The translations under genes and the position numbers were made by a program. A DNA stretch of 64,000 bases, from assembly GCA_902616675.1 (NCBI GenBank), contig CACMTV010000002.1, positions 1 to 64,000 of the forward strand. The letters are read 5' to 3'. Shown here one piece after another: positions 1 to 64,000 of the stretch (within the stretch, counting starts at the first letter, position 1; each line of letters begins with the position of its first letter). This stretch comes from an uncultured Pelagibacteraceae bacterium (GTDB lineage Bacteria > Pseudomonadota > Alphaproteobacteria > Pelagibacterales > Pelagibacteraceae). The notes under the pieces are model-generated. The model worked only from the letters and a program-made list of their open reading frames with translations, was not told where the DNA came from and searched no databases.

Positions 1-1
1 T

Positions 2-448
2 GCAACAATGTCAAGATTGATTGGTGGTAAAACTGATGTGGTTATGATGTTAAATGGAGCTATCGCAGGATTAGTAGGTATTACTGCTGAACCGTTGACA
101 CCAAGTCCATTAGCAGCAATTTTCATCGGAGCAATAGCAGGAATATTAATGTATTTCTCAACAAAACTATTGTTCAAATTAAAAATTGATGATGTTGTTG
201 GAGCCATACCTGCTCACTTAGTAGCTGGTGTATGGGGTACATTAGCAGTGCCATTAACAAATGGAGATGTTTCTTTTGGAGCTCAATTCTTAGGAACAAT
301 TTCAGTTGTTGTATTCGTATTTGTAGTCTCACTAATTGTTTTCCAAGCTATTAAAAGCACAATTGGTTTAAGAATTAGTAAAGAAGCTGAAAGGCTAGGA
401 ACTGATAAAGCAGAAGTTGGTGTAATAGCTTACGGTATAAGAGACTAA
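2..448 (+). CDS. amt: Ammonium transporter Amt, C-terminal part (cut by window start)
   Basis: This is the C-terminal third of an inner-membrane ammonium channel of the Amt/MEP/Rh family. The reading frame is open to the first base, so the visible ATG at 8 is internal. It contains the family-typical LNGAIAGLVGITAEP segment, the DDVVGAIPAHLVAGVWGT helix with its conserved histidine, and a cytoplasmic tail ending RLGTDKAEVGVIAYGIRD. The next gene is a full paralogue with an almost identical tail, so this is a tandem duplication. A strong terminator follows. I am sure of the family; which ammonium transporter type it is cannot be told from the fragment. Confidence 0.93.
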   Translation, partial: ATMSRLIGGKTDVVMMLNGAIAGLVGITAEPLTPSPLAAIFIGAIAGILMYFSTKLLFKLKIDDVVGAIPAHLVAGVWGTLAVPLTNGDVSFGAQFLGTISVVVFVFVVSLIVFQAIKSTIGLRISKEAERLGTDKAEVGVIAYGIRD

Positions 449-495
449 TAACGTTTCTAACTTATCTCCTCCCTCGTTAGTTGGAGAAAACTTAA

Positions 496-523
496 GGCCC
501 AGCCCCCGCTGGGCCTTTTTTTT
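496..523 (+). terminator. Rho-independent terminator after first amt
   Basis: GGCCCAGC (496-503) and GCTGGGCC (508-515) form a perfect 8-bp GC-rich stem with a CCCC loop, followed by eight T. It separates the two amt genes into independent transcripts. Confidence 0.93.
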
Positions 524-609
524 ATGCAAATTTGACATATGTGTTATGCCATAGTCACTATTTTACAACTTACTTAAAAATGAAATACGCATGTCAACGA
601 GGGGGAATA

Positions 610-1893
610 ATGAAAAAAAGTTTAATTTTAACTTTAATATTTTTATCAATTTTTACAACATCAAGCTTTGCAGAAACTACAATGTCTGAAGAAGGTCAAT
701 ATATTTTCAATTCATTGGCGTTTTACATTGGCGGCGTTTTGGTCGCTTTCATGGCAGCTGGATTTTGTATGTTAGAAAGTGGACTTGTTACAACAAAAAG
801 TGTTTCTACAATAGCAGCCAAAAATATAGGTAAATTTGCAATTTGCTCAATAGTATTTTTCTTAGTGGGTTATAATTTAGCATATGGAATTCCTGAGGGC
901 GGTTATATCGGTTCATTCTCAATATGGAGTGATGGTACTGAAATGGGAACTGGTTATTCTGGACATTCCGATTGGTTTTTTCAAACCATGTTTGTTTGTG
1001 CAACAGCGTCAATCGTTTCCGGTGCAGTAGCAGAACGAATTAAAATTTGGCCGTTCTTCATATTTGCAGCTTTTATGGCAGGATTAATTTATCCAATTTC
1101 AATGGGTTGGCAGTGGGGTGGCGGCTGGTTAAGTACAGCTGGCTTTTCAGATTTTGCTGGATCCACACTTGTGCATGCGTGTGGTGGCGCTGCTGCATTA
1201 GCTGGAGTAATTGTATTAGGGGCCAGAGAGGGAAGATTTGGTCCGAGAGGAGAAAAAAGATCTATGGAACCTTTTGCAGCTTCTAGTATTCCACTTGTAA
1301 CTTTGGGAACATTCTTATTATGGTTTGGATGGTTTGGGTTTAATGGATTTAGTCAATTAGCTATGGGAACTTTTGATGATGTTAATGCAATTAGTAAAAT
1401 TGCAGTTAATACTCACTTAGCTGGAGCGGCAGGGACAGTAGCTGGTGCAGCCTTAACTCGTTTATTAAACGGCAAAACTGATATTGTTATGATGTTAAAC
1501 GGTGCTCTTGCAGGATTAGTAGCTATAACAGCTGAGCCACTAACACCTGGTCCAATACTTGCTATGTGCATTGGAGCAATGGGTGCGGTTATAATGTATT
1601 TTGGAACTAAATTTTTAGAAAGTAAAGCCTTAGACGATGTTGTTGGAGCTATTCCAGTACATATGTTTGCAGGTATTTTTGGAACTTTAGTTGTACCATT
1701 GAGTAACAACGATACAAATTTTTCAACACAGTTCATCGGTGTAATTTCAGTGTGTGTTTTTAGTTTTGTATTATCCTATGCAGTTTTTAGAATTCTTAAA
1801 GAAACAGTTGGTTTAAGAATCAGTAAATCTGCTGAAAGATTAGGAACAGATAAAGCTGAAGTCGGCGTGTCAGCTTATTCGATAAGAGATTAA
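610..1893 (+). CDS. amt: Ammonium transporter Amt (second copy)
   Basis: Full-length ammonium channel of 427 residues. I place the start at the ATG at 610 because it follows a GAGGGGG ribosome site and begins a signal-like stretch (MKKSLILTLIFLSIFTTSSFA), typical of Amt proteins that carry a cleaved leader. The frame is open upstream to a TTG at 532, but that extension looks non-coding. About eleven hydrophobic helices follow, with conserved segments such as SDWFFQTMFVCATASIVSGA, VHACGGAAALAG and DDVVGAIPVHMFAG containing the two pore histidines. No glnK gene is adjacent. It shares most of its C-terminal third with the upstream fragment. Confidence 0.95.
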   Translation: MKKSLILTLIFLSIFTTSSFAETTMSEEGQYIFNSLAFYIGGVLVAFMAAGFCMLESGLVTTKSVSTIAAKNIGKFAICSIVFFLVGYNLAYGIPEGGYIGSFSIWSDGTEMGTGYSGHSDWFFQTMFVCATASIVSGAVAERIKIWPFFIFAAFMAGLIYPISMGWQWGGGWLSTAGFSDFAGSTLVHACGGAAALAGVIVLGAREGRFGPRGEKRSMEPFAASSIPLVTLGTFLLWFGWFGFNGFSQLAMGTFDDVNAISKIAVNTHLAGAAGTVAGAALTRLLNGKTDIVMMLNGALAGLVAITAEPLTPGPILAMCIGAMGAVIMYFGTKFLESKALDDVVGAIPVHMFAGIFGTLVVPLSNNDTNFSTQFIGVISVCVFSFVLSYAVFRILKETVGLRISKSAERLGTDKAEVGVSAYSIRD

Positions 1894-1914
1894 TTTTCTA
1901 ATAGATTGTAAATT

Positions 1915-1944
1915 AAATAAGGCTCGAGAAATCGGGCCTTATTT
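1915..1944. terminator. Bidirectional terminator between convergent genes
   Basis: AAATAAGGC (1915-1923) pairs with GCCTTATTT (1936-1944). Flanking A and T runs on both sides mean it can serve amt on the plus strand and the glycosyltransferase-like gene on the minus strand, whose stop codon it overlaps. Confidence 0.75.
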
Positions 1945-2965
1945 ACAATTTACTGTCTTCCCATAACTTTTTAAAATCTATTGTTGGAGATAATCCAAAT
2001 ATAGAATTCACGTTAGTGCAATGTAGCGCTAGAGAAGGAATAGGAGAAAAACATCTTTCTTTGTCATAAATATTATGCAGTATTGTTTCATAGGGCTCAT
2101 GTTCAATTTCACCCATTTTTATTAGTTCATTATAATATTTATTTATCATTTTGTTACTTGTTAAAAATGTTAACAATGACTCTCTTACAGACCTCCAGTG
2201 ATATTTTTGACCTATAAGTAAATTGGCAGACTGATTTTTTTGATATAAATATGGATAATCAACTGGAACTATAAAAATTTCATCTTCAAGAATAGTTGAA
2301 AATTTTTCATAGACCGATAACATCTCAGAAATACAATCATCACTATGAATGTAATCATCCTCAACAAAATAAACCAAATCATCAGAATTTTTTGATATTT
2401 CAAAAGATTTAATAATACTTGCCATTGTCGATTTCATATTATTTTCAATTTGAGGATTATCTTTTTTTATAACTTTTATTCTTTCTAAATAATCACTCAA
2501 ATTTAATTCAATAAAATTAAATTTTAATTTTGATTTTTCTAAGATTTCTCGCATTGTTTCTTTGTCTTCTTTTGAAGATCCGGCGTCTATAATTGTAATC
2601 TTGAAATCAATATTATTTATATTCTGTTTAGATTTTTTTAAACTTTTAAGCAGTGAATTAATTGTTCTAAAAGTATATTCTGATTTTTTGTGCTCAAATA
2701 TTCTCTTTTTATTCTGGGAAACTAAATTAACTCCTGTACATGTTTTTAAGATAATATCTAGACTACGTATTTTTCGTTTAATTTTTATTTCCCCTAAGGG
2801 TAAAGTTATCGATTTTTTACCGACTATTGATGCATTTTCTTTATTTAATGAGGTAATAAATGACATATCTGCTTGGTCAATAAGCTCATAACCCAACAAT
2901 CTACATATTTTGATAAAGAGTTTTCTTAGAACACCTTTTTTATAAGTTTTTTCTATTTGTCTCAT
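1943..2965 (-). CDS. Putative glycosyltransferase (GT-A-like fold)
   Basis: The 340-residue protein has the layout of a GT-A glycosyltransferase. An early strand ends in IDAGSSKEDKETM (about 125-140), where family 2 enzymes have D-x-S-x-D. An acidic motif VYFVEDDYIHSDD (about 205-217) resembles the DxD metal and nucleotide-sugar site. The C-terminal half carries a HWRSVRESL segment and family-like aromatic residues. No signal peptide or membrane helix is visible, so it is probably cytosolic. It stands alone, convergent with amt, far from the main sugar island. Substrate and acceptor are unknown. Confidence 0.6.
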   Translation of the reverse strand: MRQIEKTYKKGVLRKLFIKICRLLGYELIDQADMSFITSLNKENASIVGKKSITLPLGEIKIKRKIRSLDIILKTCTGVNLVSQNKKRIFEHKKSEYTFRTINSLLKSLKKSKQNINNIDFKITIIDAGSSKEDKETMREILEKSKLKFNFIELNLSDYLERIKVIKKDNPQIENNMKSTMASIIKSFEISKNSDDLVYFVEDDYIHSDDCISEMLSVYEKFSTILEDEIFIVPVDYPYLYQKNQSANLLIGQKYHWRSVRESLLTFLTSNKMINKYYNELIKMGEIEHEPYETILHNIYDKERCFSPIPSLALHCTNVNSIFGLSPTIDFKKLWEDSKL

Positions 2966-2998
2966 TGCAATCTAATCCTAATCTAATATCTTACTATC

Positions 2999-3397
2999 AT
3001 GAATATAAAGTCATCTAAAGAGCTTGTTGATGAAGCAAACAAGGAAATAAAAGTTTTAAGCGCCGATGAAGTAAAGTCCTCATATGAAAAAGGGGATATA
3101 ACATTGATAGATATAAGAGATATCAGAGAATTATGGAAAGAAGGTACTATTAAAAATTCAATTCATATTCCTCGTGGAATGTTAGAGTTTTGGTTAGATC
3201 CACAAAGTTCTTATTTCCAAGAAAAAAAAATTGGAGAGATGAAAAATATCGTTTTGTTCTGTGCTTTGGGATTTAGATCAGCACTCGCTACTAAAGCTCT
3301 AAAAGAAATGGGATTTAAAAACGTTGCTAATGCATCTGGTGGATTTGATGCATTAAAAAATGTAGGACTAGAGGTAATAAAAAAAGAAAAAAAATAA
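2999..3397 (+). CDS. Rhodanese-like sulfurtransferase domain protein
   Basis: Single rhodanese domain of 132 residues. The landmark motifs are LIDIRDIRELWKEGTI (about 36-51), the active-site loop FCALGFRSA with catalytic Cys88, and the C-terminal GFKNVANASGGFDA. The loop has six residues, as in sulfur-carrying rhodaneses rather than phosphatases. It begins 34 bases beyond the divergent glycosyltransferase-like gene and ends one base before the convergent isomerase stop. A cytosolic persulfide-carrier role is likely. Given the sulfur genes elsewhere in the window it may feed sulfur metabolism, but nothing here links them directly. Confidence 0.88.
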   Translation: MNIKSSKELVDEANKEIKVLSADEVKSSYEKGDITLIDIRDIRELWKEGTIKNSIHIPRGMLEFWLDPQSSYFQEKKIGEMKNIVLFCALGFRSALATKALKEMGFKNVANASGGFDALKNVGLEVIKKEKK

Positions 3398-3985
3398 TTA
3401 TTTTACTGCCTCTGCAACCGCATACTGAAGCCTGTCTTGACCCCAAAACAACTTATCTTTGACTACAAAAGTTGGTGCTCCGAATATTCCTTTTTTAAAG
3501 GCATCATTAGTTCTAGATCTAAGCTGATCTTTAATATTTTGACTTTGGACTCTTAGCAAAAAAGTCTTTGGGTTAATATCAATATTTTTTAAAACTTTCT
3601 CGATTACACTATCATCATTCATATTTATACCATCCACCCAAATAGCTTTAAACATTTTATCAATATATAAATCTTTTACACCGTCCTCAGCTGCTACAAA
3701 TACTCCCCTCATTAAATTTAAAGTTTTAATTGGGAAATATGAATTAAATTTAAAGTTAATCTTATTTTTTTCAGAGACCATTTTACAATCTCGTATCATA
3801 AATTTAGCTTTCGAAGGTATAAAAGCAGGAGCTTTTATTTCATGAAGGTTGTGCAACCCTCCTAAAAGAATAGGCTGATAATTTATTTTAAACATATAAT
3901 CTTTTTCAATCTTTTTTATTTTGTTATGCGCAATGAAAGCATAAGGACTAATGAAATCAAAATAAAAATCAAAAGACTTATTCAT
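3398..3985 (-). CDS. DsbA-family 2-hydroxychromene-2-carboxylate isomerase-like protein
   Basis: A 195-residue thioredoxin-fold protein of the DsbA/kappa-GST group. The N-terminal FYFDFISPYAF places Ser13 where the glutathione-activating serine of 2-hydroxychromene-2-carboxylate isomerase (NahD) lies. The C-terminal GIFGAPTFVVKDKLFWGQDRL is the conserved cis-proline and binding loop. The family catalyses glutathione-dependent isomerisation in naphthalene degradation, but SAR11-like genomes lack that pathway, so the real substrate is unknown. Its start overlaps the end of the ABA4-like gene by 8 bases, suggesting co-transcription and translational coupling. Confidence 0.82.
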   Translation of the reverse strand: MNKSFDFYFDFISPYAFIAHNKIKKIEKDYMFKINYQPILLGGLHNLHEIKAPAFIPSKAKFMIRDCKMVSEKNKINFKFNSYFPIKTLNLMRGVFVAAEDGVKDLYIDKMFKAIWVDGINMNDDSVIEKVLKNIDINPKTFLLRVQSQNIKDQLRSRTNDAFKKGIFGAPTFVVKDKLFWGQDRLQYAVAEAVK

Positions 3986-4448
3986 TTAAAGAAATTTTTT
4001 TTGCAAAGAAAATTCTTATTAACCAATACACAAAAATTCCAAGTGGGCCGGTAAAATAAGTAATTATTAAAGAAATCGCAGTCAAAAATTTTGGAATTAA
4101 ATGTCTTGTAGAGTCTCGTGCAATCCATGCTCCAGTAAATAAACTTATTGAAAGAAAATGTAACCAAAAAATTAAAAGGAAATTTTCATTTGAGAAAACT
4201 GCATAAAGATTTTCAATTCCTAAATAAAGTCCAAATCCATCCAGAAAATTACCATCTTGATAAATTTTATACACTATAAATACATAGGCGCTACCAAGTA
4301 AAAGCGGAATTAAAATGGAGTGAACTAAAAAACGCGATAAATTGCCATTGGGTGAAAATAATATTAGCAACCAAAAAGGAATTACACCCCAGTTTGAAGC
4401 TAGAAATATATTTTCTAAAGTAAGGTATTCTTGAAAGTTATTTATCAT
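3978..4448 (-). CDS. ABA4-like (DUF4281) membrane protein
   Basis: A 156-residue integral membrane protein with about four helices. The pattern NWGVIPFWLLILFSP, a central segment around NLYAVFSNENFLLIFWLHFL, the conserved HFLSISLFTGAWIARDS and the closing FTGPLGIFVYWLIR match the ABA4-like family (DUF4281). The plant member is needed for neoxanthin formation; bacterial members have no firmly known role, although some occur with carotenoid genes. It is translated just before, and overlaps, the DsbA-family isomerase. RecX lies divergent 23 bases away, so a compact shared promoter region is implied. Confidence 0.75.
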   Translation of the reverse strand: MINNFQEYLTLENIFLASNWGVIPFWLLILFSPNGNLSRFLVHSILIPLLLGSAYVFIVYKIYQDGNFLDGFGLYLGIENLYAVFSNENFLLIFWLHFLSISLFTGAWIARDSTRHLIPKFLTAISLIITYFTGPLGIFVYWLIRIFFAKKISLNE

Positions 4449-4471
4449 TTAAAATAATATAGTATATTAAC

Positions 4472-5035
4472 ATGATGAATCCCACATCTAATAAAAAAGA
4501 TTTTGATGATCTAAGCACTACTTTAAAGGACCTAGCTTATTCTTATATTGAAAAATATAGTCCATCTAAACAGCAACTTAAAGTCTTCTTAATGAAAAAA
4601 GTTTTAATTAAATTTAAAACTTCAAAATCAAAAAAAGAAATTTCAGAATTGATTGACCAAGTTCTTATAAATCTGGAACAAAATAAATTTTTAAATGACG
4701 AATTATATTCAGACTCAAAATCTAGATCCTTATTAAGAAGAGGTTATTCTCTTAATAAAATCAATCAGTCACTTAGAATGAAAGGAATAGATCAAAAATT
4801 TATTAAACAGAGCATAGAAAAAATTAAAAATAAAGAGATAGAGCCTGATTTTGTGTCAGCACTTAAACTTTGTAAAAGAAGACGTATAGGTGCTATAAGA
4901 CCCAATGCTAATAGAGAACTCTTTTATAAAAAGGATATGGGAGTTCTTGCTAGAGCAGGATTTGACTATGACTTATCAAAAAGAGTTTTGAATTTAGAAC
5001 TAGAGGAGTTTCAAAAATTAATCAAAATTATCTGA
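4472..5035 (+). CDS. recX: Regulatory protein RecX
   Basis: RecX binds RecA filaments and restrains recombination and the SOS response. The 187 residues are rich in Lys and Glu and form the three-repeat all-helical RecX architecture. Visible landmarks are DLAYSYIEKYSPSKQQLKVFL (repeat 1), KFLNDELYSDSKSRSLLRRGYS (repeat 2) and the C-terminal MGVLARAGFDYDLSKRVL (repeat 3). No recA is next to it. Its last 18 bases overlap the end of the small membrane-protein gene on the other strand. Confidence 0.85.
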   Translation: MMNPTSNKKDFDDLSTTLKDLAYSYIEKYSPSKQQLKVFLMKKVLIKFKTSKSKKEISELIDQVLINLEQNKFLNDELYSDSKSRSLLRRGYSLNKINQSLRMKGIDQKFIKQSIEKIKNKEIEPDFVSALKLCKRRRIGAIRPNANRELFYKKDMGVLARAGFDYDLSKRVLNLELEEFQKLIKII

Positions 5036-5155
5036 TTTTTTTTCTTCTTCAACTAACTGATCTATTTTTCTTTTTAAAGCATTTCTTACTAAAACAAAAA
5101 TTACTAAGCCAAATATTGCGACGGATACAATTATAATTAAAATTGTTTTAATCAT
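5018..5155 (-). CDS. 45-residue single-pass membrane protein
   Basis: A short gene with one hydrophobic helix (about residues 3-23, rich in I, V, L and F), then a basic stretch NALKRK and an acidic, Glu-rich tail. The ATG lies inside the final codons of cysQ, giving an 8-base ATGATTAA overlap that is typical of translational coupling. The stop lies inside the 3' end of recX on the other strand. Length and topology resemble the many tiny haem-exporter- or phage-shock-like single-pass proteins, but I recognise no family. It is supported by the overlap and the clean helix-plus-tail design rather than by homology. Confidence 0.55.
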   Translation of the reverse strand: MIKTILIIIVSVAIFGLVIFVLVRNALKRKIDQLVEEEKKSDNFD

Positions 5156-5924
5156 TTAAATTTTTTGATCTAAGAATTAGTAAGCTTGGGTTCTTATAAT
5201 CTTCTTTTCCGTATAAAAAAGGTTTTTTATCGAGTGTTGTTATAATTGCTCCTGCATTTTCTGCAATAGCATGACCAGCTGCATAGTCCCATTCATTCGC
5301 CCTTTCTTTTGCAGCGTAAATATCAAAAGTACCATCAGCAATAAGACAAAATTTATATGAACTTGCAACCTTTGTAATAGAAGAAACTTTGTACTCTTTT
5401 AATTTATCCATTATAATTTCAGACGGTTTATTCGAACTGGAAACTGCAATTATACTTGTCCTTTTATTTTTCTTTTTACAGCTTATCACTTCTTCAGTAC
5501 CGTTTTGTCGAACGAAACTCTTACCCGCTCCATAAGAAAAAAATAATTGATTTTTTTTAGGAACGCCTACTAAACCTATGACAGGTTTTTTATTAACCAC
5601 TAACGCAGCATTTAAAGTATACTCATCTTTGCCGGATATATATTCTTTTGTGCCGTCTATTGGATCTATCAACCAGAAAATAGAATTTTTATTCTTCACT
5701 TTTATATTTACGGTTTCTTCTGAAATTATAGGAATTTCGGGTGTTAATTCTTTTATTTTTTTACTTATTAAATCATTAACTTTTAAATCCCCATTACTTA
5801 CTGGTGATCCATCTTCTTTAATCTCAATTTTTAATCCTTTTTTATATAAGTTTATTGACTCTAATCCAGCTGTATCAAAAACAGGAATCAATTCCTCTGT
5901 AATTTTTTTAAAATCAAATTTCAT
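5148..5924 (-). CDS. cysQ: 3'(2'),5'-bisphosphate nucleotidase CysQ
   Basis: CysQ hydrolyses 3'-phosphoadenosine 5'-phosphate to AMP and belongs to the Li-sensitive inositol monophosphatase superfamily. The metal-binding residues are all visible: IISEE (about 66-70), WLIDPIDGTKEYISG (about 84-98) and the C-terminal NEWDYAAGHAIAENAGA (about 211-227). Length (258) is normal. The gene overlaps the DUF3553 gene upstream by 11 bases and the 45-residue gene downstream by 8, making a three-gene unit. The genome may use little PAPS, so a role on inositol phosphates or other nucleotides cannot be excluded. Confidence 0.88.
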   Translation of the reverse strand: MKFDFKKITEELIPVFDTAGLESINLYKKGLKIEIKEDGSPVSNGDLKVNDLISKKIKELTPEIPIISEETVNIKVKNKNSIFWLIDPIDGTKEYISGKDEYTLNAALVVNKKPVIGLVGVPKKNQLFFSYGAGKSFVRQNGTEEVISCKKKNKRTSIIAVSSSNKPSEIIMDKLKEYKVSSITKVASSYKFCLIADGTFDIYAAKERANEWDYAAGHAIAENAGAIITTLDKKPFLYGKEDYKNPSLLILRSKNLND

Positions 5925-6093
5925 TTATCTGAACCTTTTCTAAAACTATATGATTAACATCTATAACTTTTTTACCACTATTCTGGAAATTTACAGTTAT
6001 TTTATTTTTTATAATTGATTGTATTTGTCCTGTGCCCCATTCTTTATTTTTAGGGTTTATCACAAAATCACCTGGTTCAAGATCAAATTGCAT
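5914..6093 (-). CDS. DUF3553 family small protein
   Basis: A 59-residue protein starting at the ATG at 6093. It has the compact beta-rich DUF3553 pattern: LEPGDFVINPKNKEWGTGQI, then IKNKITVNFQNSGKKVIDV and a closing HIVLEK. This resembles the CarD/UvrD-tail type Tudor-like domain seen as short stand-alone proteins in alphaproteobacteria, where no function is established. The last 11 bases overlap the cysQ start (the TGA lies within ATGAAATTTGA), so the two are translationally coupled. Confidence 0.75.
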   Translation of the reverse strand: MQFDLEPGDFVINPKNKEWGTGQIQSIIKNKITVNFQNSGKKVIDVNHIVLEKVQINEI

Positions 6094-6132
6094 TATGGAA
6101 AATGAATAATATATATAATATATATACTTTAT

Positions 6133-7263
6133 ATGATCAATTCACTAGGAATAAATAAACCAAAAAAAAAAACAAAAGTAGTTGTAGCTATGTCTGGAGG
6201 CGTAGACTCCTCTGTAGTCGCAGGCTTGATGAAAGAAGAAGGCTACGATGTAACAGGAATTACCTTAAAATTGTATGATGATGCTAAGCCTTCAAAGGAG
6301 GGAAGACAATGTTGTGCTGGACAAGATATCATGGACGCAAAAAGAGTATCTGAACAATTAAACATTAATCACGAAATTTTATATTATCAAAAAAAATTTA
6401 AGCATGAAGTTATAGATAATTTTATAGAAAGTTATTCAGCGGGAGAAACTCCAATACCTTGTGTTCAATGCAATCAAACAGTAAAATTTCGAGATTTATT
6501 CAAATATTCAAAAGATCTTAAGGCAGATGCTTTAGTAACTGGTCACTATATCAAAAGAGTTCAAACTAATGGAAAAAGCGCTATGTATAGAGCTAAGGAC
6601 TTCTCAAGAGATCAAAGTTATTTTTTATTTAGCACAACTCAAGAGCAACTTGATTTTTTAAGATTTCCTTTAGGAGATATTGAAAAAACAGAAACTAGAG
6701 ATATAGCAAAAAAACTTAATCTTAATGTAGCCGAAAAACCAGACAGCCAAGATATTTGTTTTGTACCTAATGGTGATTATAGCTCTGTAATTAAAAAATT
6801 TAGACCAGAGTCTTTCAATCCTGGAAAAATCATAGATATTAAAGGAAAAGTAATAGGACAACATGACGGAATAATTAACTACACTATAGGACAAAGAAGA
6901 GGGATAAAAATTGCTGACAAAGATCCTCTTTATGTAATAAAAATAAATAACCTTGATAACACTATTATTGTTGGCCCAAAAGATGCATTAAAAATTAATA
7001 AAATAATTTTAAGAGAATTAAATATTTTAGGTAACGAGGAAGAATTTAAAAATGAAATAAGAATTAAAGTTAGATCTACTGGAAAACTTTTAAGAGCAAA
7101 AGTAAAAGTAAATTTAGATAAAGCCGAGGTCAATATTTTAGATGGTGAAAGCGGTGTTTCTCCTGGTCAGGCGTGTGTATTTTATTTAAACGATACAACT
7201 GGGGATAAAGTTTTAGGTGGCGGATGGATAGATAAGACATACAATAAAAATTTATCCACCTAA
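6133..7263 (+). CDS. mnmA: tRNA-uridine 2-sulfurtransferase MnmA
   Basis: MnmA thiolates U34 of tRNA-Lys, -Glu and -Gln, using ATP and a persulfide relay. The PP-loop SGGVDSS is at residues 21-27. The conserved cysteines are in TPIPCVQCN (Cys113) and DSQDICFVP (Cys209). The tRNA-binding NYTIGQRRG motif and the C-terminal beta-barrel with SPGQACVFY follow. The length of 376 is usual for the family. An Asn/Lys-rich leader precedes the PP-loop; a later start is possible. It is divergent from the DUF3553-cysQ unit and is followed by the structured RNA candidate. Confidence 0.95.
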
Positions 7264-7324
7264 TCCACAACCAAATATCAGACAACTATTAAGTGATACA
7301 ATTTTTTTTTTTATATGATTTAAT

Positions 7325-7502
7325 GAAATTAATTAAGAGGCAACTCTTAACTGGCCAATTAAGGAAAAACCGAGAGGTTCAAGCTTAAAGGGCAGAAAGG
7401 TCAACTGAGTAGCGCTAAAATGGTTGATCGGGTGGGTTCGGCGGTAGCGCCTACAACGACGAACCAAAACTACTAAATTTCTGGGCGAAAGCCTAGAAAT
7501 TT
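7325..7502 (+). ncRNA. Structured RNA candidate of unknown class
   Basis: The gap between mnmA and the next gene is far richer in G and C than its surroundings and folds into serial hairpins. These are TTAAGAG-GCAA-CTCTTAA (7333-7350), AACC-GAGA-GGTT (7368-7379), GGTCAAC with GTTGATC (7399-7405/7423-7429), GGTTCG with CGAACC (7435-7440/7460-7465) enclosing GCG-GTAG-CGC, and a 12-bp stem capped by GAAA (7475-7502). Three loops are GNRA tetraloops only when read on the plus strand, which sets the orientation. A possible -10 box TATGAT is at 7314-7319. I could not match it to SRP RNA, RNase P RNA, tmRNA or a known riboswitch. Boundaries are approximate. Confidence 0.6.
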
Positions 7503-8205
7503 ATGTGGTTCTCCTCCAGAAAAAAAATGTCAATAAATAAAAAGTTATTACACCAACAAAATAATTCCATTCAAGCGCATGCTTAAAATGTGTATTTCCT
7601 TTTGTAACTAGTATTGGCAAACTTGCTAAAGCTACTATTACTAAAATTGAAACTAAACATATCTTAATTATCAAAACTTTTTTATTTGTTATTTCAGAAA
7701 TTTTACCCTTAATATTATATAAGTAATAAACTAGTATTCCTTGAGCTATTAATTCAAATATAATGAATAATAGCAAAACAACTCTTCTAAATAATTTGTA
7801 AAGTTGGATATCAAATTTAACACCTAAAAAAATTGAGTGAATAATTAAAAATATAGCTGATAAAATACCAAACAAACGAAATTTATATTTAAAATTCTGT
7901 GTATTTCTTAATTTACAAATTAAATTATTATTATAATTCCAGTAATAAAATAAAAGAAGTCCAGTGATTATCATAGAAGGTTTAAAAATCAAATATTGCG
8001 GAAAAGTTCTTGAAGCTCTGCTTATAGAGACACTGCCGTCAAGATAAGGAATTGTGAAACCAGATCTACCAATTTGATTAACCTGAAAAATCGTGTTTTC
8101 AAAAAGATGATAATTAACTGAAATAAATAGACATGTATTGATAGCGATTAATGGCAAAAAAAATATCCATAAACTCAGTTTACGGATTTGAGTGGTTTCA
8201 GACAT
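7501..8205 (-). CDS. Six-helix membrane protein, possibly Frag1/DRAM/Sfk1-like
   Basis: The 234-residue protein has a cytoplasmic N-terminus, a first helix (about 12-32), a luminal or periplasmic loop with FPQYLIFKPSM, and about five further helices ending in HALEWNYFVGVITFYLLTFFFWRR. The distribution of helices and the conserved His-x2-x-Glu-Trp-Asn near the last helix recall the Frag1/DRAM/Sfk1 family, whose bacterial members have no known role. The stop overlaps the final hairpin of the RNA candidate. The neighbour upstream on the same strand is divergent metC. Confidence 0.5.
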   Translation of the reverse strand: MSETTQIRKLSLWIFFLPLIAINTCLFISVNYHLFENTIFQVNQIGRSGFTIPYLDGSVSISRASRTFPQYLIFKPSMIITGLLLFYYWNYNNNLICKLRNTQNFKYKFRLFGILSAIFLIIHSIFLGVKFDIQLYKLFRRVVLLLFIIFELIAQGILVYYLYNIKGKISEITNKKVLIIKICLVSILVIVALASLPILVTKGNTHFKHALEWNYFVGVITFYLLTFFFWRRTT

Positions 8206-8220
8206 ATTATTTAATTTGGT

Positions 8221-8304
8221 TTATTTACGTTTATTTCTTTTTCTTGCTCTTCTTTTTTTGGATCCTATCTTTCGTCTACCTCTGTGTTTTTTTGGGTAAC
8301 CCAT
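8221..8304 (-). CDS. 27-residue highly basic protein, ribosomal-protein-like
   Basis: An ATG at 8304 preceded by a strong AAAGGAGG site opens 27 codons. More than half of the encoded residues are Lys or Arg (MGYPKKHRGRRKIGSKKRR and so on). Such composition and size match tiny ribosomal proteins such as bTHX or the Cox24/mS38-type peptides. The strong ribosome-binding site in a genome with mostly weak ones argues that it is real and highly translated. It lies 15 bases upstream of the six-helix membrane protein on the same strand, and so may lead that transcript. The family is not certain. Confidence 0.65.
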   Translation of the reverse strand: MGYPKKHRGRRKIGSKKRRARKRNKRK

Positions 8305-8369
8305 ACTTTTGCCTCCTTTTTTATATCTAAATTAAATAAACTTATATAAACTTCACTTATACTCTTTTT

Positions 8370-9545
8370 ATGAAAAAGTCTATAAACACATTTTTAAAAC
8401 ATACAGCTAAAGATTTCCACAATCAGTCAGTTAATCCTCCAGTGGTTCGAGCGTCTACAATTATTTTTAAATCTTTACAAGATATTCGAAAGATGCAAAA
8501 AAAATACAAAAAAGACCCGAGAGGAGGTCATTTCGATTATGGAAGACAAGGAACTTCAACAACACATATTTTACAAAAAATTTTATCAGAGTTAGAGGAG
8601 AGTTATCACACTTTTTTAACTCCAACTGGTTTTGGATCAGTTTTTTTAGCTATTTTTAGTGTAGTCCGTCCAGGAGATGAAATTTTAGTAGCAGACCCAG
8701 TTTACTTTCCAACTCGTCTTTTCACAGAAACATTTCTAAAAGATTTTAAAATAAAAACTAAATTTTATAATCCACACGATTTAAAAACAATTTCACGAAA
8801 TATATCAAATAAAACAAAACTTATTTTTGTAGAGTGTCCTGGTAGCAATACATTTGAATTTCAAGATTTATCAAAAATTATTAAAATTGCTAAAAGAAAA
8901 AAAGTTTTTACTGTAATTGACAACACTTGGGCTACTCCATATTTTTTCAAACCAATTAAATTAGGATTTGATATGTCAATTGTTTCAGCGACAAAATATT
9001 ATTCTGGCCATTCAGATGTAATGGGTGGAAGTTTGGCAGTAAATAAAAAAGCTTTTAAGCTTGTAGAAAAAACTAATAAAATTACAGGCCTTAGATTAAG
9101 CCCAGATGATGCATACCTAATTTTGAGAGGTTTGCGGACTTTAGATATAAGACTTGAAAAACACCAAGCTAACGCCAAAAAAGTTGCAGCTTTTTTATCC
9201 AAAAACAAAAAAGTCACATTGCTTTACCCTTACAAAAAAGATTCTTTCAATTTTAGAATGTGGAAAAAATATTTTAAAGGGGCTTCAGGATTAATGGGCC
9301 TGAGGATTAAAGCAAAAAATAAAAGCTCTATTAAAAAATTTGTAAATTCTCTTAAACTTTTTGGATATGGATATAGTTGGGGAGGATTTGAAAGTTTGGC
9401 ATTACATCAAGAAATAGTTGAGAGAGGTAATAGAAACTATTTGAATTTAAAAAAAGATGAGCACATCGTAAGGCTCCATATAGGTTTAGAAGATCCTAAA
9501 GATCTTATTAATGATTTAAAAAATGCGATGAAATACATCAGATAA
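8370..9545 (+). CDS. metC: Cystathionine beta-lyase (Cys/Met metabolism PLP enzyme)
   Basis: A fold-type I PLP enzyme of the cystathionine lyase/synthase group. PLP-binding landmarks are LTPTGFGSV (about 83-91), VIDNTWATP with Asp184, and SATKYYSGHSD with the Schiff-base Lys209. The combination of N-terminal RASTIIF, FDYGRQGTST and the C-terminal YSWGGFESLA fits cystathionine beta-lyase (cystathionine to homocysteine, pyruvate and ammonia) better than gamma-synthase. The length of 391 is typical. The MFS gene follows one base after its stop, suggesting an operon. A role as a cysteine-S-conjugate beta-lyase is the main alternative. Confidence 0.85.
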   Translation: MKKSINTFLKHTAKDFHNQSVNPPVVRASTIIFKSLQDIRKMQKKYKKDPRGGHFDYGRQGTSTTHILQKILSELEESYHTFLTPTGFGSVFLAIFSVVRPGDEILVADPVYFPTRLFTETFLKDFKIKTKFYNPHDLKTISRNISNKTKLIFVECPGSNTFEFQDLSKIIKIAKRKKVFTVIDNTWATPYFFKPIKLGFDMSIVSATKYYSGHSDVMGGSLAVNKKAFKLVEKTNKITGLRLSPDDAYLILRGLRTLDIRLEKHQANAKKVAAFLSKNKKVTLLYPYKKDSFNFRMWKKYFKGASGLMGLRIKAKNKSSIKKFVNSLKLFGYGYSWGGFESLALHQEIVERGNRNYLNLKKDEHIVRLHIGLEDPKDLINDLKNAMKYIR

Positions 9546-9546
9546 T

Positions 9547-10773
9547 ATGTCAGAAAAATTTATAAACAATAGATTAACACTTATTGTACTCATTTCTGCT
9601 TGTGCAGTGATAATGATTTCTATGGGTCTTAGACAGACCTTTGGTCTTTTCTTTCAAGCTTTTGAAGAAGGATTAGGATGTACGCGTACAGAGTTTGGTC
9701 TCGCAATTGGTATTCAAATGATTTTTTGGGGAATGTTTTCTCCTTTGTTTGGATTAGTTGCAGATAGGTTTGGAGGAAATAAAGCAGTTTTTATTGGTTT
9801 TCTAATTTTTGGAGCAGGTATATTTATGCTTTATTCTGGGCCTAACACAGGTATTTATTTTCAAATTAGTCTTGGAGTTTTAATCGGTATTGCTTTAGGA
9901 GCTACAGCAATTAGTGTGCCTGTTTCTGAAGTTAGCAAACATTTTCCAAATGAGAAAAGAACAATAGCCTCAGGTCTAGTTACTGCTGCGGCATCAGTTG
10001 GATATTTTATTGCACCTCTGTTTACAAAATATTCCCTTGGAGAATTTGGCTGGGAAGAAACTTTAAAATATTTTCTATATTTTATTTTATTTGGCTCAAT
10101 AGTTTCATTATTTATATTTGCTCCCAAAAAGTTAATCGATCAAAATCAATCAGTCGTAAAAGATCAAACTTTTTTTGAAGCACTAAAAGAAGCTTTCTCT
10201 CATAAAGGATATCTTTTACTTAATGCGGGCTTTTTTGTTTGTGGGTTTCAAATAACTTTGATCGCTACGCATATACCTGGATACATGCAAGAAAGGGGTA
10301 TGGGAGGTTGGTCAGCAACTATTATTTTAGCACTTATAGGATTATTTAATATTATTGGAACTTTAGGCATGGGTTATTTAGGGACTAAATATAGAAAGAA
10401 AAGTTTACTTTGTATTCTGTATGCCTTGAGAGCTGTATCGATAGCTATTTTTATTTTTTCACCACCATCAAACATAATGTCTATAGTTTTTGGAATTTCT
10501 TTTGGATTACTATGGTTATCTACTGTTCCCCCAACAAATGGAATAGTAGCCCAAATATTTGGAACTAAATACTTAAGCTCACTTTTTGGTATTGTATTTT
10601 TGAGTCACCAAGTTGGAGCTTTCATAGGAGCATATCTGGGAGGGTATTTTTATGATCAATTTGGTTCCTATGATTATGCTTTCTACATGGCTATTGCCTT
10701 ATCAATATTTGCAACAATTGTTCATTATCCTATAAATGAGAGACCTATTCAGAGATCTGAGGCGACAATTTAA
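9547..10773 (+). CDS. MFS transporter, oxalate/formate antiporter-like
   Basis: A 408-residue major facilitator with twelve helices. The N-terminal GLRQTFGLFFQAF, the loop LFGLVADRFGGNKAVFIG (the MFS signature between helices 2 and 3) and the central cytoplasmic loop KLIDQNQSVVKDQTFFEALKEA fit the OFA/monocarboxylate-type subfamilies. It begins one base after metC, so it probably belongs to the same transcript. The substrate may be a small carboxylate or a sulfur compound made or used with MetC; the sequence alone does not decide. Confidence 0.8.
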   Translation: MSEKFINNRLTLIVLISACAVIMISMGLRQTFGLFFQAFEEGLGCTRTEFGLAIGIQMIFWGMFSPLFGLVADRFGGNKAVFIGFLIFGAGIFMLYSGPNTGIYFQISLGVLIGIALGATAISVPVSEVSKHFPNEKRTIASGLVTAAASVGYFIAPLFTKYSLGEFGWEETLKYFLYFILFGSIVSLFIFAPKKLIDQNQSVVKDQTFFEALKEAFSHKGYLLLNAGFFVCGFQITLIATHIPGYMQERGMGGWSATIILALIGLFNIIGTLGMGYLGTKYRKKSLLCILYALRAVSIAIFIFSPPSNIMSIVFGISFGLLWLSTVPPTNGIVAQIFGTKYLSSLFGIVFLSHQVGAFIGAYLGGYFYDQFGSYDYAFYMAIALSIFATIVHYPINERPIQRSEATI

Positions 10774-10801
10774 GGTTGTATTTTGAGTCTAAATTAGAAT
10801 C

Positions 10802-10838
10802 AAAGGTGAATCAAAACGAGAACATCGCACCTTTTTTT
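10802..10838 (+). terminator. Terminator after the metC-MFS unit
   Basis: AAAGGTG (10802-10808) pairs with CACCTTT (10828-10834), followed by further T residues. The loop contains a small CGA/TCG inner stem. It ends the upstream unit before the CADD-apr transcript. Confidence 0.65.
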
Positions 10839-10917
10839 GTATACTTAATGTGGATAAATCATTATTCTGTTTCTAAGTTGAAACAGTTTTAATAATGTTA
10901 ATTAACCAAGGAGATAT

Positions 10918-11583
10918 ATGTTTTCACAAGAGCTAAACAAAAAATTAGACCAGTACCATTTATTAAACCACCCATTCTATAAGTCATGGAATGAAGGAAA
11001 ATTAACAAGAGAAATAATTAAAGATTACGCAGAACAATATTACCAACATGTGAAAGCGTTTCCAAGATATATCAGCGCTACACATTCTATTTGTGAGGAC
11101 ATTGAAAAAAGAAAAATTCTTTTAGAAAATCTTCAAGACGAGGAAAATCCAAATGCGGATCACCCTAAGCTTTGGAAAAACTTTGCATTGGCAATGGGTG
11201 CTGACAAAGATAAAATCGAAGATGTAAAAAGAGAGTGGTTTACTAACGATATGATTGAAAACTTTTTCCATCAAGCAAGAAAATCATATGCAGAAGGTTT
11301 AGCATCTTTATATACTTACGAAAGACAAATTCCTGAAATAGCTGAAACGAAAATAAGAGGGTTGAAAAACTTTTATGGAGTTACATCTAAAGAAGGTCTT
11401 GAATTTTTTGAAGCTCATAAAGCTGCTGATGTAATTCATAGAAAAGAGTGTGAAAAACTTTTAGATGCTTTGACAGAAGAAGAAAAAGTTAAAGCAGAAA
11501 AAGCTTCTATGTTGACTGCTAGATATCTTTGGAACTTCTTAAGCGGAATGTCTACAAAGCACAAAATACAAGCAGCAGCCTAA
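10918..11583 (+). CDS. CADD-family diiron protein, probable self-sacrificing pABA synthase
   Basis: A 221-residue haem-oxygenase-fold (TenA/PqqC-like) protein. All residues I remember as essential in Chlamydia CADD have counterparts at a near-constant offset. The diiron ligands are Glu75, His82, Glu135, His167, Asp171 and His174; Tyr21, Tyr37 and Lys145 match the tyrosine and lysine side chains used in 4-aminobenzoate formation. CADD replaces PabABC by converting its own tyrosine to pABA for folate. The gene has a GGAGA ribosome site and sits 9 bases ahead of the nucleotidyltransferase and the apr genes, an unexpected partner for folate synthesis. Confidence 0.8.
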   Translation: MFSQELNKKLDQYHLLNHPFYKSWNEGKLTREIIKDYAEQYYQHVKAFPRYISATHSICEDIEKRKILLENLQDEENPNADHPKLWKNFALAMGADKDKIEDVKREWFTNDMIENFFHQARKSYAEGLASLYTYERQIPEIAETKIRGLKNFYGVTSKEGLEFFEAHKAADVIHRKECEKLLDALTEEEKVKAEKASMLTARYLWNFLSGMSTKHKIQAAA

Positions 11584-11592
11584 GTAATCTTT

Positions 11593-11985
11593 ATGACAGG
11601 CCAAATGAAAAACGATGGTCATGTCTGGGATAACAAAAAACCCACTGCCCAAATGCTTGGAAGATGGCAACCTTGGCACGCTGGTCATCAGAAATTATTT
11701 GAAGAGATACTAAAAAAAACTGGTCAAGTTAATATTATGGTACGTGACGTACAAGGTGTAGATGACAATCCTTTTAATTTTGAAACAGTAAAAAAAAATA
11801 TCTTAGAGGCTTTAAAAGATTACCAAGGCAGAATTAAAGTTACTTTAGTACCAAATCTCACAAACATTTGTTATGGAAGAGGTGTTGGTTATAAAATCGA
11901 AGAAATAGTTCTTGACGAAAAGACGCAGCAAATTTCAGCGACTAAAATTAGAGAGCAAATGAGAAAGGATGGAAAGCTAAAATAA
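11593..11985 (+). CDS. Small cytidylyltransferase-like nucleotidyltransferase in the apr operon
   Basis: A 130-residue single-domain HxGH nucleotidyltransferase. The nucleotide-binding motif GRWQPWHAGHQKLFEE is at about 22-37 and the C-terminal ISATKIREQMR matches the ISSTxxR motif of the superfamily (compare TagD, CoaD, NMN adenylyltransferase and ATP sulfurylase). It lies 9 bases after the CADD gene and 51 bases before aprM. ATP sulfurylase belongs to the same superfamily, and no canonical sat is visible in the window. I therefore infer that it could transfer adenylate between APS and phosphate or pyrophosphate. The substrate is unproven; another small phosphorylated metabolite is possible. 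Confidence 0.75.
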   Translation: MTGQMKNDGHVWDNKKPTAQMLGRWQPWHAGHQKLFEEILKKTGQVNIMVRDVQGVDDNPFNFETVKKNILEALKDYQGRIKVTLVPNLTNICYGRGVGYKIEEIVLDEKTQQISATKIREQMRKDGKLK

Positions 11986-12036
11986 TTGCGAATTGTTCTC
12001 ACTTGACCTGTATACATCAAACTACTAAAATTATTT

Positions 12037-12828
12037 ATGTTATCAATTAATCCATTTGCAGAACTTTCACAAACAGTGCCAGCAACTTTCTTGCAATTTT
12101 TTGTAATTGCGATGGTATTACTAATCATTATTGGAACAGGCTTAGATATGCTACACAAAAAAAACGTAGTTTATTTTTTTAGAAATGCTCAAAAAGCAAA
12201 AAAATCCGCAAAAACAGAATTAAGCGCTGGAAAAAAAACAGCCGTAATTTTAAAAACAGTTGCTAGTGATATCGCGACTACATCGGAACTTGGATTTGGA
12301 AAGAGAAGATTAGCTCATGTGCTTGGAATGTATGGAACAATCCTTTTTTGGATTGCATCTGTAGTTTTAATATTTAAATATTCTGATGGCGTAACAGCAC
12401 CATCTTACATTCCAATTATCTGGCATGTAGGGGCAATAATGACATGTTTAGGTGGGTATTGGTTTTGGTTCTTTTTAAGAGTAGATGTATCCGCAGAGGC
12501 ACATCCTTGGTATAGAATTATTACCGCTGATTTATTTGTTTTAGCTTTACTAGCTTGTGCTACTTTTGGATTAGCTTGGTCTTATTTTCAATCTTCTGGA
12601 ATGACGGGATTGAGTTATTTATTTTTAATTTTATTTATTCTTGCAAATTTAGCTTTATTTGGTGGAGTTTATTGGTCTAAATTTGCGCACATGTTTTATA
12701 AACCAGGTGCAGCTATACAAAAAAATTTAGCAGAGGCCGATGGGTCCAGAGACAATTTGCCTCCACCAGCGGACGCACCAGAGCAATTTGGCCTTGGTAT
12801 TAAAAGAGAACAACCAAAACATTATTAA
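12037..12828 (+). CDS. aprM: APS reductase membrane anchor AprM
   Basis: A 263-residue protein with about five to six membrane helices (near 20-38, 95-113, 125-145, 165-185, 195-215) placed directly before aprB and aprA. Sulfur-oxidising bacteria often carry this aprM-aprB-aprA order, where AprM is thought to anchor AprBA to the inner membrane and pass electrons to quinone. Histidines near the helix ends (RLAHVLGMYG, IIWHVGA, WSKFAHMFY) could bind haem or quinone in the manner of NarI-like subunits, but that is inference. The C-terminus is a soluble proline-rich tail. Confidence 0.8.
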   Translation: MLSINPFAELSQTVPATFLQFFVIAMVLLIIIGTGLDMLHKKNVVYFFRNAQKAKKSAKTELSAGKKTAVILKTVASDIATTSELGFGKRRLAHVLGMYGTILFWIASVVLIFKYSDGVTAPSYIPIIWHVGAIMTCLGGYWFWFFLRVDVSAEAHPWYRIITADLFVLALLACATFGLAWSYFQSSGMTGLSYLFLILFILANLALFGGVYWSKFAHMFYKPGAAIQKNLAEADGSRDNLPPPADAPEQFGLGIKREQPKHY

Positions 12829-12891
12829 CATCATGATTAATAAAACTAGTATATTATTTAAAGCTATTATAGAAACTAGGAGAAAATAATT

Positions 12892-13362
12892 ATGTCTACT
12901 TTTGTATATATGACGAGATGTGATGGATGCGGGCACTGCGTAGATATTTGTCCTTCAGACATTATGCACATCGATGAAACTATCAGAAGAGCAAAAAATA
13001 TTGAGCCTAATTTTTGTTGGGAATGTTATTCATGTGTAAAAGCATGTCCTAATCATGCCATTGATGTAAGAGGATATGCAGATTTTGCGCCTATGGGCCA
13101 CAGTGTAAGAGTAAGAAGAGAAGAAGAAAAGGGAACTATCTCTTGGAAAATTAAATTCAGAAACGGAACAGAAAAAGATTTTGTCTCTCCCATAACAACA
13201 AAACCATGGGGAAAATTTATTCCAAAATTAGCTGAGGGAGATAAACCTCGGCAAGGTGAAATGAACTCTCAAGTTCTTTACTCTGAACCAGAGGGATTAG
13301 ATACCAAGAAAGATTTACCCACTATAAGCAAAGACTCTTTTAAAAAAGGAGTTTATTATTAA
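12892..13362 (+). CDS. aprB: Adenylylsulfate reductase beta subunit AprB
   Basis: The iron-sulfur subunit of APS reductase, 156 residues. Two [4Fe-4S] motifs are clear: Cys10, 13, 16, 20 in CDGCGHCVDIC and Cys42, 45, 48, 52 in CWECYSCVKAC. These relay electrons between the FAD of AprA and the membrane. The remaining part, including RGYADFAPMGHSVRVRRE and a C-terminal tail, wraps AprA in known structures. It has a GGAGA ribosome site and shares its last base with the aprA start. In this context it probably works in the sulfite-oxidising direction. Confidence 0.95.
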   Translation: MSTFVYMTRCDGCGHCVDICPSDIMHIDETIRRAKNIEPNFCWECYSCVKACPNHAIDVRGYADFAPMGHSVRVRREEEKGTISWKIKFRNGTEKDFVSPITTKPWGKFIPKLAEGDKPRQGEMNSQVLYSEPEGLDTKKDLPTISKDSFKKGVYY

Positions 13363-15221
13363 TGCCAAAAAGAAAAACTGTTCACGAAAATTGTGATGTT
13401 CTTGTAGTAGGCGGAGGTATGGCCGGAACAGGTGCTACATTTGAAGCCAGACACTGGGGAAGAGACTTAAAAATTATCTGTGTAGAAAAAGCAAATATAG
13501 ATAGAAGTGGTGCAGTAGCTCAAGGTTTGTACGCCATAAACTGTTATATGGGAATGAGATGGAACGAAAATCAACCAGAGGATCATGTAAGATACGCAAG
13601 AAATGATCTTATGGGACTTGTAAGAGAAGATTTAGGTTATGATATGGCTCGTCACGTTGACTCTACAGTTCACATGTTTGATGAATGGGGTCTCCCAATG
13701 ATGAAGGATAAAAAAACTGGCAGATACCAAAGAGAAGGCAAATGGCAAATTATGATTCATGGTGAAAGCTATAAACCAATTGTAGCTGAAGCCGCAAAAA
13801 AATCTGCAGATAAAATTTATAATAGAATAATGGTTACACACTTACTGATGGATGAAAAAAATGAAAATAGAGTAGGTGGTGCAGTAGGGTTTAATATGAG
13901 AACTGGTGACTACCATGTATTTAAAGCTAAAACAGTAATAGTAGCCGCTGGTGGAGCTTCACACATATTTAAACCTAGAGCAGTTGGAGAAGGAATGGGT
14001 AGAACTTGGTATGCTCCTTGGAGTAATGGATCTGCTTATGCCTTGCCGATCGCAGCTGGAGCTAAAATGACTCAAATGGAGAATAGAATTGTATTATGTA
14101 GATTTAAAGATGGATATGGTCCTGTAGGCGCTTATTTTTTACACTTAAAAACTTACACGCAAAATGCAAATGGTGAGAACTATGAGAAAAAATGGTACGA
14201 TAAAACAAAAGAGTTAGTTGGGGAATATATAGATCATCATCCAACTCCAACTTGTTTAAGAAATCATGCATTTATACAAGAAGTAATGGCCGGAGGCGGA
14301 CCAATTCACATGGTTACAAAAGAAGCTTTCCAAGATCCACATTTAGAAACAGTTGGATGGGAAAATTTTTTAGGTATGACAGTTGGTCAAGCTGTCGTAT
14401 GGGCTTCACAAAACATTGATCCTAAATATACTAATCCTGAACTAACGACATCCGAACCATACGTCATGGGTTCTCATGCTACTTGTTCTGGAGCTTGGGT
14501 TAGTGGTCCAGAAGATATAGCTCCGCCTGAATATTTTTGGGGTTATAATAGAATGACCACTGTTGAAGGATTGTTTGGAGCAGGTGATACTGTTGGAGGA
14601 AGTGCCCATAAATTTTCATCTGGTTCTTTCACAGAAGGAAGGTTGGCAGCTAAAGCAGCAGTTAAATATATAGAGGATAAAAAAGCAGAAGATATTAATG
14701 TAAGTGATAAGCAGTGTGATAATTTGAGAGATATCATCTATAAACCTTTAGACAATTATACTATCGGTAGAAACGAGATTACAGGCGGAACAGTTTCACC
14801 GAGTTACATTTCTCCTATTCAAGGATTGCAAAGACTTCAAAAAATAATGGATGAGTATGTAGGCGGGATTACAGCTAATTATATGACTAATGATAATTTA
14901 TTAAAAAAAGGTTTAGAATTATTAGACTGGTTACAAGAAGATTTAGAAAATGTAGGCGCTGAAGATTATCACCAATTAATGAGAGCCTGGGAATTAAAAC
15001 ATAGAACTTTAACTTCACAGTGTGTGACTGAGCATACTCTTTTTAGAGAAGAAACTCGTTGGCCAGGATATTATTATAGAGGGGATAAATTAAAATTAGA
15101 TGATGAAAATTGGCATTGTTTAACTGTTTCCAGAAGAGATCCTAAAACCGGCAAATTTTCATTAGAAAAAATGCCTGTTTATCACATAGTTGGTGACGAA
15201 AAGAAAAAGAAAGCCTCTTAA
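13362..15221 (+). CDS. aprA: Adenylylsulfate reductase alpha subunit AprA
   Basis: The FAD catalytic subunit of APS reductase, 619 residues, normal for the family. The N-terminal CDVLVVGGGMAGTGATFEAR is the dinucleotide-binding fold. KANIDRSGAVAQGLYAINCY and RNDLMGLVREDLGYDMARH are AprA-typical stretches, unlike succinate dehydrogenase. The reaction is APS + 2e- to sulfite + AMP; with reduced sulfur coming from sulfonates, the reverse (sulfite + AMP to APS) is the likely direction here. It overlaps aprB by one base and is followed 9 bases later by an unknown gene. Confidence 0.96.
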   Translation: MPKRKTVHENCDVLVVGGGMAGTGATFEARHWGRDLKIICVEKANIDRSGAVAQGLYAINCYMGMRWNENQPEDHVRYARNDLMGLVREDLGYDMARHVDSTVHMFDEWGLPMMKDKKTGRYQREGKWQIMIHGESYKPIVAEAAKKSADKIYNRIMVTHLLMDEKNENRVGGAVGFNMRTGDYHVFKAKTVIVAAGGASHIFKPRAVGEGMGRTWYAPWSNGSAYALPIAAGAKMTQMENRIVLCRFKDGYGPVGAYFLHLKTYTQNANGENYEKKWYDKTKELVGEYIDHHPTPTCLRNHAFIQEVMAGGGPIHMVTKEAFQDPHLETVGWENFLGMTVGQAVVWASQNIDPKYTNPELTTSEPYVMGSHATCSGAWVSGPEDIAPPEYFWGYNRMTTVEGLFGAGDTVGGSAHKFSSGSFTEGRLAAKAAVKYIEDKKAEDINVSDKQCDNLRDIIYKPLDNYTIGRNEITGGTVSPSYISPIQGLQRLQKIMDEYVGGITANYMTNDNLLKKGLELLDWLQEDLENVGAEDYHQLMRAWELKHRTLTSQCVTEHTLFREETRWPGYYYRGDKLKLDDENWHCLTVSRRDPKTGKFSLEKMPVYHIVGDEKKKKAS

Positions 15222-15230
15222 TAATTTAAA

Positions 15231-15581
15231 ATGAACTTGTTAGAGAAAAGTGATGACGAGATCATTAAAATTGCTAATCCTATTTGGTTAAATTTAGTTA
15301 AATCATCGAATATTAAAGATTATGGAGGTTTTACCAAAGATTTTTCATCTCAAATGTTGTATGGAGCTAATGAAGTAGAATTAGGAAAACAATGGGCAAG
15401 CAATAAACTACTTACAAGTCTTTCTGAACAACAAGAAGTTTTAGGTTGTATAAGAAGGGATAATTTTATTACTGTTTTATACAAGCAAAAAAGTGATACA
15501 GTTAAAGGGGAATTTCTGGGTAGATTAGTTTTGGGAGTCGAAGGCGACTTGGTGAAAGTATTCGGAGCCACAATTTATTAA
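15231..15581 (+). CDS. Unknown protein at the end of the apr operon
   Basis: A 116-residue soluble protein with no signal peptide or membrane helix. It alternates helix-like N-terminal residues (KSDDEIIKIANPIWLNLVKSS) with a strand-rich C-terminal half (DNFITVLYKQKS, GEFLGRLVLGVEGDLVKVFGATIY). That helix-then-sheet design resembles NTF2-like or cystatin-like folds, but I do not recognise a family. It starts 9 bases after aprA and precedes the TSUP transporter by 36 bases, so an accessory role in sulfite oxidation is plausible. No catalytic motif is evident; Cys77 (LGCIRR) is the only cysteine. Confidence 0.7.
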   Translation: MNLLEKSDDEIIKIANPIWLNLVKSSNIKDYGGFTKDFSSQMLYGANEVELGKQWASNKLLTSLSEQQEVLGCIRRDNFITVLYKQKSDTVKGEFLGRLVLGVEGDLVKVFGATIY

Positions 15582-15617
15582 TATTGACAAGGTCAGTTTT
15601 CAAGCATACTTAGATGT

Positions 15618-16745
15618 ATGCTGGAAATTTATCTTCCAATCGCACAGGTCAATATTGATATCTTTTTGTTATTATTCTTAAGTTTAGCTGTTGGTATATT
15701 ATCAGGTTTATTTGGTGTAGGTGGGGGTTTTTTAATGACACCATTTTTAATATTTATGGGAATACCCCCAGTTTATGCTGTACCAAATGAAGTAAATAAT
15801 ATTTTAGCAACCTCAGTCTCTGGTTCTTTAACACACTGGTATAAAAATACATTAGATTACAAGATGGGATTAATGATTGTTTCTGGCGGTTTGGCAGGAA
15901 CAATTTTAGGAATAACAACGTTTACATTTTTTTCTGATATAGGAAAAATAAGCATAATAATTTCTTTATTATATATGTATCTACTCGCAATGGTTGGAAC
16001 TTTAATGTTAATCCAAACTTATAGAGAAAAAGTCTTACAAAGAAAAAAAATTTCAATTAAACAAAAACTTCATGAACATAATTGGCTACAAGGATTGCCA
16101 ATAAGAATGAGATTTCCGAAATCAAAATTATATGAAAGCGCTTTAACTCCAGTTTTATTAGGATTAGTTGTCGGTTTTGTAGCAGCAATGATGGGTATTG
16201 GTGGTGCATTCTTAATGGTTCCTGCTATGATTTATATCGTTGGAATGCCAGTTAAATTGATACCTGGAACTTCATTATTCGTTACAATTTTTATAAGTGC
16301 AATAGTAACAATATTACACGCATTCAATTATGGATCTATCGATCTGTTTTTAGTTATACCACTTATACTTGGTTCTATAGTTGGTGTTCAACTAGGTCAA
16401 AAGCTTGGCCAGTTTTTAGATAGCACAGAGTTAAAATCTTTATTTGCAATGCTTCTGATTTCGGTTGCTATTGCAATTGGTTACGACTCTTTCTTTAGAG
16501 ATAAATCCAATTTTAATGGAGAAAAAATTATTAAAACAGATTTAAACGCATTAGCAGAATTTACTGTAAACTTTGCAAGTGAAGCACCTTTCTTATACGG
16601 AACGCTTGCAATTTTATTAGCCGTTGCTCTTGGCGCACTAATAGCATTTATGAGAAAAATTTTAAGTCCAATCATTAGGAAAATGCTAAGTGATTTTAGA
16701 AAAAAAGAAGTTAAAAAAGAAGAAGTTAAATTTCCAGAAAAATAA
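15618..16745 (+). CDS. TauE/SafE-type (TSUP) sulfite or sulfonate exporter
   Basis: A 375-residue membrane protein with about eight helices, built from two repeated halves. Each repeat carries the TSUP signature: LSGLFGVGGGFLMTPFLIFMG (about 29-49) and GFVAAMMGIGGAFLMVPAMIY (about 192-212). A longer cytoplasmic connector with a basic stretch REKVLQRKKISIKQKLHEHN separates them. TSUP proteins export sulfite, sulfonates or related organosulfur anions. Here it follows the apr genes and faces suyAB and xsc, both of which release sulfite, so sulfite export is the best reading. Confidence 0.85.
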   Translation: MLEIYLPIAQVNIDIFLLLFLSLAVGILSGLFGVGGGFLMTPFLIFMGIPPVYAVPNEVNNILATSVSGSLTHWYKNTLDYKMGLMIVSGGLAGTILGITTFTFFSDIGKISIIISLLYMYLLAMVGTLMLIQTYREKVLQRKKISIKQKLHEHNWLQGLPIRMRFPKSKLYESALTPVLLGLVVGFVAAMMGIGGAFLMVPAMIYIVGMPVKLIPGTSLFVTIFISAIVTILHAFNYGSIDLFLVIPLILGSIVGVQLGQKLGQFLDSTELKSLFAMLLISVAIAIGYDSFFRDKSNFNGEKIIKTDLNALAEFTVNFASEAPFLYGTLAILLAVALGALIAFMRKILSPIIRKMLSDFRKKEVKKEEVKFPEK

Positions 16746-16760
16746 AATAATTTTATTGAA

Positions 16761-17927
16761 CTATGCACTTCTGTACAGCTTAGTCATAACAAATTCCCTA
16801 TGACCTAAGGCTTCTGCACAAGTTAATCTACCATTGGCAACTCTTAACATAGTTTTAATTAGTTCATCTCCTGCTTGTGATAAGTTCATCTCTCTAGATA
16901 AAATTTTTGAAACATCACAATCTACGTGCTCTTTCATAAGTTTTGCTGTTAAAGGATTAGCTGTTAATTTTACTACCGGTTCAATAGGATTGCCTATAAT
17001 GTTACCTTGTCCAGTAGGGAATAAATGTATATTAAATCCCCCTGCAGCTTGTAGAGTTACACATTCTGCTGCAGCTGACGAAGTATCCATGAAATATAAT
17101 CCCTTACCTTTCTTTGGTTCTTCCGCTGGTTCTAAGACATCTATAAATTTTAAATTTCCAATTTTTTGAAAATTGCCAAAAGCTTTTTCTTCAATAGTAG
17201 TTAAACCCCCAGCAATATTGCCTGCTGTTGGCTGACTTTCAGAAAGATCATTAGTTGCCTCTTTTAAAATAAAATCGTTGTAAGCGCTCCAAGTTTTCAT
17301 AAATTTTTCTTTAGCTTCAGGAGTTGCCCCTCTTGCTGCACAAACTTTTTCAGCACCTGTTAATTCTGAAGTTTCTCCAAAGCACAGATGAACTCCAAAA
17401 GGTTCTAGTTTTTCCATTAAATTTCCTACAGTTGGGTTTGATGCTAAGCCAGATGTTGTATCAGATTCTCCGCATTTGACTGAAATCCACAAATCACTTA
17501 AAGGACATTCCTCTCTTTGTTTCTCAGAAGCCCATTGAGAAAATTCTTGTGCTTTTTTTGAGGCCTTCATTATTGTTCCAATGTCTCCAGTTCTTTCTAT
17601 ATGAAATCCTTCTACAGGCTTCCCGGTTTTTGCTATCTCATCTACAATTCTTTTTGTCCATTTAGGTTCAATTCCTATTACAATTACTGCTGCAACATTA
17701 GGATTTTTTCCAGTTCCAATCATTGTTCTAAAATGTAATTCTAAATCTGCTCCAAACTGCAATCTTCCGTATGAATGAGGTAAAGCAATCGTGCCTTTGA
17801 TATTATTGGCTACAGCTTCAGCGCATGCGTTTGATATATCGTCAACTGGAAGAATAATTACATGATTTCTTGTTCCCGCTCTGCCGTTCTCTCTTTTATA
17901 ACCTAAAAAGCTCTTTGGGATATCCAT
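16761..17927 (-). CDS. suyB: (R)-sulfolactate sulfo-lyase beta subunit SuyB
   Basis: The large subunit of sulfolactate sulfo-lyase (3-sulfolactate to pyruvate + sulfite), a UxaA/altronate dehydratase-fold enzyme of 388 residues. The N-terminal [19 protein letters not shown] and [18 protein letters not shown] (iron-binding region) are family hallmarks. The neighbour four bases upstream is a 95-residue SuyA homologue, which fits the two-subunit lyase; altronate dehydratase is often a single chain. The context of xsc, a TSUP exporter and an HpsN-type dehydrogenase supports sulfolactate as substrate. Altronate or galactarate dehydration is the alternative but no hexuronate genes are seen. Confidence 0.88.
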
Positions 17928-17931
17928 TTAA

Positions 17932-18219
17932 TTACCATTTTTTTGTTTTTACATTATGAACATGAACATGTTCACCTTTTTTAATTGGTTTAACTACTTT
18001 GCCTATATCGTGACCATATTTAAGTATGGTATCGCCTTCTTTTAAATCTTGAAGAGCAATTTTATGACCTAATGGAACTTCATTCATCGAGCTAACTTTC
18101 ACAGTTTTATCATTTTCCATGATCCAGGCGCTGCAATCTTGGCCTTTTTTTGTGGTTTCAATTACGACTACACCAACATTGTCTTTTTCATCATGTATAA
18201 TTAAATCAGGCTGTGACAT
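17932..18219 (-). CDS. suyA: (R)-sulfolactate sulfo-lyase alpha subunit SuyA
   Basis: A 95-residue SAF-domain protein, the small subunit of the sulfo-lyase. HKIALQDLKEGDTILKYGHDIG and the closing KKGEHVHVHNVKTKKW, with a His-x-His pair, are the SAF/UxaA N-domain signature. It is four bases upstream of suyB on the same strand. It is divergent from xsc across a 75-base gap that must hold promoters for both sulfite-releasing enzymes. Confidence 0.88.
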   Translation of the reverse strand: MSQPDLIIHDEKDNVGVVVIETTKKGQDCSAWIMENDKTVKVSSMNEVPLGHKIALQDLKEGDTILKYGHDIGKVVKPIKKGEHVHVHNVKTKKW

Positions 18220-18294
18220 AAAATATTTAATGGATATAGACTAAATTTTGATATATTGGAAGTAAGATTAATTATATATTTAGAGGGATTTTTT

Positions 18295-20076
18295 ATGGCA
18301 AAAATGACCACGGAAGAAGCTTTTGTTAAAGTTTTACAAATGCACGGTATTGAACATGCGTTTGGAATTATAGGGTCAGCATTTATGCCTATATCTCACA
18401 TCTTTCCAGATGCCGGAATAACTTTCTGGGACGTTGCGCACGAAACAAATGGCGGTCTCATAGCCGATGGTTACACTCGAGCTACAGGAAAAATGTCAAT
18501 GGTTGTCGCTCAAAATGGACCAGGAATTACTGGATTAGTAACACCAATTAAAACCGCATATTGGAATCATACACCATTACTTTTAGTGACACCTCAAGCA
18601 GCCAACAAAACTATGGGACAAGGTGGTTTTCAAGAAGTAGAACAAATGAATTTATTTAAAGACATGGTTTGTTACCAAGAAGAAGTTAGAGACCCTTCAA
18701 GAATTGCAGAAGTTTTAAATAGAGTAATTGAAAAAGCTATTAGAGGATCAGCTCCCGCTCAAATAAATGTTCCTAGAGATTATTGGACGCAAGTTATTGA
18801 TATAGACTTGCCTCCGATTGTTAGATTAGAGAGACAAGCTGGTGGAGCTGAGGCGATAAACAAAGCAGCAAAATTATTATCTGATGCTAAATTTCCTGTT
18901 ATATTATCTGGTGCAGGAGTTGTAATAGGTGGCGCTATTCAAGATTGTGTAAAGTTAGCAGAAAAATTAGACTCACCTGTCTGCTCTGGTTATCAACATA
19001 ATGATAGTTTCCCTGGAAGCCATCCTTTAGCAGTAGGACCTCTTGGATACAACGGCTCGAAAGCAGCAATGGAACTAATAGCTAAGGCTGATGTTGTTTT
19101 AGCTTTAGGGACAAGATTGAATCCGTTTTCTACACTACCAGGATATGGAATAGATTATTGGCCTAAAAATGCAAAAATAATTCAAGTTGATATGAATTCA
19201 GATCGAATTGGATTGACTAAAAAAGTAACTGTTGGAATTTGCGGAGACGCTAAATTAGTTGCACAACAATTATTAAATAAATTATCCAAAAATGCTGGAG
19301 ATACTGATAGACAAAAAAGAAAAGACTTAATTCATCAAACAAAATCTGCATGGCTTCAAAAACTATCGAGCTTAGATCATGAGGACGATGATCCAGGAAC
19401 GGTATGGAACAAAGAAGCGAGGACTAGAGATAAAAATAGAATGTCCCCTCGTCAGGCCTGGAGAGCTATACAAGCGGGAATGCCAGAAGATGTAATTATA
19501 TCAAGCGATATAGGAAATAACTGCGCTATTGGAAACGCCTACCCTACGTTTGAAAAAGGAAGAAAATATTTAGCTCCTGGTTTATTTGGGCCATGTGGTT
19601 ATGGTTTTCCTTCTATTCTTGGAGCAAAAATTGGTTGTCCAGATGTTCCAGTAATTGGTTTTGCAGGAGATGGGGCATTCGGTATTAGCATGAATGAAAT
19701 GAGCTCTTGCGCCAGAGAGGAATGGCCTGCAATTACAATGGTAATTTTTAGAAATTATCAATGGGGAGCAGAGAAAAGGAATACTACTTTATGGTTTGAC
19801 AATAACTTTATTGGAACTGAGCTTGACCCAGAATTAAGTTTTGCCAAAGTTGCAAATGCTTGTGGTTTAAAAGGTGTAACAGTAAAAACTATGGAAGAAA
19901 CAACAAAGGCTATTAAACAATCTTGTGAAGACCAAAAAAAAGGAGTAACAACTTTTATTGAAGTTATACTAAACCAAGAATTAGGTGAGCCTTTCAGAAG
20001 AGATGCTATGAAAAAACCAGTAAGAGTTGCTGGTATAAAAAAAGAGGACATGAGACCACAAAAAAGTATCGATTAA
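18295..20076 (+). CDS. xsc: Sulfoacetaldehyde acetyltransferase Xsc
   Basis: Xsc is a thiamine-diphosphate enzyme that splits sulfoacetaldehyde with phosphate into acetyl phosphate and sulfite. I start at the ATG at 18295 after an AGAGGGA site; an in-frame TTG at 18256 adds 13 residues without family similarity. The 593-residue protein shows the Xsc-like HGIEHAFGIIGSAFMPISH at the N-terminus, PQAANKTMGQGGFQEVEQMN, and the ThDP motif GDGAFGISMNEMSS near 460. It matches Xsc rather than acetolactate synthase in the GGFQEVEQMNLF and WGAEKRNTTLWFDNNFIGTE stretches. It is the key enzyme of taurine dissimilation. Confidence 0.95.
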   Translation: MAKMTTEEAFVKVLQMHGIEHAFGIIGSAFMPISHIFPDAGITFWDVAHETNGGLIADGYTRATGKMSMVVAQNGPGITGLVTPIKTAYWNHTPLLLVTPQAANKTMGQGGFQEVEQMNLFKDMVCYQEEVRDPSRIAEVLNRVIEKAIRGSAPAQINVPRDYWTQVIDIDLPPIVRLERQAGGAEAINKAAKLLSDAKFPVILSGAGVVIGGAIQDCVKLAEKLDSPVCSGYQHNDSFPGSHPLAVGPLGYNGSKAAMELIAKADVVLALGTRLNPFSTLPGYGIDYWPKNAKIIQVDMNSDRIGLTKKVTVGICGDAKLVAQQLLNKLSKNAGDTDRQKRKDLIHQTKSAWLQKLSSLDHEDDDPGTVWNKEARTRDKNRMSPRQAWRAIQAGMPEDVIISSDIGNNCAIGNAYPTFEKGRKYLAPGLFGPCGYGFPSILGAKIGCPDVPVIGFAGDGAFGISMNEMSSCAREEWPAITMVIFRNYQWGAEKRNTTLWFDNNFIGTELDPELSFAKVANACGLKGVTVKTMEETTKAIKQSCEDQKKGVTTFIEVILNQELGEPFRRDAMKKPVRVAGIKKEDMRPQKSID

Positions 20077-20090
20077 GTACTCTAAATTTG

Positions 20091-21056
20091 ATGAGAATTA
20101 TAATTATAAATTTAATTATTTTTTCATTATTAATACTTTTCACAGAAATCGTAATTAGAAAACTTAATTTATCACAATCACAAGGTGTAGATAGAAATTT
20201 ATTTAATTTAGATGGCGAAATAGTTCTAAATAAAAGTAATACTGAAGCAGTGATTTTCGGAAAAAAGGCTTACACTGATAAATATGGATTTAGGATACCA
20301 TCAAAAGATTTTAATTATAAATATAGTTCCTCAATATTAGTGTTAGGTGATAGCGTTAGCTTTGGTGTTGGCGTTGATGAAATTAAAACATTTGTTGGAA
20401 TTCTAAGAAATAAAATAAATTCAAATATTTATAATGCCTCTGTACCAGGACACAATATTATTGATTATTCTAACTTAATTAAAGAATACAACCAAACTTT
20501 TGAGGATATATCAAAAGTTATAGTGTTTATTTGTTTAAACGACATTCATTTTGCTAAAGGGGTAATTAAAAATGTTGAGTTACAAGAAAAGGATAATTCA
20601 GAAATAATTAACATTAAAATTCTTCAGAAAATTAATATCTATTTAAGAAATAAATCAGCATTATTTGTTTTACTTAAATCGAAATTTACAAAGTCCGATG
20701 AAAGACACTTTGATCTTCTGACAGATTACTATAATAACAAAAATATTTTAAAAGAATATAAGAATATAATTTTAGAATTACACAACTTTTCAAAACTAAA
20801 GAAAATTAAAGTAGACTATGTCATGTTGCCCTACTCTTATCAATTAAAGAAAAATTGCAATAAGGAATTTCTGCACCCACAAAAAAAAATCAATGAAATT
20901 TTTTCATCTTTAAAAATAAATCTCTTTGATTTGACTAATAAATTTTGTCAAGAAAAGGAAAAAAAACTTTTTTTAAATTATGATCCTGTTCATTTATCTG
21001 AGAGTGGTCATCGTTTTGTTTCTAATCTTTTAATTAAAAAATTAAATAATGATTAA
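20091..21056 (+). CDS. SGNH/GDSL-type hydrolase-like protein, membrane-anchored
   Basis: A 321-residue protein with one N-terminal hydrophobic helix (about 2-20), so it is probably anchored facing the periplasm. ILVLGDSVSFGVGV (about 83-96) is the GDSL block with the nucleophilic Ser, VFICLNDIHF holds the block III Asn, and DPVHLSESGH near the end supplies the Asp-His pair. The family includes esterases and O-acyl or acetyl hydrolases acting on surface sugars. A TTG at 20088 could add one residue. It follows xsc by 14 bases but a functional link is not obvious. Confidence 0.72.
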   Translation: MRIIIINLIIFSLLILFTEIVIRKLNLSQSQGVDRNLFNLDGEIVLNKSNTEAVIFGKKAYTDKYGFRIPSKDFNYKYSSSILVLGDSVSFGVGVDEIKTFVGILRNKINSNIYNASVPGHNIIDYSNLIKEYNQTFEDISKVIVFICLNDIHFAKGVIKNVELQEKDNSEIINIKILQKINIYLRNKSALFVLLKSKFTKSDERHFDLLTDYYNNKNILKEYKNIILELHNFSKLKKIKVDYVMLPYSYQLKKNCNKEFLHPQKKINEIFSSLKINLFDLTNKFCQEKEKKLFLNYDPVHLSESGHRFVSNLLIKKLNND

Positions 21057-21859
21057 TTTAATTTTAAAACACTTGCAGGATCTAATTTTACATCAAACCA
21101 ATTTAATCTTATATCTAAATGTGGCCCTGTTGATCTACCAGTTTTTCCAACTGTACCAATTTTTTGACCCTGTTTAATTTTTTGTCCAACTTTTACATCT
21201 ACATCTTTTAAGTGCATATATAATGTACTAACCCCATGTCCATGATCAAAGATGATTGTACCTCCAGTAAAATATAGATCATCTTCTGCGAGAGTAACTA
21301 CACCGTCTAACATAGCTTTAATTGGGGTGCCTTCTGGTGAGGCAAAATCCAATCCGTAATGAGGTCTTCTAGGCTTTCCGTTTAGTATTCTTTGACTTCC
21401 ATATACACCAGTAACAATTGAATTTTTTAGTGGAGCTTTAAACTTATTTTTGAAGAATGTTAAATTACTATTTATAGATCTAGCTTTACCAATTAAAACA
21501 TTATCAGCTTTAATTCTATCATAAACTTCTTTGGGTGGTGTAACTTGTTTAGGAGGCAAACCATCAATTCTTTGAATGATATATTTTTTTTTAAATATCT
21601 TTTTTTCTATAATCTCTGTTTTTCCATTATTTATTACTTTAATAATTACATTATTTTTTCTGTCTCTATCTATCCCAAAAGCAAAGTACCCATCTTTTGT
21701 TACTCTGACTTTTTTTTTATCGATATAAACTTCTGAATTTTGGTTAGTTTTTCCCAGAATAAACGAACCTTGTTTAAAACTTCCTTTAAATTCAGTTGCG
21801 TAAGAATTTAAAGGTAGTAAAAAAAAGAAGATTAGTAATCTTATTATCTTGCTGTCCAT
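21053..21859 (-). CDS. M23 (lysostaphin-like) peptidase domain protein
   Basis: A 268-residue exported protein with a signal peptide (about 1-21) and a C-terminal M23 domain (about 140-265) of the type that trims peptidoglycan cross-links or activates such enzymes. His167 and Asp171 in PHYGLDFASP and His216 are in place. The HxH motif near the end reads GPHLDIRLNW: His247 is kept but the zinc-binding second His is Asp249. Activity may be altered or lost. An N-terminal beta-rich region (SGSFILGKTNQNSEVYIDKK-like) precedes it. Its start overlaps the SDR gene by 16 bases. Confidence 0.85.
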   Translation of the reverse strand: MDSKIIRLLIFFFLLPLNSYATEFKGSFKQGSFILGKTNQNSEVYIDKKKVRVTKDGYFAFGIDRDRKNNVIIKVINNGKTEIIEKKIFKKKYIIQRIDGLPPKQVTPPKEVYDRIKADNVLIGKARSINSNLTFFKNKFKAPLKNSIVTGVYGSQRILNGKPRRPHYGLDFASPEGTPIKAMLDGVVTLAEDDLYFTGGTIIFDHGHGVSTLYMHLKDVDVKVGQKIKQGQKIGTVGKTGRSTGPHLDIRLNWFDVKLDPASVLKLN

Positions 21860-22611
21860 CCACCATCTACCAATAATGAAGTTCCAGTTACCATAGAAGC
21901 TGCATCTGAAGCTAAAAAAACTGCCGCAGATGATATTTCAGATAATTCTGCGTATCTTCCTAAAGGAATATTACCCAAAACTTCTTTTCTAAAATTTTTA
22001 TTTTTAAAGAATTTTTTTGTCATTGGAGTAACAACAAATGTGGGTGCAATACTGTTAACTCTTATATTATATTTGGCTAAATCTATCGCCATCCCTTTTG
22101 TTAACCCTTCAATTCCAAATTTTGTCATATTATAAACGCTTCTTATAGGACCTCCTACATGACCCATTTGAGATGACATATTGACTATTGCTCCTCCAAT
22201 TTTTTTTCTGTTTTTTGTCTCCACCATTTTCAATGCAACTAAATTTGCAACATTAAACGCAGCAATTGTATTTATCTTAACAACCTTTTCCATATCTTGT
22301 TTACGAATTTTTAAAAAATGTTCAGGAATATTTGTCCCTGCGTTATTTATTAAAACATCAATTTTTTTTTGTTCTTCAACTATTTTTTTAATCTTCATAT
22401 AATTTGTTAAATCACAAACATAGGTTTTACTTTTTACTTTGTATTTTTTGGCTATTTTCGATACCGAGTCCAAGTCTTTTTGTGTTCTACTAATTAAAAT
22501 CAAATTTGAACCCGCTTCAGCTAAAGCTAAAGCACAAGCTCTTCCGAGACCTTTACCTGCTCCAGTTACTAATGAATATTTTCCCTTTAAATTATATTTT
22601 TTTAGATACAT
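21844..22611 (-). CDS. Short-chain dehydrogenase/reductase
   Basis: A classical SDR of 255 residues. TGAGKGLG (16-23) binds the nucleotide, NNAGTNIP follows strand 4, NMSSQMG holds the catalytic Ser and YNMTKFG the Tyr and Lys. The C-terminal SDAASMVTGTSLLVDGGW is typical of 3-oxoacyl-ACP-reductase-like and polyol dehydrogenases. The substrate is not fixed by sequence. In a sulfonate island it might interconvert dihydroxypropanesulfonate enantiomers via the ketone (HpsO/HpsP-type role), but it is transcribed with M23 and TerC genes, so that is weak. Confidence 0.9.
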   Translation of the reverse strand: MYLKKYNLKGKYSLVTGAGKGLGRACALALAEAGSNLILISRTQKDLDSVSKIAKKYKVKSKTYVCDLTNYMKIKKIVEEQKKIDVLINNAGTNIPEHFLKIRKQDMEKVVKINTIAAFNVANLVALKMVETKNRKKIGGAIVNMSSQMGHVGGPIRSVYNMTKFGIEGLTKGMAIDLAKYNIRVNSIAPTFVVTPMTKKFFKNKNFRKEVLGNIPLGRYAELSEISSAAVFLASDAASMVTGTSLLVDGGWTAR

Positions 22612-22613
22612 AT

Positions 22614-23186
22614 TTATAAAATCAATTTTAAATCAGTGTATATTAAATCTACTGCTACGAATAGTATAGCCAATAAACCCAACCATCCAATCCATTTATA
22701 TTTTTCAATCCATCTAGCTATCAAATTAGCTGCGAATGCCATTAATGCAATAGATAAAGCTAAACCAAATATCAATAACATAAAATGACCTTTTGCTGCT
22801 CCTGCAACACTCAATACATTATCAAGACTCATTGTAACGTCAGCCATAATAATTGTAAAAATTGCTCTACTAAATGAACTATTATCAACTTTAATATCTT
22901 TCTTTTCAATTTGGCCCTTAATTACATCAACGTATAATTTGTAACAAATATAAAGAAGTAAAATACCTCCAATTAATCTTAGGCCGGTGATCATTAATAA
23001 ATAAGTTGTAATTAATGTGAATAATATTCTTAAAATAACTGCAGCGCTAATACCCCAAAAAATTATTTTTTTTCTTTTGTCAGGATCAAACTTTGAGGCA
23101 ACCATACCAATAATAATAGCGTTATCACCAGCTAAGACCAGATCAATAAATATTATCTGTATTAAAATTATTAATTCTTCTGTCAT
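22614..23186 (-). CDS. TerC/YjbE-family integral membrane protein
   Basis: A 190-residue membrane protein with about six helices. The paired acidic motifs FIDLVLAGDNAIIIGMVAS (about 13-31) and MADVTMSLDNVLSVAGAAKG (about 111-130) define the TerC/Alx family, where these Asp residues bind divalent metal. Members export manganese, in several bacteria by loading it onto or across secreted proteins. Its first bases overlap the GMC oxidoreductase stop by four. Two bases separate it from the SDR gene, so GMC-TerC-SDR-M23 is one tight minus-strand unit. Confidence 0.88.
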   Translation of the reverse strand: MTEELIILIQIIFIDLVLAGDNAIIIGMVASKFDPDKRKKIIFWGISAAVILRILFTLITTYLLMITGLRLIGGILLLYICYKLYVDVIKGQIEKKDIKVDNSSFSRAIFTIIMADVTMSLDNVLSVAGAAKGHFMLLIFGLALSIALMAFAANLIARWIEKYKWIGWLGLLAILFVAVDLIYTDLKLIL

Positions 23187-24802
23187 TGAGTTTGATTATT
23201 CAAAATAAATTCTGCACCTTTTTCAGCAATCATTATTGTTGGAGCATTAGTATTTCCTGAAGTAATATTTGGCATTATTGAAGCATCTATCACTCTTAAA
23301 TTCTTAAGTCCATGCATATATAATTTATCATTAACAACCGCATTATCATCTTTACCCATTTTACACGTGCCCACGGGGTGAAAAATAGTTTGGGTAAACT
23401 CACTACCAGCTTTTACCAGTTCTTCATTATCAGTAATATGAACACCAGGTCTATACTCTTCTGGTTCATATTTTTTAAAAGTTTCAGTCTCTAACATAAT
23501 TTTTCTTACAAGTTTTAATCCTTGAGCCGCAACTCTTCGATCATCTTGTGTAGACAAGTAATTCATTTTAATCTTGGGATTTACTCTACTATCATTACTT
23601 ACTATTGAAATTTCTCCCCTGCTTGAAGGCCTAATATTTGCAACAGTTGGAGTGATACCATCAAAGTCGTGAAGTTTTGATGCGCCTAAAATATCTGTAC
23701 TAATTGGTTGAACATGAAATTGTAAATTAGGCGTCTCTTTTGATGGGTCACTTTTAGCAAATCCACAAACTTGACTTGCTCCCATTGTCATAGGTCCGCT
23801 TTGTTTAAATAGATATTCTAAACCAATTAAAAAATTACCAAATAAACTATTTATTTTACCATTTAACGATTTCAAATTTTTTACCTTATAGACTGGTCTA
23901 AACATTAAGTGATCTTGCAGATTTTTACCAACACCTTTTAATTCATGAATAGTTTGTATGCCATTTTTTTTAAGTTTATTTGAGTCGCCTACACCGGAAA
24001 CTTGAAGTATATGAGGTGATCCTATCGAACCTGCTGATAAAATAATTTCTCTTCGAGCTTTAACGGTAACAACTTTGTCGCCCTGAAAAAAACTCACACT
24101 TTCTGCTTTTTTTCCGTCAAAGTTAATTTTTTGGACGTGCGCTTCAGTTATGATTTTTAAATTATTTCTTTTTTTTACAGGATTTAAATATCCTTTTGCA
24201 GCACTACATCTCAATTTTAGTAAAGACTTGTTATGATTTGTAGTAAATTGAAAAAAACCTATCCCAGTATTATCTCCAGTATTAAAATCATTAGTTTTTG
24301 GAATTCCACATTCTTCAGCTGCATTTTGAAACTCATCTAACATTTTTAGATTAATTTTTTTATTAGAAACCATAATTGGTCCACTATCGTTATGAAATTC
24401 ACTTTTACCTAATTCATTATTTTCAGATTTTAAAAAATAAGGCAGAACATCATTCCATCCCCATCCGCTATTTCCCATTTGTCTCCAATTATCATAGTCA
24501 TTACTTTGACCTCTTATCCAAAGAAGACCATTAATAGAGGAACTTCCGCCTAAAGTTTTACCTCTTGGATATCTAATTGATCTATTATTCATGGTTTCAT
24601 CTTTTTCTGTATGGAAACACCAGTCTACTTTAGGATTGTGCATAGTTTTATAATACCCAACTGGAATGTGTATCCATGGATAATTATCTTTACCTCCAGC
24701 CTCGAGCAGCAAAACTTTATTCTCTTCCTTACCAGTAAGTCTGTTTGCTAAAACACATCCTGCCGATCCTGCACCAATGATTATATAATCGAATTCCTCC
24801 AT
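23183..24802 (-). CDS. GMC-family FAD-dependent oxidoreductase, choline dehydrogenase-like
   Basis: A 539-residue flavoprotein of the glucose-methanol-choline family. I start at the ATG at 24802 (MEEFDYIIIGAGSAGC); an upstream ATG at 24841 only adds hydrophobic residues. The FAD fold IIIGAGSAGCVLANRL, the GMC signature RGKTLGGSSSINGLLWIRG (about 80-100) and the C-terminal TIFHPVGTCKMG with the catalytic His plus GNTNAPTIMIAEKGA are all present. Choline or a marine alcohol (for example polyethylene-glycol-like) is a possible substrate; the subfamily cannot be set. It opens the divergent intergenic region shared with the TRAP operon. Confidence 0.9.
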   Translation of the reverse strand: MEEFDYIIIGAGSAGCVLANRLTGKEENKVLLLEAGGKDNYPWIHIPVGYYKTMHNPKVDWCFHTEKDETMNNRSIRYPRGKTLGGSSSINGLLWIRGQSNDYDNWRQMGNSGWGWNDVLPYFLKSENNELGKSEFHNDSGPIMVSNKKINLKMLDEFQNAAEECGIPKTNDFNTGDNTGIGFFQFTTNHNKSLLKLRCSAAKGYLNPVKKRNNLKIITEAHVQKINFDGKKAESVSFFQGDKVVTVKARREIILSAGSIGSPHILQVSGVGDSNKLKKNGIQTIHELKGVGKNLQDHLMFRPVYKVKNLKSLNGKINSLFGNFLIGLEYLFKQSGPMTMGASQVCGFAKSDPSKETPNLQFHVQPISTDILGASKLHDFDGITPTVANIRPSSRGEISIVSNDSRVNPKIKMNYLSTQDDRRVAAQGLKLVRKIMLETETFKKYEPEEYRPGVHITDNEELVKAGSEFTQTIFHPVGTCKMGKDDNAVVNDKLYMHGLKNLRVIDASIMPNITSGNTNAPTIMIAEKGAEFILNNQTQ

Positions 24803-24877
24803 GATATTTATCTTATAAATTAGAAAATTTAATATTACCAATAAGTCTACTACAACCTATGGTTTAAAGACTAGTGT

Positions 24878-24906
24878 TTGACTCTATCAATTCAATCCAA
24901 CATACT
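24878..24906 (+). promoter_or_regulatory. Sigma70-type promoter of the TRAP operon
   Basis: TTGACT (24878-24883) and CATACT (24901-24906) are separated by exactly 17 bases. Transcription would start near 24913, giving a short leader before the ribosome site GGGGGA and the dctP ATG at 24939. Confidence 0.6.
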
Positions 24907-24938
24907 ACCGAAAAATAAACAAACCTAACGGGGGATAA

Positions 24939-26033
24939 ATGAGAAGACTATTATCAATTGTTTTAGGTTTAGCTGTATTTGTAGGTTTTTCTATAACTTC
25001 AGCAAACGCTAAGACATTAAAATGTCAGACCGTTCTTAACACTAAAGCTGATGAAGTAAAAATGTTAAAGGACTTTACTGACACTGTAACAGAATTAACT
25101 GATGGTTCATTAAAATTTGAAATTTTACCAGCAGGCGCTGTTGTAGGAGTAAAAGAAACATTAGACGCAGTTGATAAAGGATTAATCGATTGTGGTTTCG
25201 CTTGGACACACTATTGGTCAGGTGATCATCCAGCAGCTATGTTATTTGGTTCGCCAGTAGCAGGTGGTGGAGTAGGTATAGACAATTTAGCATTTTTATC
25301 ATGGTTTCAGTACGGTGGTGGAAAAGAGTTGTACGACCAATTATGGAAAGAAATGGGAAGAGACATAAAAGGATTTATGCTTCAACCAGTTGGACCAGAA
25401 GCTTTAGGTTGGTTTCCAAAACCAATAAAGGATATGGCTGACTTTAGAAAATATAAATTCAGAACTCCTCCAGGAATTCCTGGTCAAACATATAAAGATA
25501 TCGGTATTGCATCTGTAGCAATGGGTGGTGGAGATATTTTACCAGCATTACAAGCAGGAACTATCGATGCAGCAGAGTGGTGTTGCCCTAAACCAGATTT
25601 AACATTTGGTTTCCAAAAGGTATTAAAACACTACTATCTACAAGGCTTACACCAAGTAGTAGTAAATGCTGACTTTTATATTACTGGAAAAACTTACAAC
25701 AAAATGACTGCTCATGAGAAAAAATCTCTTGAAGTAGCTGCAAACGCTTCATTAGCTAAATCTTTAAGCTACAGAATCTATGAAAATGGAAAAGCTTTAA
25801 GAGAATTAACTACTAAGCACGGAGTAATTTTAGAAGACACTCCTACAGACTACTTTAAAGAATATATGGCAGCAGCGAAGAAAACATTGAACAAAAACGC
25901 AGCAGAAAATAAATTTTTTGCTAAAGTTTACAAATCAATGAAAGAATTTGCTGATATTGCTGTTCCATTCTGGAGTGGTGCACAAATGTCAAATGCTAAG
26001 CTAGGAATGGCTCACGCAGCAACATTAAAGTAA
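24939..26033 (+). CDS. dctP: TRAP transporter solute-binding protein DctP-type
   Basis: A 364-residue periplasmic binding protein with a clear signal peptide ending ANA (about residue 24). The DctP family signature is visible: KFRTPPGIPG with Arg175, which normally grips the carboxylate (or here perhaps sulfonate) group, and DILPALQAGTIDAAEW (about 199-214). The following dctQ, dctM and hpsN genes suggest a hydroxy-sulfonate such as dihydroxypropanesulfonate or sulfolactate as ligand (HpsK-type). A strong ribosome site, a good promoter and a downstream hairpin point to high expression. The family is sure; the ligand is inferred. Confidence 0.93.
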   Translation: MRRLLSIVLGLAVFVGFSITSANAKTLKCQTVLNTKADEVKMLKDFTDTVTELTDGSLKFEILPAGAVVGVKETLDAVDKGLIDCGFAWTHYWSGDHPAAMLFGSPVAGGGVGIDNLAFLSWFQYGGGKELYDQLWKEMGRDIKGFMLQPVGPEALGWFPKPIKDMADFRKYKFRTPPGIPGQTYKDIGIASVAMGGGDILPALQAGTIDAAEWCCPKPDLTFGFQKVLKHYYLQGLHQVVVNADFYITGKTYNKMTAHEKKSLEVAANASLAKSLSYRIYENGKALRELTTKHGVILEDTPTDYFKEYMAAAKKTLNKNAAENKFFAKVYKSMKEFADIAVPFWSGAQMSNAKLGMAHAATLK

Positions 26034-26050
26034 TAAAATAATTAAAGAGA

Positions 26051-26085
26051 AATTAGAGCGGGCTTTTAAAGTCCGCTCTAATTGT
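26051..26085 (+). terminator. Attenuating hairpin between dctP and dctQ
   Basis: AATTAGAGCGG (26051-26061) pairs with CCGCTCTAATT and the stem extends inward through GCTTT/AAAGT, giving about 15 bp. The T tract after it is broken (TGTTTAG), so partial read-through is likely. It fits an arrangement in which the binding protein is made in excess of the membrane subunits. Confidence 0.7.
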
Positions 26086-26097
26086 TTAGAATGAACT

Positions 26098-26712
26098 ATG
26101 AATGATAAGCCAACAAAATTAGATATCTCAGATGAAATGATTGCCGAAAGGCGAGGTGTTTCGGGCAAAATGCCAGCTGATATGCCTATGTGGATGGCAA
26201 AAACAATTACATCAATAGATAAGTTTAGTAAGTGGGTTGGGAATATAGTTTGTTGGATATTAATGCCTTTAATTTTAGCAATGACTTATGAGGTCATAAT
26301 GAGAAAATTATTTTTAGCGCCCACAATTTGGGCTTACGATATTAGTAGATTTTTATATGGAGCTCTATTTATGCTTGGAGCAGCTTATGCTCTCTCAAGA
26401 GGAGTTCACATTCGAGCAGACTTTTTATACAGAAATTTTAAAGTCAAAAATCAAGGTCTAATTGATTTTTGGTTATACATTTTATTTTACTTTCCAGGAT
26501 TATTTGTATTTTTCTACATGACCGTTGGCTATGTGGGCGAGTCAATTAGAAGAGGAGAGCGAGGTATGGATACGACTTGGATGCCTTATATGTGGCCAAT
26601 AAAAACTTGTTTATTAATTGGTATACTTTTTCTTCTTATCCAAGGAGTTTCAGAATTATTGAAAAGTTATTGGGCTGCAAAAAAAGGTGAGTGGCCAGGA
26701 GAAAGTAAATGA
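26098..26712 (+). CDS. dctQ: TRAP transporter small permease DctQ-type
   Basis: A 204-residue membrane protein with a 50-residue cytoplasmic N-terminus and four helices. The first-second helix region MTYEVIMRKLFLAPTIWAYD and the conserved SRGVHIRADFLY are DctQ hallmarks. It forms the integral complex with DctM and couples sodium-driven uptake to the binding protein. It overlaps dctM by four bases. The substrate follows that of the binding protein. Confidence 0.92.
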   Translation: MNDKPTKLDISDEMIAERRGVSGKMPADMPMWMAKTITSIDKFSKWVGNIVCWILMPLILAMTYEVIMRKLFLAPTIWAYDISRFLYGALFMLGAAYALSRGVHIRADFLYRNFKVKNQGLIDFWLYILFYFPGLFVFFYMTVGYVGESIRRGERGMDTTWMPYMWPIKTCLLIGILFLLIQGVSELLKSYWAAKKGEWPGESK

Positions 26713-28043
26713 TTGCAGAATTAATTGATCCAGCAGTATTAGGATTTATTTTAGTTGGCGTAATGCTTTTTGCAATATTTGTTGGCTTTCCAATTTCATT
26801 CACTTTAATTTTTTTGGGCTTTGTATTTGGCTATTTAGGATTTGGAAAACTTGTGTTTTATTTAATGACACTTCAGTTTTCGATGGTCATGACCGAACAA
26901 ACCTTGGCCGCCGTCCCGCTCTTTGTCTTCATGGGAATTATGATGGAGCAAGCAGGATTAATGGAAAGACTATTTTCAGCATTTCAATTAATGTTAGCAA
27001 GAGTAAGAGGATCACTTTATTACGCAGTTTTATTCGTTTCAGTTATATTTGCAGCAGCGACTGGAATAGTAGGAGCTTCAGTTACAATTTTAGGAATTAT
27101 GGCTGCTAAATCAATGAATAGATCAGGTTACAATGTAAGACTTGCTGCAGGAACTATTACTGCTGGAGGAACATTAGGTATATTAATTCCACCAAGTATT
27201 ATGTTAGTTGTTATGGGACCAATTATGGAAATTCCTGTGATAGATTTATTTGCAGCAGCAATTTTTCCAGGAATTCTTCTTGCAACACTATACGCAGCTT
27301 ACACTACAGTAAGATGTATGATGGATCCAAAATTAGGTCCACCTTTACCAGAAGATATGCAAGCTACAAGCATGACTAAAGTCTGGATAGAATTTTTATT
27401 AGGATTAGTACCACCTGCTGCTTTAGTTTTCGCAGCACTTGGAAGTATTTTATTTGGTTTTGCAACTCCAACAGAAGCAGCTGGTTGTGGTGCAATGGGT
27501 GCTTTATTACTTTCTCTTGCTTATAAGAAACTTACTTTACCAAAATTACAAGAAGCTCTAGTTAAAACTTTAGAAATTACAGCTTTAATAATGGTATTAG
27601 TTGCAGCTTCAAATTTCTTTGGTGCAGTGTTTGCTAGATTAGGAACTCCAACATTATTAACTGAATTCCTATTAGGTTTAGAAATGAATAAATATCTAAT
27701 TTTAGCCATGATAATGGTAATGATATTTTTATTAGGTTGGCCTTTAGAGTGGGTTCCTATCGTGATGATCATAATACCAATAATCTTACCTTTAGTTGAG
27801 GCACTTGGCTTTAACTTAACTTGGTTTGCAATATTAGTTGCCGTCAACCTTCAAACCGCCTGGCTCTCACCACCAGTAGCGCTTTCTGCTTATTTTTTAA
27901 AAGGCGTTGTGCCTGAATGGGATTTAAAGGACATTTATTACGGAATGATGCAATTTATGGTCTTGCAAATTTTTGGATTAGTATTAATAGTACTGTTTCC
28001 ACAAATTGCTTTGTGGTTACCAACTTTACTTTATGGCAACTAA
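26709..28043 (+). CDS. dctM: TRAP transporter large permease DctM-type
   Basis: The 444-residue sodium-coupled transport subunit with about twelve helices. GATVTILG-like and ASVTILGIMAAKSMNRSGYN segments, GTLGILIPPSIMLVVMG and FATPTEAAGCGAMGALLL are DctM signatures. Its end overlaps the hpsN start by 11 bases, which couples transporter and dehydrogenase and is the best argument that the imported solute is the dehydrogenase substrate. Confidence 0.94.
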   Translation: MIAELIDPAVLGFILVGVMLFAIFVGFPISFTLIFLGFVFGYLGFGKLVFYLMTLQFSMVMTEQTLAAVPLFVFMGIMMEQAGLMERLFSAFQLMLARVRGSLYYAVLFVSVIFAAATGIVGASVTILGIMAAKSMNRSGYNVRLAAGTITAGGTLGILIPPSIMLVVMGPIMEIPVIDLFAAAIFPGILLATLYAAYTTVRCMMDPKLGPPLPEDMQATSMTKVWIEFLLGLVPPAALVFAALGSILFGFATPTEAAGCGAMGALLLSLAYKKLTLPKLQEALVKTLEITALIMVLVAASNFFGAVFARLGTPTLLTEFLLGLEMNKYLILAMIMVMIFLLGWPLEWVPIVMIIIPIILPLVEALGFNLTWFAILVAVNLQTAWLSPPVALSAYFLKGVVPEWDLKDIYYGMMQFMVLQIFGLVLIVLFPQIALWLPTLLYGN

Positions 28044-29319
28044 ATATATTAAAAAAGCTTCTAAAACTCCGGAAACGGACGATCACAAAACACAGGCAGC
28101 TGTGCAAGATATTCTAAATGATATTACAAAACGTAAAGAAGTGGCAATTAAAGAGCTTAATAAAAAATTCGATAAATACGAGGGAGAAGTAATTGTCTCT
28201 AAAGAAAAAATTGAAGAAGCAATCAAAAAAGTTGATCAAAAGACAAAAGATGATGTTAAATTTGCTCACGAACGAATTAGAAAATTCGCGGAGCATCAAT
28301 TGAAAAGCATGAATAACGATTTTGAAGTTGAGCTGTCCAAAGGATTATTCGCTGGACAAAGATTAATTCCAGTTGATACGGCGGGTTGTTATATTCCAGG
28401 CGGAAGATACGCGCATATTTCATCGGCTGTGATGGCTATTACTCCTGCTAAAGTAGCTGGTGTTAAAACTATAATTTGTGCAAGTCCACCAAAAGATAAA
28501 GATGGAGCTAATCCAGGAATTATTTTTGCTGCTAATCATTGTGGTGCAGATGTAATTATGAATTTGGGGGGAGTTGCAGCAATAGGTTCAATGACACATG
28601 GTTGTTTCAAAAACCCTCCAGTTGATTTTCTTGTTGGAGCTGGAAATCAGTATGTAGCTGAAGCTAAAAGGATTGTTTATGGAAAAGTAGGAATTGATCA
28701 ATTTGCTGGACCCACTGAAATTGCAATAATTGCAGATAAAACAGCTGATAAAGAAATCGTAGCCGTTGATTTAGTTGGTCAGATGGAACATGGATATAAT
28801 TCTCCAGCATGGTTATTCACTACGGATAAAGAATTAGCAGACTTTACAATGAAAAGAGTACCAGAGTTAATAAATGAATTACCTGAACTTGCCAAAGTAA
28901 ATGCTACTGCTGCTTGGAAAGATTATGGTGAAGTAATTCTTTGCGATACTAATGAGGAAATGGCAGAAGTGAGTGATAAATATGCTTCTGAACACTTAGA
29001 AGTTCACGCAGAAAAATTAGACTGGTGGTTAAAGAGATTAAGAAATTATGGTTCGTTATTTTTAGGCGAAGAGACTACAGTAGCTTACGGAGACAAATGT
29101 TCAGGAACAAACCATATATTACCAACAAAAGGTGGCGGAAGGTATACTGGCGGACTATTCGTTGGAAAATTTATTAAAACATTAACTTTCCAAAGAATGA
29201 CAAAAGAGGCAACAAAAGTTGTTGGAGCAACAGCAGCAAGACTAGGTAGAGCTGAAGGAATGGAAGCTCACGCGCGAACAGCTGACATAAGATTAAGGAA
29301 ATACGGTTTCTCAAATTAA
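28033..29319 (+). CDS. hpsN: HpsN-type sulfopropanediol 3-dehydrogenase (HisD homologue)
   Basis: A 428-residue histidinol-dehydrogenase-fold enzyme. I start at ATG 28033, inside dctM. HisD active-site residues are conserved: Gln250 and His253 in GQMEHGYNSPAW, Glu320-His321 in SEHLEVHAE, Asp354 in AYGDKCSGTNH and His413 near AHARTADIR. No histidine-biosynthesis genes are near; instead it is coupled to a TRAP transporter. HpsN oxidises 2,3-dihydroxypropane-1-sulfonate to 3-sulfolactate with 2 NAD+, and SuyAB at 16.8-18.2 kb would use the product. HisD itself or a related alcohol dehydrogenase is the alternative. Confidence 0.85.
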   Translation: MATKYIKKASKTPETDDHKTQAAVQDILNDITKRKEVAIKELNKKFDKYEGEVIVSKEKIEEAIKKVDQKTKDDVKFAHERIRKFAEHQLKSMNNDFEVELSKGLFAGQRLIPVDTAGCYIPGGRYAHISSAVMAITPAKVAGVKTIICASPPKDKDGANPGIIFAANHCGADVIMNLGGVAAIGSMTHGCFKNPPVDFLVGAGNQYVAEAKRIVYGKVGIDQFAGPTEIAIIADKTADKEIVAVDLVGQMEHGYNSPAWLFTTDKELADFTMKRVPELINELPELAKVNATAAWKDYGEVILCDTNEEMAEVSDKYASEHLEVHAEKLDWWLKRLRNYGSLFLGEETTVAYGDKCSGTNHILPTKGGGRYTGGLFVGKFIKTLTFQRMTKEATKVVGATAARLGRAEGMEAHARTADIRLRKYGFSN

Positions 29320-30323
29320 TGCATGCATTAGTTTACACTGGAACACAAAAAATAGATTACAGAAAAGAAAAAGACCCAACACCAAAATCTGGTGAAAGTA
29401 TTATAAAAGTTCAGGCTTCAGGTATTTGTGGATCTGATATGCATGCTTTCCATGGACAAGATGAAAGAAGAGTTCCACCATTAATTCTTGGACACGAGAT
29501 AAGTGGCAAAGCTTTAGATGGCAAATTAAAAGATAAAAATGTTGTCGTTAATCCTCTTATAAGTTGTGATAAATGTGAATATTGTAAAAATAATAGAGAA
29601 CATTTGTGCCCTGAAAGAACAATGATTGGTATGAGCACACCAATTAAAAGAGAAGGTGGATTAGCCGAATTAGTTTGTGTTCCAGAAAAGAATATTTTTC
29701 AGATTTCAGAAAAACTAAATATTAAAGAGGCGGCACTAGCCGAACCAACAGCAGTTGCTCTTCATGCTGTTCTATTAGCTGAACAAAATCTTAAAAAACC
29801 TTTATCGGAAAGTAAAATTTTAATTCAAGGAGCAGGGGCTATAGGTCTTCTTTGTGGTTTAATTCTTAACAAAGAAAAAAATTCCAAAAATATCATTATG
29901 TCTGATCCAAATAAAAAAAGACTTAATGAGTGCAAAAAATACCTTTCGGCTAGTTTTGTTTCTCCTGATGATAAATCCATAAAAGAAAATAACTTTGATT
30001 TAATATTAGAGTCTGTGGGTTTAGAAGTTACACGTCAGCAGGCAATAAAATCAATCGCTCCGGGGGGTACTATAATACATATTGGATTAACTCAACCGAC
30101 AGGAGATTTTAATTTTAAAAAATTAACTATTCAAGAGGTTACTCTTGTTGGAACTTACTGCTACACAAACAACGATTTTAAAAATACTTTAGATATTCTC
30201 TCTAATAAAAAACTAGGTGATCTAGGTTGGATAGAATATAGAGATCTTAAAAAAGGTTCTGAAGCATTTAACGAAATACATAACGGGACCTGCGTAGCAC
30301 CAAAAATCATTCTTATTCCATAG
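29319..30323 (+). CDS. Zinc-dependent alcohol dehydrogenase (MDR family)
   Basis: A 334-residue medium-chain dehydrogenase. Catalytic zinc ligands are Cys37 in GICGSDMHAFHG and His59-Glu60 in ILGHEISG. The structural zinc site is Cys83, 86, 89 and 97 in CDKCEYCKNNREHLC. NAD binding is at ILIQGAGAIGLLCG (about 167-180). Its ATG overlaps the hpsN stop by one base, so both act together. By analogy with HpsO/HpsP of dihydroxypropanesulfonate degraders it could oxidise C2 of the substrate to allow stereo-inversion, but it is only placed by context. Confidence 0.9.
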   Translation: MHALVYTGTQKIDYRKEKDPTPKSGESIIKVQASGICGSDMHAFHGQDERRVPPLILGHEISGKALDGKLKDKNVVVNPLISCDKCEYCKNNREHLCPERTMIGMSTPIKREGGLAELVCVPEKNIFQISEKLNIKEAALAEPTAVALHAVLLAEQNLKKPLSESKILIQGAGAIGLLCGLILNKEKNSKNIIMSDPNKKRLNECKKYLSASFVSPDDKSIKENNFDLILESVGLEVTRQQAIKSIAPGGTIIHIGLTQPTGDFNFKKLTIQEVTLVGTYCYTNNDFKNTLDILSNKKLGDLGWIEYRDLKKGSEAFNEIHNGTCVAPKIILIP

Positions 30324-30408
30324 TTCATCTTATAGTTGTAGACAAATTGCATACCTGAAATCACATTTAAACATAGTTAATTTATCGTTAAATTTATTAA
30401 AATTAGTT

Positions 30409-30780
30409 ATGAAAAAAATTATTTTACTACTAACTTTTTTAATCTTCACCTCTGCTAATGCAGGAATGAGTGATAAAGATAAATCAAAAGCATTGGATTG
30501 TGTTGGGATTTACATGGCTAATTACTTTCTACCTTCAGGAGAAAAATTTGAATACGGCATGAAAGAAAAATCCATCTCAACTGTAAAGGTCTTAAAAGCA
30601 TATGCTTTAGAAATAGGAATACCAGAAAAACAATGGGATGACGAAGTAAACAAAGCAGTTGATAAACATTACGGTTCAAAATACGATAAAACTAAAACCG
30701 AAAAATGCCATTCTTTTGTCGAAGCTTTAATTCCTAATGGAGCTGAAAGAATTAAAAAAGTAATTCAAACATTATACTAG
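30409..30780 (+). CDS. Secreted protein of unknown function
   Basis: A 123-residue protein with a signal peptide ending SANA (about residue 18). The mature part is helical, carries two cysteines (LDCVGIYMANYF and TEKCHSFVEAL) that could form a disulfide, and has a Lys-rich core. I recognise no domain. Seven bases separate it from the ABM-like gene. A small unrelated-looking periplasmic protein with a CysxxxxTyr pattern also accompanies the tau genes (35811-36248). Its role is unknown. Confidence 0.75.
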   Translation: MKKIILLLTFLIFTSANAGMSDKDKSKALDCVGIYMANYFLPSGEKFEYGMKEKSISTVKVLKAYALEIGIPEKQWDDEVNKAVDKHYGSKYDKTKTEKCHSFVEALIPNGAERIKKVIQTLY

Positions 30781-30787
30781 AGGAAAA

Positions 30788-31081
30788 ATGGCAAAATTTA
30801 TGAACATCGTCAGATGTAAAGTAAAATCATCTAGCAGAGATGAATATTTAAAAAAAATAAATGAAATGCCAAAATTTGATGGACAAATTTCTGCAAAGTA
30901 CGTTGAGACTAAACCCAATGAATTTTTTATGATTGGTGAATGGAATTCTGAAGATGATATAGCTAAGGCAAGACCAAAGATGATTGGTTTCTTGGATACG
31001 CTAAGACACACTTTAGATGAACTGTCTCCCGAATTAGGTGTTACAGATCCTCATTCTGGAACAGTTGTGGTGGAAAAATAA
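30788..31081 (+). CDS. ABM-like dimeric alpha-beta barrel protein
   Basis: A 97-residue small protein with the dimeric ferredoxin-like (antibiotic biosynthesis monooxygenase) layout: strand MAKFMNIVRCKVKSSS, helix RDEYLKKINEM, strand and helix KYVETKPNEFFMIGEWNSEDDIAKARP and a C-terminal TLRHTLDEL stretch. No catalytic role can be assigned from sequence. It precedes the GYD-domain gene by 13 bases. Confidence 0.6.
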   Translation: MAKFMNIVRCKVKSSSRDEYLKKINEMPKFDGQISAKYVETKPNEFFMIGEWNSEDDIAKARPKMIGFLDTLRHTLDELSPELGVTDPHSGTVVVEK

Positions 31082-31094
31082 GAAAGGAGAAACA

Positions 31095-31418
31095 ATGGCT
31101 AAATTTTATACATTAGGATGCTACACAGCAAAAGGTCTTGGTGGGTTTGTAAGTAACCCGTCAACAGATAGAAAAGCTGCTACATCTGCACTTGCTGCCT
31201 CAGTAGGAGCAAAAGTTACTCGATATGCCGGTCTAAGAGGAAAATATGATTTCATGGCAGAGATCGAAGGAACTTTTGAACAAGCTGCTGCTGCTGCAAT
31301 GGTTGCTGTATCAAGTGGTGCAGTATCAGATTTTACTATTTTAGAAGATGTCGATCTAAACGGAATAGCTAAAACAGCACAAAAGATGGCAACAAGTTAT
31401 AAGGAACCAGGCAAGTAA
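31095..31418 (+). CDS. GYD-domain protein
   Basis: A 107-residue GYD-family protein. I start at ATG 31095 because an AAGGAG site lies 6 bases before it and the frame upstream only shadows the previous gene. The ferredoxin-like fold is seen in MAKFYTLGCYTAKGLGGF, the YAGLRGKYDFMAEIEGTFEQAAAAAMVAV middle (with the G-x-Y-D core) and the ending VSDFTILED. GYD proteins are abundant in marine bacteria but without assigned function. Pairing with the ABM-like gene suggests related small proteins acting together. Confidence 0.78.
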   Translation: MAKFYTLGCYTAKGLGGFVSNPSTDRKAATSALAASVGAKVTRYAGLRGKYDFMAEIEGTFEQAAAAAMVAVSSGAVSDFTILEDVDLNGIAKTAQKMATSYKEPGK

Positions 31419-31429
31419 AATTAAATTAT

Positions 31430-32416
31430 TTAATCTTGAAAAAGGGAACTATCGATATCACTGTCGCAACCTTGTGAGTTTGATAGCCCTTTTTTGAGAT
31501 TTGAGAGTACATTTTTATCATCAGACCAACATGCAAAATTAATTTTTTTTCTAAAAAACTTATTAAAAAACCCTACTTCCTTAAAAAAAACATTTTCTTG
31601 ATTATTAATATACCAAATATAGTCAACTTCATTTTTAAAACTCCAATCAATTACTAAATCATATATTCCTCTATCAACTGGATTATCTATATAACTATAA
31701 ATAATATTAAATCTTTTTTGTTTATTATAATTAAAAATATTTCCAATAATCACGTCTGCATTATTTTCAAATAAATAAATATTTGATTTATATGGACAAT
31801 CAATTAGTCTCCATTTAAACCACTCTTCATCGTGAATAATTGAAAATGATTCAGTATTAAATTTTTTTTTATTTTCTAAATTACAAAGTTTTGAAATGTC
31901 ACTATTTTCAATACGTCTTGGATTAATAGATACAAAAGATTTATTTCTCTTTGATTGAAAATTAAATTTATTTATTAATGGTATAATATTCAAAATGTTG
32001 ATTGGTTTGACATTTCTGTAAGTGTGGTTGTTACTTTCCCAAGAAAATTTTTTAAATATTTTAAGAGACTCGTTATTACAGAAAGTAATTTGAGTAGGAC
32101 ATATCTTCATCCATTCTTTAGTTAAAATTGAACCGTAACCCTTGTTTCTAAATTCTTTAAGAATAATAAAATCAGTAAACCATATAGACTCTAAGATTTT
32201 TTCATTACATCTAAGTTTAGATGGAATAAGTCCAGCCATACCAATTATTCTAGAGTCAACTTCGATTACAATAGGCTCATAATCGTTATAACCTAATCTA
32301 TAAAACCATTTCCAATGTTCAATTAAATTTGTATATCTGTGGGGATATGCCGATTTAAAAAAATTATTAAGAAGAGCTTTACTTATGCTAGATATTTTTC
32401 TTATTTTATAATTCAT
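31430..32416 (-). CDS. GNAT-family N-acetyltransferase-like protein
   Basis: A 328-residue protein with a GNAT fold in its first half: IVIEVDSRIIGMAGLIPSK then SIWFTDFIILKEFRNKGYGSILTKEW (about 78-102), the acetyl-CoA loop R-x-K-G-Y-G. A second half (about 160-320) looks like a divergent second GNAT domain, with SIIHDEEWFKWRLIDCPYK typical of FemAB-like or two-domain GNATs of sugar loci. The substrate is unknown; amide-linked decoration of surface sugars is possible. It is divergent from the deacetylase-like gene. Confidence 0.7.
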   Translation of the reverse strand: MNYKIRKISSISKALLNNFFKSAYPHRYTNLIEHWKWFYRLGYNDYEPIVIEVDSRIIGMAGLIPSKLRCNEKILESIWFTDFIILKEFRNKGYGSILTKEWMKICPTQITFCNNESLKIFKKFSWESNNHTYRNVKPINILNIIPLINKFNFQSKRNKSFVSINPRRIENSDISKLCNLENKKKFNTESFSIIHDEEWFKWRLIDCPYKSNIYLFENNADVIIGNIFNYNKQKRFNIIYSYIDNPVDRGIYDLVIDWSFKNEVDYIWYINNQENVFFKEVGFFNKFFRKKINFACWSDDKNVLSNLKKGLSNSQGCDSDIDSSLFQD

Positions 32417-32440
32417 AATAATATAATATGTATCCGAAAG

Positions 32441-33202
32441 ATGATTAATTTTGTAAAAAAATATTTATCAGAAAATACAGGAATTCTCATCCGTTTAGAT
32501 GATATTGCAGAAAATATGAACTGGCCTTTGATGAAAAAATGCGAGTTATTATTTGATAAGTACAATGTGAAACCTTTATTAGGTGTTATCAGCAATAATC
32601 AAGATCCTGAACTCTTATCAAATCAGAAAAATGATATGTTTTGGGATCAAATAAGAAAATGGAAGGAAAAGAAGTGGGAAATTTCTATGCACGGTTATAC
32701 GCATGTCTACGACAAAGAAACAAAAAAAAAAGATTTCTTTAATTATGGAGGTAGATCAGAATTTTTTGGACACTCATATGATGAACAGTTTTTAAGAATT
32801 AGTAAAAGTTTAGAAATATTTAAAAAAGAAAATATTGAAATAAGATCTTTTTTTGCACCAAATCATACGTACGACTTAAATACTTTTTTAGCATTAAAAA
32901 ACAATAATATTAAAAACATTATTGATGGTTATGGTTTAATGCCATTTAATATTCACAACTTGAATTTTATTCCTCAATTATTTTATAAAGAAATATTTTT
33001 ACCTTTCGGCATTCAATCAACCCAAGTACACTTAAATTATTGGAATGAAAACGATTTTCTTAAATTTGAAAAATTTATTATTAAAAATAATTCACAAATA
33101 ATTTCTTTTGATGAAGCAATAAAAAAAGTTAATAATAATTTTTTCTATTCATCAGTAAATTGGCTTGTTGAAAAAACATTGAAATTAGTGAGAAAATTTT
33201 AA
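32441..33202 (+). CDS. Polysaccharide deacetylase-like protein (DUF2334-type)
   Basis: A 253-residue protein starting at ATG 32441; an in-frame extension from 32339 runs back over the divergent gene and is not convincing. GILIRLDDIAENMNW holds the first metal-binding Asp pair, EISMHGYTHVYD the His-x3-His block, and RSFFAPNHTYDLNTFLAL the substrate groove of NodB-like carbohydrate esterases. DUF2334 proteins are likely de-N-acetylases of sugars. Paired with the GNAT-like gene opposite, this could form an amide-modification pair for a surface glycan. Its end overlaps the methyltransferase stop by four bases. Confidence 0.7.
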   Translation: MINFVKKYLSENTGILIRLDDIAENMNWPLMKKCELLFDKYNVKPLLGVISNNQDPELLSNQKNDMFWDQIRKWKEKKWEISMHGYTHVYDKETKKKDFFNYGGRSEFFGHSYDEQFLRISKSLEIFKKENIEIRSFFAPNHTYDLNTFLALKNNNIKNIIDGYGLMPFNIHNLNFIPQLFYKEIFLPFGIQSTQVHLNYWNENDFLKFEKFIIKNNSQIISFDEAIKKVNNNFFYSSVNWLVEKTLKLVRKF

Positions 33203-33909
33203 TTTTTATAAATCAAACAATCTAAAACATCATTGAACTTGATTTTTTTTTTAAATTTAAGATTAATTTCATATATTCCTTTTTCAATTTGTTTTTTCGA
33301 TAGATTCAAAAGGCAAGAGATATATCTTTTTTTTAACATATCTGTATATTCTTTTCTTGAAATAGTCACTTTAAATTTAAAACAACTCATTTTATATTTT
33401 ACAAATTTTTTTTTAATTATTTTGATTAAATATTTATCTCGTACTAGGCTCTTATCTAATTTTTTTTTCATTGCTCTGAAAACTGGTAACTCATTATGAT
33501 TAATTTTGAGAGAAAAAATTAAAATAACACCATTAGGAGCTAACCTTTTTTTAACTAAATCTATTAGTTCATTTAATTCTTTAAATTTAAAAAAATGTAT
33601 TGTTTGCTTAATTAAGATTATATCAAAAAGAATATTTGTTTTTCTTAAATATTGAATAGCATCAATTTTTTTGAAGATTATATTTTTTTTTATTTCTTTA
33701 TTTTTGACAATATCAACTCCTATTGCTTTTTTATCAAATCTATATTTTTTTTGTAAATAACTAATAATATTTGCTCTACCACATCCAATATCCAATATTT
33801 TTGAATTCTTATTCAAATTAATTTTCGTTTTGAGAAATTTACTAAATTGGGAGATATACGATTTAGATGATAGCCATGTTTTATTATCCCAGTTTTTAAG
33901 TTTTTTCAT
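33199..33909 (-). CDS. Class I SAM-dependent methyltransferase-like protein
   Basis: A 236-residue protein with the SAM motif SKILDIGCGRANIISYL (about 37-53), the acidic partner AIGVDIV (about 62-68), and a later APNGVILIFSLKI strand. It is the last gene of the tauABC-comC-pta unit: its start shares one base with the pta stop. The substrate is unknown; a ubiquinone- or small-molecule-type target is possible. Confidence 0.7.
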   Translation of the reverse strand: MKKLKNWDNKTWLSSKSYISQFSKFLKTKINLNKNSKILDIGCGRANIISYLQKKYRFDKKAIGVDIVKNKEIKKNIIFKKIDAIQYLRKTNILFDIILIKQTIHFFKFKELNELIDLVKKRLAPNGVILIFSLKINHNELPVFRAMKKKLDKSLVRDKYLIKIIKKKFVKYKMSCFKFKVTISRKEYTDMLKKRYISCLLNLSKKQIEKGIYEINLKFKKKIKFNDVLDCLIYKN

Positions 33910-34820
33910 CAGAGGGCAACAACAGCAGCAGCCATCGAGGCAAGCCTTGCTTGAGTATCATCTGCTCTACTTGTAATAACAACTGGCACTTTACCGCCCA
34001 CAACTACTCCAGCAGCACAAGCGCCCATAAAAAATATCATCATTTTAACTAATCCATTACCTGCTTCTACATTAGGCACCAATAGAATATCTGTTTTTCC
34101 TGCAACAGCATTTTTTATTCCTTTTATTTGAGCAGCTTTTTCGGAAACTGAATTATCGAATGCCATAGGACCAAAGACTTCAGCTTTAATACCTTCTTCT
34201 TTAGCTCTTTTTGTTAATTCTTTAGCCTCAACAGAACTTGGCACACTTTCTAAAACTTCTTCTGTAGCAGATAAAATTGAAACTTTCGGTTTTTCAATAC
34301 CTATCCTATTTGCAAAATCTACAGAGTTTTTTAAAATATGCATTTTAGTTTCTAATTTAGGTAGCACGTTTAACGCACCATCAGTAATGATGAACGGCTT
34401 GTCATTTTTTTCTAGTGTCATGTGCCATACATGACTCAATCTTTTTTTACCTATTAGATTTAAATCTCTTTTTAGTACAGCTTTCATTAAAACATCTGTG
34501 TGAATATGACCTTTGACTATTATTTTTACTTTACCTTCACTAGCTAATTTAGCAGCAATCGGAGCAGTACTATTTTCATCAGACTCATGAACAATTTCAT
34601 ATTTTGAAATATCCCAATTAATCTCCTTTGAAATTTTTTCGATTATCGACTTATCTCCAACGAACAATGGTGTTATTAAATTTGCCTCAACCGCTTGCTT
34701 TGCTGACTCTATTGCAACTTTTTTTACAGCATTTACTATTACAGCTTTTACAGGACCTTTACCTTTAGCAATTCTTAAAAGATTTTCAGGACAAATTATG
34801 TTTTTATTCGTTAGCATCAA
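33909..34820 (-). CDS. pta: Phosphate acetyltransferase (Pta/Ptb family)
   Basis: A 303-residue single-domain phosphotransacylase. PLFVGDKSIIEKIS, VKGHIHTDVLMKAVL, ITDGALNVLPK and the C-terminal VVGGKVPVVITSRADDTQARLAS-like segments are family signatures. It would convert acetyl phosphate and CoA into acetyl-CoA. Its place in the tauABC unit points to the acetyl phosphate made by Xsc as the substrate. It starts 17 bases inside the dehydrogenase gene. The short form lacking the DRTGG domain is common in sulfonate pathways. Phosphate butyryltransferase is the alternative. Confidence 0.83.
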   Translation of the reverse strand: MMLTNKNIICPENLLRIAKGKGPVKAVIVNAVKKVAIESAKQAVEANLITPLFVGDKSIIEKISKEINWDISKYEIVHESDENSTAPIAAKLASEGKVKIIVKGHIHTDVLMKAVLKRDLNLIGKKRLSHVWHMTLEKNDKPFIITDGALNVLPKLETKMHILKNSVDFANRIGIEKPKVSILSATEEVLESVPSSVEAKELTKRAKEEGIKAEVFGPMAFDNSVSEKAAQIKGIKNAVAGKTDILLVPNVEAGNGLVKMMIFFMGACAAGVVVGGKVPVVITSRADDTQARLASMAAAVVAL

Positions 34821-35814
34821 GGTCTTCCATTTCTTTCAGTATTTTTGAAGGTATAGATATATCTTTATTTATATTTTTTTTATATATCTTATTTTTTCTT
34901 TCTCCAGGATACATTATTGAGCTAAATCCTTTTGCTTTAGGAAGTTTTTTAACTAATTTGATATTTTTTTTCATCTCTTTTAAAAAATTATTTCCTGAGA
35001 AAACATTAGGATTAATTGTGATAAATAAATGTCCCATGTTTTGTGGTCCTGAAAAATCATCAAAAGGGTCTTTTGTTTTTCCACCATGGCTGCTTCCAGT
35101 CAAAACACCACTTAGTATATCAACCATCCAAGCTAAACCTGAACCTTTAAAACCTGCTATGGGTAATTGTGTACCTTGCAAAGCTTGTTTAGCATCTGTC
35201 GTTATTTTTCCTTTTTTATTAAGAGCAACGCCAAAAGGAATTTTAAAACCCAACTTTTCTGCTCTTCGAATTTTACCTCGATTAATGATTGATGCTGAAG
35301 AATCAAATATAAAAGGTGTGTTACCTGTTGGCGCTCCAAAGCAAATAGGATTAGTTCCAAACAAAGATTTTTTTGCTCCATGCGGTGCTAATGCAGGAGG
35401 GGCATTAGTAAAACAAAATACTATTAAGTTTTTCTTTACAGCTTGCTCGGCATAAAAACTAGATAATCCGTAATGACCACTTTTTTTAATAGCTACTAGA
35501 CCAATTCCAGTTTTTTTTGCATTGTTAATAGCTACTTTAATACCTATATCAGCAGCAACAAAACCAATACTGTTGTCTGCATTAATGTGCGATATAGATG
35601 AACTTATTTTTTTTATTTTTATTTTTGGTTTTGAATTTATAAGACCTTTTTTCAATCTATCGCAATACATCTTTAATCTTGCTAAGCCATGGGACTGTGC
35701 ATTTATAAGTTCAGCTTTAAGTAAATAATCAGCACAAATTCTGGAGTGACTGTTTGAAAGATTATGTTTTTTAAAAATTCTCTGAAGTTTTGAAAGTATT
35801 ACTTTTTTTTTCAC
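34804..35814 (-). CDS. Ldh/ComC-type (R)-sulfolactate or malate/lactate dehydrogenase
   Basis: A 336-residue NAD(P)-dependent enzyme of the malate/L-lactate (Ldh2) family. Family landmarks are LKAELINAQSHGLARLKMYC, KKSGHYGLSSFYAEQAV with the catalytic His, SLFGTNPICFGAPTG and GLAWMVDILSGVLTGSSHG. ComC of this family interconverts sulfopyruvate and (R)-3-sulfolactate. As the gene lies between tauC/orf145 and pta and overlaps both neighbours, a sulfolactate role is favoured, possibly for stereo-inversion before SuyAB. Another hydroxyacid cannot be ruled out. Confidence 0.8.
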   Translation of the reverse strand: MKKKVILSKLQRIFKKHNLSNSHSRICADYLLKAELINAQSHGLARLKMYCDRLKKGLINSKPKIKIKKISSSISHINADNSIGFVAADIGIKVAINNAKKTGIGLVAIKKSGHYGLSSFYAEQAVKKNLIVFCFTNAPPALAPHGAKKSLFGTNPICFGAPTGNTPFIFDSSASIINRGKIRRAEKLGFKIPFGVALNKKGKITTDAKQALQGTQLPIAGFKGSGLAWMVDILSGVLTGSSHGGKTKDPFDDFSGPQNMGHLFITINPNVFSGNNFLKEMKKNIKLVKKLPKAKGFSSIMYPGERKNKIYKKNINKDISIPSKILKEMEDLDANE

Positions 35815-36248
35815 TTAATTATTTTTGAACCTTTTTGTTCCCAGTAATTTGTTCTTTGTTCTGGATTCTCGACCAAACTCTTACACATAAGACCATATTT
35901 TTTTGCTAAAGATGAAAAATCTTTGTTTGCCATTTTTACAAATGCATCTATTTTTGTCTTGGTCATCTCAGCCATAACTTCAGGATTTAATCCCATAATT
36001 TCCCCCAAATCATAGTTATACTTCAATGAAACATCTGCACTATTTTCTAAATTTTTTATAATTCCCTGATCTTTCCCTGCCTTTTTAAAGCTCTCTGCTG
36101 CAACCTTATAGAAACTGTAACAATCTAAATAATCTTTTTGAATGTTTTCCATGATATATTTGGCTACTTTTTTTTCTTTTACTTTTTCGTCAGCTAAGAG
36201 AGACGCTGGAAGAAGAAAAATAAATAGTATGATCAAAAGCCTTTTCAT
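35811..36248 (-). CDS. Small periplasmic protein in the tau operon
   Basis: A 145-residue protein with a signal peptide ending LLAD (about residue 20). The mature part is a helical, charged protein with two cysteines (YLDCYSFYKVA and GLMCKSLV). It lies 6 bases after tauC and its stop overlaps the comC-like start by 4 bases, so co-expression with the taurine transporter is likely. I do not recognise a family. A chaperone, a ligand-scavenging protein or a transporter accessory are all possible. Confidence 0.65.
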   Translation of the reverse strand: MKRLLIILFIFLLPASLLADEKVKEKKVAKYIMENIQKDYLDCYSFYKVAAESFKKAGKDQGIIKNLENSADVSLKYNYDLGEIMGLNPEVMAEMTKTKIDAFVKMANKDFSSLAKKYGLMCKSLVENPEQRTNYWEQKGSKIIK

Positions 36249-36254
36249 TAATGA

Positions 36255-38165
36255 CTAACCTTTTCCTCGCCAAGGAATTGTTTTATCAATAATTTTTCTT
36301 ATTGTAATATCAAATAACAAACCTAACATTCCCATAATAAATATAGTTATCCATATTACTTCATATTGGAAATATTTTTTAGCGACATTTTCTACGAACC
36401 CAACTCCTGTAGTCCCGGCTAAAAATTCTGCAGCTACTAAAGTTCCCCAACACATTCCTGTTGCCACTCTTATGCCAGTAAGAATTTCTGGCAAAGAGTT
36501 TGGAAAAATAACATGTCTTAATATTTGCCATTTAGATGCGCCAAGAGAATGGGCGGCATGAATTTTAGATAATTGAGTTCCTGAAGCCCCAGCTCTAGCC
36601 GAAATAATCATTATTGATAGCGAGACCATAAATAACAAGAACACTTTCCCAAGATTATCAATACCAAGAACTGAAATTACTAATGGTGCCCAAGCTAGTG
36701 GTGGCACAGGTCTATAAAGTTCAATTAAAGGATCAAAAAAACCTTTTGCAAATCTATTTAATCCCATGAATAAACCTAATGGCACGCCCACAATAATTCC
36801 TGCCACAAGACCAAGGAAAACTCTTAAAAATGAGTCCCATATATGACCTGTTGGTATTGGAATTTTAAATAAACTGAAATCTCCTGTTACAAAACTTAAT
36901 ACTTTGCTTTTAAAGTTGGGTTTAACTTCACCCTTTTCATTATGAACTGGGTATTCACCAGGTAAAACATCCGCAAACCAGTCAGGAATTAAGAAACCTA
37001 TAATCTTACTTACATCCATCATTTCATACCAAATTAAAGGAATCTGTTTGTAACCAACATTAGGGTTAAGCATTAATGTAAATTTATTAATTGTATCTGA
37101 AGGTTTGGGTAACCATCTACCTGATCCTTGCTCTGAACAACTTGGTCCACTAGAAATAATAGTACCAGACGGAAATAAAAGTATATCAACCCATCTTAAA
37201 GTGCCTTGTTCTTTTTTCTGTGCTTTATCAAAATTAATTATTGAAAGCTGCATGTCTTTCAAAGTATTTGGTGGAAAAATACTTGCGTATTCAATTCTTC
37301 TTGCAATTTTCAAGATATCTTTTGCAAAAGAGGAAGCAATCTCCTCTGATGAGCCAACATTAGTTCTGAAATCTTTAATCTCTTTTTTTAGTTTTTCCAA
37401 AGCTGAAGTATATTGACTATTATGGTTACGAAGCTCGAAGAACTCGTCGCTAATTAAATTAAGCTCCTCAGCAGCTGCTTGAAATTTTAAACCTCGTTTT
37501 GTTTTTGGTATCGAAGGTATTTCAATGGTGTTTTCAATTGATGTACTTGAAGCTTTCCAACTACCTTCCTCTTTAGCAGCTTCAATTCTTTCTATTTCTT
37601 GTTCAGCACTCTCATTTGGGTAATCTTTTTTTCTAAAATTTTTAGTTAAATCTATAATTTTATTATTAATTATTTTAATTTGTTCTTTTGTCTCATTATT
37701 TAAAAGTTTTTCATTAGTCAGTAAAGGAATTGTATTTTTAGTTTGCGAAACAAAATTTAATAATTTGCTTCTATCTTGACTTTTTACTTTTTCTGAATTT
37801 TCAATTTCAATAATTATTTTATTTAAATTTTCTGTTTCAGTTTCAATTACAGAAGTACTTTTAAGTTGACGCTCTTCGATTGGAAAAAGGTATTTAAGAG
37901 AAAGAAGGGACTCATTTACCTTTCCGACTTGACAAAGTTCATTAGCCGATCGAGGAAAAAAAGATTTTGCAATATCCCAAGAGTAGTAAAGCCAAACTAA
38001 TAATAAGAAACTACTTCCAACAATTACCCAGTGAATTCCACCTTGTGCTCTTTCTGGATTTCCAAAAACAGCATCTATTTTTTCTGTTTTAATTAATTTT
38101 CTACCGTACAAAACACATCCAACGATAGCAAAGAAAAATACAAAAGTTAAAAAAGCTGTGATCAT
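36255..38165 (-). CDS. tauC: Taurine-type ABC transporter permease TauC with long N-terminal extension
   Basis: The permease domain occupies about residues 430-636. IWDSFLRVFLGLVAGIIVG begins it, and the EAA loop HAAHSLGASKWQILRHVIFP lies near 540-560, followed by TGMCWGTLVAAEFLAGTTGVG. Normal TauC has about 275 residues; this protein has 636. The first 66 residues contain two helices, then about 300 residues form a charged, coiled-coil-rich stretch predicted to be extracytoplasmic. The gene shares its ATG with the tauB stop region and forms an operon with tauB. Taurine is the most likely substrate given xsc, tpa and pta. Confidence 0.9.
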   Translation of the reverse strand: MITAFLTFVFFFAIVGCVLYGRKLIKTEKIDAVFGNPERAQGGIHWVIVGSSFLLLVWLYYSWDIAKSFFPRSANELCQVGKVNESLLSLKYLFPIEERQLKSTSVIETETENLNKIIIEIENSEKVKSQDRSKLLNFVSQTKNTIPLLTNEKLLNNETKEQIKIINNKIIDLTKNFRKKDYPNESAEQEIERIEAAKEEGSWKASSTSIENTIEIPSIPKTKRGLKFQAAAEELNLISDEFFELRNHNSQYTSALEKLKKEIKDFRTNVGSSEEIASSFAKDILKIARRIEYASIFPPNTLKDMQLSIINFDKAQKKEQGTLRWVDILLFPSGTIISSGPSCSEQGSGRWLPKPSDTINKFTLMLNPNVGYKQIPLIWYEMMDVSKIIGFLIPDWFADVLPGEYPVHNEKGEVKPNFKSKVLSFVTGDFSLFKIPIPTGHIWDSFLRVFLGLVAGIIVGVPLGLFMGLNRFAKGFFDPLIELYRPVPPLAWAPLVISVLGIDNLGKVFLLFMVSLSIMIISARAGASGTQLSKIHAAHSLGASKWQILRHVIFPNSLPEILTGIRVATGMCWGTLVAAEFLAGTTGVGFVENVAKKYFQYEVIWITIFIMGMLGLLFDITIRKIIDKTIPWRGKG

Positions 38166-38962
38166 TAATTGTCTTTACCCATTATTTCTTCCTCCATATC
38201 CCAAATCATAGAGAGAATTTCCTCTCTTTTTGAAACAAACTCTTTATTGTTTTTGATTTCTCTCAAATCACCTTTAAGACCCATTGATGCAAAGGGTAAC
38301 TTATATTCTTTATGAATTCTTCCGGGTCTTGGAGCCATAACGTAAACTTTTTCTCCAAGCAATAATGCCTCTTCAACTGAGTGGGTTATTAAAATAATTG
38401 TTTTACCTGTTTCTTTCCAAATTTTAAGTACTAGCGACTGCATTTTTTCTCTCGTCAATGCATCTAAAGCTCCAAGAGGTTCATCCATTAAAATTAAATC
38501 AGGATCATTAATTAAGCATCTAGCTAAAGCTACTCTTTGCTGCATACCCCCTGATAATTGGTAAGTAGGAGTATTACCAAAACCTTTTAAACCAACTATA
38601 TCCAACCATTCGTCAACTTTCTTTTGTGTTTGAACAGCGTCTTCTTCCTTCATTCTCAAACCAAAATTTACATTCTCAGCAACTGTTAACCATTCAAATA
38701 AAGCACCTTGTTGGAAAACCATTCCTCTATCAACACCTGGTCCATTGATTTCTTTATTATTAAGAGTAATTTTTCCTGAAGTTGGTCTTATAAATCCTGC
38801 TGTAATATTTAATAAAGTTGTCTTTCCACATCCTGAGGGACCAAGGACGGTTAGCAATTCCCCTTTTTTAATTGTAAAATTTAAATCTTTGAGCGCATGG
38901 ACAGTCTCTCCTTTCGGAGTTTTAAAAATCATATTTAAGTTTTGTGAAATTAAGTCGCTCAT
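38165..38962 (-). CDS. tauB: Taurine-type ABC transporter ATP-binding protein TauB
   Basis: A 265-residue ABC ATPase of the nitrate/sulfonate/taurine type. Walker A is GPSGCGKTT (41-49), the signature is LSGGMQQRVALAR and Walker B LILMDEPLGALD. The C-terminus with RPGRIHKEYKLPF is SsuB/TauB-like. It overlaps tauC by one base and follows the tauA terminator hairpin on the same strand. Function: powers uptake of taurine or related sulfonates across the inner membrane. Confidence 0.93.
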   Translation of the reverse strand: MSDLISQNLNMIFKTPKGETVHALKDLNFTIKKGELLTVLGPSGCGKTTLLNITAGFIRPTSGKITLNNKEINGPGVDRGMVFQQGALFEWLTVAENVNFGLRMKEEDAVQTQKKVDEWLDIVGLKGFGNTPTYQLSGGMQQRVALARCLINDPDLILMDEPLGALDALTREKMQSLVLKIWKETGKTIILITHSVEEALLLGEKVYVMAPRPGRIHKEYKLPFASMGLKGDLREIKNNKEFVSKREEILSMIWDMEEEIMGKDN

Positions 38963-38989
38963 AAAATAATTATATTAGATATTTAGTTA

Positions 38990-39026
38990 AAAAAATAGGC
39001 ACCAATTGTTAAAATTGGCGCCTATT
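38990..39026 (-). terminator. Attenuating terminator between tauA and tauB
   Basis: On the minus strand, AATAGGCGCCAATT pairs with AATTGGTGCCTATT (one G-U) around a short loop, followed by a run of T. It is a perfect 14-bp stem, so most transcripts should end after tauA with read-through into tauBC. Confidence 0.85.
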
Positions 39027-39042
39027 AATTTGATTTCTTAAA

Positions 39043-39981
39043 CTACGGTAAAAACTTAGTAGTTACCGTACCTCTTGGAGTGTCAAATCCTTTTAAAAAC
39101 TTAGCAAGGTTTCCACTCTTCATAGATTTTTTTGTTTCTTTTGGCGTTAAGAATTTGAAGCCACTTAAAGTGTCTTTCATGTCAGCAACTTTCATTTCTG
39201 ACTCTTTAGACATAGCATTCATATCACTTCCACCATTTCTATATCTCTCGTTAGCTTCATGAGTTAACTCAACGAATGATTTTAACATTCCTGGGTTTTC
39301 TTTCATGAACTTGTTAGTAACAGAAACAATATCAATACCCATAATTCCACCAGCACGTGCCTCATCTACTGTTAGAAGTCTCTTTCCAACTGATGTTGCA
39401 GACTTTATAGAATTACCACCAAACAAACATGCCATTACTACATCACCACTTACAAGTGCAGCTGCACCTTCTTCAGGATCCATAGCAATAATATTCATTT
39501 TTTTTCTATCAGCTCCAACTATTTTCATACTTTCAGTAAAAACATACTCAGCCATAGTTCCTAATGGAACTGCAACTTTTTTACCTTCTAGCTCTGAAGC
39601 GTTCGCTTTTGTAATACCAGATTTATTAGAAGTAACACATGTTGTTCCTCCCATACCGTATTCCATAGCAACGTCAACTAAACTGATAGGCGCTTTAGCT
39701 TTAACAGCATTAATGTAAGGCATTAAACCTTGTGAGTAAGAGATATCAATATCTCCTGCTAACATTGCATCTGTCATCGCCACACCATTCGTAAAATTAG
39801 TCCACTTCACTGGCACACCAAGTGCTTTTGAATACGCTTTTTTATTCATGTCCTCTAGATTAGGAGATGGCCACTCTAAAAAGTACGCAACTCTAACTTC
39901 TTTAGCAGCAGAATTTGCAACCGAAGAATAAAGAGAAAAAGCCAAAACCATTCCAAGAACTGTGCTTATTATTTTTTTCAT
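39043..39981 (-). CDS. tauA: Taurine-type ABC transporter substrate-binding protein TauA
   Basis: A 312-residue periplasmic binding protein with a signal peptide (about 1-24, ending SVANSAA). KEVRVAYFLEWPSPNLEDM opens the mature protein; VALGTMAEYVFTESM-like and SLVDVAMEYGMGGTTCVTS segments fit the SsuA/TauA group. It has a well-placed GGAGA ribosome site. The downstream hairpin and upstream promoter suggest it is expressed more than tauBC. Ligand is taken as taurine from pathway context. Confidence 0.92.
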   Translation of the reverse strand: MKKIISTVLGMVLAFSLYSSVANSAAKEVRVAYFLEWPSPNLEDMNKKAYSKALGVPVKWTNFTNGVAMTDAMLAGDIDISYSQGLMPYINAVKAKAPISLVDVAMEYGMGGTTCVTSNKSGITKANASELEGKKVAVPLGTMAEYVFTESMKIVGADRKKMNIIAMDPEEGAAALVSGDVVMACLFGGNSIKSATSVGKRLLTVDEARAGGIMGIDIVSVTNKFMKENPGMLKSFVELTHEANERYRNGGSDMNAMSKESEMKVADMKDTLSGFKFLTPKETKKSMKSGNLAKFLKGFDTPRGTVTTKFLP

Positions 39982-40059
39982 AGTTCTCCTATATATAGTT
40001 TGTTAATTAATGAAGATTTAAAATGAATTTTAATCGTAAGTAAATACCTAGTGTGTTCA

Positions 40060-40089
40060 ATAATAGGCGATGTTTAGATAAATAATCAA
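40060..40089 (-). promoter_or_regulatory. Sigma70-type promoter of the tau operon
   Basis: Read on the minus strand, TTGATT (40084-40089) and TATTAT (40060-40065) are spaced by 18 bases. The start would lie near 40053, leaving a leader of about 70 bases before tauA at 39981. No palindrome or regulator gene is visible here. Confidence 0.45.
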
Positions 40090-40123
40090 TTACAGGTTGC
40101 AATTGAAATTAATACTAATTTTT

Positions 40124-40858
40124 TTAAATTTTTTTGAATTTTTTTAAATTCATAGAGGTGTTCGACGGATAAGTTTTGTTAAACACTTTCTTGTAGGAAA
40201 TCTTTTTTATTTTAGGATTATATTTTTTTACAAATTTAAATACGCTTTGAGCCTTTCCTCCAAAATTTATTACTCCTTTTAGTTTTAAAATTTTAAAAAC
40301 TTTAGGAGCAATATCTTCATGAAATATGAAATTTGTATAAAAATCACTAAAAGCTGCTTTATGCACAAATGGTTTTTCTGTCATAGAAGCTCTAACAATT
40401 AAAGAATTTTTATATAGTTTTACAGAACATTCCCCTCCTAATTTTGACCATGCGTAATTATTTATCGGCAAAACAGGATCATCTTCTTTATAGCCACCTT
40501 TTTTTCCTGGATATACGTAACTTGATGAAAAATAGATAAGTTTAATATTTAGTTTTTCACAAATTTTAACAATGTTTGCTGTCCCAATAATGTTTAAATC
40601 AATACTCTTTTTAATATCATTATTATGCACTGACATTGGTCTAGATAAACCTGCTAAATGAATAAGGTATTTTGGTTTTTTCTTTTTTAAATATTTAAGA
40701 ATTGAGTTTTCTTTAAGTATATTTAGATTTGACTTCGAGGGGAAGAATACCGAGTATTTCGATTTAACCTTTTTAAGAGATGAAGCAAATCTGCCGGTAC
40801 CACCTGTAACTACTATTCGATTACTATAAAGCAACATGGGAAAACCAAGTACCTCCAT
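40124..40858 (-). CDS. NAD-dependent epimerase/reductase, RmlD-like
   Basis: A 244-residue extended SDR. IVVTGGTGRFASSL binds the cofactor, HLAGLSRP follows the typical strand, FSSSYVYPGKKGGY holds the Ser/Tyr region and YAWSKLGGE the YxxxK motif. It could be the 4-reductase that completes the dTDP-deoxyhexose path begun by RfbA/B/C. The 35-base overlap with the upstream methyltransferase suggests the true start may be the ATG at 40837. It is short for the family, so a small sugar or nucleotide-sugar reductase is likely. Confidence 0.78.
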   Translation of the reverse strand: MEVLGFPMLLYSNRIVVTGGTGRFASSLKKVKSKYSVFFPSKSNLNILKENSILKYLKKKKPKYLIHLAGLSRPMSVHNNDIKKSIDLNIIGTANIVKICEKLNIKLIYFSSSYVYPGKKGGYKEDDPVLPINNYAWSKLGGECSVKLYKNSLIVRASMTEKPFVHKAAFSDFYTNFIFHEDIAPKVFKILKLKGVINFGGKAQSVFKFVKKYNPKIKKISYKKVFNKTYPSNTSMNLKKFKKI

Positions 40859-42023
40859 TTTTTTTAAATTCTTTTTCTTTTAAAAAAATTTCTTCTTTGT
40901 GGTTCCAAGCAAATAAGAAAGCTATATCCGGAATGTTTTCTTTAAAATGACTCATAGGAACAATTGGTATATGTTTACCCGGCGAAAACTTTCCAATTTT
41001 TTCAGTTGTAGTATCACAAATATAATCAATTAAATCGGTTCCAATATTACAATAGTTTAAAACTGTAGTACTTTTAGCTGTAGCTGCATATCCGCAGATT
41101 TTTTTATTGTCGGATTTAAATTTATTCAATTTTTCTATAGTCATTTTTTTGGATAATTCACAAGCCTTTTTAAAGTCTAAACATGACTCAATTGTGTCTA
41201 ATTTTTTACCTTGTTCTTCATCAAGAAATTTAGAAACTATTTCACTTTTTTTGTGTTTATTCTTTCTTGCAATTACATACCTCATTGACCCTCCGTGAGT
41301 AAACTGAGGTAGAACATCTATAAGTTCAAAGTCAAACAAATCAAATATTTTTTTTATTGAACTGACGGAAAACATAAATATGTGTTCATCGTATATTTGA
41401 TCATAAGAAATTTTTGAAAACATAGATCCAAGATAAGGCTCTTCAAATATAAGTAAACCTTTAGATGACAATAATTTATCGACACATTTGATAACATCTT
41501 TAAGATCAGGAATATGAGCTATAACATTTGCAGAACATATAACATCAACTGAAGAGTGGAAATTCTTTATCTCATCTAAGTTTTGGGTATTAAAAAATTT
41601 ACTCAATGTTTTGATATTTTTTTTATTTGCAAGTTCAGCAATAGTTATAGAGGGTTCAAATCCTACTGCTTCAATATTAGTATTCTTAAAATTTTCAAGC
41701 AAAGTTCCATCATTAGAACCCACTTCAATAAGTTTTGATCCATGGTGAAGATACTTTTCTTTTAACCAATGAGCAAATTGGTTAAAATGTTTTTTCATAT
41801 TTAGTGAGCTGCTAGTATAAAAAGGATATCTATCATTATGTACTTTTACAGGATTTGAAAACTCATTTAATTGTAGCAAAGATACTTTACTTGAAAATCC
41901 TACTTCCATTTCATAAAAAAACTCATTATCAAAATTGTTTTCATCTAAAAAACCGTTAGCAGATGGCATTTTGCCAAAAGACATGAAAGGACTTAGCTTA
42001 TCTCCAGTTATTTTGCATTTCAT
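40824..42023 (-). CDS. Sugar C-methyltransferase (NovU/TylC3-type)
   Basis: A 399-residue three-domain enzyme. The N-terminal cysteine-poor zinc-type domain begins MKCKITGDKLSPFMSFGKMP, the SAM-binding core has KLIEVGSNDGTLLENF and FEPS (about 96-125), and the C-terminal nucleotide-sugar half has KICGYAATAKSTTVLNYC and FAWNHKEEIF. Such enzymes add a methyl to C3 or C5 of dTDP-4-keto-6-deoxyhexoses. It lies two bases from rfbC and overlaps the reductase, giving an rfbC-C-MT-reductase cassette for a branched deoxysugar. Confidence 0.85.
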   Translation of the reverse strand: MKCKITGDKLSPFMSFGKMPSANGFLDENNFDNEFFYEMEVGFSSKVSLLQLNEFSNPVKVHNDRYPFYTSSSLNMKKHFNQFAHWLKEKYLHHGSKLIEVGSNDGTLLENFKNTNIEAVGFEPSITIAELANKKNIKTLSKFFNTQNLDEIKNFHSSVDVICSANVIAHIPDLKDVIKCVDKLLSSKGLLIFEEPYLGSMFSKISYDQIYDEHIFMFSVSSIKKIFDLFDFELIDVLPQFTHGGSMRYVIARKNKHKKSEIVSKFLDEEQGKKLDTIESCLDFKKACELSKKMTIEKLNKFKSDNKKICGYAATAKSTTVLNYCNIGTDLIDYICDTTTEKIGKFSPGKHIPIVPMSHFKENIPDIAFLFAWNHKEEIFLKEKEFKKNGGTWFSHVAL

Positions 42024-42024
42024 T

Positions 42025-42549
42025 TTATTTTTTTTGAAATTGTTTAAAAGTTAAATTTCTTTTATCTTTTTTTGAGAGTATTGGATTTTTAATAGGCCAT
42101 TTAATTTTGAGCGAAGGATCGTTCCAAATTATTCCAATTTCATGTTTAGAAGATCTAAAATTGGTATTGTAATAATGAACTATATTTTCCTTTTCTCTAG
42201 CTAAAAATCCATGAGCAAATCCAGGAGGAATAAAAATTGATTTTCCATTTTTTTCAGAAAGTTCGATTTTAAAATGCTTACCAAATGTTTTTGAGTTTTT
42301 TCTCAAATCTACTGCTACATCTAAAATTGCTCCTTTTAAAACAGAAACAAACTTACCTTGTTTTTTTTTTGTTTGCATATGTAGACCTCTTAGGACGTTC
42401 TTCTTTGACCTAGATGTACATGAAAAAATAAATTTAGAACCTTTAAATAATGTTTGTTTAAAATCTTCTTTAAAATAACCTCTTGAATCCTTATAGATTT
42501 TATTAGTGACTATCTTGAGACCTATTAACTTAGTTTTTTTAATTTGCAT
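42025..42549 (-). CDS. rfbC: dTDP-4-dehydrorhamnose 3,5-epimerase (RfbC/RmlC)
   Basis: A 174-residue cupin. VLRGLHMQTKKKQGKFVSVLKG holds the catalytic His57 and the sugar loop; DVAVDLRKNSKTFGKH and IFIPPGFAHGFLA are family marks. It may act as a 3- or 5-epimerase on a keto-deoxysugar. RfbA and RfbB, its normal partners, lie 13-15 kb downstream on the same strand. Length is slightly under the usual 180-185. Confidence 0.9.
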   Translation of the reverse strand: MQIKKTKLIGLKIVTNKIYKDSRGYFKEDFKQTLFKGSKFIFSCTSRSKKNVLRGLHMQTKKKQGKFVSVLKGAILDVAVDLRKNSKTFGKHFKIELSEKNGKSIFIPPGFAHGFLAREKENIVHYYNTNFRSSKHEIGIIWNDPSLKIKWPIKNPILSKKDKRNLTFKQFQKK

Positions 42550-42599
42550 TATTTTTTATACGATATATATTTTAAAATTAAATACCACTATTAGTTGTA

Positions 42600-42605
42600 T
42601 ATAAT
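42600..42605 (+). promoter_or_regulatory. Possible -10 box of tpa-ald
   Basis: A perfect TATAAT lies in the gap between divergent rfbC and tpa, but the matching -35 region (around 42577-42583, ATTAAAT) is poor. It is 43 bases before the tpa start. Confidence 0.35.
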
Positions 42606-42647
42606 TTAGTTGTTTTAGGTAAGCAATAGTCTAAAGATTTTATTATT

Positions 42648-43988
42648 ATGAGTTCACAAAGAACAAACATTCCAAACTCTTTAAACGAGCACTGGATGCC
42701 GTTTTCAGACAACAAATCATTTAAAAAAAATCCTCGACTTATAACAGACGCAAAAGGGGTCTATTTAACAAATCATTTAGGAAAAAAAATGATTGATGCT
42801 AGCTCGGGTTTATTTTGTAACCCTCTTGGACATGGAAGAAAAGAAATAACTGAAGCAGTTTCTAAGCAGTTAGACAAGTTGGATTACTGTCAACCTTTTA
42901 ATCAAGGATTTGGAGGATCTTTTGAATTAGCAACAAGAATTGCAAAAAAAACCCCAGAGGGAATTAACAGAATTTTTTATACTATTTGTGGATCTACTGC
43001 AGTTGAGACAGCTATAAAAATTGCAATCGCTTATCACAGAGCAAAAGGAGACTCAAAAAGATTTAGATTTGTCGGAAGAGAAAGAGGATATCACGGCATG
43101 AACATTGGAGCTACCACAGTTGGCGGAATGATAAATAACGTAAAAACTTTTGCAAGTGTTCTTATGCCAGGCGTACAACACATGAGGCACACCCACTTAC
43201 CTGAGCATAAATTTGTAAAAGGACAACCTGAAACAGGTGTTGAGTTAGCAGAAGATCTAGAGAGAATTGCAATGAATTTTGGAGGTGAAAATATCGCTGC
43301 GTGTATTGTCGAACCTATAGCTGGATCAACTGGAACCTTAGTTCCTCCAAAAGGTTATTTAAAAAGACTTAGAGAAATATGTGACAAACACGGAATACTT
43401 TTAATCTTTGATGAAGTGATCACGGGTTGGGGAAGGACAGGCTCAGCATTTGCAGCTCAAGAATGGGGAGTTACGCCCGATATTATGACAATGGCAAAAG
43501 CAACAACTAATGGAGTTGTACCAATGGGAGTAGTGGCAGTAAAAGAGGAGATGTATGACACAGTGTTAGATGCATCTAAAAATCCAGAAGGAACTCCAGA
43601 ATTATTTCACGGCTATACATACTCTGGCATTCCAGTTGCTGTAGCAGCGGCTTTAGCTGTTCAAGATATTTTTGATAAAGAAGATATTTTTAATAGAGCT
43701 AAAGAAATGTCACCTTATTTTCAAGACGGTCTACACTCTTTAAAAGATTTAAAAGAAGTTGTAAGTATTAGAGGTTATGGAATGATGGGTGGCATAGAAA
43801 TGAAAATGGTAGACAAACCAGGAAAAGCAGGATTTCAAACTTTTAAACATTGTTACGATGCAGGTGTAAATTTTAAAAATACTGGAGACAGCTTAATTAT
43901 TGCACCTCAATTTATTTGTGAAAAAAAACACATTGATGAGATAATCGAAAAATTAAGAACAGGTATTACAAATTATACCAAATCATAA
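42648..43988 (+). CDS. tpa: Taurine:pyruvate-type aminotransferase (class III)
   Basis: A 446-residue fold-type I PLP transaminase of the omega-amino acid group. It has ASSGLFCNPLGHGR, GSTAVETAIKIA, VEPIAGSTGTLVPPKGY, LIFDEVITGWGRTG with Asp255, and MAKATTNGVVPMG with the Schiff-base Lys284. The directly following alanine dehydrogenase (1-base gap) recycles alanine to pyruvate, which is the classical tpa-ald partnership feeding Xsc. Beta-alanine:pyruvate transaminase is the nearest alternative. The product, sulfoacetaldehyde, would be used by Xsc 23 kb away. Confidence 0.75.
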   Translation: MSSQRTNIPNSLNEHWMPFSDNKSFKKNPRLITDAKGVYLTNHLGKKMIDASSGLFCNPLGHGRKEITEAVSKQLDKLDYCQPFNQGFGGSFELATRIAKKTPEGINRIFYTICGSTAVETAIKIAIAYHRAKGDSKRFRFVGRERGYHGMNIGATTVGGMINNVKTFASVLMPGVQHMRHTHLPEHKFVKGQPETGVELAEDLERIAMNFGGENIAACIVEPIAGSTGTLVPPKGYLKRLREICDKHGILLIFDEVITGWGRTGSAFAAQEWGVTPDIMTMAKATTNGVVPMGVVAVKEEMYDTVLDASKNPEGTPELFHGYTYSGIPVAVAAALAVQDIFDKEDIFNRAKEMSPYFQDGLHSLKDLKEVVSIRGYGMMGGIEMKMVDKPGKAGFQTFKHCYDAGVNFKNTGDSLIIAPQFICEKKHIDEIIEKLRTGITNYTKS

Positions 43989-45107
43989 ATGATCATAGGA
44001 GTACCAAAAGAAATAAAGCTTCAAGAGCATAGAATTGGCTTAACTCCTGATAGCGTTAAAATTTTAACGAAAAAAAATCATAAGGTTTTAGTACAAAGCA
44101 ACGGTGGATTCGAGGCAGGTTTTACAAATGAGGATTACAAAAATGCCGGCGCTCAAATAATTGATAATGCCGAAGAAATTTTTAAAGAGTCTGATATTAT
44201 TGTCAAAGTAAAAGAACCTCAAATGAGTGAAGTAAAAATGATAAGAGAAAATCAAATCATTTATACTTACTTACATTTAGCTGCTGCAAAAGAACTTACT
44301 GAGGAATTAATTAAATCTAAATCAATATGCATTGCATATGAAACCGTTACAGATGATTATGGCCGGCTACCTTTACTAGCACCAATGAGTGCTGTAGCAG
44401 GAAGAATGTCAATACAAGCTGGTGCACACTCACTTGAAAAAAATCAAAAGGGTAGAGGCTTATTATTAGGTGGAGCACCTGGAGTCGAGCCAGCTAATGT
44501 AGTTATTTTAGGTGGTGGCGTGGTTGGAGAAAATGCAGCAATAATAGCGACCGGAATGAAAAGTAAAGTTTACGTGGTAGACAAATCAAAAGATAGATTA
44601 AATCAACTACATAAAATGTTTGGAGATAAAATAATAGCGGCAGAAAGTAATAAAATAGATCTAAAAAAACTTGTTTCAGAATGTGATTTATTAATTGGCG
44701 GAGTTTTAATCCCTGGAGCAGAGGCACCAAAATTAGTATCAAAAGAAATGATAAAATCTATGAAAAGAGGTTCCGTAGTTGTTGATGTCGCGATTGACCA
44801 AGGAGGGTGTATAGAGACTAGCAAACCGACTACACATGCTAATCCTACTTATATCGTTGATGATGTGGTGCACTATTGTGTTGCTAATATGCCTGGGGGA
44901 GTTCCTAGGACTTCTACAATGGCATTAAATAAAGCAACTTTACCTTTATTGATAAAAATAGCTGACCAAGGTTATAAAAAGACACTTTTAGCTGACAAAA
45001 ATTTTTTAGCAGGTTTAAATGTTTTTAAAGGAAAGATTACCTGTAAGGGAGTTGCAGAGGCTTTCAACATAAAATATTTTTCACCAAAAGAAGCGATATC
45101 AGCTTAA
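43989..45107 (+). CDS. ald: Alanine dehydrogenase Ald
   Basis: A 372-residue NAD-dependent alanine dehydrogenase. IGVPKEIKLQEHRIGLTP with Arg15, IVKVKEP with Lys75 and IYTYLHLAAAKEL with His96 are the catalytic residues. GGGVVGENAA binds NAD. Reaction: L-alanine + NAD+ + H2O to pyruvate + NADH + ammonia, regenerating the amino acceptor for Tpa. It starts immediately after tpa, so the pair is one transcript. Confidence 0.93.
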   Translation: MIIGVPKEIKLQEHRIGLTPDSVKILTKKNHKVLVQSNGGFEAGFTNEDYKNAGAQIIDNAEEIFKESDIIVKVKEPQMSEVKMIRENQIIYTYLHLAAAKELTEELIKSKSICIAYETVTDDYGRLPLLAPMSAVAGRMSIQAGAHSLEKNQKGRGLLLGGAPGVEPANVVILGGGVVGENAAIIATGMKSKVYVVDKSKDRLNQLHKMFGDKIIAAESNKIDLKKLVSECDLLIGGVLIPGAEAPKLVSKEMIKSMKRGSVVVDVAIDQGGCIETSKPTTHANPTYIVDDVVHYCVANMPGGVPRTSTMALNKATLPLLIKIADQGYKKTLLADKNFLAGLNVFKGKITCKGVAEAFNIKYFSPKEAISA

Positions 45108-45230
45108 ACCCAAACCGGACTTAAAATTATTTTGATATAAAGAATTTGAGGTAATTTTTATTTAAAGCGCCCACTATGAACTTATTTTTTATTACATTGT
45201 GTACAAGATTGTGTTTTAATTCAAATAAGT

Positions 45231-45425
45231 ATGAGCTCGGAACTTGATAAAAATAATTTCTACTCTGAATTGAAAAATCCCAATTCAATTAGCAAAAGGG
45301 TCAATGTTAATGATTTAGTTTCTAAGATGAATGAGGACAAAAAAAAAGAGAGAAAGAACAGTTTAGTATTAGGCGCTGCCGCGGTATCAGCAGTAACTGT
45401 TTTTGGAATAATACTTACACTTTAA
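45231..45425 (+). CDS. Small protein with C-terminal membrane anchor
   Basis: A 64-residue protein. The first 45 residues are charged and Asn/Lys-rich (SELDKNNFYSELKNPNSI) and the last 20 form one hydrophobic helix (LVLGAAAVSAVTVFGIILTL), so it is probably tail-anchored in the inner membrane. It has the look of the tiny conserved genes of streamlined genomes. I recognise no family. It stands between ald and a sugar methyltransferase with 100-base gaps on both sides. Confidence 0.55.
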   Translation: MSSELDKNNFYSELKNPNSISKRVNVNDLVSKMNEDKKKERKNSLVLGAAAVSAVTVFGIILTL

Positions 45426-45492
45426 GTTTATCACCACCTAGACAATCTAAAAGTCGGTTTAAATAAAATTAAAGCACTGGTATAACTTCTTA

Positions 45493-46719
45493 ATGCGAAT
45501 TAATCAGTGTAGATCGTGTAAGTCCAATAAATTAGTAACATTATTCTCATTAGGAAACCTTAGTTTCACTGGAAAATTTTCTACCTTAAGAAAAAATATT
45601 AAAAAAACACCGATAACTTTAATTATTTGTCAAAATTGTGAATTAGTCCAATTAGCACACAATTACGATTTAAAATATTTATATGGTCCGGACTATGGTT
45701 ATAGAACTGGCATTAATAAAACAATGCTCGAACACGTAAAAAAAATAACAAAAACTTTAGCAAAAAAAACATCCTTAAAAAAAGGAGATATGGTTTTAGA
45801 TATTGCAAGTAATGATGGATCTTTATTAAATTGCTATAATAGAAATATTGTTAAATGTGGAATTGATCCAATACTAAATAAATACAGACAGAACTATAAA
45901 AAAATTAAATATGCAATACCAAGTTTTTTTTCTTTAAAAAAAATCAAAAGAAAAATAAACAAAAAATTCAAAATCATTACCGCTTTGTCAGTATTTTATG
46001 ATGCAGAAGATCCAAATAAATTTTTAAAGGATGTTAAAGACTTGTTAAAGCCAAACGGAGTTTTTTTATTAGAATTCGCTGATTTGGCATCAATTTTAAA
46101 ATATAAAATGTTTGATACTATTTGTCATGAACATTTAGAATATTACAGCAGTAAAGTAATAATAAATTTAGCTGATAAAAATGGCCTAAAAGTTTTTGAT
46201 ATTAAAGAAAATAATATTAATGGTGGAAGTAAACAATATTTTATTTGTCAAAAAGATTCAAAAATACCTTTAAATAAAAAAGTCATTAGAAAAACTATTA
46301 GCTTAGAAAACAAACTTCAAATGAATAAAGTTTCAACATTTACAAAATTTTTAAAAAATATTAATGAATCGAAAAAAAAATTGAATAATTTGATTAAGAC
46401 TATAAAAAATAAAAACCAAAATATTCATTGTTATGGTGCTTCTACTAAAGGAAATGTTCTTTTGCAGTATTTTAAAATAAATCATAAAAAAATTGATTTT
46501 GTCGCAGAAAGAAATAAGAACAAGTACGGTTTATATACACCAGGTTCAAGAATTAAAATAATATCTGAAAAAGCATCTAGAAAATTAAAACCAAATTATT
46601 ATTTAGTTCTACCTTGGCATTTTAAAAGCGAAATTTTAAAAAGAGAGAAACTTGCGATTAAGCAGGGAACAAAGTTTATTTTTCCGTTGCCTAAATTAAA
46701 AATAATAAAAAATATTTAG
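45493..46719 (+). CDS. Sugar C-methyltransferase (NovU/TylC3-type), copy 1
   Basis: A 408-residue enzyme. A zinc-ribbon-like start has INQCRSCKSNKLVTLFSLG with CxxC and ICQNCELVQLAH. The SAM core has DMVLDIASNDGSLLNCY, and the C-terminal part has HCYGASTKGNVLLQYF, VAERNKNKYG and VLPWHFKSEIL. It resembles the copy at 51931 closely, and both lie next to Gmd-like genes, which suggests a GDP- rather than dTDP-linked sugar for these two. It overlaps the convergent gmd by four bases. Confidence 0.85.
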   Translation: MRINQCRSCKSNKLVTLFSLGNLSFTGKFSTLRKNIKKTPITLIICQNCELVQLAHNYDLKYLYGPDYGYRTGINKTMLEHVKKITKTLAKKTSLKKGDMVLDIASNDGSLLNCYNRNIVKCGIDPILNKYRQNYKKIKYAIPSFFSLKKIKRKINKKFKIITALSVFYDAEDPNKFLKDVKDLLKPNGVFLLEFADLASILKYKMFDTICHEHLEYYSSKVIINLADKNGLKVFDIKENNINGGSKQYFICQKDSKIPLNKKVIRKTISLENKLQMNKVSTFTKFLKNINESKKKLNNLIKTIKNKNQNIHCYGASTKGNVLLQYFKINHKKIDFVAERNKNKYGLYTPGSRIKIISEKASRKLKPNYYLVLPWHFKSEILKREKLAIKQGTKFIFPLPKLKIIKNI

Positions 46720-47699
46720 TATCCGTATTTTTCGACAAATTCTAAATCAGCCCTTACCATATCGTCAACCAGACCTTGAAAAGAATATTTAGGTTTCCAT
46801 TTCAAAATTTTTTTTGCTTTAGAGCAGCTTCCTAGCAAGGTTTGTACATCTGCTGGTCTTTCAAGTTTTTTATCTATTTTGACGTACTTTCTATAATCTA
46901 AATCTACTGCTTTAAACGCTAGCTTTGCAAAGTCCCTAACAGAATATTGTTTACCAGTGCTTATTACAAAATCTTCTGGGTTTCTTTTATTTAACATCAT
47001 CCACATCGCTTTTACGTAATCTTCTGCATGTCCCCAATCTCTTTTGGCATCCATATTTCCAAGTTTTAAATCTTTTTGAAGTCCAAATTTTATCCTTGCA
47101 ACTGCATGCGTGATTTTTCTTGTAACAAACTCGAAACCTCTTCTTGGAGACTCGTGGTTAAAAAGTATGCCGCTGCAACAGAACAAGCCGTAAGCTTCTC
47201 TGTAATTTCTTGTTAAGTCAAATCCTGCAACTTTTGATATTCCGTATGTCGATCTTGGATAGAAAGGAGTTTTTTCGTTTTGAGGGATTTCTAGAACCTT
47301 GCCATACATTTCAGATGAAGCAGCAAAATAAAATTTTGTTTTTGGTGAAAATTCTTTTATCGCTGACAAAAGATAATGAGTCCCATTTATGTTAGTGTTT
47401 AAAGTTGAAAATTCGTCTTTGAATGCATAATCGATATAACTTTGGGCACCTAAATGGTAAATTTCTTGAGGTTTAATTTTTTGGATAATTTGTACTATAC
47501 TTGCGTAACTCTCTAACGAGGCAGGATGTAATTTAATATCGTTTAATAGGTGTTTTAATCTCCATAGCCTGTGAGTTTTATCTTCAGCAGCAACACGTCT
47601 TATTAATCCATGTACTTGATAATTTTTTTTTAATAAAAGCTCAGAGAGATAGGAACCATCCTGGCCAGTAATTCCAGTAATTAATGCTCTTTTTTTCAT
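46716..47699 (-). CDS. gmd: GDP-mannose 4,6-dehydratase
   Basis: A 327-residue extended SDR making GDP-4-keto-6-deoxymannose. ALITGITGQDGSYLSELL binds NADP, AASSEMYGK holds Ser128-Ser129-Glu130, YGISKVAG holds Tyr152 and Lys156, and FNHESPRRGFEFVTRKI is the substrate motif. The dehydratase Glu is present, in contrast to the paralogue at 53147. It provides a precursor for fucose, perosamine or C-methylated GDP-sugars and opens the main glycan island. Confidence 0.93.
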   Translation of the reverse strand: MKKRALITGITGQDGSYLSELLLKKNYQVHGLIRRVAAEDKTHRLWRLKHLLNDIKLHPASLESYASIVQIIQKIKPQEIYHLGAQSYIDYAFKDEFSTLNTNINGTHYLLSAIKEFSPKTKFYFAASSEMYGKVLEIPQNEKTPFYPRSTYGISKVAGFDLTRNYREAYGLFCCSGILFNHESPRRGFEFVTRKITHAVARIKFGLQKDLKLGNMDAKRDWGHAEDYVKAMWMMLNKRNPEDFVISTGKQYSVRDFAKLAFKAVDLDYRKYVKIDKKLERPADVQTLLGSCSKAKKILKWKPKYSFQGLVDDMVRADLEFVEKYGY

Positions 47700-47781
47700 T
47701 TTGTGTTCAAATCGTTATATTTTTTGAACAAACTATATTAAAAAAGGAACTAATACAATATATAAAGAAAAGGGACAGTTA

Positions 47782-48657
47782 ATGAAAAAATCTAAAAATT
47801 TTTTTACAAGATTATTGTTCAGTTTTGGTAAAAAATATCTGCCTGATTACATTTACTCTTTAATGTTATTCATAAGAACATTTAAAAAATTTAAGAGAGA
47901 AGTAACAAAAGAAAAATCTGAAATTAAATTCTCAAAAAAATTAGATCGAATTAATGATTTTGAATTCAAAATAACATCTCAAAATAACGAGGACGGGATA
48001 ATTAATTATATATTTAGTAAAATCCCTCACAATAAATATTTTGTTGAAATTGGTTTTAGTTATTATGAGTGTAATTCTTTGAATTTAATTAAAAATGGTT
48101 GGAATGGTAAATTAATTGATATAAACAAAGATGAATGTCTATCACTAAAAAGATTAACCTCATTTTTCTATCCTAAATCGAAAATTGAAATAACAAATAA
48201 AAAAATATTAAAAGACAACATCAACGAAACAGTATTTTCTAGTTCAGATGGTCAAATGATCGATTTTTTTTCTTTAGACATCGATGGAAATGATTATTGG
48301 GTTTTAAAAGAATTGGATGTAGACAAAATCAATGTTATTTGTTGTGAGTATAATCATTATATTGGAAACAATGTAAAAAAAACTATACCCTATGATCCAA
48401 ATCACATATGGAAAAATAATGGATGCTTTGGAGCATCGTTAGATGCCATGACAAACTTACTAGAAGCAAAAGGCTTTAATTTAATAGCTGTAGAAAGTTC
48501 AGGCACTAATGCTTTTTATATTAAAAAAAAATTTGCGGAAAAATTTGAAATTTTATCCTCGATAAAAAGCTGGAAATCAGCTGATAGAAATAATAGTGAG
48601 GAACAAATTAAATACATAAAAAATTCAGTTAAAAATTTTGAATTTTTAAATCTATAA
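47782..48657 (+). CDS. FkbM-like/unknown Rossmann-fold protein of the glycan island
   Basis: A 291-residue protein. SQNNEDGIINYIFSKI and FVEIGFSYYECNSLNLI with DGNDYWVLKEL resemble methyltransferase-like proteins with a modified SAM motif (E-I-G-x-x), as often seen in glycan clusters. A Lys-rich N-terminus with a hydrophobic stretch may associate with the membrane. No catalytic assignment is possible. It leads a plus-strand pair with the GT61 gene 8 bases later. Confidence 0.5.
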   Translation: MKKSKNFFTRLLFSFGKKYLPDYIYSLMLFIRTFKKFKREVTKEKSEIKFSKKLDRINDFEFKITSQNNEDGIINYIFSKIPHNKYFVEIGFSYYECNSLNLIKNGWNGKLIDINKDECLSLKRLTSFFYPKSKIEITNKKILKDNINETVFSSSDGQMIDFFSLDIDGNDYWVLKELDVDKINVICCEYNHYIGNNVKKTIPYDPNHIWKNNGCFGASLDAMTNLLEAKGFNLIAVESSGTNAFYIKKKFAEKFEILSSIKSWKSADRNNSEEQIKYIKNSVKNFEFLNL

Positions 48658-48665
48658 GGATTAAT

Positions 48666-49772
48666 TTGAAGAAAATAAATAAAGCTGCTCAAAAAATATT
48701 TAAAAAATTTTTTTATAATATTTTTAATTTAATACATGGTAAAATTGAAGGTGTAGTCTCATCAAAAGATAATCATAGAATTAAAACTTTAGAGTCTAGT
48801 TTTCAAAAAACAAATAAATATAAAGTTTTTATTATTAAAGAAGGAAGATTGTATACTGATAGAGTTCATGATGCAGCTATAATTTTAGACAATAATATTG
48901 TTGAGGGACCTTCTTTTCAATTGAGACCGGTAAATAACGTGAGTGCTGATCAAAATATTGTTTTAAAAAAAGGCACGCCAAGATTTAAAAAAAAATTAAG
49001 CGGCACCACATTATCTTTACTTACCGGAGGAGCCGGCAATGATAATTATTTTCATTGGTTGTTTGATGTTCTACCTAGAATTAAAATTTGTGAAAAAGTT
49101 TTAGACATTTCAAAAATTGATTATTTTTTATTTCCAGAAATTGAAAAAAAATTTCAGACAGAAAGTCTAGATAAATTAAAAATACCAAGAAATAAAAGAT
49201 TATCGAGTAAAAATTATAGACATATAACAACTGATGAAATTATAATTACTCAACATCCTTATTGCATTAACAATGATGCAGATGTAGAAATTGAAAACAT
49301 TCCAATTTGGATCTCTCAATGGCTTAAATCAGTTTGTTTAGACAAAACTCTATTTGGTAATAATGACTATCCAAAAAAAATTTATATAGACAGGAAAGAC
49401 TCTACCTCAAATAATAAAAAGTTACGGACTATTATTAACGAAGATGAAGTAAAAGACTTGTTAAAAAAATATGACTTTAAAATTATATCATTAAGTGATT
49501 ATTCTTTTGAAGAGCAGATTAGAATTATAAATAGTGCAAAAGTAATTGTAGGGCTTCATGGTGCTGGTTTTGCCAATTTTTGTTTTTGTGAACCAAATAC
49601 TAAAGTGGTAGAGTTAAAAAGTAGTACTTCTGGTAAAATGTATGAAAATCTAGCATTTAATAACAAACTTGAATATAAATCAGTTGTTAGCGAACCTGTT
49701 GGAACTAATTTTAATAATCAGTATGGAAACATAAAAGTATCAATAGAAAATTTAGAAAAACAATTAAAGTGA
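48666..49772 (+). CDS. Glycosyltransferase family 61-like protein (DUF563)
   Basis: A 368-residue enzyme beginning at a TTG start supported by an AAGGA site. TGGAGNDNYFHWLFDVLPRI (about 121-140) and the C-terminal NSAKVIVGLHGAGFANFCFCEP are the GT61 motifs; YIDRKDS lies between them. Such enzymes transfer xylose or other sugars. The gene belongs with the glycan island; donor and acceptor are unknown. Confidence 0.8.
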   Translation: MKKINKAAQKIFKKFFYNIFNLIHGKIEGVVSSKDNHRIKTLESSFQKTNKYKVFIIKEGRLYTDRVHDAAIILDNNIVEGPSFQLRPVNNVSADQNIVLKKGTPRFKKKLSGTTLSLLTGGAGNDNYFHWLFDVLPRIKICEKVLDISKIDYFLFPEIEKKFQTESLDKLKIPRNKRLSSKNYRHITTDEIIITQHPYCINNDADVEIENIPIWISQWLKSVCLDKTLFGNNDYPKKIYIDRKDSTSNNKKLRTIINEDEVKDLLKKYDFKIISLSDYSFEEQIRIINSAKVIVGLHGAGFANFCFCEPNTKVVELKSSTSGKMYENLAFNNKLEYKSVVSEPVGTNFNNQYGNIKVSIENLEKQLK

Positions 49773-49869
49773 CGTATTTAAAAAAAAGATATTACATAGT
49801 AAGATTAAACAATAAACTGGTCTCAACAAAAAATGTGTCACCAATAAATTTTTTTATAATTTTAATTTC

Positions 49870-50784
49870 ATGAAAAATAATTTTTTAAAATATTGGTATA
49901 AATTGTTTGATAAACAAGCCTACTTAGATTTCAAAAATACTAGCAGAACTGAATTGACAATTAAATTATTTAAGTCGAAATATGAAGAACAAATTTATCA
50001 AATTCAAAAAAAAATCAAAAATCAAAAAAAAATATCATTTTTACATTCAGGTCATATAGGTGATATCATAAATACTCTTCCTGTAATAAAAGAGATAGCC
50101 AAAACACATTTGTGTGAACTATATATTAATATAGATAAGCCTTTAGAGGTATATCATCACGCTCATCAAGCAGGAAATGTTTACATCAATAAAAAAATAT
50201 ATGAAATGTTATTACCTTTGCTCCAATCTCAAAAATATATTGACAAAGTAAATGTATACACTAACCAATCTATTGATATAAATTTTGATCTAGTAAGAGA
50301 TTTGCCAATTAATTTACTTTTTGATAATTTAAGATATGGCTCCCTTATCGCAGGAGTGCAGCCAGATATTAGTCAAGCTTATTTAAATGTTGAACCCCAC
50401 CCGAGCATAGTAAATAAAATAGTTATTTTAAGATCTCTTCGATATCAAAATCAATTTATTAATTACAAGTTTATTGAAAATTATAAAGATACTTTATTTG
50501 TAGGAACAAAAGATGAGTATAATGAATTAAAAAAAGAAATTAAAAATATGGAATTTTATGATTGTAAAGACTTTTTAGAAATGACGCAAATTATTAAAGC
50601 GGGAAGATTTTTTGTTGGAAATTCTTCTCTTGGAATTGATTTAGCAGAAGCAGTTAAATCCCCGAGATTACTAGAAGCTTGCCCTGGTTTCCCAGCACGT
50701 CAAATACATGGTTTAGATGCTTACGATTTTTATTTTCAACCTCATTTTGAAAAATTTTTTAAAATTCTAGATCAAAAAACTTAA
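49870..50784 (+). CDS. GT-B (heptosyltransferase/GT9-like) glycosyltransferase
   Basis: A 304-residue protein with an FLHSGHIGDIINTLPVIKEIA N-terminal motif, the G-D-x-x-x-x-L-P of GT9 enzymes, and a later GRFFVGNSSLGIDLAEAV, corresponding to the donor-binding S-x-x-x-H/A region. The region between 49773 and 49869 is AT-rich and shows no gene. It would add a sugar to the surface glycan; the sugar is unknown. Confidence 0.65.
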   Translation: MKNNFLKYWYKLFDKQAYLDFKNTSRTELTIKLFKSKYEEQIYQIQKKIKNQKKISFLHSGHIGDIINTLPVIKEIAKTHLCELYINIDKPLEVYHHAHQAGNVYINKKIYEMLLPLLQSQKYIDKVNVYTNQSIDINFDLVRDLPINLLFDNLRYGSLIAGVQPDISQAYLNVEPHPSIVNKIVILRSLRYQNQFINYKFIENYKDTLFVGTKDEYNELKKEIKNMEFYDCKDFLEMTQIIKAGRFFVGNSSLGIDLAEAVKSPRLLEACPGFPARQIHGLDAYDFYFQPHFEKFFKILDQKT

Positions 50785-50790
50785 TAAAAA

Positions 50791-51507
50791 TTATTTCTTT
50801 TTAAAAAGAATATCCCCGTAATAGTAATCTTTATTAAATTTTGATACTTTATAATTATTTTTGAATATATTTTTATACTTCATCTTTTTCATAAACATAA
50901 TCAATTTTTTTGGCGAAAAAAAAATTATTGGATGAATACTTCCAGGAACTCCAAATTGTATAGAAAAATAATTTTTTTTTCTTTTATTAAAGGGGGTATA
51001 ACTTATTAAAACAAATTTTGGATTTAATTTTATTAGTCTTTTCATCATTTGCTCATAGTTTTCTAAATATTGCATTGAGCTATTGAAGTAAACTATATCA
51101 ACATTTTTCAACTTTAACTCATTTAAAGAAGAAATATATTTTATATTTGATTTAAATTTTTTTGGTATTTTATTTTTAATAATTCTTACTAATTTTTGAG
51201 TATCCAAGACTATACATTTAGTTTTAATATTTGTTGCCTTTTCAATGTAACTATAAGCCGGATTTGATCCACCGCCTATATCAATAATCACTGGTTTCTT
51301 TTTGTTTAAAAGAGCAGGCAATAAAGCTGCTATGTAAAATCTATCAATTAATTCAACTTTATTAGGACCTTCAAATTTTGTAAATCTATAATCAAAATAT
51401 TCTCCGATATTATTTGAAAAATTTTGAGCTTTTTTGTAGGTGTTAAATTTTCTCCCATATTCTGGTTTTGGTTTTTTTTTAAAATATTTTGAGAGTTTAA
51501 TTTTCAT
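50791..51507 (-). CDS. Putative methyltransferase (TIGR04325-like)
   Basis: A 238-residue protein with a Rossmann-type motif PVIIDIGGGSNPAYSYI (about 72-88) followed by KCIVLDTQKLV, a common layout of the TIGR04325 methyltransferase family in glycan loci. The C-terminal LISYTPFNKRKKNYF matches it. SAM-dependent modification of a sugar is a guess. It is tightly coupled to the DUF6165 gene (5-base gap). Confidence 0.65.
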   Translation of the reverse strand: MKIKLSKYFKKKPKPEYGRKFNTYKKAQNFSNNIGEYFDYRFTKFEGPNKVELIDRFYIAALLPALLNKKKPVIIDIGGGSNPAYSYIEKATNIKTKCIVLDTQKLVRIIKNKIPKKFKSNIKYISSLNELKLKNVDIVYFNSSMQYLENYEQMMKRLIKLNPKFVLISYTPFNKRKKNYFSIQFGVPGSIHPIIFFSPKKLIMFMKKMKYKNIFKNNYKVSKFNKDYYYGDILFKKK

Positions 51508-51511
51508 TAAA

Positions 51512-51898
51512 CTAATATTTAGCGTATTTTTTTATTTCTCTTATATTTGAATTAGTCAATTTATTAATTTTTAATTTAAGCTTAGCTCTTTCATCATTTA
51601 ATTTATATACACCTTTTGCAAGTTCGGAAAGCCTTTCCAGGTGCTTTTGCGTTAACCTTTTTTGATCTTCCATCTCCCACATTTTCATATTAGTATTTTT
51701 TAAACTTTTCCAGAGTCTTTTAATACTGTTATTAATTTTAATATTTTTTCTTAAGATATTTTTTAAAATAAACAATTCTTTATTAACAAAATTTAAGTCC
51801 GCTCTGTTTGAAATTTTAAGTTTTTTTATTTCTAAAATTGTAATTCTGTCTATCAAGTCACCTATAGAACTCTCTACAAGAATTTTTTTTGTTTTCAT
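51512..51898 (-). CDS. DUF6165-like protein
   Basis: A 128-residue helical protein starting at ATG 51898; an in-frame extension to 51982 overlaps the divergent gene and lacks sense. LVESSIGDLIDRITILEIKKLKI near the N-terminus and a C-terminal ELAKGVYKLNDERAKLKLKIN coiled coil match the DUF6165 type found in glycan clusters. It may interact with the neighbouring methyltransferase-like protein. Function is unknown. Confidence 0.65.
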   Translation of the reverse strand: MKTKKILVESSIGDLIDRITILEIKKLKISNRADLNFVNKELFILKNILRKNIKINNSIKRLWKSLKNTNMKMWEMEDQKRLTQKHLERLSELAKGVYKLNDERAKLKLKINKLTNSNIREIKKYAKY

Positions 51899-51930
51899 TT
51901 TATTATTATTTATTGTAATAACTACCTTAA

Positions 51931-53211
51931 ATGAAAAAGCAAATAAAAAAAGTAAAAAAATGCTTACTTTGTAAAGGCTCAAATTTAGTTTCTTTGTTTA
52001 ATGTCGGGAATTTGTACGTAAGTAATTTTGTAAAGAAAAAAGATATTAAAAAAGGAGTAAAATCTCCACTTAATCTATTATATTGTAAAAATTGCACTCT
52101 TATTCAGCTTTCTCACATCGCGCCTCAAGAATTAATGTATAGAAGATTCTACTGGTATAAATCAGGTGTAACCAAAATAATGAAGGATGCATTAAAAAAT
52201 ATTTATACTGAGAGTTTAAAACACATAAAATTAAATAAAAAAGATGTAGTATTAGATATAGGTGCGAACGATGGCACTTTATTAAAATATTATAAAAAAA
52301 ATAAATTTATCACAATAGGTTGCGAACCAGCCAATAATCTTAAAAAAGAACTTAGCAGTAATTGTAATCATGTTATAAACAACTTTTGGTCCTACAAAGA
52401 ACTATTAAAAATTTTAACGAAGAAAAAAATTAAAAAACCAAAAATTATTACAGCAATAGGAATGTTTTATGATCTTGAAGACCCCAATAAGTTTATTAGC
52501 GATGCCACAAAGTCACTCGACGATGAAGGAATTTTTATTGCACAATTAATGTGTTTGAAATCAATGATTAAGCAAAATGATTTAGGTAATATTTGCCACG
52601 AACATATAGAATTTTATTCCCTAAAATCTCTTAAATATTTATTTGAAAACAATGGTATGGAAATATTTAAAATTGAGGAAAACGACATCAATGGGGGAAG
52701 CTATCGTATATATTGTAGAAAATATAAAAAAGGTAGTATAAAACTTCAAAATGAAAATGTTCTTAAGCTTATGAAAAATTTTGTAAAAAGAGTCAAAAAA
52801 AATAAAGAAAAAATAGTAAAATTTGTGAATAAAAGATTAAAAGAAAATAAAAAGATTTATTTATATGGTGCTTCAACTAAGGGTAACACTTTTTTACAAT
52901 ATTATAAATTAGATTACAAAAAAATACCTTTTGCTGCTGAAAGAACACCATCGAAATGGGGCAGATATACTATTGGTACGGGTATCAAAATCATTCCAGA
53001 GAATGAGGCACGGAAATTGAATCCCGATTATTTTCTCGTCACACCTTGGGCTTTTATAAAAGAATTCGTAAAAAGAGAAAAAAAATGGTTAAAAAGGGGT
53101 GGAAAATTTATAGTTCCTTTTCCAAAATTAAAAATTATAAAAGATAATGCCAAAGAAAAAAAAGATTTTAATTTTAGGTGTAACGGGTCAAGACGGATCT
53201 TTCTTGGCTAA
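51931..53211 (+). CDS. Sugar C-methyltransferase (NovU/TylC3-type), copy 2
   Basis: A 426-residue enzyme. KKCLLCKGSNLVSLFNVG and LYCKNCTLIQLSHIAP form the zinc-binding N-terminus, DVVLDIGANDGTLLKYY the SAM site, and YGASTKGNTFLQYYKLDYKK with AERTPSKWGRYTIG the sugar half. It is paralogous to the copy at 45493. Its 3' end overlaps the Gmd-like gene by 65 bases; the terminal 21 codons after AKEK are poorly conserved in character and may be extra. Confidence 0.85.
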   Translation: MKKQIKKVKKCLLCKGSNLVSLFNVGNLYVSNFVKKKDIKKGVKSPLNLLYCKNCTLIQLSHIAPQELMYRRFYWYKSGVTKIMKDALKNIYTESLKHIKLNKKDVVLDIGANDGTLLKYYKKNKFITIGCEPANNLKKELSSNCNHVINNFWSYKELLKILTKKKIKKPKIITAIGMFYDLEDPNKFISDATKSLDDEGIFIAQLMCLKSMIKQNDLGNICHEHIEFYSLKSLKYLFENNGMEIFKIEENDINGGSYRIYCRKYKKGSIKLQNENVLKLMKNFVKRVKKNKEKIVKFVNKRLKENKKIYLYGASTKGNTFLQYYKLDYKKIPFAAERTPSKWGRYTIGTGIKIIPENEARKLNPDYFLVTPWAFIKEFVKREKKWLKRGGKFIVPFPKLKIIKDNAKEKKDFNFRCNGSRRIFLG

Positions 53212-54118
53212 ATTTTTGTTAAAAAAAAATTTTAAAGTTCATGGTTTAGTCAGGAAATCTGCTACTGGAAATTTAGGAAATATAAAAAGTATTCTTCAAA
53301 ACTCCAATTTTACTATTCACCATGGTGATTTACTAGACTTAATTTCTATACAAAACATAATTGCAACTTTAAAACCTGATGAAATTTATAACTTCGCTGA
53401 TCAAGATCACGTGCGATGGAGTTTTGAATTACCCGCTTATTCTTTTGATGTTACAGGAGCATCTGTAGTTAAAATTTTAGAAATTATAAAAAATTTTTCA
53501 CCCAAATCAAAATTTTTTCAACCATTGTCATCTAATATATTTGGAAACAGTAAAAGGAAAAAACAAGATGAAAAGGAGCCATTTACACCTTTAAGTATTT
53601 ATGCTTTAGGCAAGGTGTCCGCTTATTATGCATGTGAAATGTATAAAAAACTTTATAATATGAAAATCTACGGAGCAATTTTTTATAATCATGAGTCTGA
53701 GTTTCGACCAGAGGAATACGTCACTAGAAAAATTACTAAATCTGTAGCAAGAATTTTCTATGGTAAACAAAAACAATTAGTCTTGGGTGATATTAGCTCA
53801 AAGATCGATTGGGGTTATGCAGGAGACTATGTCGAGGCTGCATACAAAATAATGCAATTAAAAAACCCTGACTTTTTTATAATAGCTTCTGGTAAAGGTT
53901 ATACTGTTGAGTTTTTTTTGAAAAAATCTTTTGAATATGTTGGTCTTGACTATAAAAAATACATAAAAATAGACAAGAAACTTTTTAGATTAAAAAAAAA
54001 TGCCACTTTAATTGGCAATATAAATAAAGCAAAAAGGTTTATTAAGTTTAAAAATAAAACTAATATAAATAAATTGATTGCTTTAATGATGGAGAATGAT
54101 CTTAAACAAGAGCAATAA
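53147..54118 (+). CDS. Gmd-like NAD-dependent epimerase/dehydratase, active-site Glu replaced
   Basis: A 323-residue paralogue of gmd. The nucleotide motif GVTGQDGSFLAKFLLKK is kept and so are Tyr152 and Lys156 in YALGKVSA. The dehydratase motif S-S-E of gmd is S128-S129-Asn130 here (QPLSSNIFGN), and the substrate motif reads NHESEFRPEEYVTRK. The loss of the catalytic Glu suggests a different reaction, for example epimerisation or reduction of a GDP-sugar made by Gmd and C-methylated by the upstream enzyme. It starts within the methyltransferase gene and precedes the tRNA gene. Confidence 0.75.
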   Translation: MPKKKKILILGVTGQDGSFLAKFLLKKNFKVHGLVRKSATGNLGNIKSILQNSNFTIHHGDLLDLISIQNIIATLKPDEIYNFADQDHVRWSFELPAYSFDVTGASVVKILEIIKNFSPKSKFFQPLSSNIFGNSKRKKQDEKEPFTPLSIYALGKVSAYYACEMYKKLYNMKIYGAIFYNHESEFRPEEYVTRKITKSVARIFYGKQKQLVLGDISSKIDWGYAGDYVEAAYKIMQLKNPDFFIIASGKGYTVEFFLKKSFEYVGLDYKKYIKIDKKLFRLKKNATLIGNINKAKRFIKFKNKTNINKLIALMMENDLKQEQ

Positions 54119-54174
54119 ATTTTAATAATGGAGACAAAATTAGAATTTAGTAGTATAAGTCAAAAACATTGTAC

Positions 54175-54251
54175 GGCGAGGTAGCTCAGTTGGTTAGAGC
54201 ACAGGACTCATAAGCCTGGGGTCGGCGGTTCGACTCCGCCCCTCGCTACCA
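54175..54251 (+). tRNA. tRNA-Met (CAT), elongator type
   Basis: A full cloverleaf: acceptor GGCGAGG/CCTCGCT (G1-U72 pair), D-arm AGCTCAGTTGGTTAGAGC, anticodon loop CTCATAA, T-arm GGCGGTTCGACTCCGCC and an encoded CCA end. It closely resembles the E. coli elongator tRNA-Met (TAGCTCAGTTGGTTAGAGCA and CTCATAA with GGGGTC variable loop) rather than tRNA-Ile2. The last anticodon-stem pair is A31-G39, a mismatch. It lies inside the glycan island on the plus strand. Confidence 0.96.
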
Positions 54252-54259
54252 AAAAAAGT

Positions 54260-55126
54260 ATGAAATTATCTTTTATAATTATTTCCTTTAAAAGCTATCA
54301 CTTATTAGAAAAATTATTAAGTAAAATACCAAGACAGCATGAAATAATAATTGTTGAGAACTCACTTGAGATGGAAACAAAATATAAAATTGAAAAAAAA
54401 TATAAAAATTCAAAAGTAGTAATCCCGAAAGAAAATCTAGGTTATGCGACAGCATTTAATAAAGCTTATAAAATGTGTAAAAATAATTTTATAATTACAA
54501 TTAGCCCTGATACAAAAATCGAAAAAACACTTTTTAAAAAAATTGAAAATTTACTTATAAAATTCAAAAATTTTTCCTTACTTGCACCTATTTACAGAAA
54601 TCAAGAAATATATCAAAATTTCGTTCCAATCTCTAAAATTCAAACTGTCCCAAAAATCAATAATTATAAATTCATTCGAGTAAAAGAAATAGACTGGTGT
54701 TTTTGTATACTTAATAAATCAAAACTTAAGGATAAAAAAATTTTAGACGAAAATTTTTTTTTATATTTTGAAACTATAGATATATGTAGAAAACTTTTTA
54801 AAAATAAAAAAGATATGTATGTTGTAAAAAATTTTAAATTTGACCATTTAGGAACTAGTTCATCACAAAAAAAATTTGATTATATAATTAAAGAAAACAG
54901 AAACTGGCATTTTAGTTGGTCTAAATTTTATTTTTATAAAAAAAATTATAGTTATTTGTTTGCGTTAAAAAAAATATTACCTAACGTGTATCAAAGCTTA
55001 GTTGGAGTAATATGGTGTATTTTAGTTTTTGAATTTAAAGATATAAAATTACATATTGCAAGTTTAAAAGGCTTATTGTCTGGTATCTTTTTAATAAAAT
55101 CACATTTCAGACCAAATTTAAATTAA
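54260..55126 (+). CDS. Glycosyltransferase family 2 (rhamnosyltransferase-like), copy A
   Basis: A 288-residue GT-A enzyme. SFIIISFKSYHLLEKLLSK, NLGYATAFNKAYK and IITISPDTKIEK carry the nucleotide-sugar and DxD-like sites, ILDENFFLYFETIDICRKL is the acceptor/catalytic region typical of rhamnosyltransferases. A terminal basic-aromatic stretch (NWHFSWSKFYFYKKNYSY) may bind the membrane. It begins nine bases after the tRNA and is paralogous to the gene at 57911. Confidence 0.85.
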   Translation: MKLSFIIISFKSYHLLEKLLSKIPRQHEIIIVENSLEMETKYKIEKKYKNSKVVIPKENLGYATAFNKAYKMCKNNFIITISPDTKIEKTLFKKIENLLIKFKNFSLLAPIYRNQEIYQNFVPISKIQTVPKINNYKFIRVKEIDWCFCILNKSKLKDKKILDENFFLYFETIDICRKLFKNKKDMYVVKNFKFDHLGTSSSQKKFDYIIKENRNWHFSWSKFYFYKKNYSYLFALKKILPNVYQSLVGVIWCILVFEFKDIKLHIASLKGLLSGIFLIKSHFRPNLN

Positions 55127-55136
55127 TATTAAAATT

Positions 55137-55952
55137 ATGACCAATCTTAAAATGTTTTGTATTACTTTGGAGCCTGATCATATTAAATATATTAAAAGTT
55201 TAAACTATACTCCTGTAGTCTTAGGTAACAAAAATCTTTCTCAAAATTGTTTTACCGATAAAGATGGAGAGAATATATCTCATAAAAATAAATTTTATGG
55301 TGAGTATACTTTCCATTATTGGCTATGGAAAAATCATCTAAATAAAATAGAGGAAAATTGGATAGGATTTTGTCAATATAGAAAATTTTGGTCATTAAAA
55401 TTTAGTTCCAACGATCAAATAAATTTAGATAATTTGAAAGACAAGGTGCTTAAAGAAATACCTGAAGAACTAGACAAGTACGAGGTAATTCTTGGCGACC
55501 CTTTTTTTGTTAATAAAAGAAAAACTATGAAATTTTTTAAAAAAGGACTCTCTTTGCTGATCTCAAATCCAAAATTTTTGTTTGACGATCAGGCTAGAAA
55601 TATTAAGTTCCATTTTGATCTTATGCATGGAAAAAATAATTTAGATAGAGCGATTGATTTACTAGATAAAAATAACAAGGAAGATTTTAGAAAATTTGTA
55701 AATGATGAGATCTCATTCAATCCTCACAACATGCTAATATGCAAATCTAAGAATTTATTAAATTCTTATTATAGTGACGTATTTCCTTGGCTGGAAAATT
55801 GTGAAAAATTGTTTGGCTTTAAAGATCTTAAAGGGTACGGATTAACAAGAATATATGGTTTTCTTGCTGAAAGATTTATGTCTTATTGGTTTAAAAAAAA
55901 TGCAAACTATAAAGAATTGCCAATTCTTTTTCACGACATAAGCGATATTTAA
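55137..55952 (+). CDS. DUF4422-type glycosyltransferase-like protein
   Basis: A 271-residue protein matching the capsular-polysaccharide DUF4422 layout: YGEYTFHYWLWKNHL with WIGFCQYRKFW is the signature, and EISFNPHNMLICKSKNLLNSYY and GLTRIYGFLAERFMSYWF lie in the second half. Such proteins resemble galactofuranosyl-type transferases. It overlaps the convergent rfbA by four bases. Function is likely in glycan extension. Confidence 0.72.
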   Translation: MTNLKMFCITLEPDHIKYIKSLNYTPVVLGNKNLSQNCFTDKDGENISHKNKFYGEYTFHYWLWKNHLNKIEENWIGFCQYRKFWSLKFSSNDQINLDNLKDKVLKEIPEELDKYEVILGDPFFVNKRKTMKFFKKGLSLLISNPKFLFDDQARNIKFHFDLMHGKNNLDRAIDLLDKNNKEDFRKFVNDEISFNPHNMLICKSKNLLNSYYSDVFPWLENCEKLFGFKDLKGYGLTRIYGFLAERFMSYWFKKNANYKELPILFHDISDI

Positions 55953-56815
55953 AAAATTAATTTTTTTAAGTATCTTGAATAATCGCAATTTCCATAAAAT
56001 TTGATACTTTCTAATATAACTTTTTTGTTTATCCACTTTTTTTTTAAAGCAATTTCTTCTAAACAAGCAATTTTGAAACCCTGCCTTTTTTGTATAGCAG
56101 AAACAAATGAAGTAGTATCATAATAATCATCAATAGATCCAGCATCTAACCAGGCACCACCTCTACCTAAAAATTCAGCATTTAATTTATTTTTTTTTCT
56201 ATATTTATTTAGCAGATCAATTATTTCTAATTCATTTCTTTTAGAAGGTTTTAAAGTTTTACTCAATTTTACTGCATTTTTATCAAAAAAATATAATCCT
56301 GTTACCGCTAGATTAGATCTTGTTAATGACGGTTTCTCTTTTAAACTAACTATTTTTTTATTTTTAATTGTGGCTATTCCATAAAGTTTAGGATTGCTAA
56401 CTGGATGTAAAAAAACTTTAGCTCCATTTTTAAGTTTTGAAGTCTTTTGTAATGTTTTTGTAAGACTCTGAGCATAAAAAAAATTGTCACCTAAGATTAA
56501 TGCAACATTATTATTATTAATAAATTTTTCCCCAATTATAAACGCCTCTGGTAAACCGTTAGGTTTTTGTTGTTCTTTATATTGTATTTTAATGCCAAAA
56601 TTTTCTCCATTTTTTAAAATTTTTCTGAACTGATTTACTTGACCTTTATTTACAATTATTAAAACCTCTCTAATACCAGCCAACATCAGTATTGATAAAG
56701 GGTAGTAAATTAATGGTTTATCATAAATTGGTAATAATTGTTTATTAACAGACTTTGTAATTGGACTCATCCTTGTACCTAGTCCACCAGCTAAAATTAT
56801 TCCTTTTTTTATCAT
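55949..56815 (-). CDS. rfbA: Glucose-1-phosphate thymidylyltransferase RfbA
   Basis: A 288-residue nucleotidyltransferase that makes dTDP-glucose. The N-terminal GIILAGGLGTRMSPITKSVN is the nucleotide-binding G-x-G-T-R motif; YDKPLIYYPLSILM, LILGDNFFYA and EKPSLTRSNLAVTGLYFFD follow the standard RmlA order. Its start overlaps the rfbB stop by four bases, giving an rfbBA unit on the minus strand. Confidence 0.93.
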   Translation of the reverse strand: MIKKGIILAGGLGTRMSPITKSVNKQLLPIYDKPLIYYPLSILMLAGIREVLIIVNKGQVNQFRKILKNGENFGIKIQYKEQQKPNGLPEAFIIGEKFINNNNVALILGDNFFYAQSLTKTLQKTSKLKNGAKVFLHPVSNPKLYGIATIKNKKIVSLKEKPSLTRSNLAVTGLYFFDKNAVKLSKTLKPSKRNELEIIDLLNKYRKKNKLNAEFLGRGGAWLDAGSIDDYYDTTSFVSAIQKRQGFKIACLEEIALKKKWINKKVILESIKFYGNCDYSRYLKKLIF

Positions 56816-57834
56816 ATATTTAAACCTAACCTATTAACATATAACTTCTTTGAAATGGAATTTATAAATTTTCTATTTTTTAAATACCATTCTACCGTTA
56901 AATTTAAACCCTTTATAAGACTAGTTCGTGATTTCCATTTTAATTTTTTACGAATTTTCGTACTATTAAGCGAATATCTAAAATCATGGCCGGGTCTGTC
57001 TTTAACAAATTTTATTTTAACTTTTTTTCCAAATTTAAAACCCTTTTTTTTAAAAATTTTTAATAAATTTTTAACCAAATTTAGATTTTTTAGGTTTATA
57101 TTAGAACCGACATTATAACTTTCTCCAATTTTACCTTTTTTAAAAATTTGATATAAAGCTTCGCAGTGGTCATCTACGAATATCCACTCTCTTGAATTAA
57201 GCCCTCTTGCATAAATAGGAAGAGGTTTATTTGACAATATATTTGTTATCATTTTTGGAATTAGTTTCTCAGGAAATTGGTACGGCCCATAATTATTACA
57301 ACAATTTGATATGACAGCTGGTAAGTTATAAGTTCTAACATATGATTTTATTAAATGATCAGCCCCAGCTTTAGTTGCAGAATACGGTGAACTAGGGTTA
57401 TAAGAAAACGTTTCGCTTGTTTTTTTTGTTTTAATGTCACCATAAACTTCATCCGTAGAAATGTGAACTAATTTAATTTTTTTGTTTTTTTTATTATTTT
57501 CTTTAATTACTTCTAATATATTAAAAACTCCTAAAATGTTTGAATGAATAAAACTGATTGGAGAGTCTATTGATCTATCTACGTGCGTTTCCGCAGCAAG
57601 ATTAAAAATACATACCGGTTTATATTTATTAATAACATTTTTAAGTTTATTTTTATTGTTGATATCGAATTTAAAAAATTTATATTTTTTTTTGGGTAAT
57701 AAACTTTGATTATATTTATTTGATGAGTATGTTAATTTATCTATATTAATAACAAAGTAATTTTTTTTTATTAAAAAATTTACCAAATTACTGCCTATAA
57801 ACCCAGAACCACCTGTAACCACTATTTTTTTCAT
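56812..57834 (-). CDS. rfbB: dTDP-glucose 4,6-dehydratase RfbB
   Basis: A 340-residue extended SDR. VVTGGSGFIGSNLV (about 4-17) binds NAD, FNLAAETHVDRSID and VHISTDEVYGD hold the catalytic Asp-Glu, and YSATKAGADHLI the YxxxK motif. It converts dTDP-glucose to the 4-keto-6-deoxy sugar used by RfbC and the C-methyltransferases. It is transcribed ahead of rfbA. Confidence 0.94.
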   Translation of the reverse strand: MKKIVVTGGSGFIGSNLVNFLIKKNYFVINIDKLTYSSNKYNQSLLPKKKYKFFKFDINNKNKLKNVINKYKPVCIFNLAAETHVDRSIDSPISFIHSNILGVFNILEVIKENNKKNKKIKLVHISTDEVYGDIKTKKTSETFSYNPSSPYSATKAGADHLIKSYVRTYNLPAVISNCCNNYGPYQFPEKLIPKMITNILSNKPLPIYARGLNSREWIFVDDHCEALYQIFKKGKIGESYNVGSNINLKNLNLVKNLLKIFKKKGFKFGKKVKIKFVKDRPGHDFRYSLNSTKIRKKLKWKSRTSLIKGLNLTVEWYLKNRKFINSISKKLYVNRLGLNI

Positions 57835-57910
57835 ATATGAATAAAGAATATTTAGTGTAATTGTGTTAAAATAAAGAATTATTTTATAAAATCAATTAAT
57901 TACATTAAAA

Positions 57911-58756
57911 ATGAGCAATAAAGATATCACAGTAATTATAACTTCATTCAAAAGTGAAAAAAAGATACTAAACTGTATAAATTCTTTAGGTGAAGATCTT
58001 AAAATAATTGTTATAGAAAACTCAAATGATAAAAAGCTTAAAAATAAATTAGAAATAAAATATACTAATTTGAAATGCATCTTATCTAACAATAATTTGG
58101 GTTATGCGAAAGGTAATAATCTTGGGCTTTCAATGGTCGACACTAAGTATGCTTTAATTATAAACCCAGATGCAGAAGTTGATAATCAAGCAATAAATAA
58201 TTTTTTTTTAACAGCAAAAAATAAACCTGACTTTGCAATTATTGCTCCCTTCATTCAAGAAGCAAGAATTAGTGAACCTAGCGAAAAAGAAAATAAAGGG
58301 GTTTATGAGGTTAAAAGTGTAAAGGGGTTTGCAATGTTTCTTAACTTAGATCAGTTTAAAGACATTGGATTTTTCGACGAGAATTTTTTTATATATTTCG
58401 AAGAAATAGATTTATGTAAGCGAATTGTTCAAAAAAAGAAAAAAATTTTTTTAGACACAAATATTAAAATCAAACATGCTGGCGGAACTTCACATGAAGA
58501 CTCAATTAATTTTGAGATGGAGAAATCTAGAAATTGGCATTGGATGTGGTCTTCATTTTATTTTCATAAAAAACACTACGGATATACTATTGCATTACTG
58601 AAAATTTTACCTAAATTTTTCTCTGCTATAATTAAAACTATCTATTTCAAAATAATTTCCAATAATGAAAAAAAAGAAATTTATTATTGTAGATTTGAAG
58701 GTATATTAAATTCAATTTTAATGAGAAAGTCTTGGTACAGACCAAAAATTAATTAA
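57911..58756 (+). CDS. Glycosyltransferase family 2 (rhamnosyltransferase-like), copy B
   Basis: A 281-residue paralogue of the gene at 54260. VIITSFKSEKKILNCINSL, NLGYAKGNNLGLSMVDTKYALIINPDAEV (with the acidic DxE) and NFFIYFEEIDLCKRIV match GT2 rhamnosyltransferases. The aromatic C-terminus NWHWMWSSFYFHKKHYGY mirrors copy A. The two copies flank the rfbBA pair and the DUF4422 gene. Different acceptors are likely. Confidence 0.88.
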   Translation: MSNKDITVIITSFKSEKKILNCINSLGEDLKIIVIENSNDKKLKNKLEIKYTNLKCILSNNNLGYAKGNNLGLSMVDTKYALIINPDAEVDNQAINNFFLTAKNKPDFAIIAPFIQEARISEPSEKENKGVYEVKSVKGFAMFLNLDQFKDIGFFDENFFIYFEEIDLCKRIVQKKKKIFLDTNIKIKHAGGTSHEDSINFEMEKSRNWHWMWSSFYFHKKHYGYTIALLKILPKFFSAIIKTIYFKIISNNEKKEIYYCRFEGILNSILMRKSWYRPKIN

Positions 58757-58794
58757 AGTTGATTTATTTGAATTAAAAATATAAATATTTTGCA

Positions 58795-59811
58795 GTGAAA
58801 AATAATCAATATAAAATTCTTGTCACAGGAGTAGCAGGGTTCCTTGGTTCACATTTATCAGAACAACTAGCGGCCTTAGGTCACAAAGTTATAGGAATAG
58901 ATAACATGAAAGGTGGGTATAAAGATAATATTCCAAAAGAAATAGAATTTCATAAAATTGACTGTTGTGATTTTGAAAAGGTCAAAAAAATTATGAAAGG
59001 GGTCCAAATAGTTTATCATTGTGCTGCTACAGCTCATGAAGGCCTGTCAGTTTTCTCACCTTATGAAATTACTAAAAATAATTATTTAGCTTCAGTTTCA
59101 ATTTTTTCTGCTGCGGTAAACGAAAAAGTTAAGAGAATTATTTTTTGCTCATCTATGGCACGGTATGGTTCCCAGGAATATCCTTTTACAGAAAAAATGG
59201 AACCTAAACCGGTTGATCCTTATGCGATATCAAAAGTTGCAGCAGAACAAGTTCTTATAAATTTGTGTAATCTAAATAAAATTGATTGGGTCATAGCTGT
59301 ACCTCATAATATTATCGGTCCAAGACAAAAGTATGATGACCCATTCAGAAACGTTGTCTCAATAATGATTAATAGAATGTTACAAGGCAAAGCTCCAATA
59401 ATTTATGGCGATGGAAAACAAACTAGATGTTTTTCTTATATAGATGATTGTTTGTCGTGTCTAATTCCAATGCTTGAAGATAAAACAGTGAATAAACAAA
59501 TAATAAATATTGGACCTGATGAAGAATTTATAACAATTAATAAAGTTGCTGAACTTTGTTCGAATGTAACTGGGATGAATTTACCTCCAATTTACAAAAA
59601 GGATAGACCTCAAGAGGTTAAGCATGCAATTTGCTCGGCAGATAAAGCGAGAAAGTTATTAAATTATAAAACAAAAGTTTCGCTCAAAGAAGGTATTCAA
59701 AAAACTTTTGAATACATAAAAAAAAGAGGTGTTAAACCTTTCGAATACCATATCAATTTAGAAATAAAAAACGATCTCACCCCTGATACTTGGACAAAAA
59801 AAGAAATCTAG
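58795..59811 (+). CDS. NDP-sugar epimerase/dehydratase (extended SDR)
   Basis: A 338-residue protein starting at a GTG. VTGVAGFLGSHLSEQLAA binds the cofactor, HCAATAHEGLSVFSP follows, CSSMARYG has the Ser and YAISKVAAEQ the YxxxK motif. IIYGDGKQTRCFSYIDDC is typical of UDP-glucose 4-epimerase-like enzymes. The sugar is unknown. It is the last glycan gene before the purine/MTA block and overlaps the apt stop by four bases. Confidence 0.88.
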   Translation: MKNNQYKILVTGVAGFLGSHLSEQLAALGHKVIGIDNMKGGYKDNIPKEIEFHKIDCCDFEKVKKIMKGVQIVYHCAATAHEGLSVFSPYEITKNNYLASVSIFSAAVNEKVKRIIFCSSMARYGSQEYPFTEKMEPKPVDPYAISKVAAEQVLINLCNLNKIDWVIAVPHNIIGPRQKYDDPFRNVVSIMINRMLQGKAPIIYGDGKQTRCFSYIDDCLSCLIPMLEDKTVNKQIINIGPDEEFITINKVAELCSNVTGMNLPPIYKKDRPQEVKHAICSADKARKLLNYKTKVSLKEGIQKTFEYIKKRGVKPFEYHINLEIKNDLTPDTWTKKEI

Positions 59812-60347
59812 TGACCAGGAAATTCTATTAAGCTTTCAGTAAAATAAGATTTTTTTTTAAGCAGGTTGTTACCAGGTAGATCGAATAAATTTATAACAAA
59901 GATAAAACCAGCTACTGTACCTCCTGATATTTCTATAATTTTTGCTGCTGCTTCAGCTGTCCCCCCTGTAGCTATTAGATCGTCTATAACCAATATTTTC
60001 TCCTTTTTTTCTATTGAATCTTTGTGTACTTCAATAGTAGCCTCACCGTACTCTAATTTAAAATCAACAGAATGTCTTTCTGCAGGTAATTTATTTTTTT
60101 TTCTTAAAAGTATTAAAGGTTTATTGAGCAGGTATGAGACAGCTGAAGCAAAAATAAAACCTCTAGATTCTATTGCTGATATTTTGTCAAATTTAATTTT
60201 TTTCGAAATTTCAACAATTCTATCTACTGTATAATTAAATGCTTCGGGATTTTTAATAAGAGTCGTGATATCTCTAAACAGTATTCCTTTTTTTGGATAA
60301 TCAGGTATTGATCTTATATATTTTTTTAAATTCATATTTAGCTTCAA
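59808..60347 (-). CDS. apt: Adenine phosphoribosyltransferase Apt
   Basis: A 179-residue type I phosphoribosyltransferase. The PRPP-binding loop VLVIDDLIATGGTAEAA (about 122-138) and the N-terminal DYPKKGILFRDITTLI are clear. It salvages adenine to AMP. It is divergent from mtnP, whose product is adenine, so the pair makes a logical salvage unit around a 31-base promoter gap. Confidence 0.94.
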   Translation of the reverse strand: MKLNMNLKKYIRSIPDYPKKGILFRDITTLIKNPEAFNYTVDRIVEISKKIKFDKISAIESRGFIFASAVSYLLNKPLILLRKKNKLPAERHSVDFKLEYGEATIEVHKDSIEKKEKILVIDDLIATGGTAEAAAKIIEISGGTVAGFIFVINLFDLPGNNLLKKKSYFTESLIEFPGH

Positions 60348-60378
60348 TATCTAGCAAAAAAAGGCTAAACATTAAATA

Positions 60379-61251
60379 ATGAAAAAAAGAATTCTCGGGA
60401 TAATTGGTGGTAGCGGACTTTATCAAATAGAAGGCTTAGAAAATATCAAGTGGAGAAAAGTAAACACGTCTTGGGGTGAACCATCAGACAGAATTTTATC
60501 AGCAACATTAAACAAAAAGGAAGTTTACTTTATTCCAAGACATAAAAGAGGACATAGAATAAGTCCATCAAATATAAATTTTAGAGCTAACATAGAAGCT
60601 CTTAAAAAAATGGGGGTAACAGATATTGTTTCAGTATCGGCTGTCGGTTCTCTTCAAGAACATTTAAAACCAGGTTCTTTCGTAATAGTTGACCAGTTTA
60701 TAGACAGAACTTTTGCAAGAATTAAAACTTTTTTTGATAAAGAAATAGTCGCCCATGTTTCGATGGCAAAACCAACAAGTCCAGCATTAATGAAATGCTG
60801 CGAGTCAGCTCTTGTAAAATCTCAAATACCACATCAGGTAGGGGGAACATATTTAGTTATGGAGGGACCTCAATTTTCAAGTTTAGCAGAATCTAAAATA
60901 TATAGAACTTGGAAAGCAGATGTAATTGGAATGACAAATATGCCTGAGGCGAAATTAGCTAGGGAGGCAGAAATTAGATATTGTACAGTTGCAATGGTTA
61001 CAGATTTTGATTGTTGGCATCCAGACCATGATGTTGTCGATGTTCCTACCGTTGTAAAAACTTTGCAGCAGAATGCTTCTAATGCTCAAAATATGATTAT
61101 TGAAATAATAAAAACTTTTGAATCTTTTAATACAAAAGGAGATCCTGCTAATGATTGTTTAGATACTGCAATAATTACACCAAAAAAATTTCAAACTAAA
61201 AGTACTGTTAAAAAGTTAAAACATATAGCTGGTAGAGTTTTAAAAAAATGA
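60379..61251 (+). CDS. mtnP: S-methyl-5'-thioadenosine phosphorylase MtnP
   Basis: A 290-residue purine-nucleoside phosphorylase family member. GIIGGSGLYQIEG, PRHKRGHRISPSNINFRANI and VVTVSAVGSLQEHL-like stretches are MtnP marks; MEGPQFSSLAESKIYRTW holds the methylthio pocket. It splits MTA into adenine and methylthioribose-1-phosphate. Four bases overlap mtnA. Confidence 0.93.
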   Translation: MKKRILGIIGGSGLYQIEGLENIKWRKVNTSWGEPSDRILSATLNKKEVYFIPRHKRGHRISPSNINFRANIEALKKMGVTDIVSVSAVGSLQEHLKPGSFVIVDQFIDRTFARIKTFFDKEIVAHVSMAKPTSPALMKCCESALVKSQIPHQVGGTYLVMEGPQFSSLAESKIYRTWKADVIGMTNMPEAKLAREAEIRYCTVAMVTDFDCWHPDHDVVDVPTVVKTLQQNASNAQNMIIEIIKTFESFNTKGDPANDCLDTAIITPKKFQTKSTVKKLKHIAGRVLKK

Positions 61252-62318
61252 AAATTGAAGGTAAGAATTACCGAACAATATGGTTTGAAAATAATGAAGT
61301 TAAAATCATTGACCAAACCAAACTTCCACATAAATTTATAATTAAAAGTTTAAAAAACATAAAAGATGCAATTAACGCTATAAAAACTATGGAGGTAAGA
61401 GGTGCACCTCTTATAGGAGCTACTGCGGCCTATGGATTAGTTCTGTCAATAATTGAAAAAAACGATTTATCCTTTTTAAAAAAATCAAGTGAAGACTTAA
61501 TTTCCTCAAGACCTACAGCAATCAATTTAAAATGGGCAGTAGATCGTATGATGAAAAAATTATCGGGAGTTAATAATAGTGATATTTTAAAAATAGCTTT
61601 GGATGAGGCAAAAGCAATTACAGAGGAAGATGTAGAGTTTTGTAAAAATATAGGAATTAATGGGCTAAAAATTATTGAGGATATATCAAAAAAGAAAAAA
61701 GATGTAGTAAATATTTTAACTCATTGTAATGCAGGATGGCTTGCCACAATAGATTGGGGTACAGCAACTTCTCCAATTTATCACGCTCACCAAAAAGGGA
61801 TAAAGGTACATGTTTGGGTTGATGAGACTAGGCCAAGAAATCAGGGAGCCAATTTAACTTCTTATGAACTGAACGAGGAAAAAATTCCTAATACTATTAT
61901 TACAGATAATACGGGAGGAATTTTAATGCAAAGAGGAAAGATCGATATGTGTATTGTAGGCACTGATAGAACTTTATCAAACGGAGATGTTTGTAATAAG
62001 ATAGGCACTTATTTAAAGGCATTGTCTGCTAAAGATAATAACATTCCTTTTTATGTTGCATTACCGAGCTCAACAATCGATTGGAATATTAAAGATCATA
62101 AAAAAATCCCTATTGAAGAAAGAAACTCCGAAGAATTGTCTCACATTGAAGGCGTTGATGAAAATAATAACTTTAAAAGAGTAAGAATTTACCCACAGAA
62201 AAGTAAGTCACTTAATCTAGCCTTCGACGTAACGCCTGCTAAACTAGTTACAGGATTAATTACAGAAAAAGGTATTTGTGAAGCTTCAGAACAGGGGTTA
62301 AAGGGATTATTTAATTGA
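61248..62318 (+). CDS. mtnA: Methylthioribose-1-phosphate isomerase MtnA
   Basis: A 356-residue isomerase of the eIF2B fold. MEVRGAPLIGATAAYG, LTHCNAGWLATIDWGT with the catalytic Cys, DETRPRNQGANLTSYEL and DRTLSNGDVCNKIGTY with the Asp are the active-site regions. It turns MTR-1-P into methylthioribulose-1-phosphate. It overlaps both neighbours by four bases, so mtnP-mtnA-aldolase are coupled. Confidence 0.94.
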   Translation: MKIEGKNYRTIWFENNEVKIIDQTKLPHKFIIKSLKNIKDAINAIKTMEVRGAPLIGATAAYGLVLSIIEKNDLSFLKKSSEDLISSRPTAINLKWAVDRMMKKLSGVNNSDILKIALDEAKAITEEDVEFCKNIGINGLKIIEDISKKKKDVVNILTHCNAGWLATIDWGTATSPIYHAHQKGIKVHVWVDETRPRNQGANLTSYELNEEKIPNTIITDNTGGILMQRGKIDMCIVGTDRTLSNGDVCNKIGTYLKALSAKDNNIPFYVALPSSTIDWNIKDHKKIPIEERNSEELSHIEGVDENNNFKRVRIYPQKSKSLNLAFDVTPAKLVTGLITEKGICEASEQGLKGLFN

Positions 62319-62959
62319 GCAAACTTAAAACAGAAGTAATTAAATATTCAAAAAAATTAAATATTACCAATCTATCAGCTTTAAGATCTGGAAATATTTC
62401 AGTGAGAGCTAAAGAAAAAGGCGAGGAGGGGTTTTATATAACTCCATCAGGAAGAAAATATTCATCACTCAAACCTAAAGACATAGTCTTTGTTTCTTTA
62501 AAAGGAACTTTTGATAAAAAAAAAGGAAAACCTTCATCAGAATGGAGATTACATCAAGATATTTATGTGAATAAAAAACATGCTAAAGCCATTGTCCATG
62601 CTCATTCAACTTGTGCTACAGCTGTGTCTACGCATCAAAAAAATATTCCAGCTTTTCACTATATGGTTGCAGTTGCAGGCGGAAAAGACATTAAATGCAC
62701 TAAATATGCAACTTTTGGTACTAAAAATCTTTCTAAAAATATCATTAAGGCTTTAAAAAATAGGTCAGCCTGTTTAATTGCTAATCACGGACAAGTTGCT
62801 TTTGGCGAGAGTTTGGAAAATACTTTTGAACTTGCACAAGAGATCGAAAATATTTGCCATCAATACATTAATGCCATAAGAATCGGAATACCTAAGATTC
62901 TTTCAAAAAAAGAAATGAAAATAGTCTTAGGTAAATTTAAAAATTATAAAAAAGGTTAA
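62315..62959 (+). CDS. Class II aldolase-family protein after mtnA (MTRu-1-P aldolase or dehydratase)
   Basis: A 214-residue fuculose-aldolase-fold metal protein starting at a TTG that overlaps the mtnA stop. GNISVRAKEKGEEGFYITPSG, SSEWRLHQDIY and IVHAHSTCATAVST (metal-binding His-x-His) are the family pattern, with a further ANHG His. In context it should act on methylthioribulose-1-phosphate: as the Ald2 aldolase of the DHAP shunt, or as the dehydratase MtnB. No mtnC/D lie nearby, so I favour the aldolase, but the motif does not separate them. Confidence 0.8.
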   Translation: MSKLKTEVIKYSKKLNITNLSALRSGNISVRAKEKGEEGFYITPSGRKYSSLKPKDIVFVSLKGTFDKKKGKPSSEWRLHQDIYVNKKHAKAIVHAHSTCATAVSTHQKNIPAFHYMVAVAGGKDIKCTKYATFGTKNLSKNIIKALKNRSACLIANHGQVAFGESLENTFELAQEIENICHQYINAIRIGIPKILSKKEMKIVLGKFKNYKKG

Positions 62960-62964
62960 TTTTT

Positions 62965-64000
62965 ATGGTTAAAGTTGGTGAGCACATAACAATTGATTTT
63001 CTAGGTGTAAAAAAGGACTACACACCTGAATTTTACGAAAAAATAATTTATACAATTGCTAAAGCAGCTAAAGTTGAAATTTTAAATGTATCATCACATC
63101 GTTTTCAACCTCAAGGTTTTACACTAGTTGCTTTATTAGCTGAAAGTCATTTTAGTTTTCATACATTTCCTGAAAAGGGCGTAATAAGTTTTGATTTTTT
63201 TACCTGTGGAAAGGTTAATCCAAAAGTTGCTTTAAAGATTTTAAGAAAAGAAATTCAACATGAAAGAGTTGTGACGAATGCTTTTGATAGAAGCAGTATT
63301 GGACTTTACGATGATATTTATAGCACACCAGGACAAAAAAAATATTATGTAGTCAAAAACGTTTTAGAAAAATTTACTTCAAAAGTAGGTCAATTTGTGG
63401 AAATTTTGGATTTAGAAGAATTTGGCCACGCTTTATTTATTGATCATGAGATACAGGTAGCAGAAAAAGATGAAAAAATTTATAGTTCAAATTTTTTTAA
63501 GTCTAGTTATGAACTAAGCAAAAAAAATAATAACGTCGCTATAATTGGAGGAGGCGATGGAGGTGTAGCTAGAGCTTGTTTAGATAATAATTCAAATTTT
63601 ATTGATTGGTTTGAACTAGATCCTGAAATAGTGGACGTTTGTTATAAACACCTGCCAAAAGTATGCACGAAAGTAAAAAAAAGTAATAAAATTAAAACTT
63701 TTTGGGGAGATGCTTTCAAAAGCATAAAGGAAATAGAGGATTCAAAGTATGATAAAATATTTGTTGATCTAAATGATGATCAATATTGTATTGATTTAGC
63801 TAAAAAAAATATGCGTGGCTTAAAAAGAATTCTTAAAAAAGGTGGAGTAATAACAGCTCAAGTAGGAAGCCAAGATAAAAAACCTAAACAAGTCGACAAG
63901 TGGTGTAGTGTCCTAGAGAAAAACTTCGGTAATGTTAAACTTACAGGTGCATATGTGCCAAGTTTTGATTGTAAATGGAATTTTGCTTCATCAATCATGC
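62965..64000 (+). CDS. SpeD-SpeE fusion: AdoMet decarboxylase plus spermidine synthase (cut by window end)
   Basis: The frame begins at ATG 62965 and is open to the last base. Residues 1-120 are an S-adenosylmethionine decarboxylase: LLAESHFSFHTFPE carries the Glu60-Ser61 self-cleavage site that forms the pyruvoyl group. From about 125 a spermidine synthase follows, with GHALFIDHEIQVAEKDE and the SAM-binding IIGGGDGGVARA (about 193-204) and FVDLNDD. Together they make decarboxylated AdoMet, then spermidine plus MTA, the substrate of MtnP upstream. The C-terminus lies outside the window. Confidence 0.9.
   Translation, partial: MVKVGEHITIDFLGVKKDYTPEFYEKIIYTIAKAAKVEILNVSSHRFQPQGFTLVALLAESHFSFHTFPEKGVISFDFFTCGKVNPKVALKILRKEIQHERVVTNAFDRSSIGLYDDIYSTPGQKKYYVVKNVLEKFTSKVGQFVEILDLEEFGHALFIDHEIQVAEKDEKIYSSNFFKSSYELSKKNNNVAIIGGGDGGVARACLDNNSNFIDWFELDPEIVDVCYKHLPKVCTKVKKSNKIKTFWGDAFKSIKEIEDSKYDKIFVDLNDDQYCIDLAKKNMRGLKRILKKGGVITAQVGSQDKKPKQVDKWCSVLEKNFGNVKLTGAYVPSFDCKWNFASSIM

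Follow-up and report, generated by a model that had tools for sequence, protein, structure and literature searches.

A 130-residue HxGH nucleotidyltransferase encoded beside aprMBA in SAR11-type bacteria is a likely minimal sulfate adenylyltransferase

A stand-alone nucleotidyltransferase (hereafter NT), encoded directly upstream of the APS reductase genes aprMBA in an uncultured member of the Pelagibacteraceae, is probably an ATP sulfurylase (sulfate adenylyltransferase) of minimal size and NMNAT/PPAT-like kind; this assignment rests on comparative genomics, without biochemical evidence. In a bolder reading, which we also think likely, NT represents a third class of ATP sulfurylase besides Sat and CysDN, bidirectional and of ~120 residues, that is distributed among SAR11, other alphaproteobacteria, haloarchaea and many phages. 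How sulfate and APS are interconverted in SAR11 is a known open problem, for Pelagibacter ubique and its SAR11 relatives have AprBA, cysC and cysQ and no cysDN or sat (PMC5069961), and their sulfite oxidation has been read either as an "incomplete" pathway or as a detoxification that stops at APS (PMC5069961, PMC12636525). No paper proposing or naming an enzyme of the NT kind was found in the open-licence literature that we searched.

The gene was found in a 64,000-nucleotide stretch of contig CACMTV010000002.1 (the window), part of a 0.9 Mb genome (G000; 72% complete) from a SAR11-type alphaproteobacterial group. It lies within a run of genes on one strand that extends from a Cys/Met PLP enzyme to a TauE protein, downstream of which come suyBA, on the opposite strand, and xsc. 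The interval between the MFS transporter gene and aprM is referred to below as the slot.

8370-9545, + strand: Cys/Met-metabolism PLP enzyme, upstream edge of the slot
9547-10773, + strand: MFS transporter, upstream edge of the slot
10918..11583, + strand: CADD-family pABA synthase (TIGR04305, 301 bits against a cut-off of 200), sharing the slot with NT
11593..11985, + strand: NT, 130-aa stand-alone HxGH nucleotidyltransferase with an ATG start; proposed minimal sulfate adenylyltransferase, its activity being inferred
12037..12828, + strand: aprM, membrane subunit of 263 aa with weak QmoC/TcuB matches; adjoins aprBA in both SAR11-type families
12892..13362, + strand: aprB, APS reductase beta subunit (TIGR02060, 188 bits, above cut-off)
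13362..15221, + strand: aprA, APS reductase alpha subunit (TIGR02061, 993 bits)
15231..15581, + strand: 116-aa protein of no Pfam family, immediately 3' of aprA
15618..16745, + strand: TauE/SafE sulfite/sulfonate exporter family protein (PF01925)
16761..18219, - strand: suyB and suyA, sulfolactate sulfo-lyase type (PF20629/PF04295 and SAF), a sulfite source
18256..20076, + strand: xsc, sulfoacetaldehyde acetyltransferase (TIGR03457, 970 bits against a cut-off of 676), a sulfite source

Only 10 bp separate the CADD gene from NT and 52 bp separate NT from aprM. Both suyAB and xsc have been named in SAR11 (PMC12636525). The 116-aa protein is kept 3' of aprA in the loci that we read from both SAR11-type families and from Pelagibacter-type genomes, and it is likely to be an Apr-associated factor.

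The NT reading frame is a real gene under strong purifying selection. It cannot be dismissed as a chance open reading frame, because orthologues occur in 71 of 121 genomes (its own and 120 relatives), 35 columns are invariant in an alignment of 36 diverse homologues, and the dN/dS ratio is ~0.02 among members of the genus (where dS approaches saturation). Inspection of the opposite strand of 11593-11985 revealed many stops. The protein carries the motifs GRWQPWHAGH (residues 23-32), DNPF (58-61), YGRGVGY (94-100) and ISATKIR (114-120), and its catalytic motifs do not vary among copies in functional contexts. The sole Pfam family found was CTP_transf_like (PF01467), whose cut-off NT barely passes (21.3 vs 21 bits); with its HxGH and ISxTxIR motifs and its Rossmann-like fold, NT meets all the criteria for the HxGH superfamily. 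It falls far under the cut-offs of the NCBIfam NMNAT models (28.1 vs 127 and 23.3 vs 181 bits).

The association of NT with apr was examined in the same 121 genomes, many of which are incomplete. An aprA gene above the cut-off is present in 64 of them and NT in 63 of these 64; in 62 genomes the two genes start within 7 kb of each other on one contig. In a second SAR11-type family (f2), all 28 apr genomes have NT and none of the 20 genomes without apr does. Such counts are inflated by shared ancestry. Canonical Sat is missing from 61 of the 64 aprA genomes and CysN from 63; Sat occurs in just seven genomes of the 121, and in the three of these that have apr (G048, G061 and G100) it sits in surface-polysaccharide-type islands. 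Profile searches of the 72%-complete source genome detected no PF01747 Sat, no PF01507 CysD/CysH and no CysN.

There are several exceptions to this pattern. One genome (G072, 7% contaminated) has apr without NT; it has a HIT gene at aprM and a CysN match. In G061, NT is gone from the apr locus and aprA is truncated to 501 aa (L046 2514-4019). As a counter-case, G032 lacks apr and yet retains NT next to CADD and TauE. In the near-complete G420 apr is intact and NT is frameshifted by a one-base difference (L255 7432-7805), which could be either a pseudogene or a sequencing error. Much of the original prediction, made from the sequence alone, held: the coupling of a minimal HxGH nucleotidyltransferase to aprMBA is real, constrained and part of one tight run; the window has no canonical ATP sulfurylase, nor does the incomplete genome around it; and the check then suggested, for a lack of sat wherever NT adjoins apr, came out positive in 61 of the 64 aprA genomes.

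The recruitment of NT by apr took place at least twice and in differing arrangements. A single origin of the apr-linked NTs is rejected by the tree (AU p = 0.006), which does not unite the sequences from both families in a common clade; the NT-apr association therefore arose two or more times. In the first family (f1) the order is CADD-NT-aprMBA, all on one strand; in the second, a kinase-NT pair stands tail to tail with h116-aprABM.

In Pelagibacter-type genomes the slot has different occupants. It holds pabB-pabA-pabC-HIT (L269 3093-5936, with HIT at 5538-5936; L272-L285), where the genus of the window has CADD-NT. CADD-type enzymes are pABA synthases, and a Nitrosomonas orthologue complements an Escherichia coli pabABC deletion (PMC11965152); the first half of the slot thus appears to exchange equivalent functions, and the CADD/pabBAC swap fits the known pABA role of CADD. 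Certain members of the HIT family are known to cleave APS, either hydrolytically or phosphorolytically (Guranowski 2010, cited in PMC7072326), and by analogy the second half of the slot might exchange two APS-removing enzymes, a possibility and no more. A strict mutual exclusivity of NT and HIT was rejected, since both occur in the G021 cluster. The idea that CADD is a functional partner of NT was weakened as well, given that f2 apr loci have NT without CADD and that CADD is swapped for pabBAC. The Pelagibacter-type genomes have a HIT protein, not NT, beside aprM, and carry a kinase-NT pair elsewhere; in G330, NT lies at ~462 kb and aprA at ~509 kb of the same contig. This pair has an enoyl-CoA-hydratase-like gene on its 3' side and folate/C1 genes nearby, with no evident PAPS consumer (L134, L132, L245). 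Two near-complete genomes in which NT is missing (G221 and G498) have no aprA either.

Outside the apr loci, NT is mostly fused to, or encoded directly downstream of, an APS-kinase-type protein. NT was found behind or fused to a P-loop kinase in f2, SAR11 polysaccharide islands, Pelagibacter-type genomes, viruses and haloarchaeal plasmids, and in the fusions the kinase domain precedes NT. Among 80 viral contigs the kinase is fused to NT in 39 and lies no more than 400 bp away in 36, for a total of 75. The kinase is absent beside NT in the window and in 17 apr loci of the genome-contig set. The partner's identity is supported by several measures: the SAR11 kinase copies that were scanned pass the PF01583 APS_kinase cut-off; so does the copy in an assimilation operon (22.8 vs 21.1 bits); and the kinase half of a haloarchaeal fusion passes TIGR00455 apsK (154.7 vs 138.7 bits). 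The top matches of a fusion profile are APS kinases (2yvu, 5e-13, and human PAPSS1), and in an AlphaFold model of a fusion (mean pLDDT 93.6) the kinase half superimposes on APS kinase 4fxp with Z 18.8 and rmsd 2.0 over 138 residues. The phage family PHROG 10255 has a profile that covers both kinase and NT (P0001 matches its positions 126-229, E 2.9e-25); it is annotated just as "kinase", with no sulfate-activation function given there.

The neighbors of these kinase-NT genes recurrently belong to sulfate metabolism, and NT occupies the genomic position of an ATP sulfurylase, namely with APS kinase and with APS/PAPS reductase or Apr, where no other ATP sulfurylase is present. In four alphaproteobacterial genomes of one family (f25), kinase-NT forms the end of an assimilatory sulfate-reduction operon, CbiX-cobA-cysI-cysH-DUF2061-kinase-NT, from which ATP sulfurylase is missing. 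CysN is absent from all four of these genomes and Sat from three; a PF01507 search in two of the four yielded nothing above cut-off except CysH. The fourth, G146, is a counter-case that has Sat too, in a separate island on a contig other than that of the assimilation operon. Haloarchaeal plasmids (three inspected) encode a sulfotransferase, a small ORF or gap, and then a CysC-NT fusion, and the SAR11 genome G015 has kinase-NT-sulfotransferase. In 29 of the 80 viral loci a sulfotransferase gene (PF00685/PF13469) lies near kinase-NT, at a median distance of 373 bp. The contexts in named organisms beyond SAR11 come from few records only.

In several SAR11 genomes canonical Sat has cysC and a pyruvate-kinase-like gene as neighbors; homologues of the latter gene also stand next to the kinase-NT fusions of L037 and L038, in polysaccharide islands. 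The kinase-NT fusion of Microvirga lotononidis is flanked by a sulfotransferase gene on one side and, directly downstream, by cysD and cysN; two arginines that are otherwise invariant have been lost from its NT half (GRxVGY became GLDLGY, and IR became VQ). Such decay is what would be expected if CysDN makes NT dispensable, though this is a single case.

Some additional features of these loci deserve to be recorded. The pyruvate-kinase-like paralogue occurs beside a short Sat, often with cysC, in SAR11 polysaccharide islands (L032, L033, L034, L256, L257). Phage cassettes combining a sulfotransferase, an APS-kinase-like protein and NT (29 loci within L138-L217, e.g., L146 4170-6336 and L158 4807-6327) raise the possibility of a viral PAPS supply for the sulfation of an unidentified target. 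A small DUF2061 membrane protein belongs to the cysH operon (L071 7217-7483) and is also encoded near kinase-NT in 13 viral contigs (L160, L172, L175, L181, L186, L187, L195, L198, L200, L204, L207, L210 and L216); it may conceivably be involved in taking up or activating sulfate. In the Stenotrophomonas phage Bhz60 a gene with a NADAR domain (L057 4559-5002) runs into the beginning of the kinase-NT gene, and a link to NAD or ADP-ribose is possible there.

The closest solved relative of NT by sequence is the archaeal NMNAT 1f9a (profile E 1.4e-9), and the closest by fold is the PPAT 5h16 (Z 11.4, rmsd 2.6, 113 residues), with 1ej2 at Z ~10.3; the NT model has a pLDDT of 88.5. With NMNAT and PPAT (CoaD), NT has in common the fold (Z about 10-11 over 111-114 residues) and the catalytic HxGH...ISxTxIR frame. 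The segment that in NMNAT bears the site for the second substrate is shortened in NT, with YGRxVGY in its place, and the gene partners of NT are others; the stretch from the central helix to ISxTxIR comprises ~30 residues in NT and ~50 in MJ0541.

With Sat, which is homo-oligomeric (PF01747), NT shares the proposed reaction and the HxGH superfamily. A comparison of the NT profile with that of SAR11 Sat gave only a weak similarity (hhalign probability 29%), and Sat was not among 50 VIA-align matches of the NT model, a result that does not exclude a likeness to Sat. NT does not qualify as a PF01747 member (there is no match above cut-off in its genome) and lacks the Sat motifs QxRNPxHxxH, GRDHAG and ISGxxxR; its own GRWQPWHxGH, GRxVGY and ISxTxIR are merely analogous. 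The SAR11 Sat of L032 has TRNIPHLGH, GRDHAG and ISGSxxR, in an order that resembles that of NT, but Sat exceeds 300 aa whereas NT has ~120, and the GRWQP spacing of NT is NMNAT-like. NT is thus best seen as a likely functional analogue of Sat from a sister branch, its function being inferred, that by sequence and fold is nearer to NMNAT/PPAT than to Sat.

Other known systems offer parallels of function or arrangement. In human PAPSS an APS kinase is followed by an adenylyltransferase, as in the kinase-NT fusions. CysD/CysN has in common with NT the proposed reaction and an operon position beside cysH and APS kinase; its fold is a PP-loop plus a GTPase, unrelated to NT, and in the 121-genome set CysN never shares a genome with NT (0 of 71 genomes with NT vs 10 of 50 without). 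The APAT ("ADP sulfurylase") of Thiobacillus denitrificans and the APS-splitting HIT proteins would, like NT, act on the product of Apr. Their histidine-triad/GalT fold is not related to NT. NT does not belong with HIT/APAT: it has no HIT match and a nucleotidyltransferase fold, and the HIT protein of other genomes is encoded by a gene of its own.

The mechanism that we propose is inferred with regard to the substrate, the direction, the dependence on PPi and the yield of ATP. APS is the presumed substrate because of the fusion to APS kinase, the adjoining sulfotransferases and the ATP-sulfurylase position in the sulfate-assimilation operon. The breakdown of sulfonates by xsc and suyAB would release sulfite. 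AprA run oxidatively converts sulfite and AMP to APS; AprBA, anchored by AprM, would carry out this reaction and pass on the electrons. NT beside Apr is then predicted to convert APS and PPi to ATP and sulfate, with the energy kept as ATP. Beside or fused to APS kinase, NT would run forward (ATP + sulfate to APS + PPi), and its product would feed sulfotransferases or, with cysH/cysI, sulfate assimilation. The original prediction had assigned the APS-to-sulfate step to NT, and comparative genomics supports this, activity and ATP yield remaining inferred. Three points need correcting. ATP sulfurylase was said to belong to the same superfamily; NT is more closely akin to NMNAT/PPAT than to Sat. 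The coupling to apr does not extend to the Pelagibacter-type genomes, with their HIT gene beside aprM. Finally, NT, which was discussed as a solution for sulfite oxidation, is a member of a large family that is not restricted to that process and is for the most part linked with APS kinase.

Three rival explanations can be weighed against this interpretation. NT could be an NMN/NaMN adenylyltransferase (NadM/NadR-like) or a phosphopantetheine adenylyltransferase, its partner a ribosylnicotinamide-kinase-like protein and its linkage to apr incidental. The nearest structures and the NCBIfam matches are indeed NMNAT and PPAT, the HxGH...ISxTxIR frame is shared, and a NADAR gene adjoins kinase-NT in one phage. 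Yet every NCBIfam NMNAT match is far under its cut-off, and the stretch before ISxTxIR is shorter than in MJ0541 by the margin given above. A separate NadD is present in relatives (a TIGR00482 match in 16 of 16 near-complete genomes), so that the synthesis of NAD does not require NT, and relatives also show further short matches, to proteins of ~165 aa, the size of CoaD. Moreover, the partner kinase matches APS kinase and not ribosylnicotinamide kinase, and the genes that accompany NT in operons are cysH, cysI, those for sulfotransferases, and apr. We regard this rival as very improbable; the NadR/NMNAT reading was dropped as the main account on the strength of the separate NadD and the APS-kinase-like partner.

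Alternatively, NT might use APS with another acceptor or outcome (APS + phosphate to ADP + sulfate, as in APAT, or hydrolysis), in which case it would serve detoxification without ATP. In its favor, a HIT-domain protein fills the aprM-side slot in Pelagibacter-type genomes and certain HIT proteins split APS. But the known HxGH nucleotidyltransferases use NTP/PPi chemistry, and the pairing with APS kinase and cysH demands APS synthesis from ATP; there is little to recommend this view. It is equally hard to credit that NT is merely an accessory or regulatory domain (a nucleotide sensor) of the APS kinase family, with APS supplied by an unrecognised enzyme. NT is nearly always found with the kinase outside apr loci and Microvirga retains a degenerate NT domain beside cysDN, as such a view would have it; against it stand the invariance of the catalytic motifs in functional contexts and the kinase-free NTs of the window and the 17 apr loci.

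If NT is the minimal sulfate adenylyltransferase that we favor, an ATP sulfurylase domain can be much smaller than Sat, with about 120 residues in place of more than 300, and genomes and viruses so far recorded as lacking sulfate activation would have to be reinterpreted. The bifunctional kinase-NT version in phages and archaea may feed viral sulfotransferases. In genomes with both apr and NT, the sulfite oxidation pathway would be complete and organosulfur compounds may serve it as a source of ATP, and the sulfate-activation gap would be filled in one of the ocean's most abundant bacterial groups.
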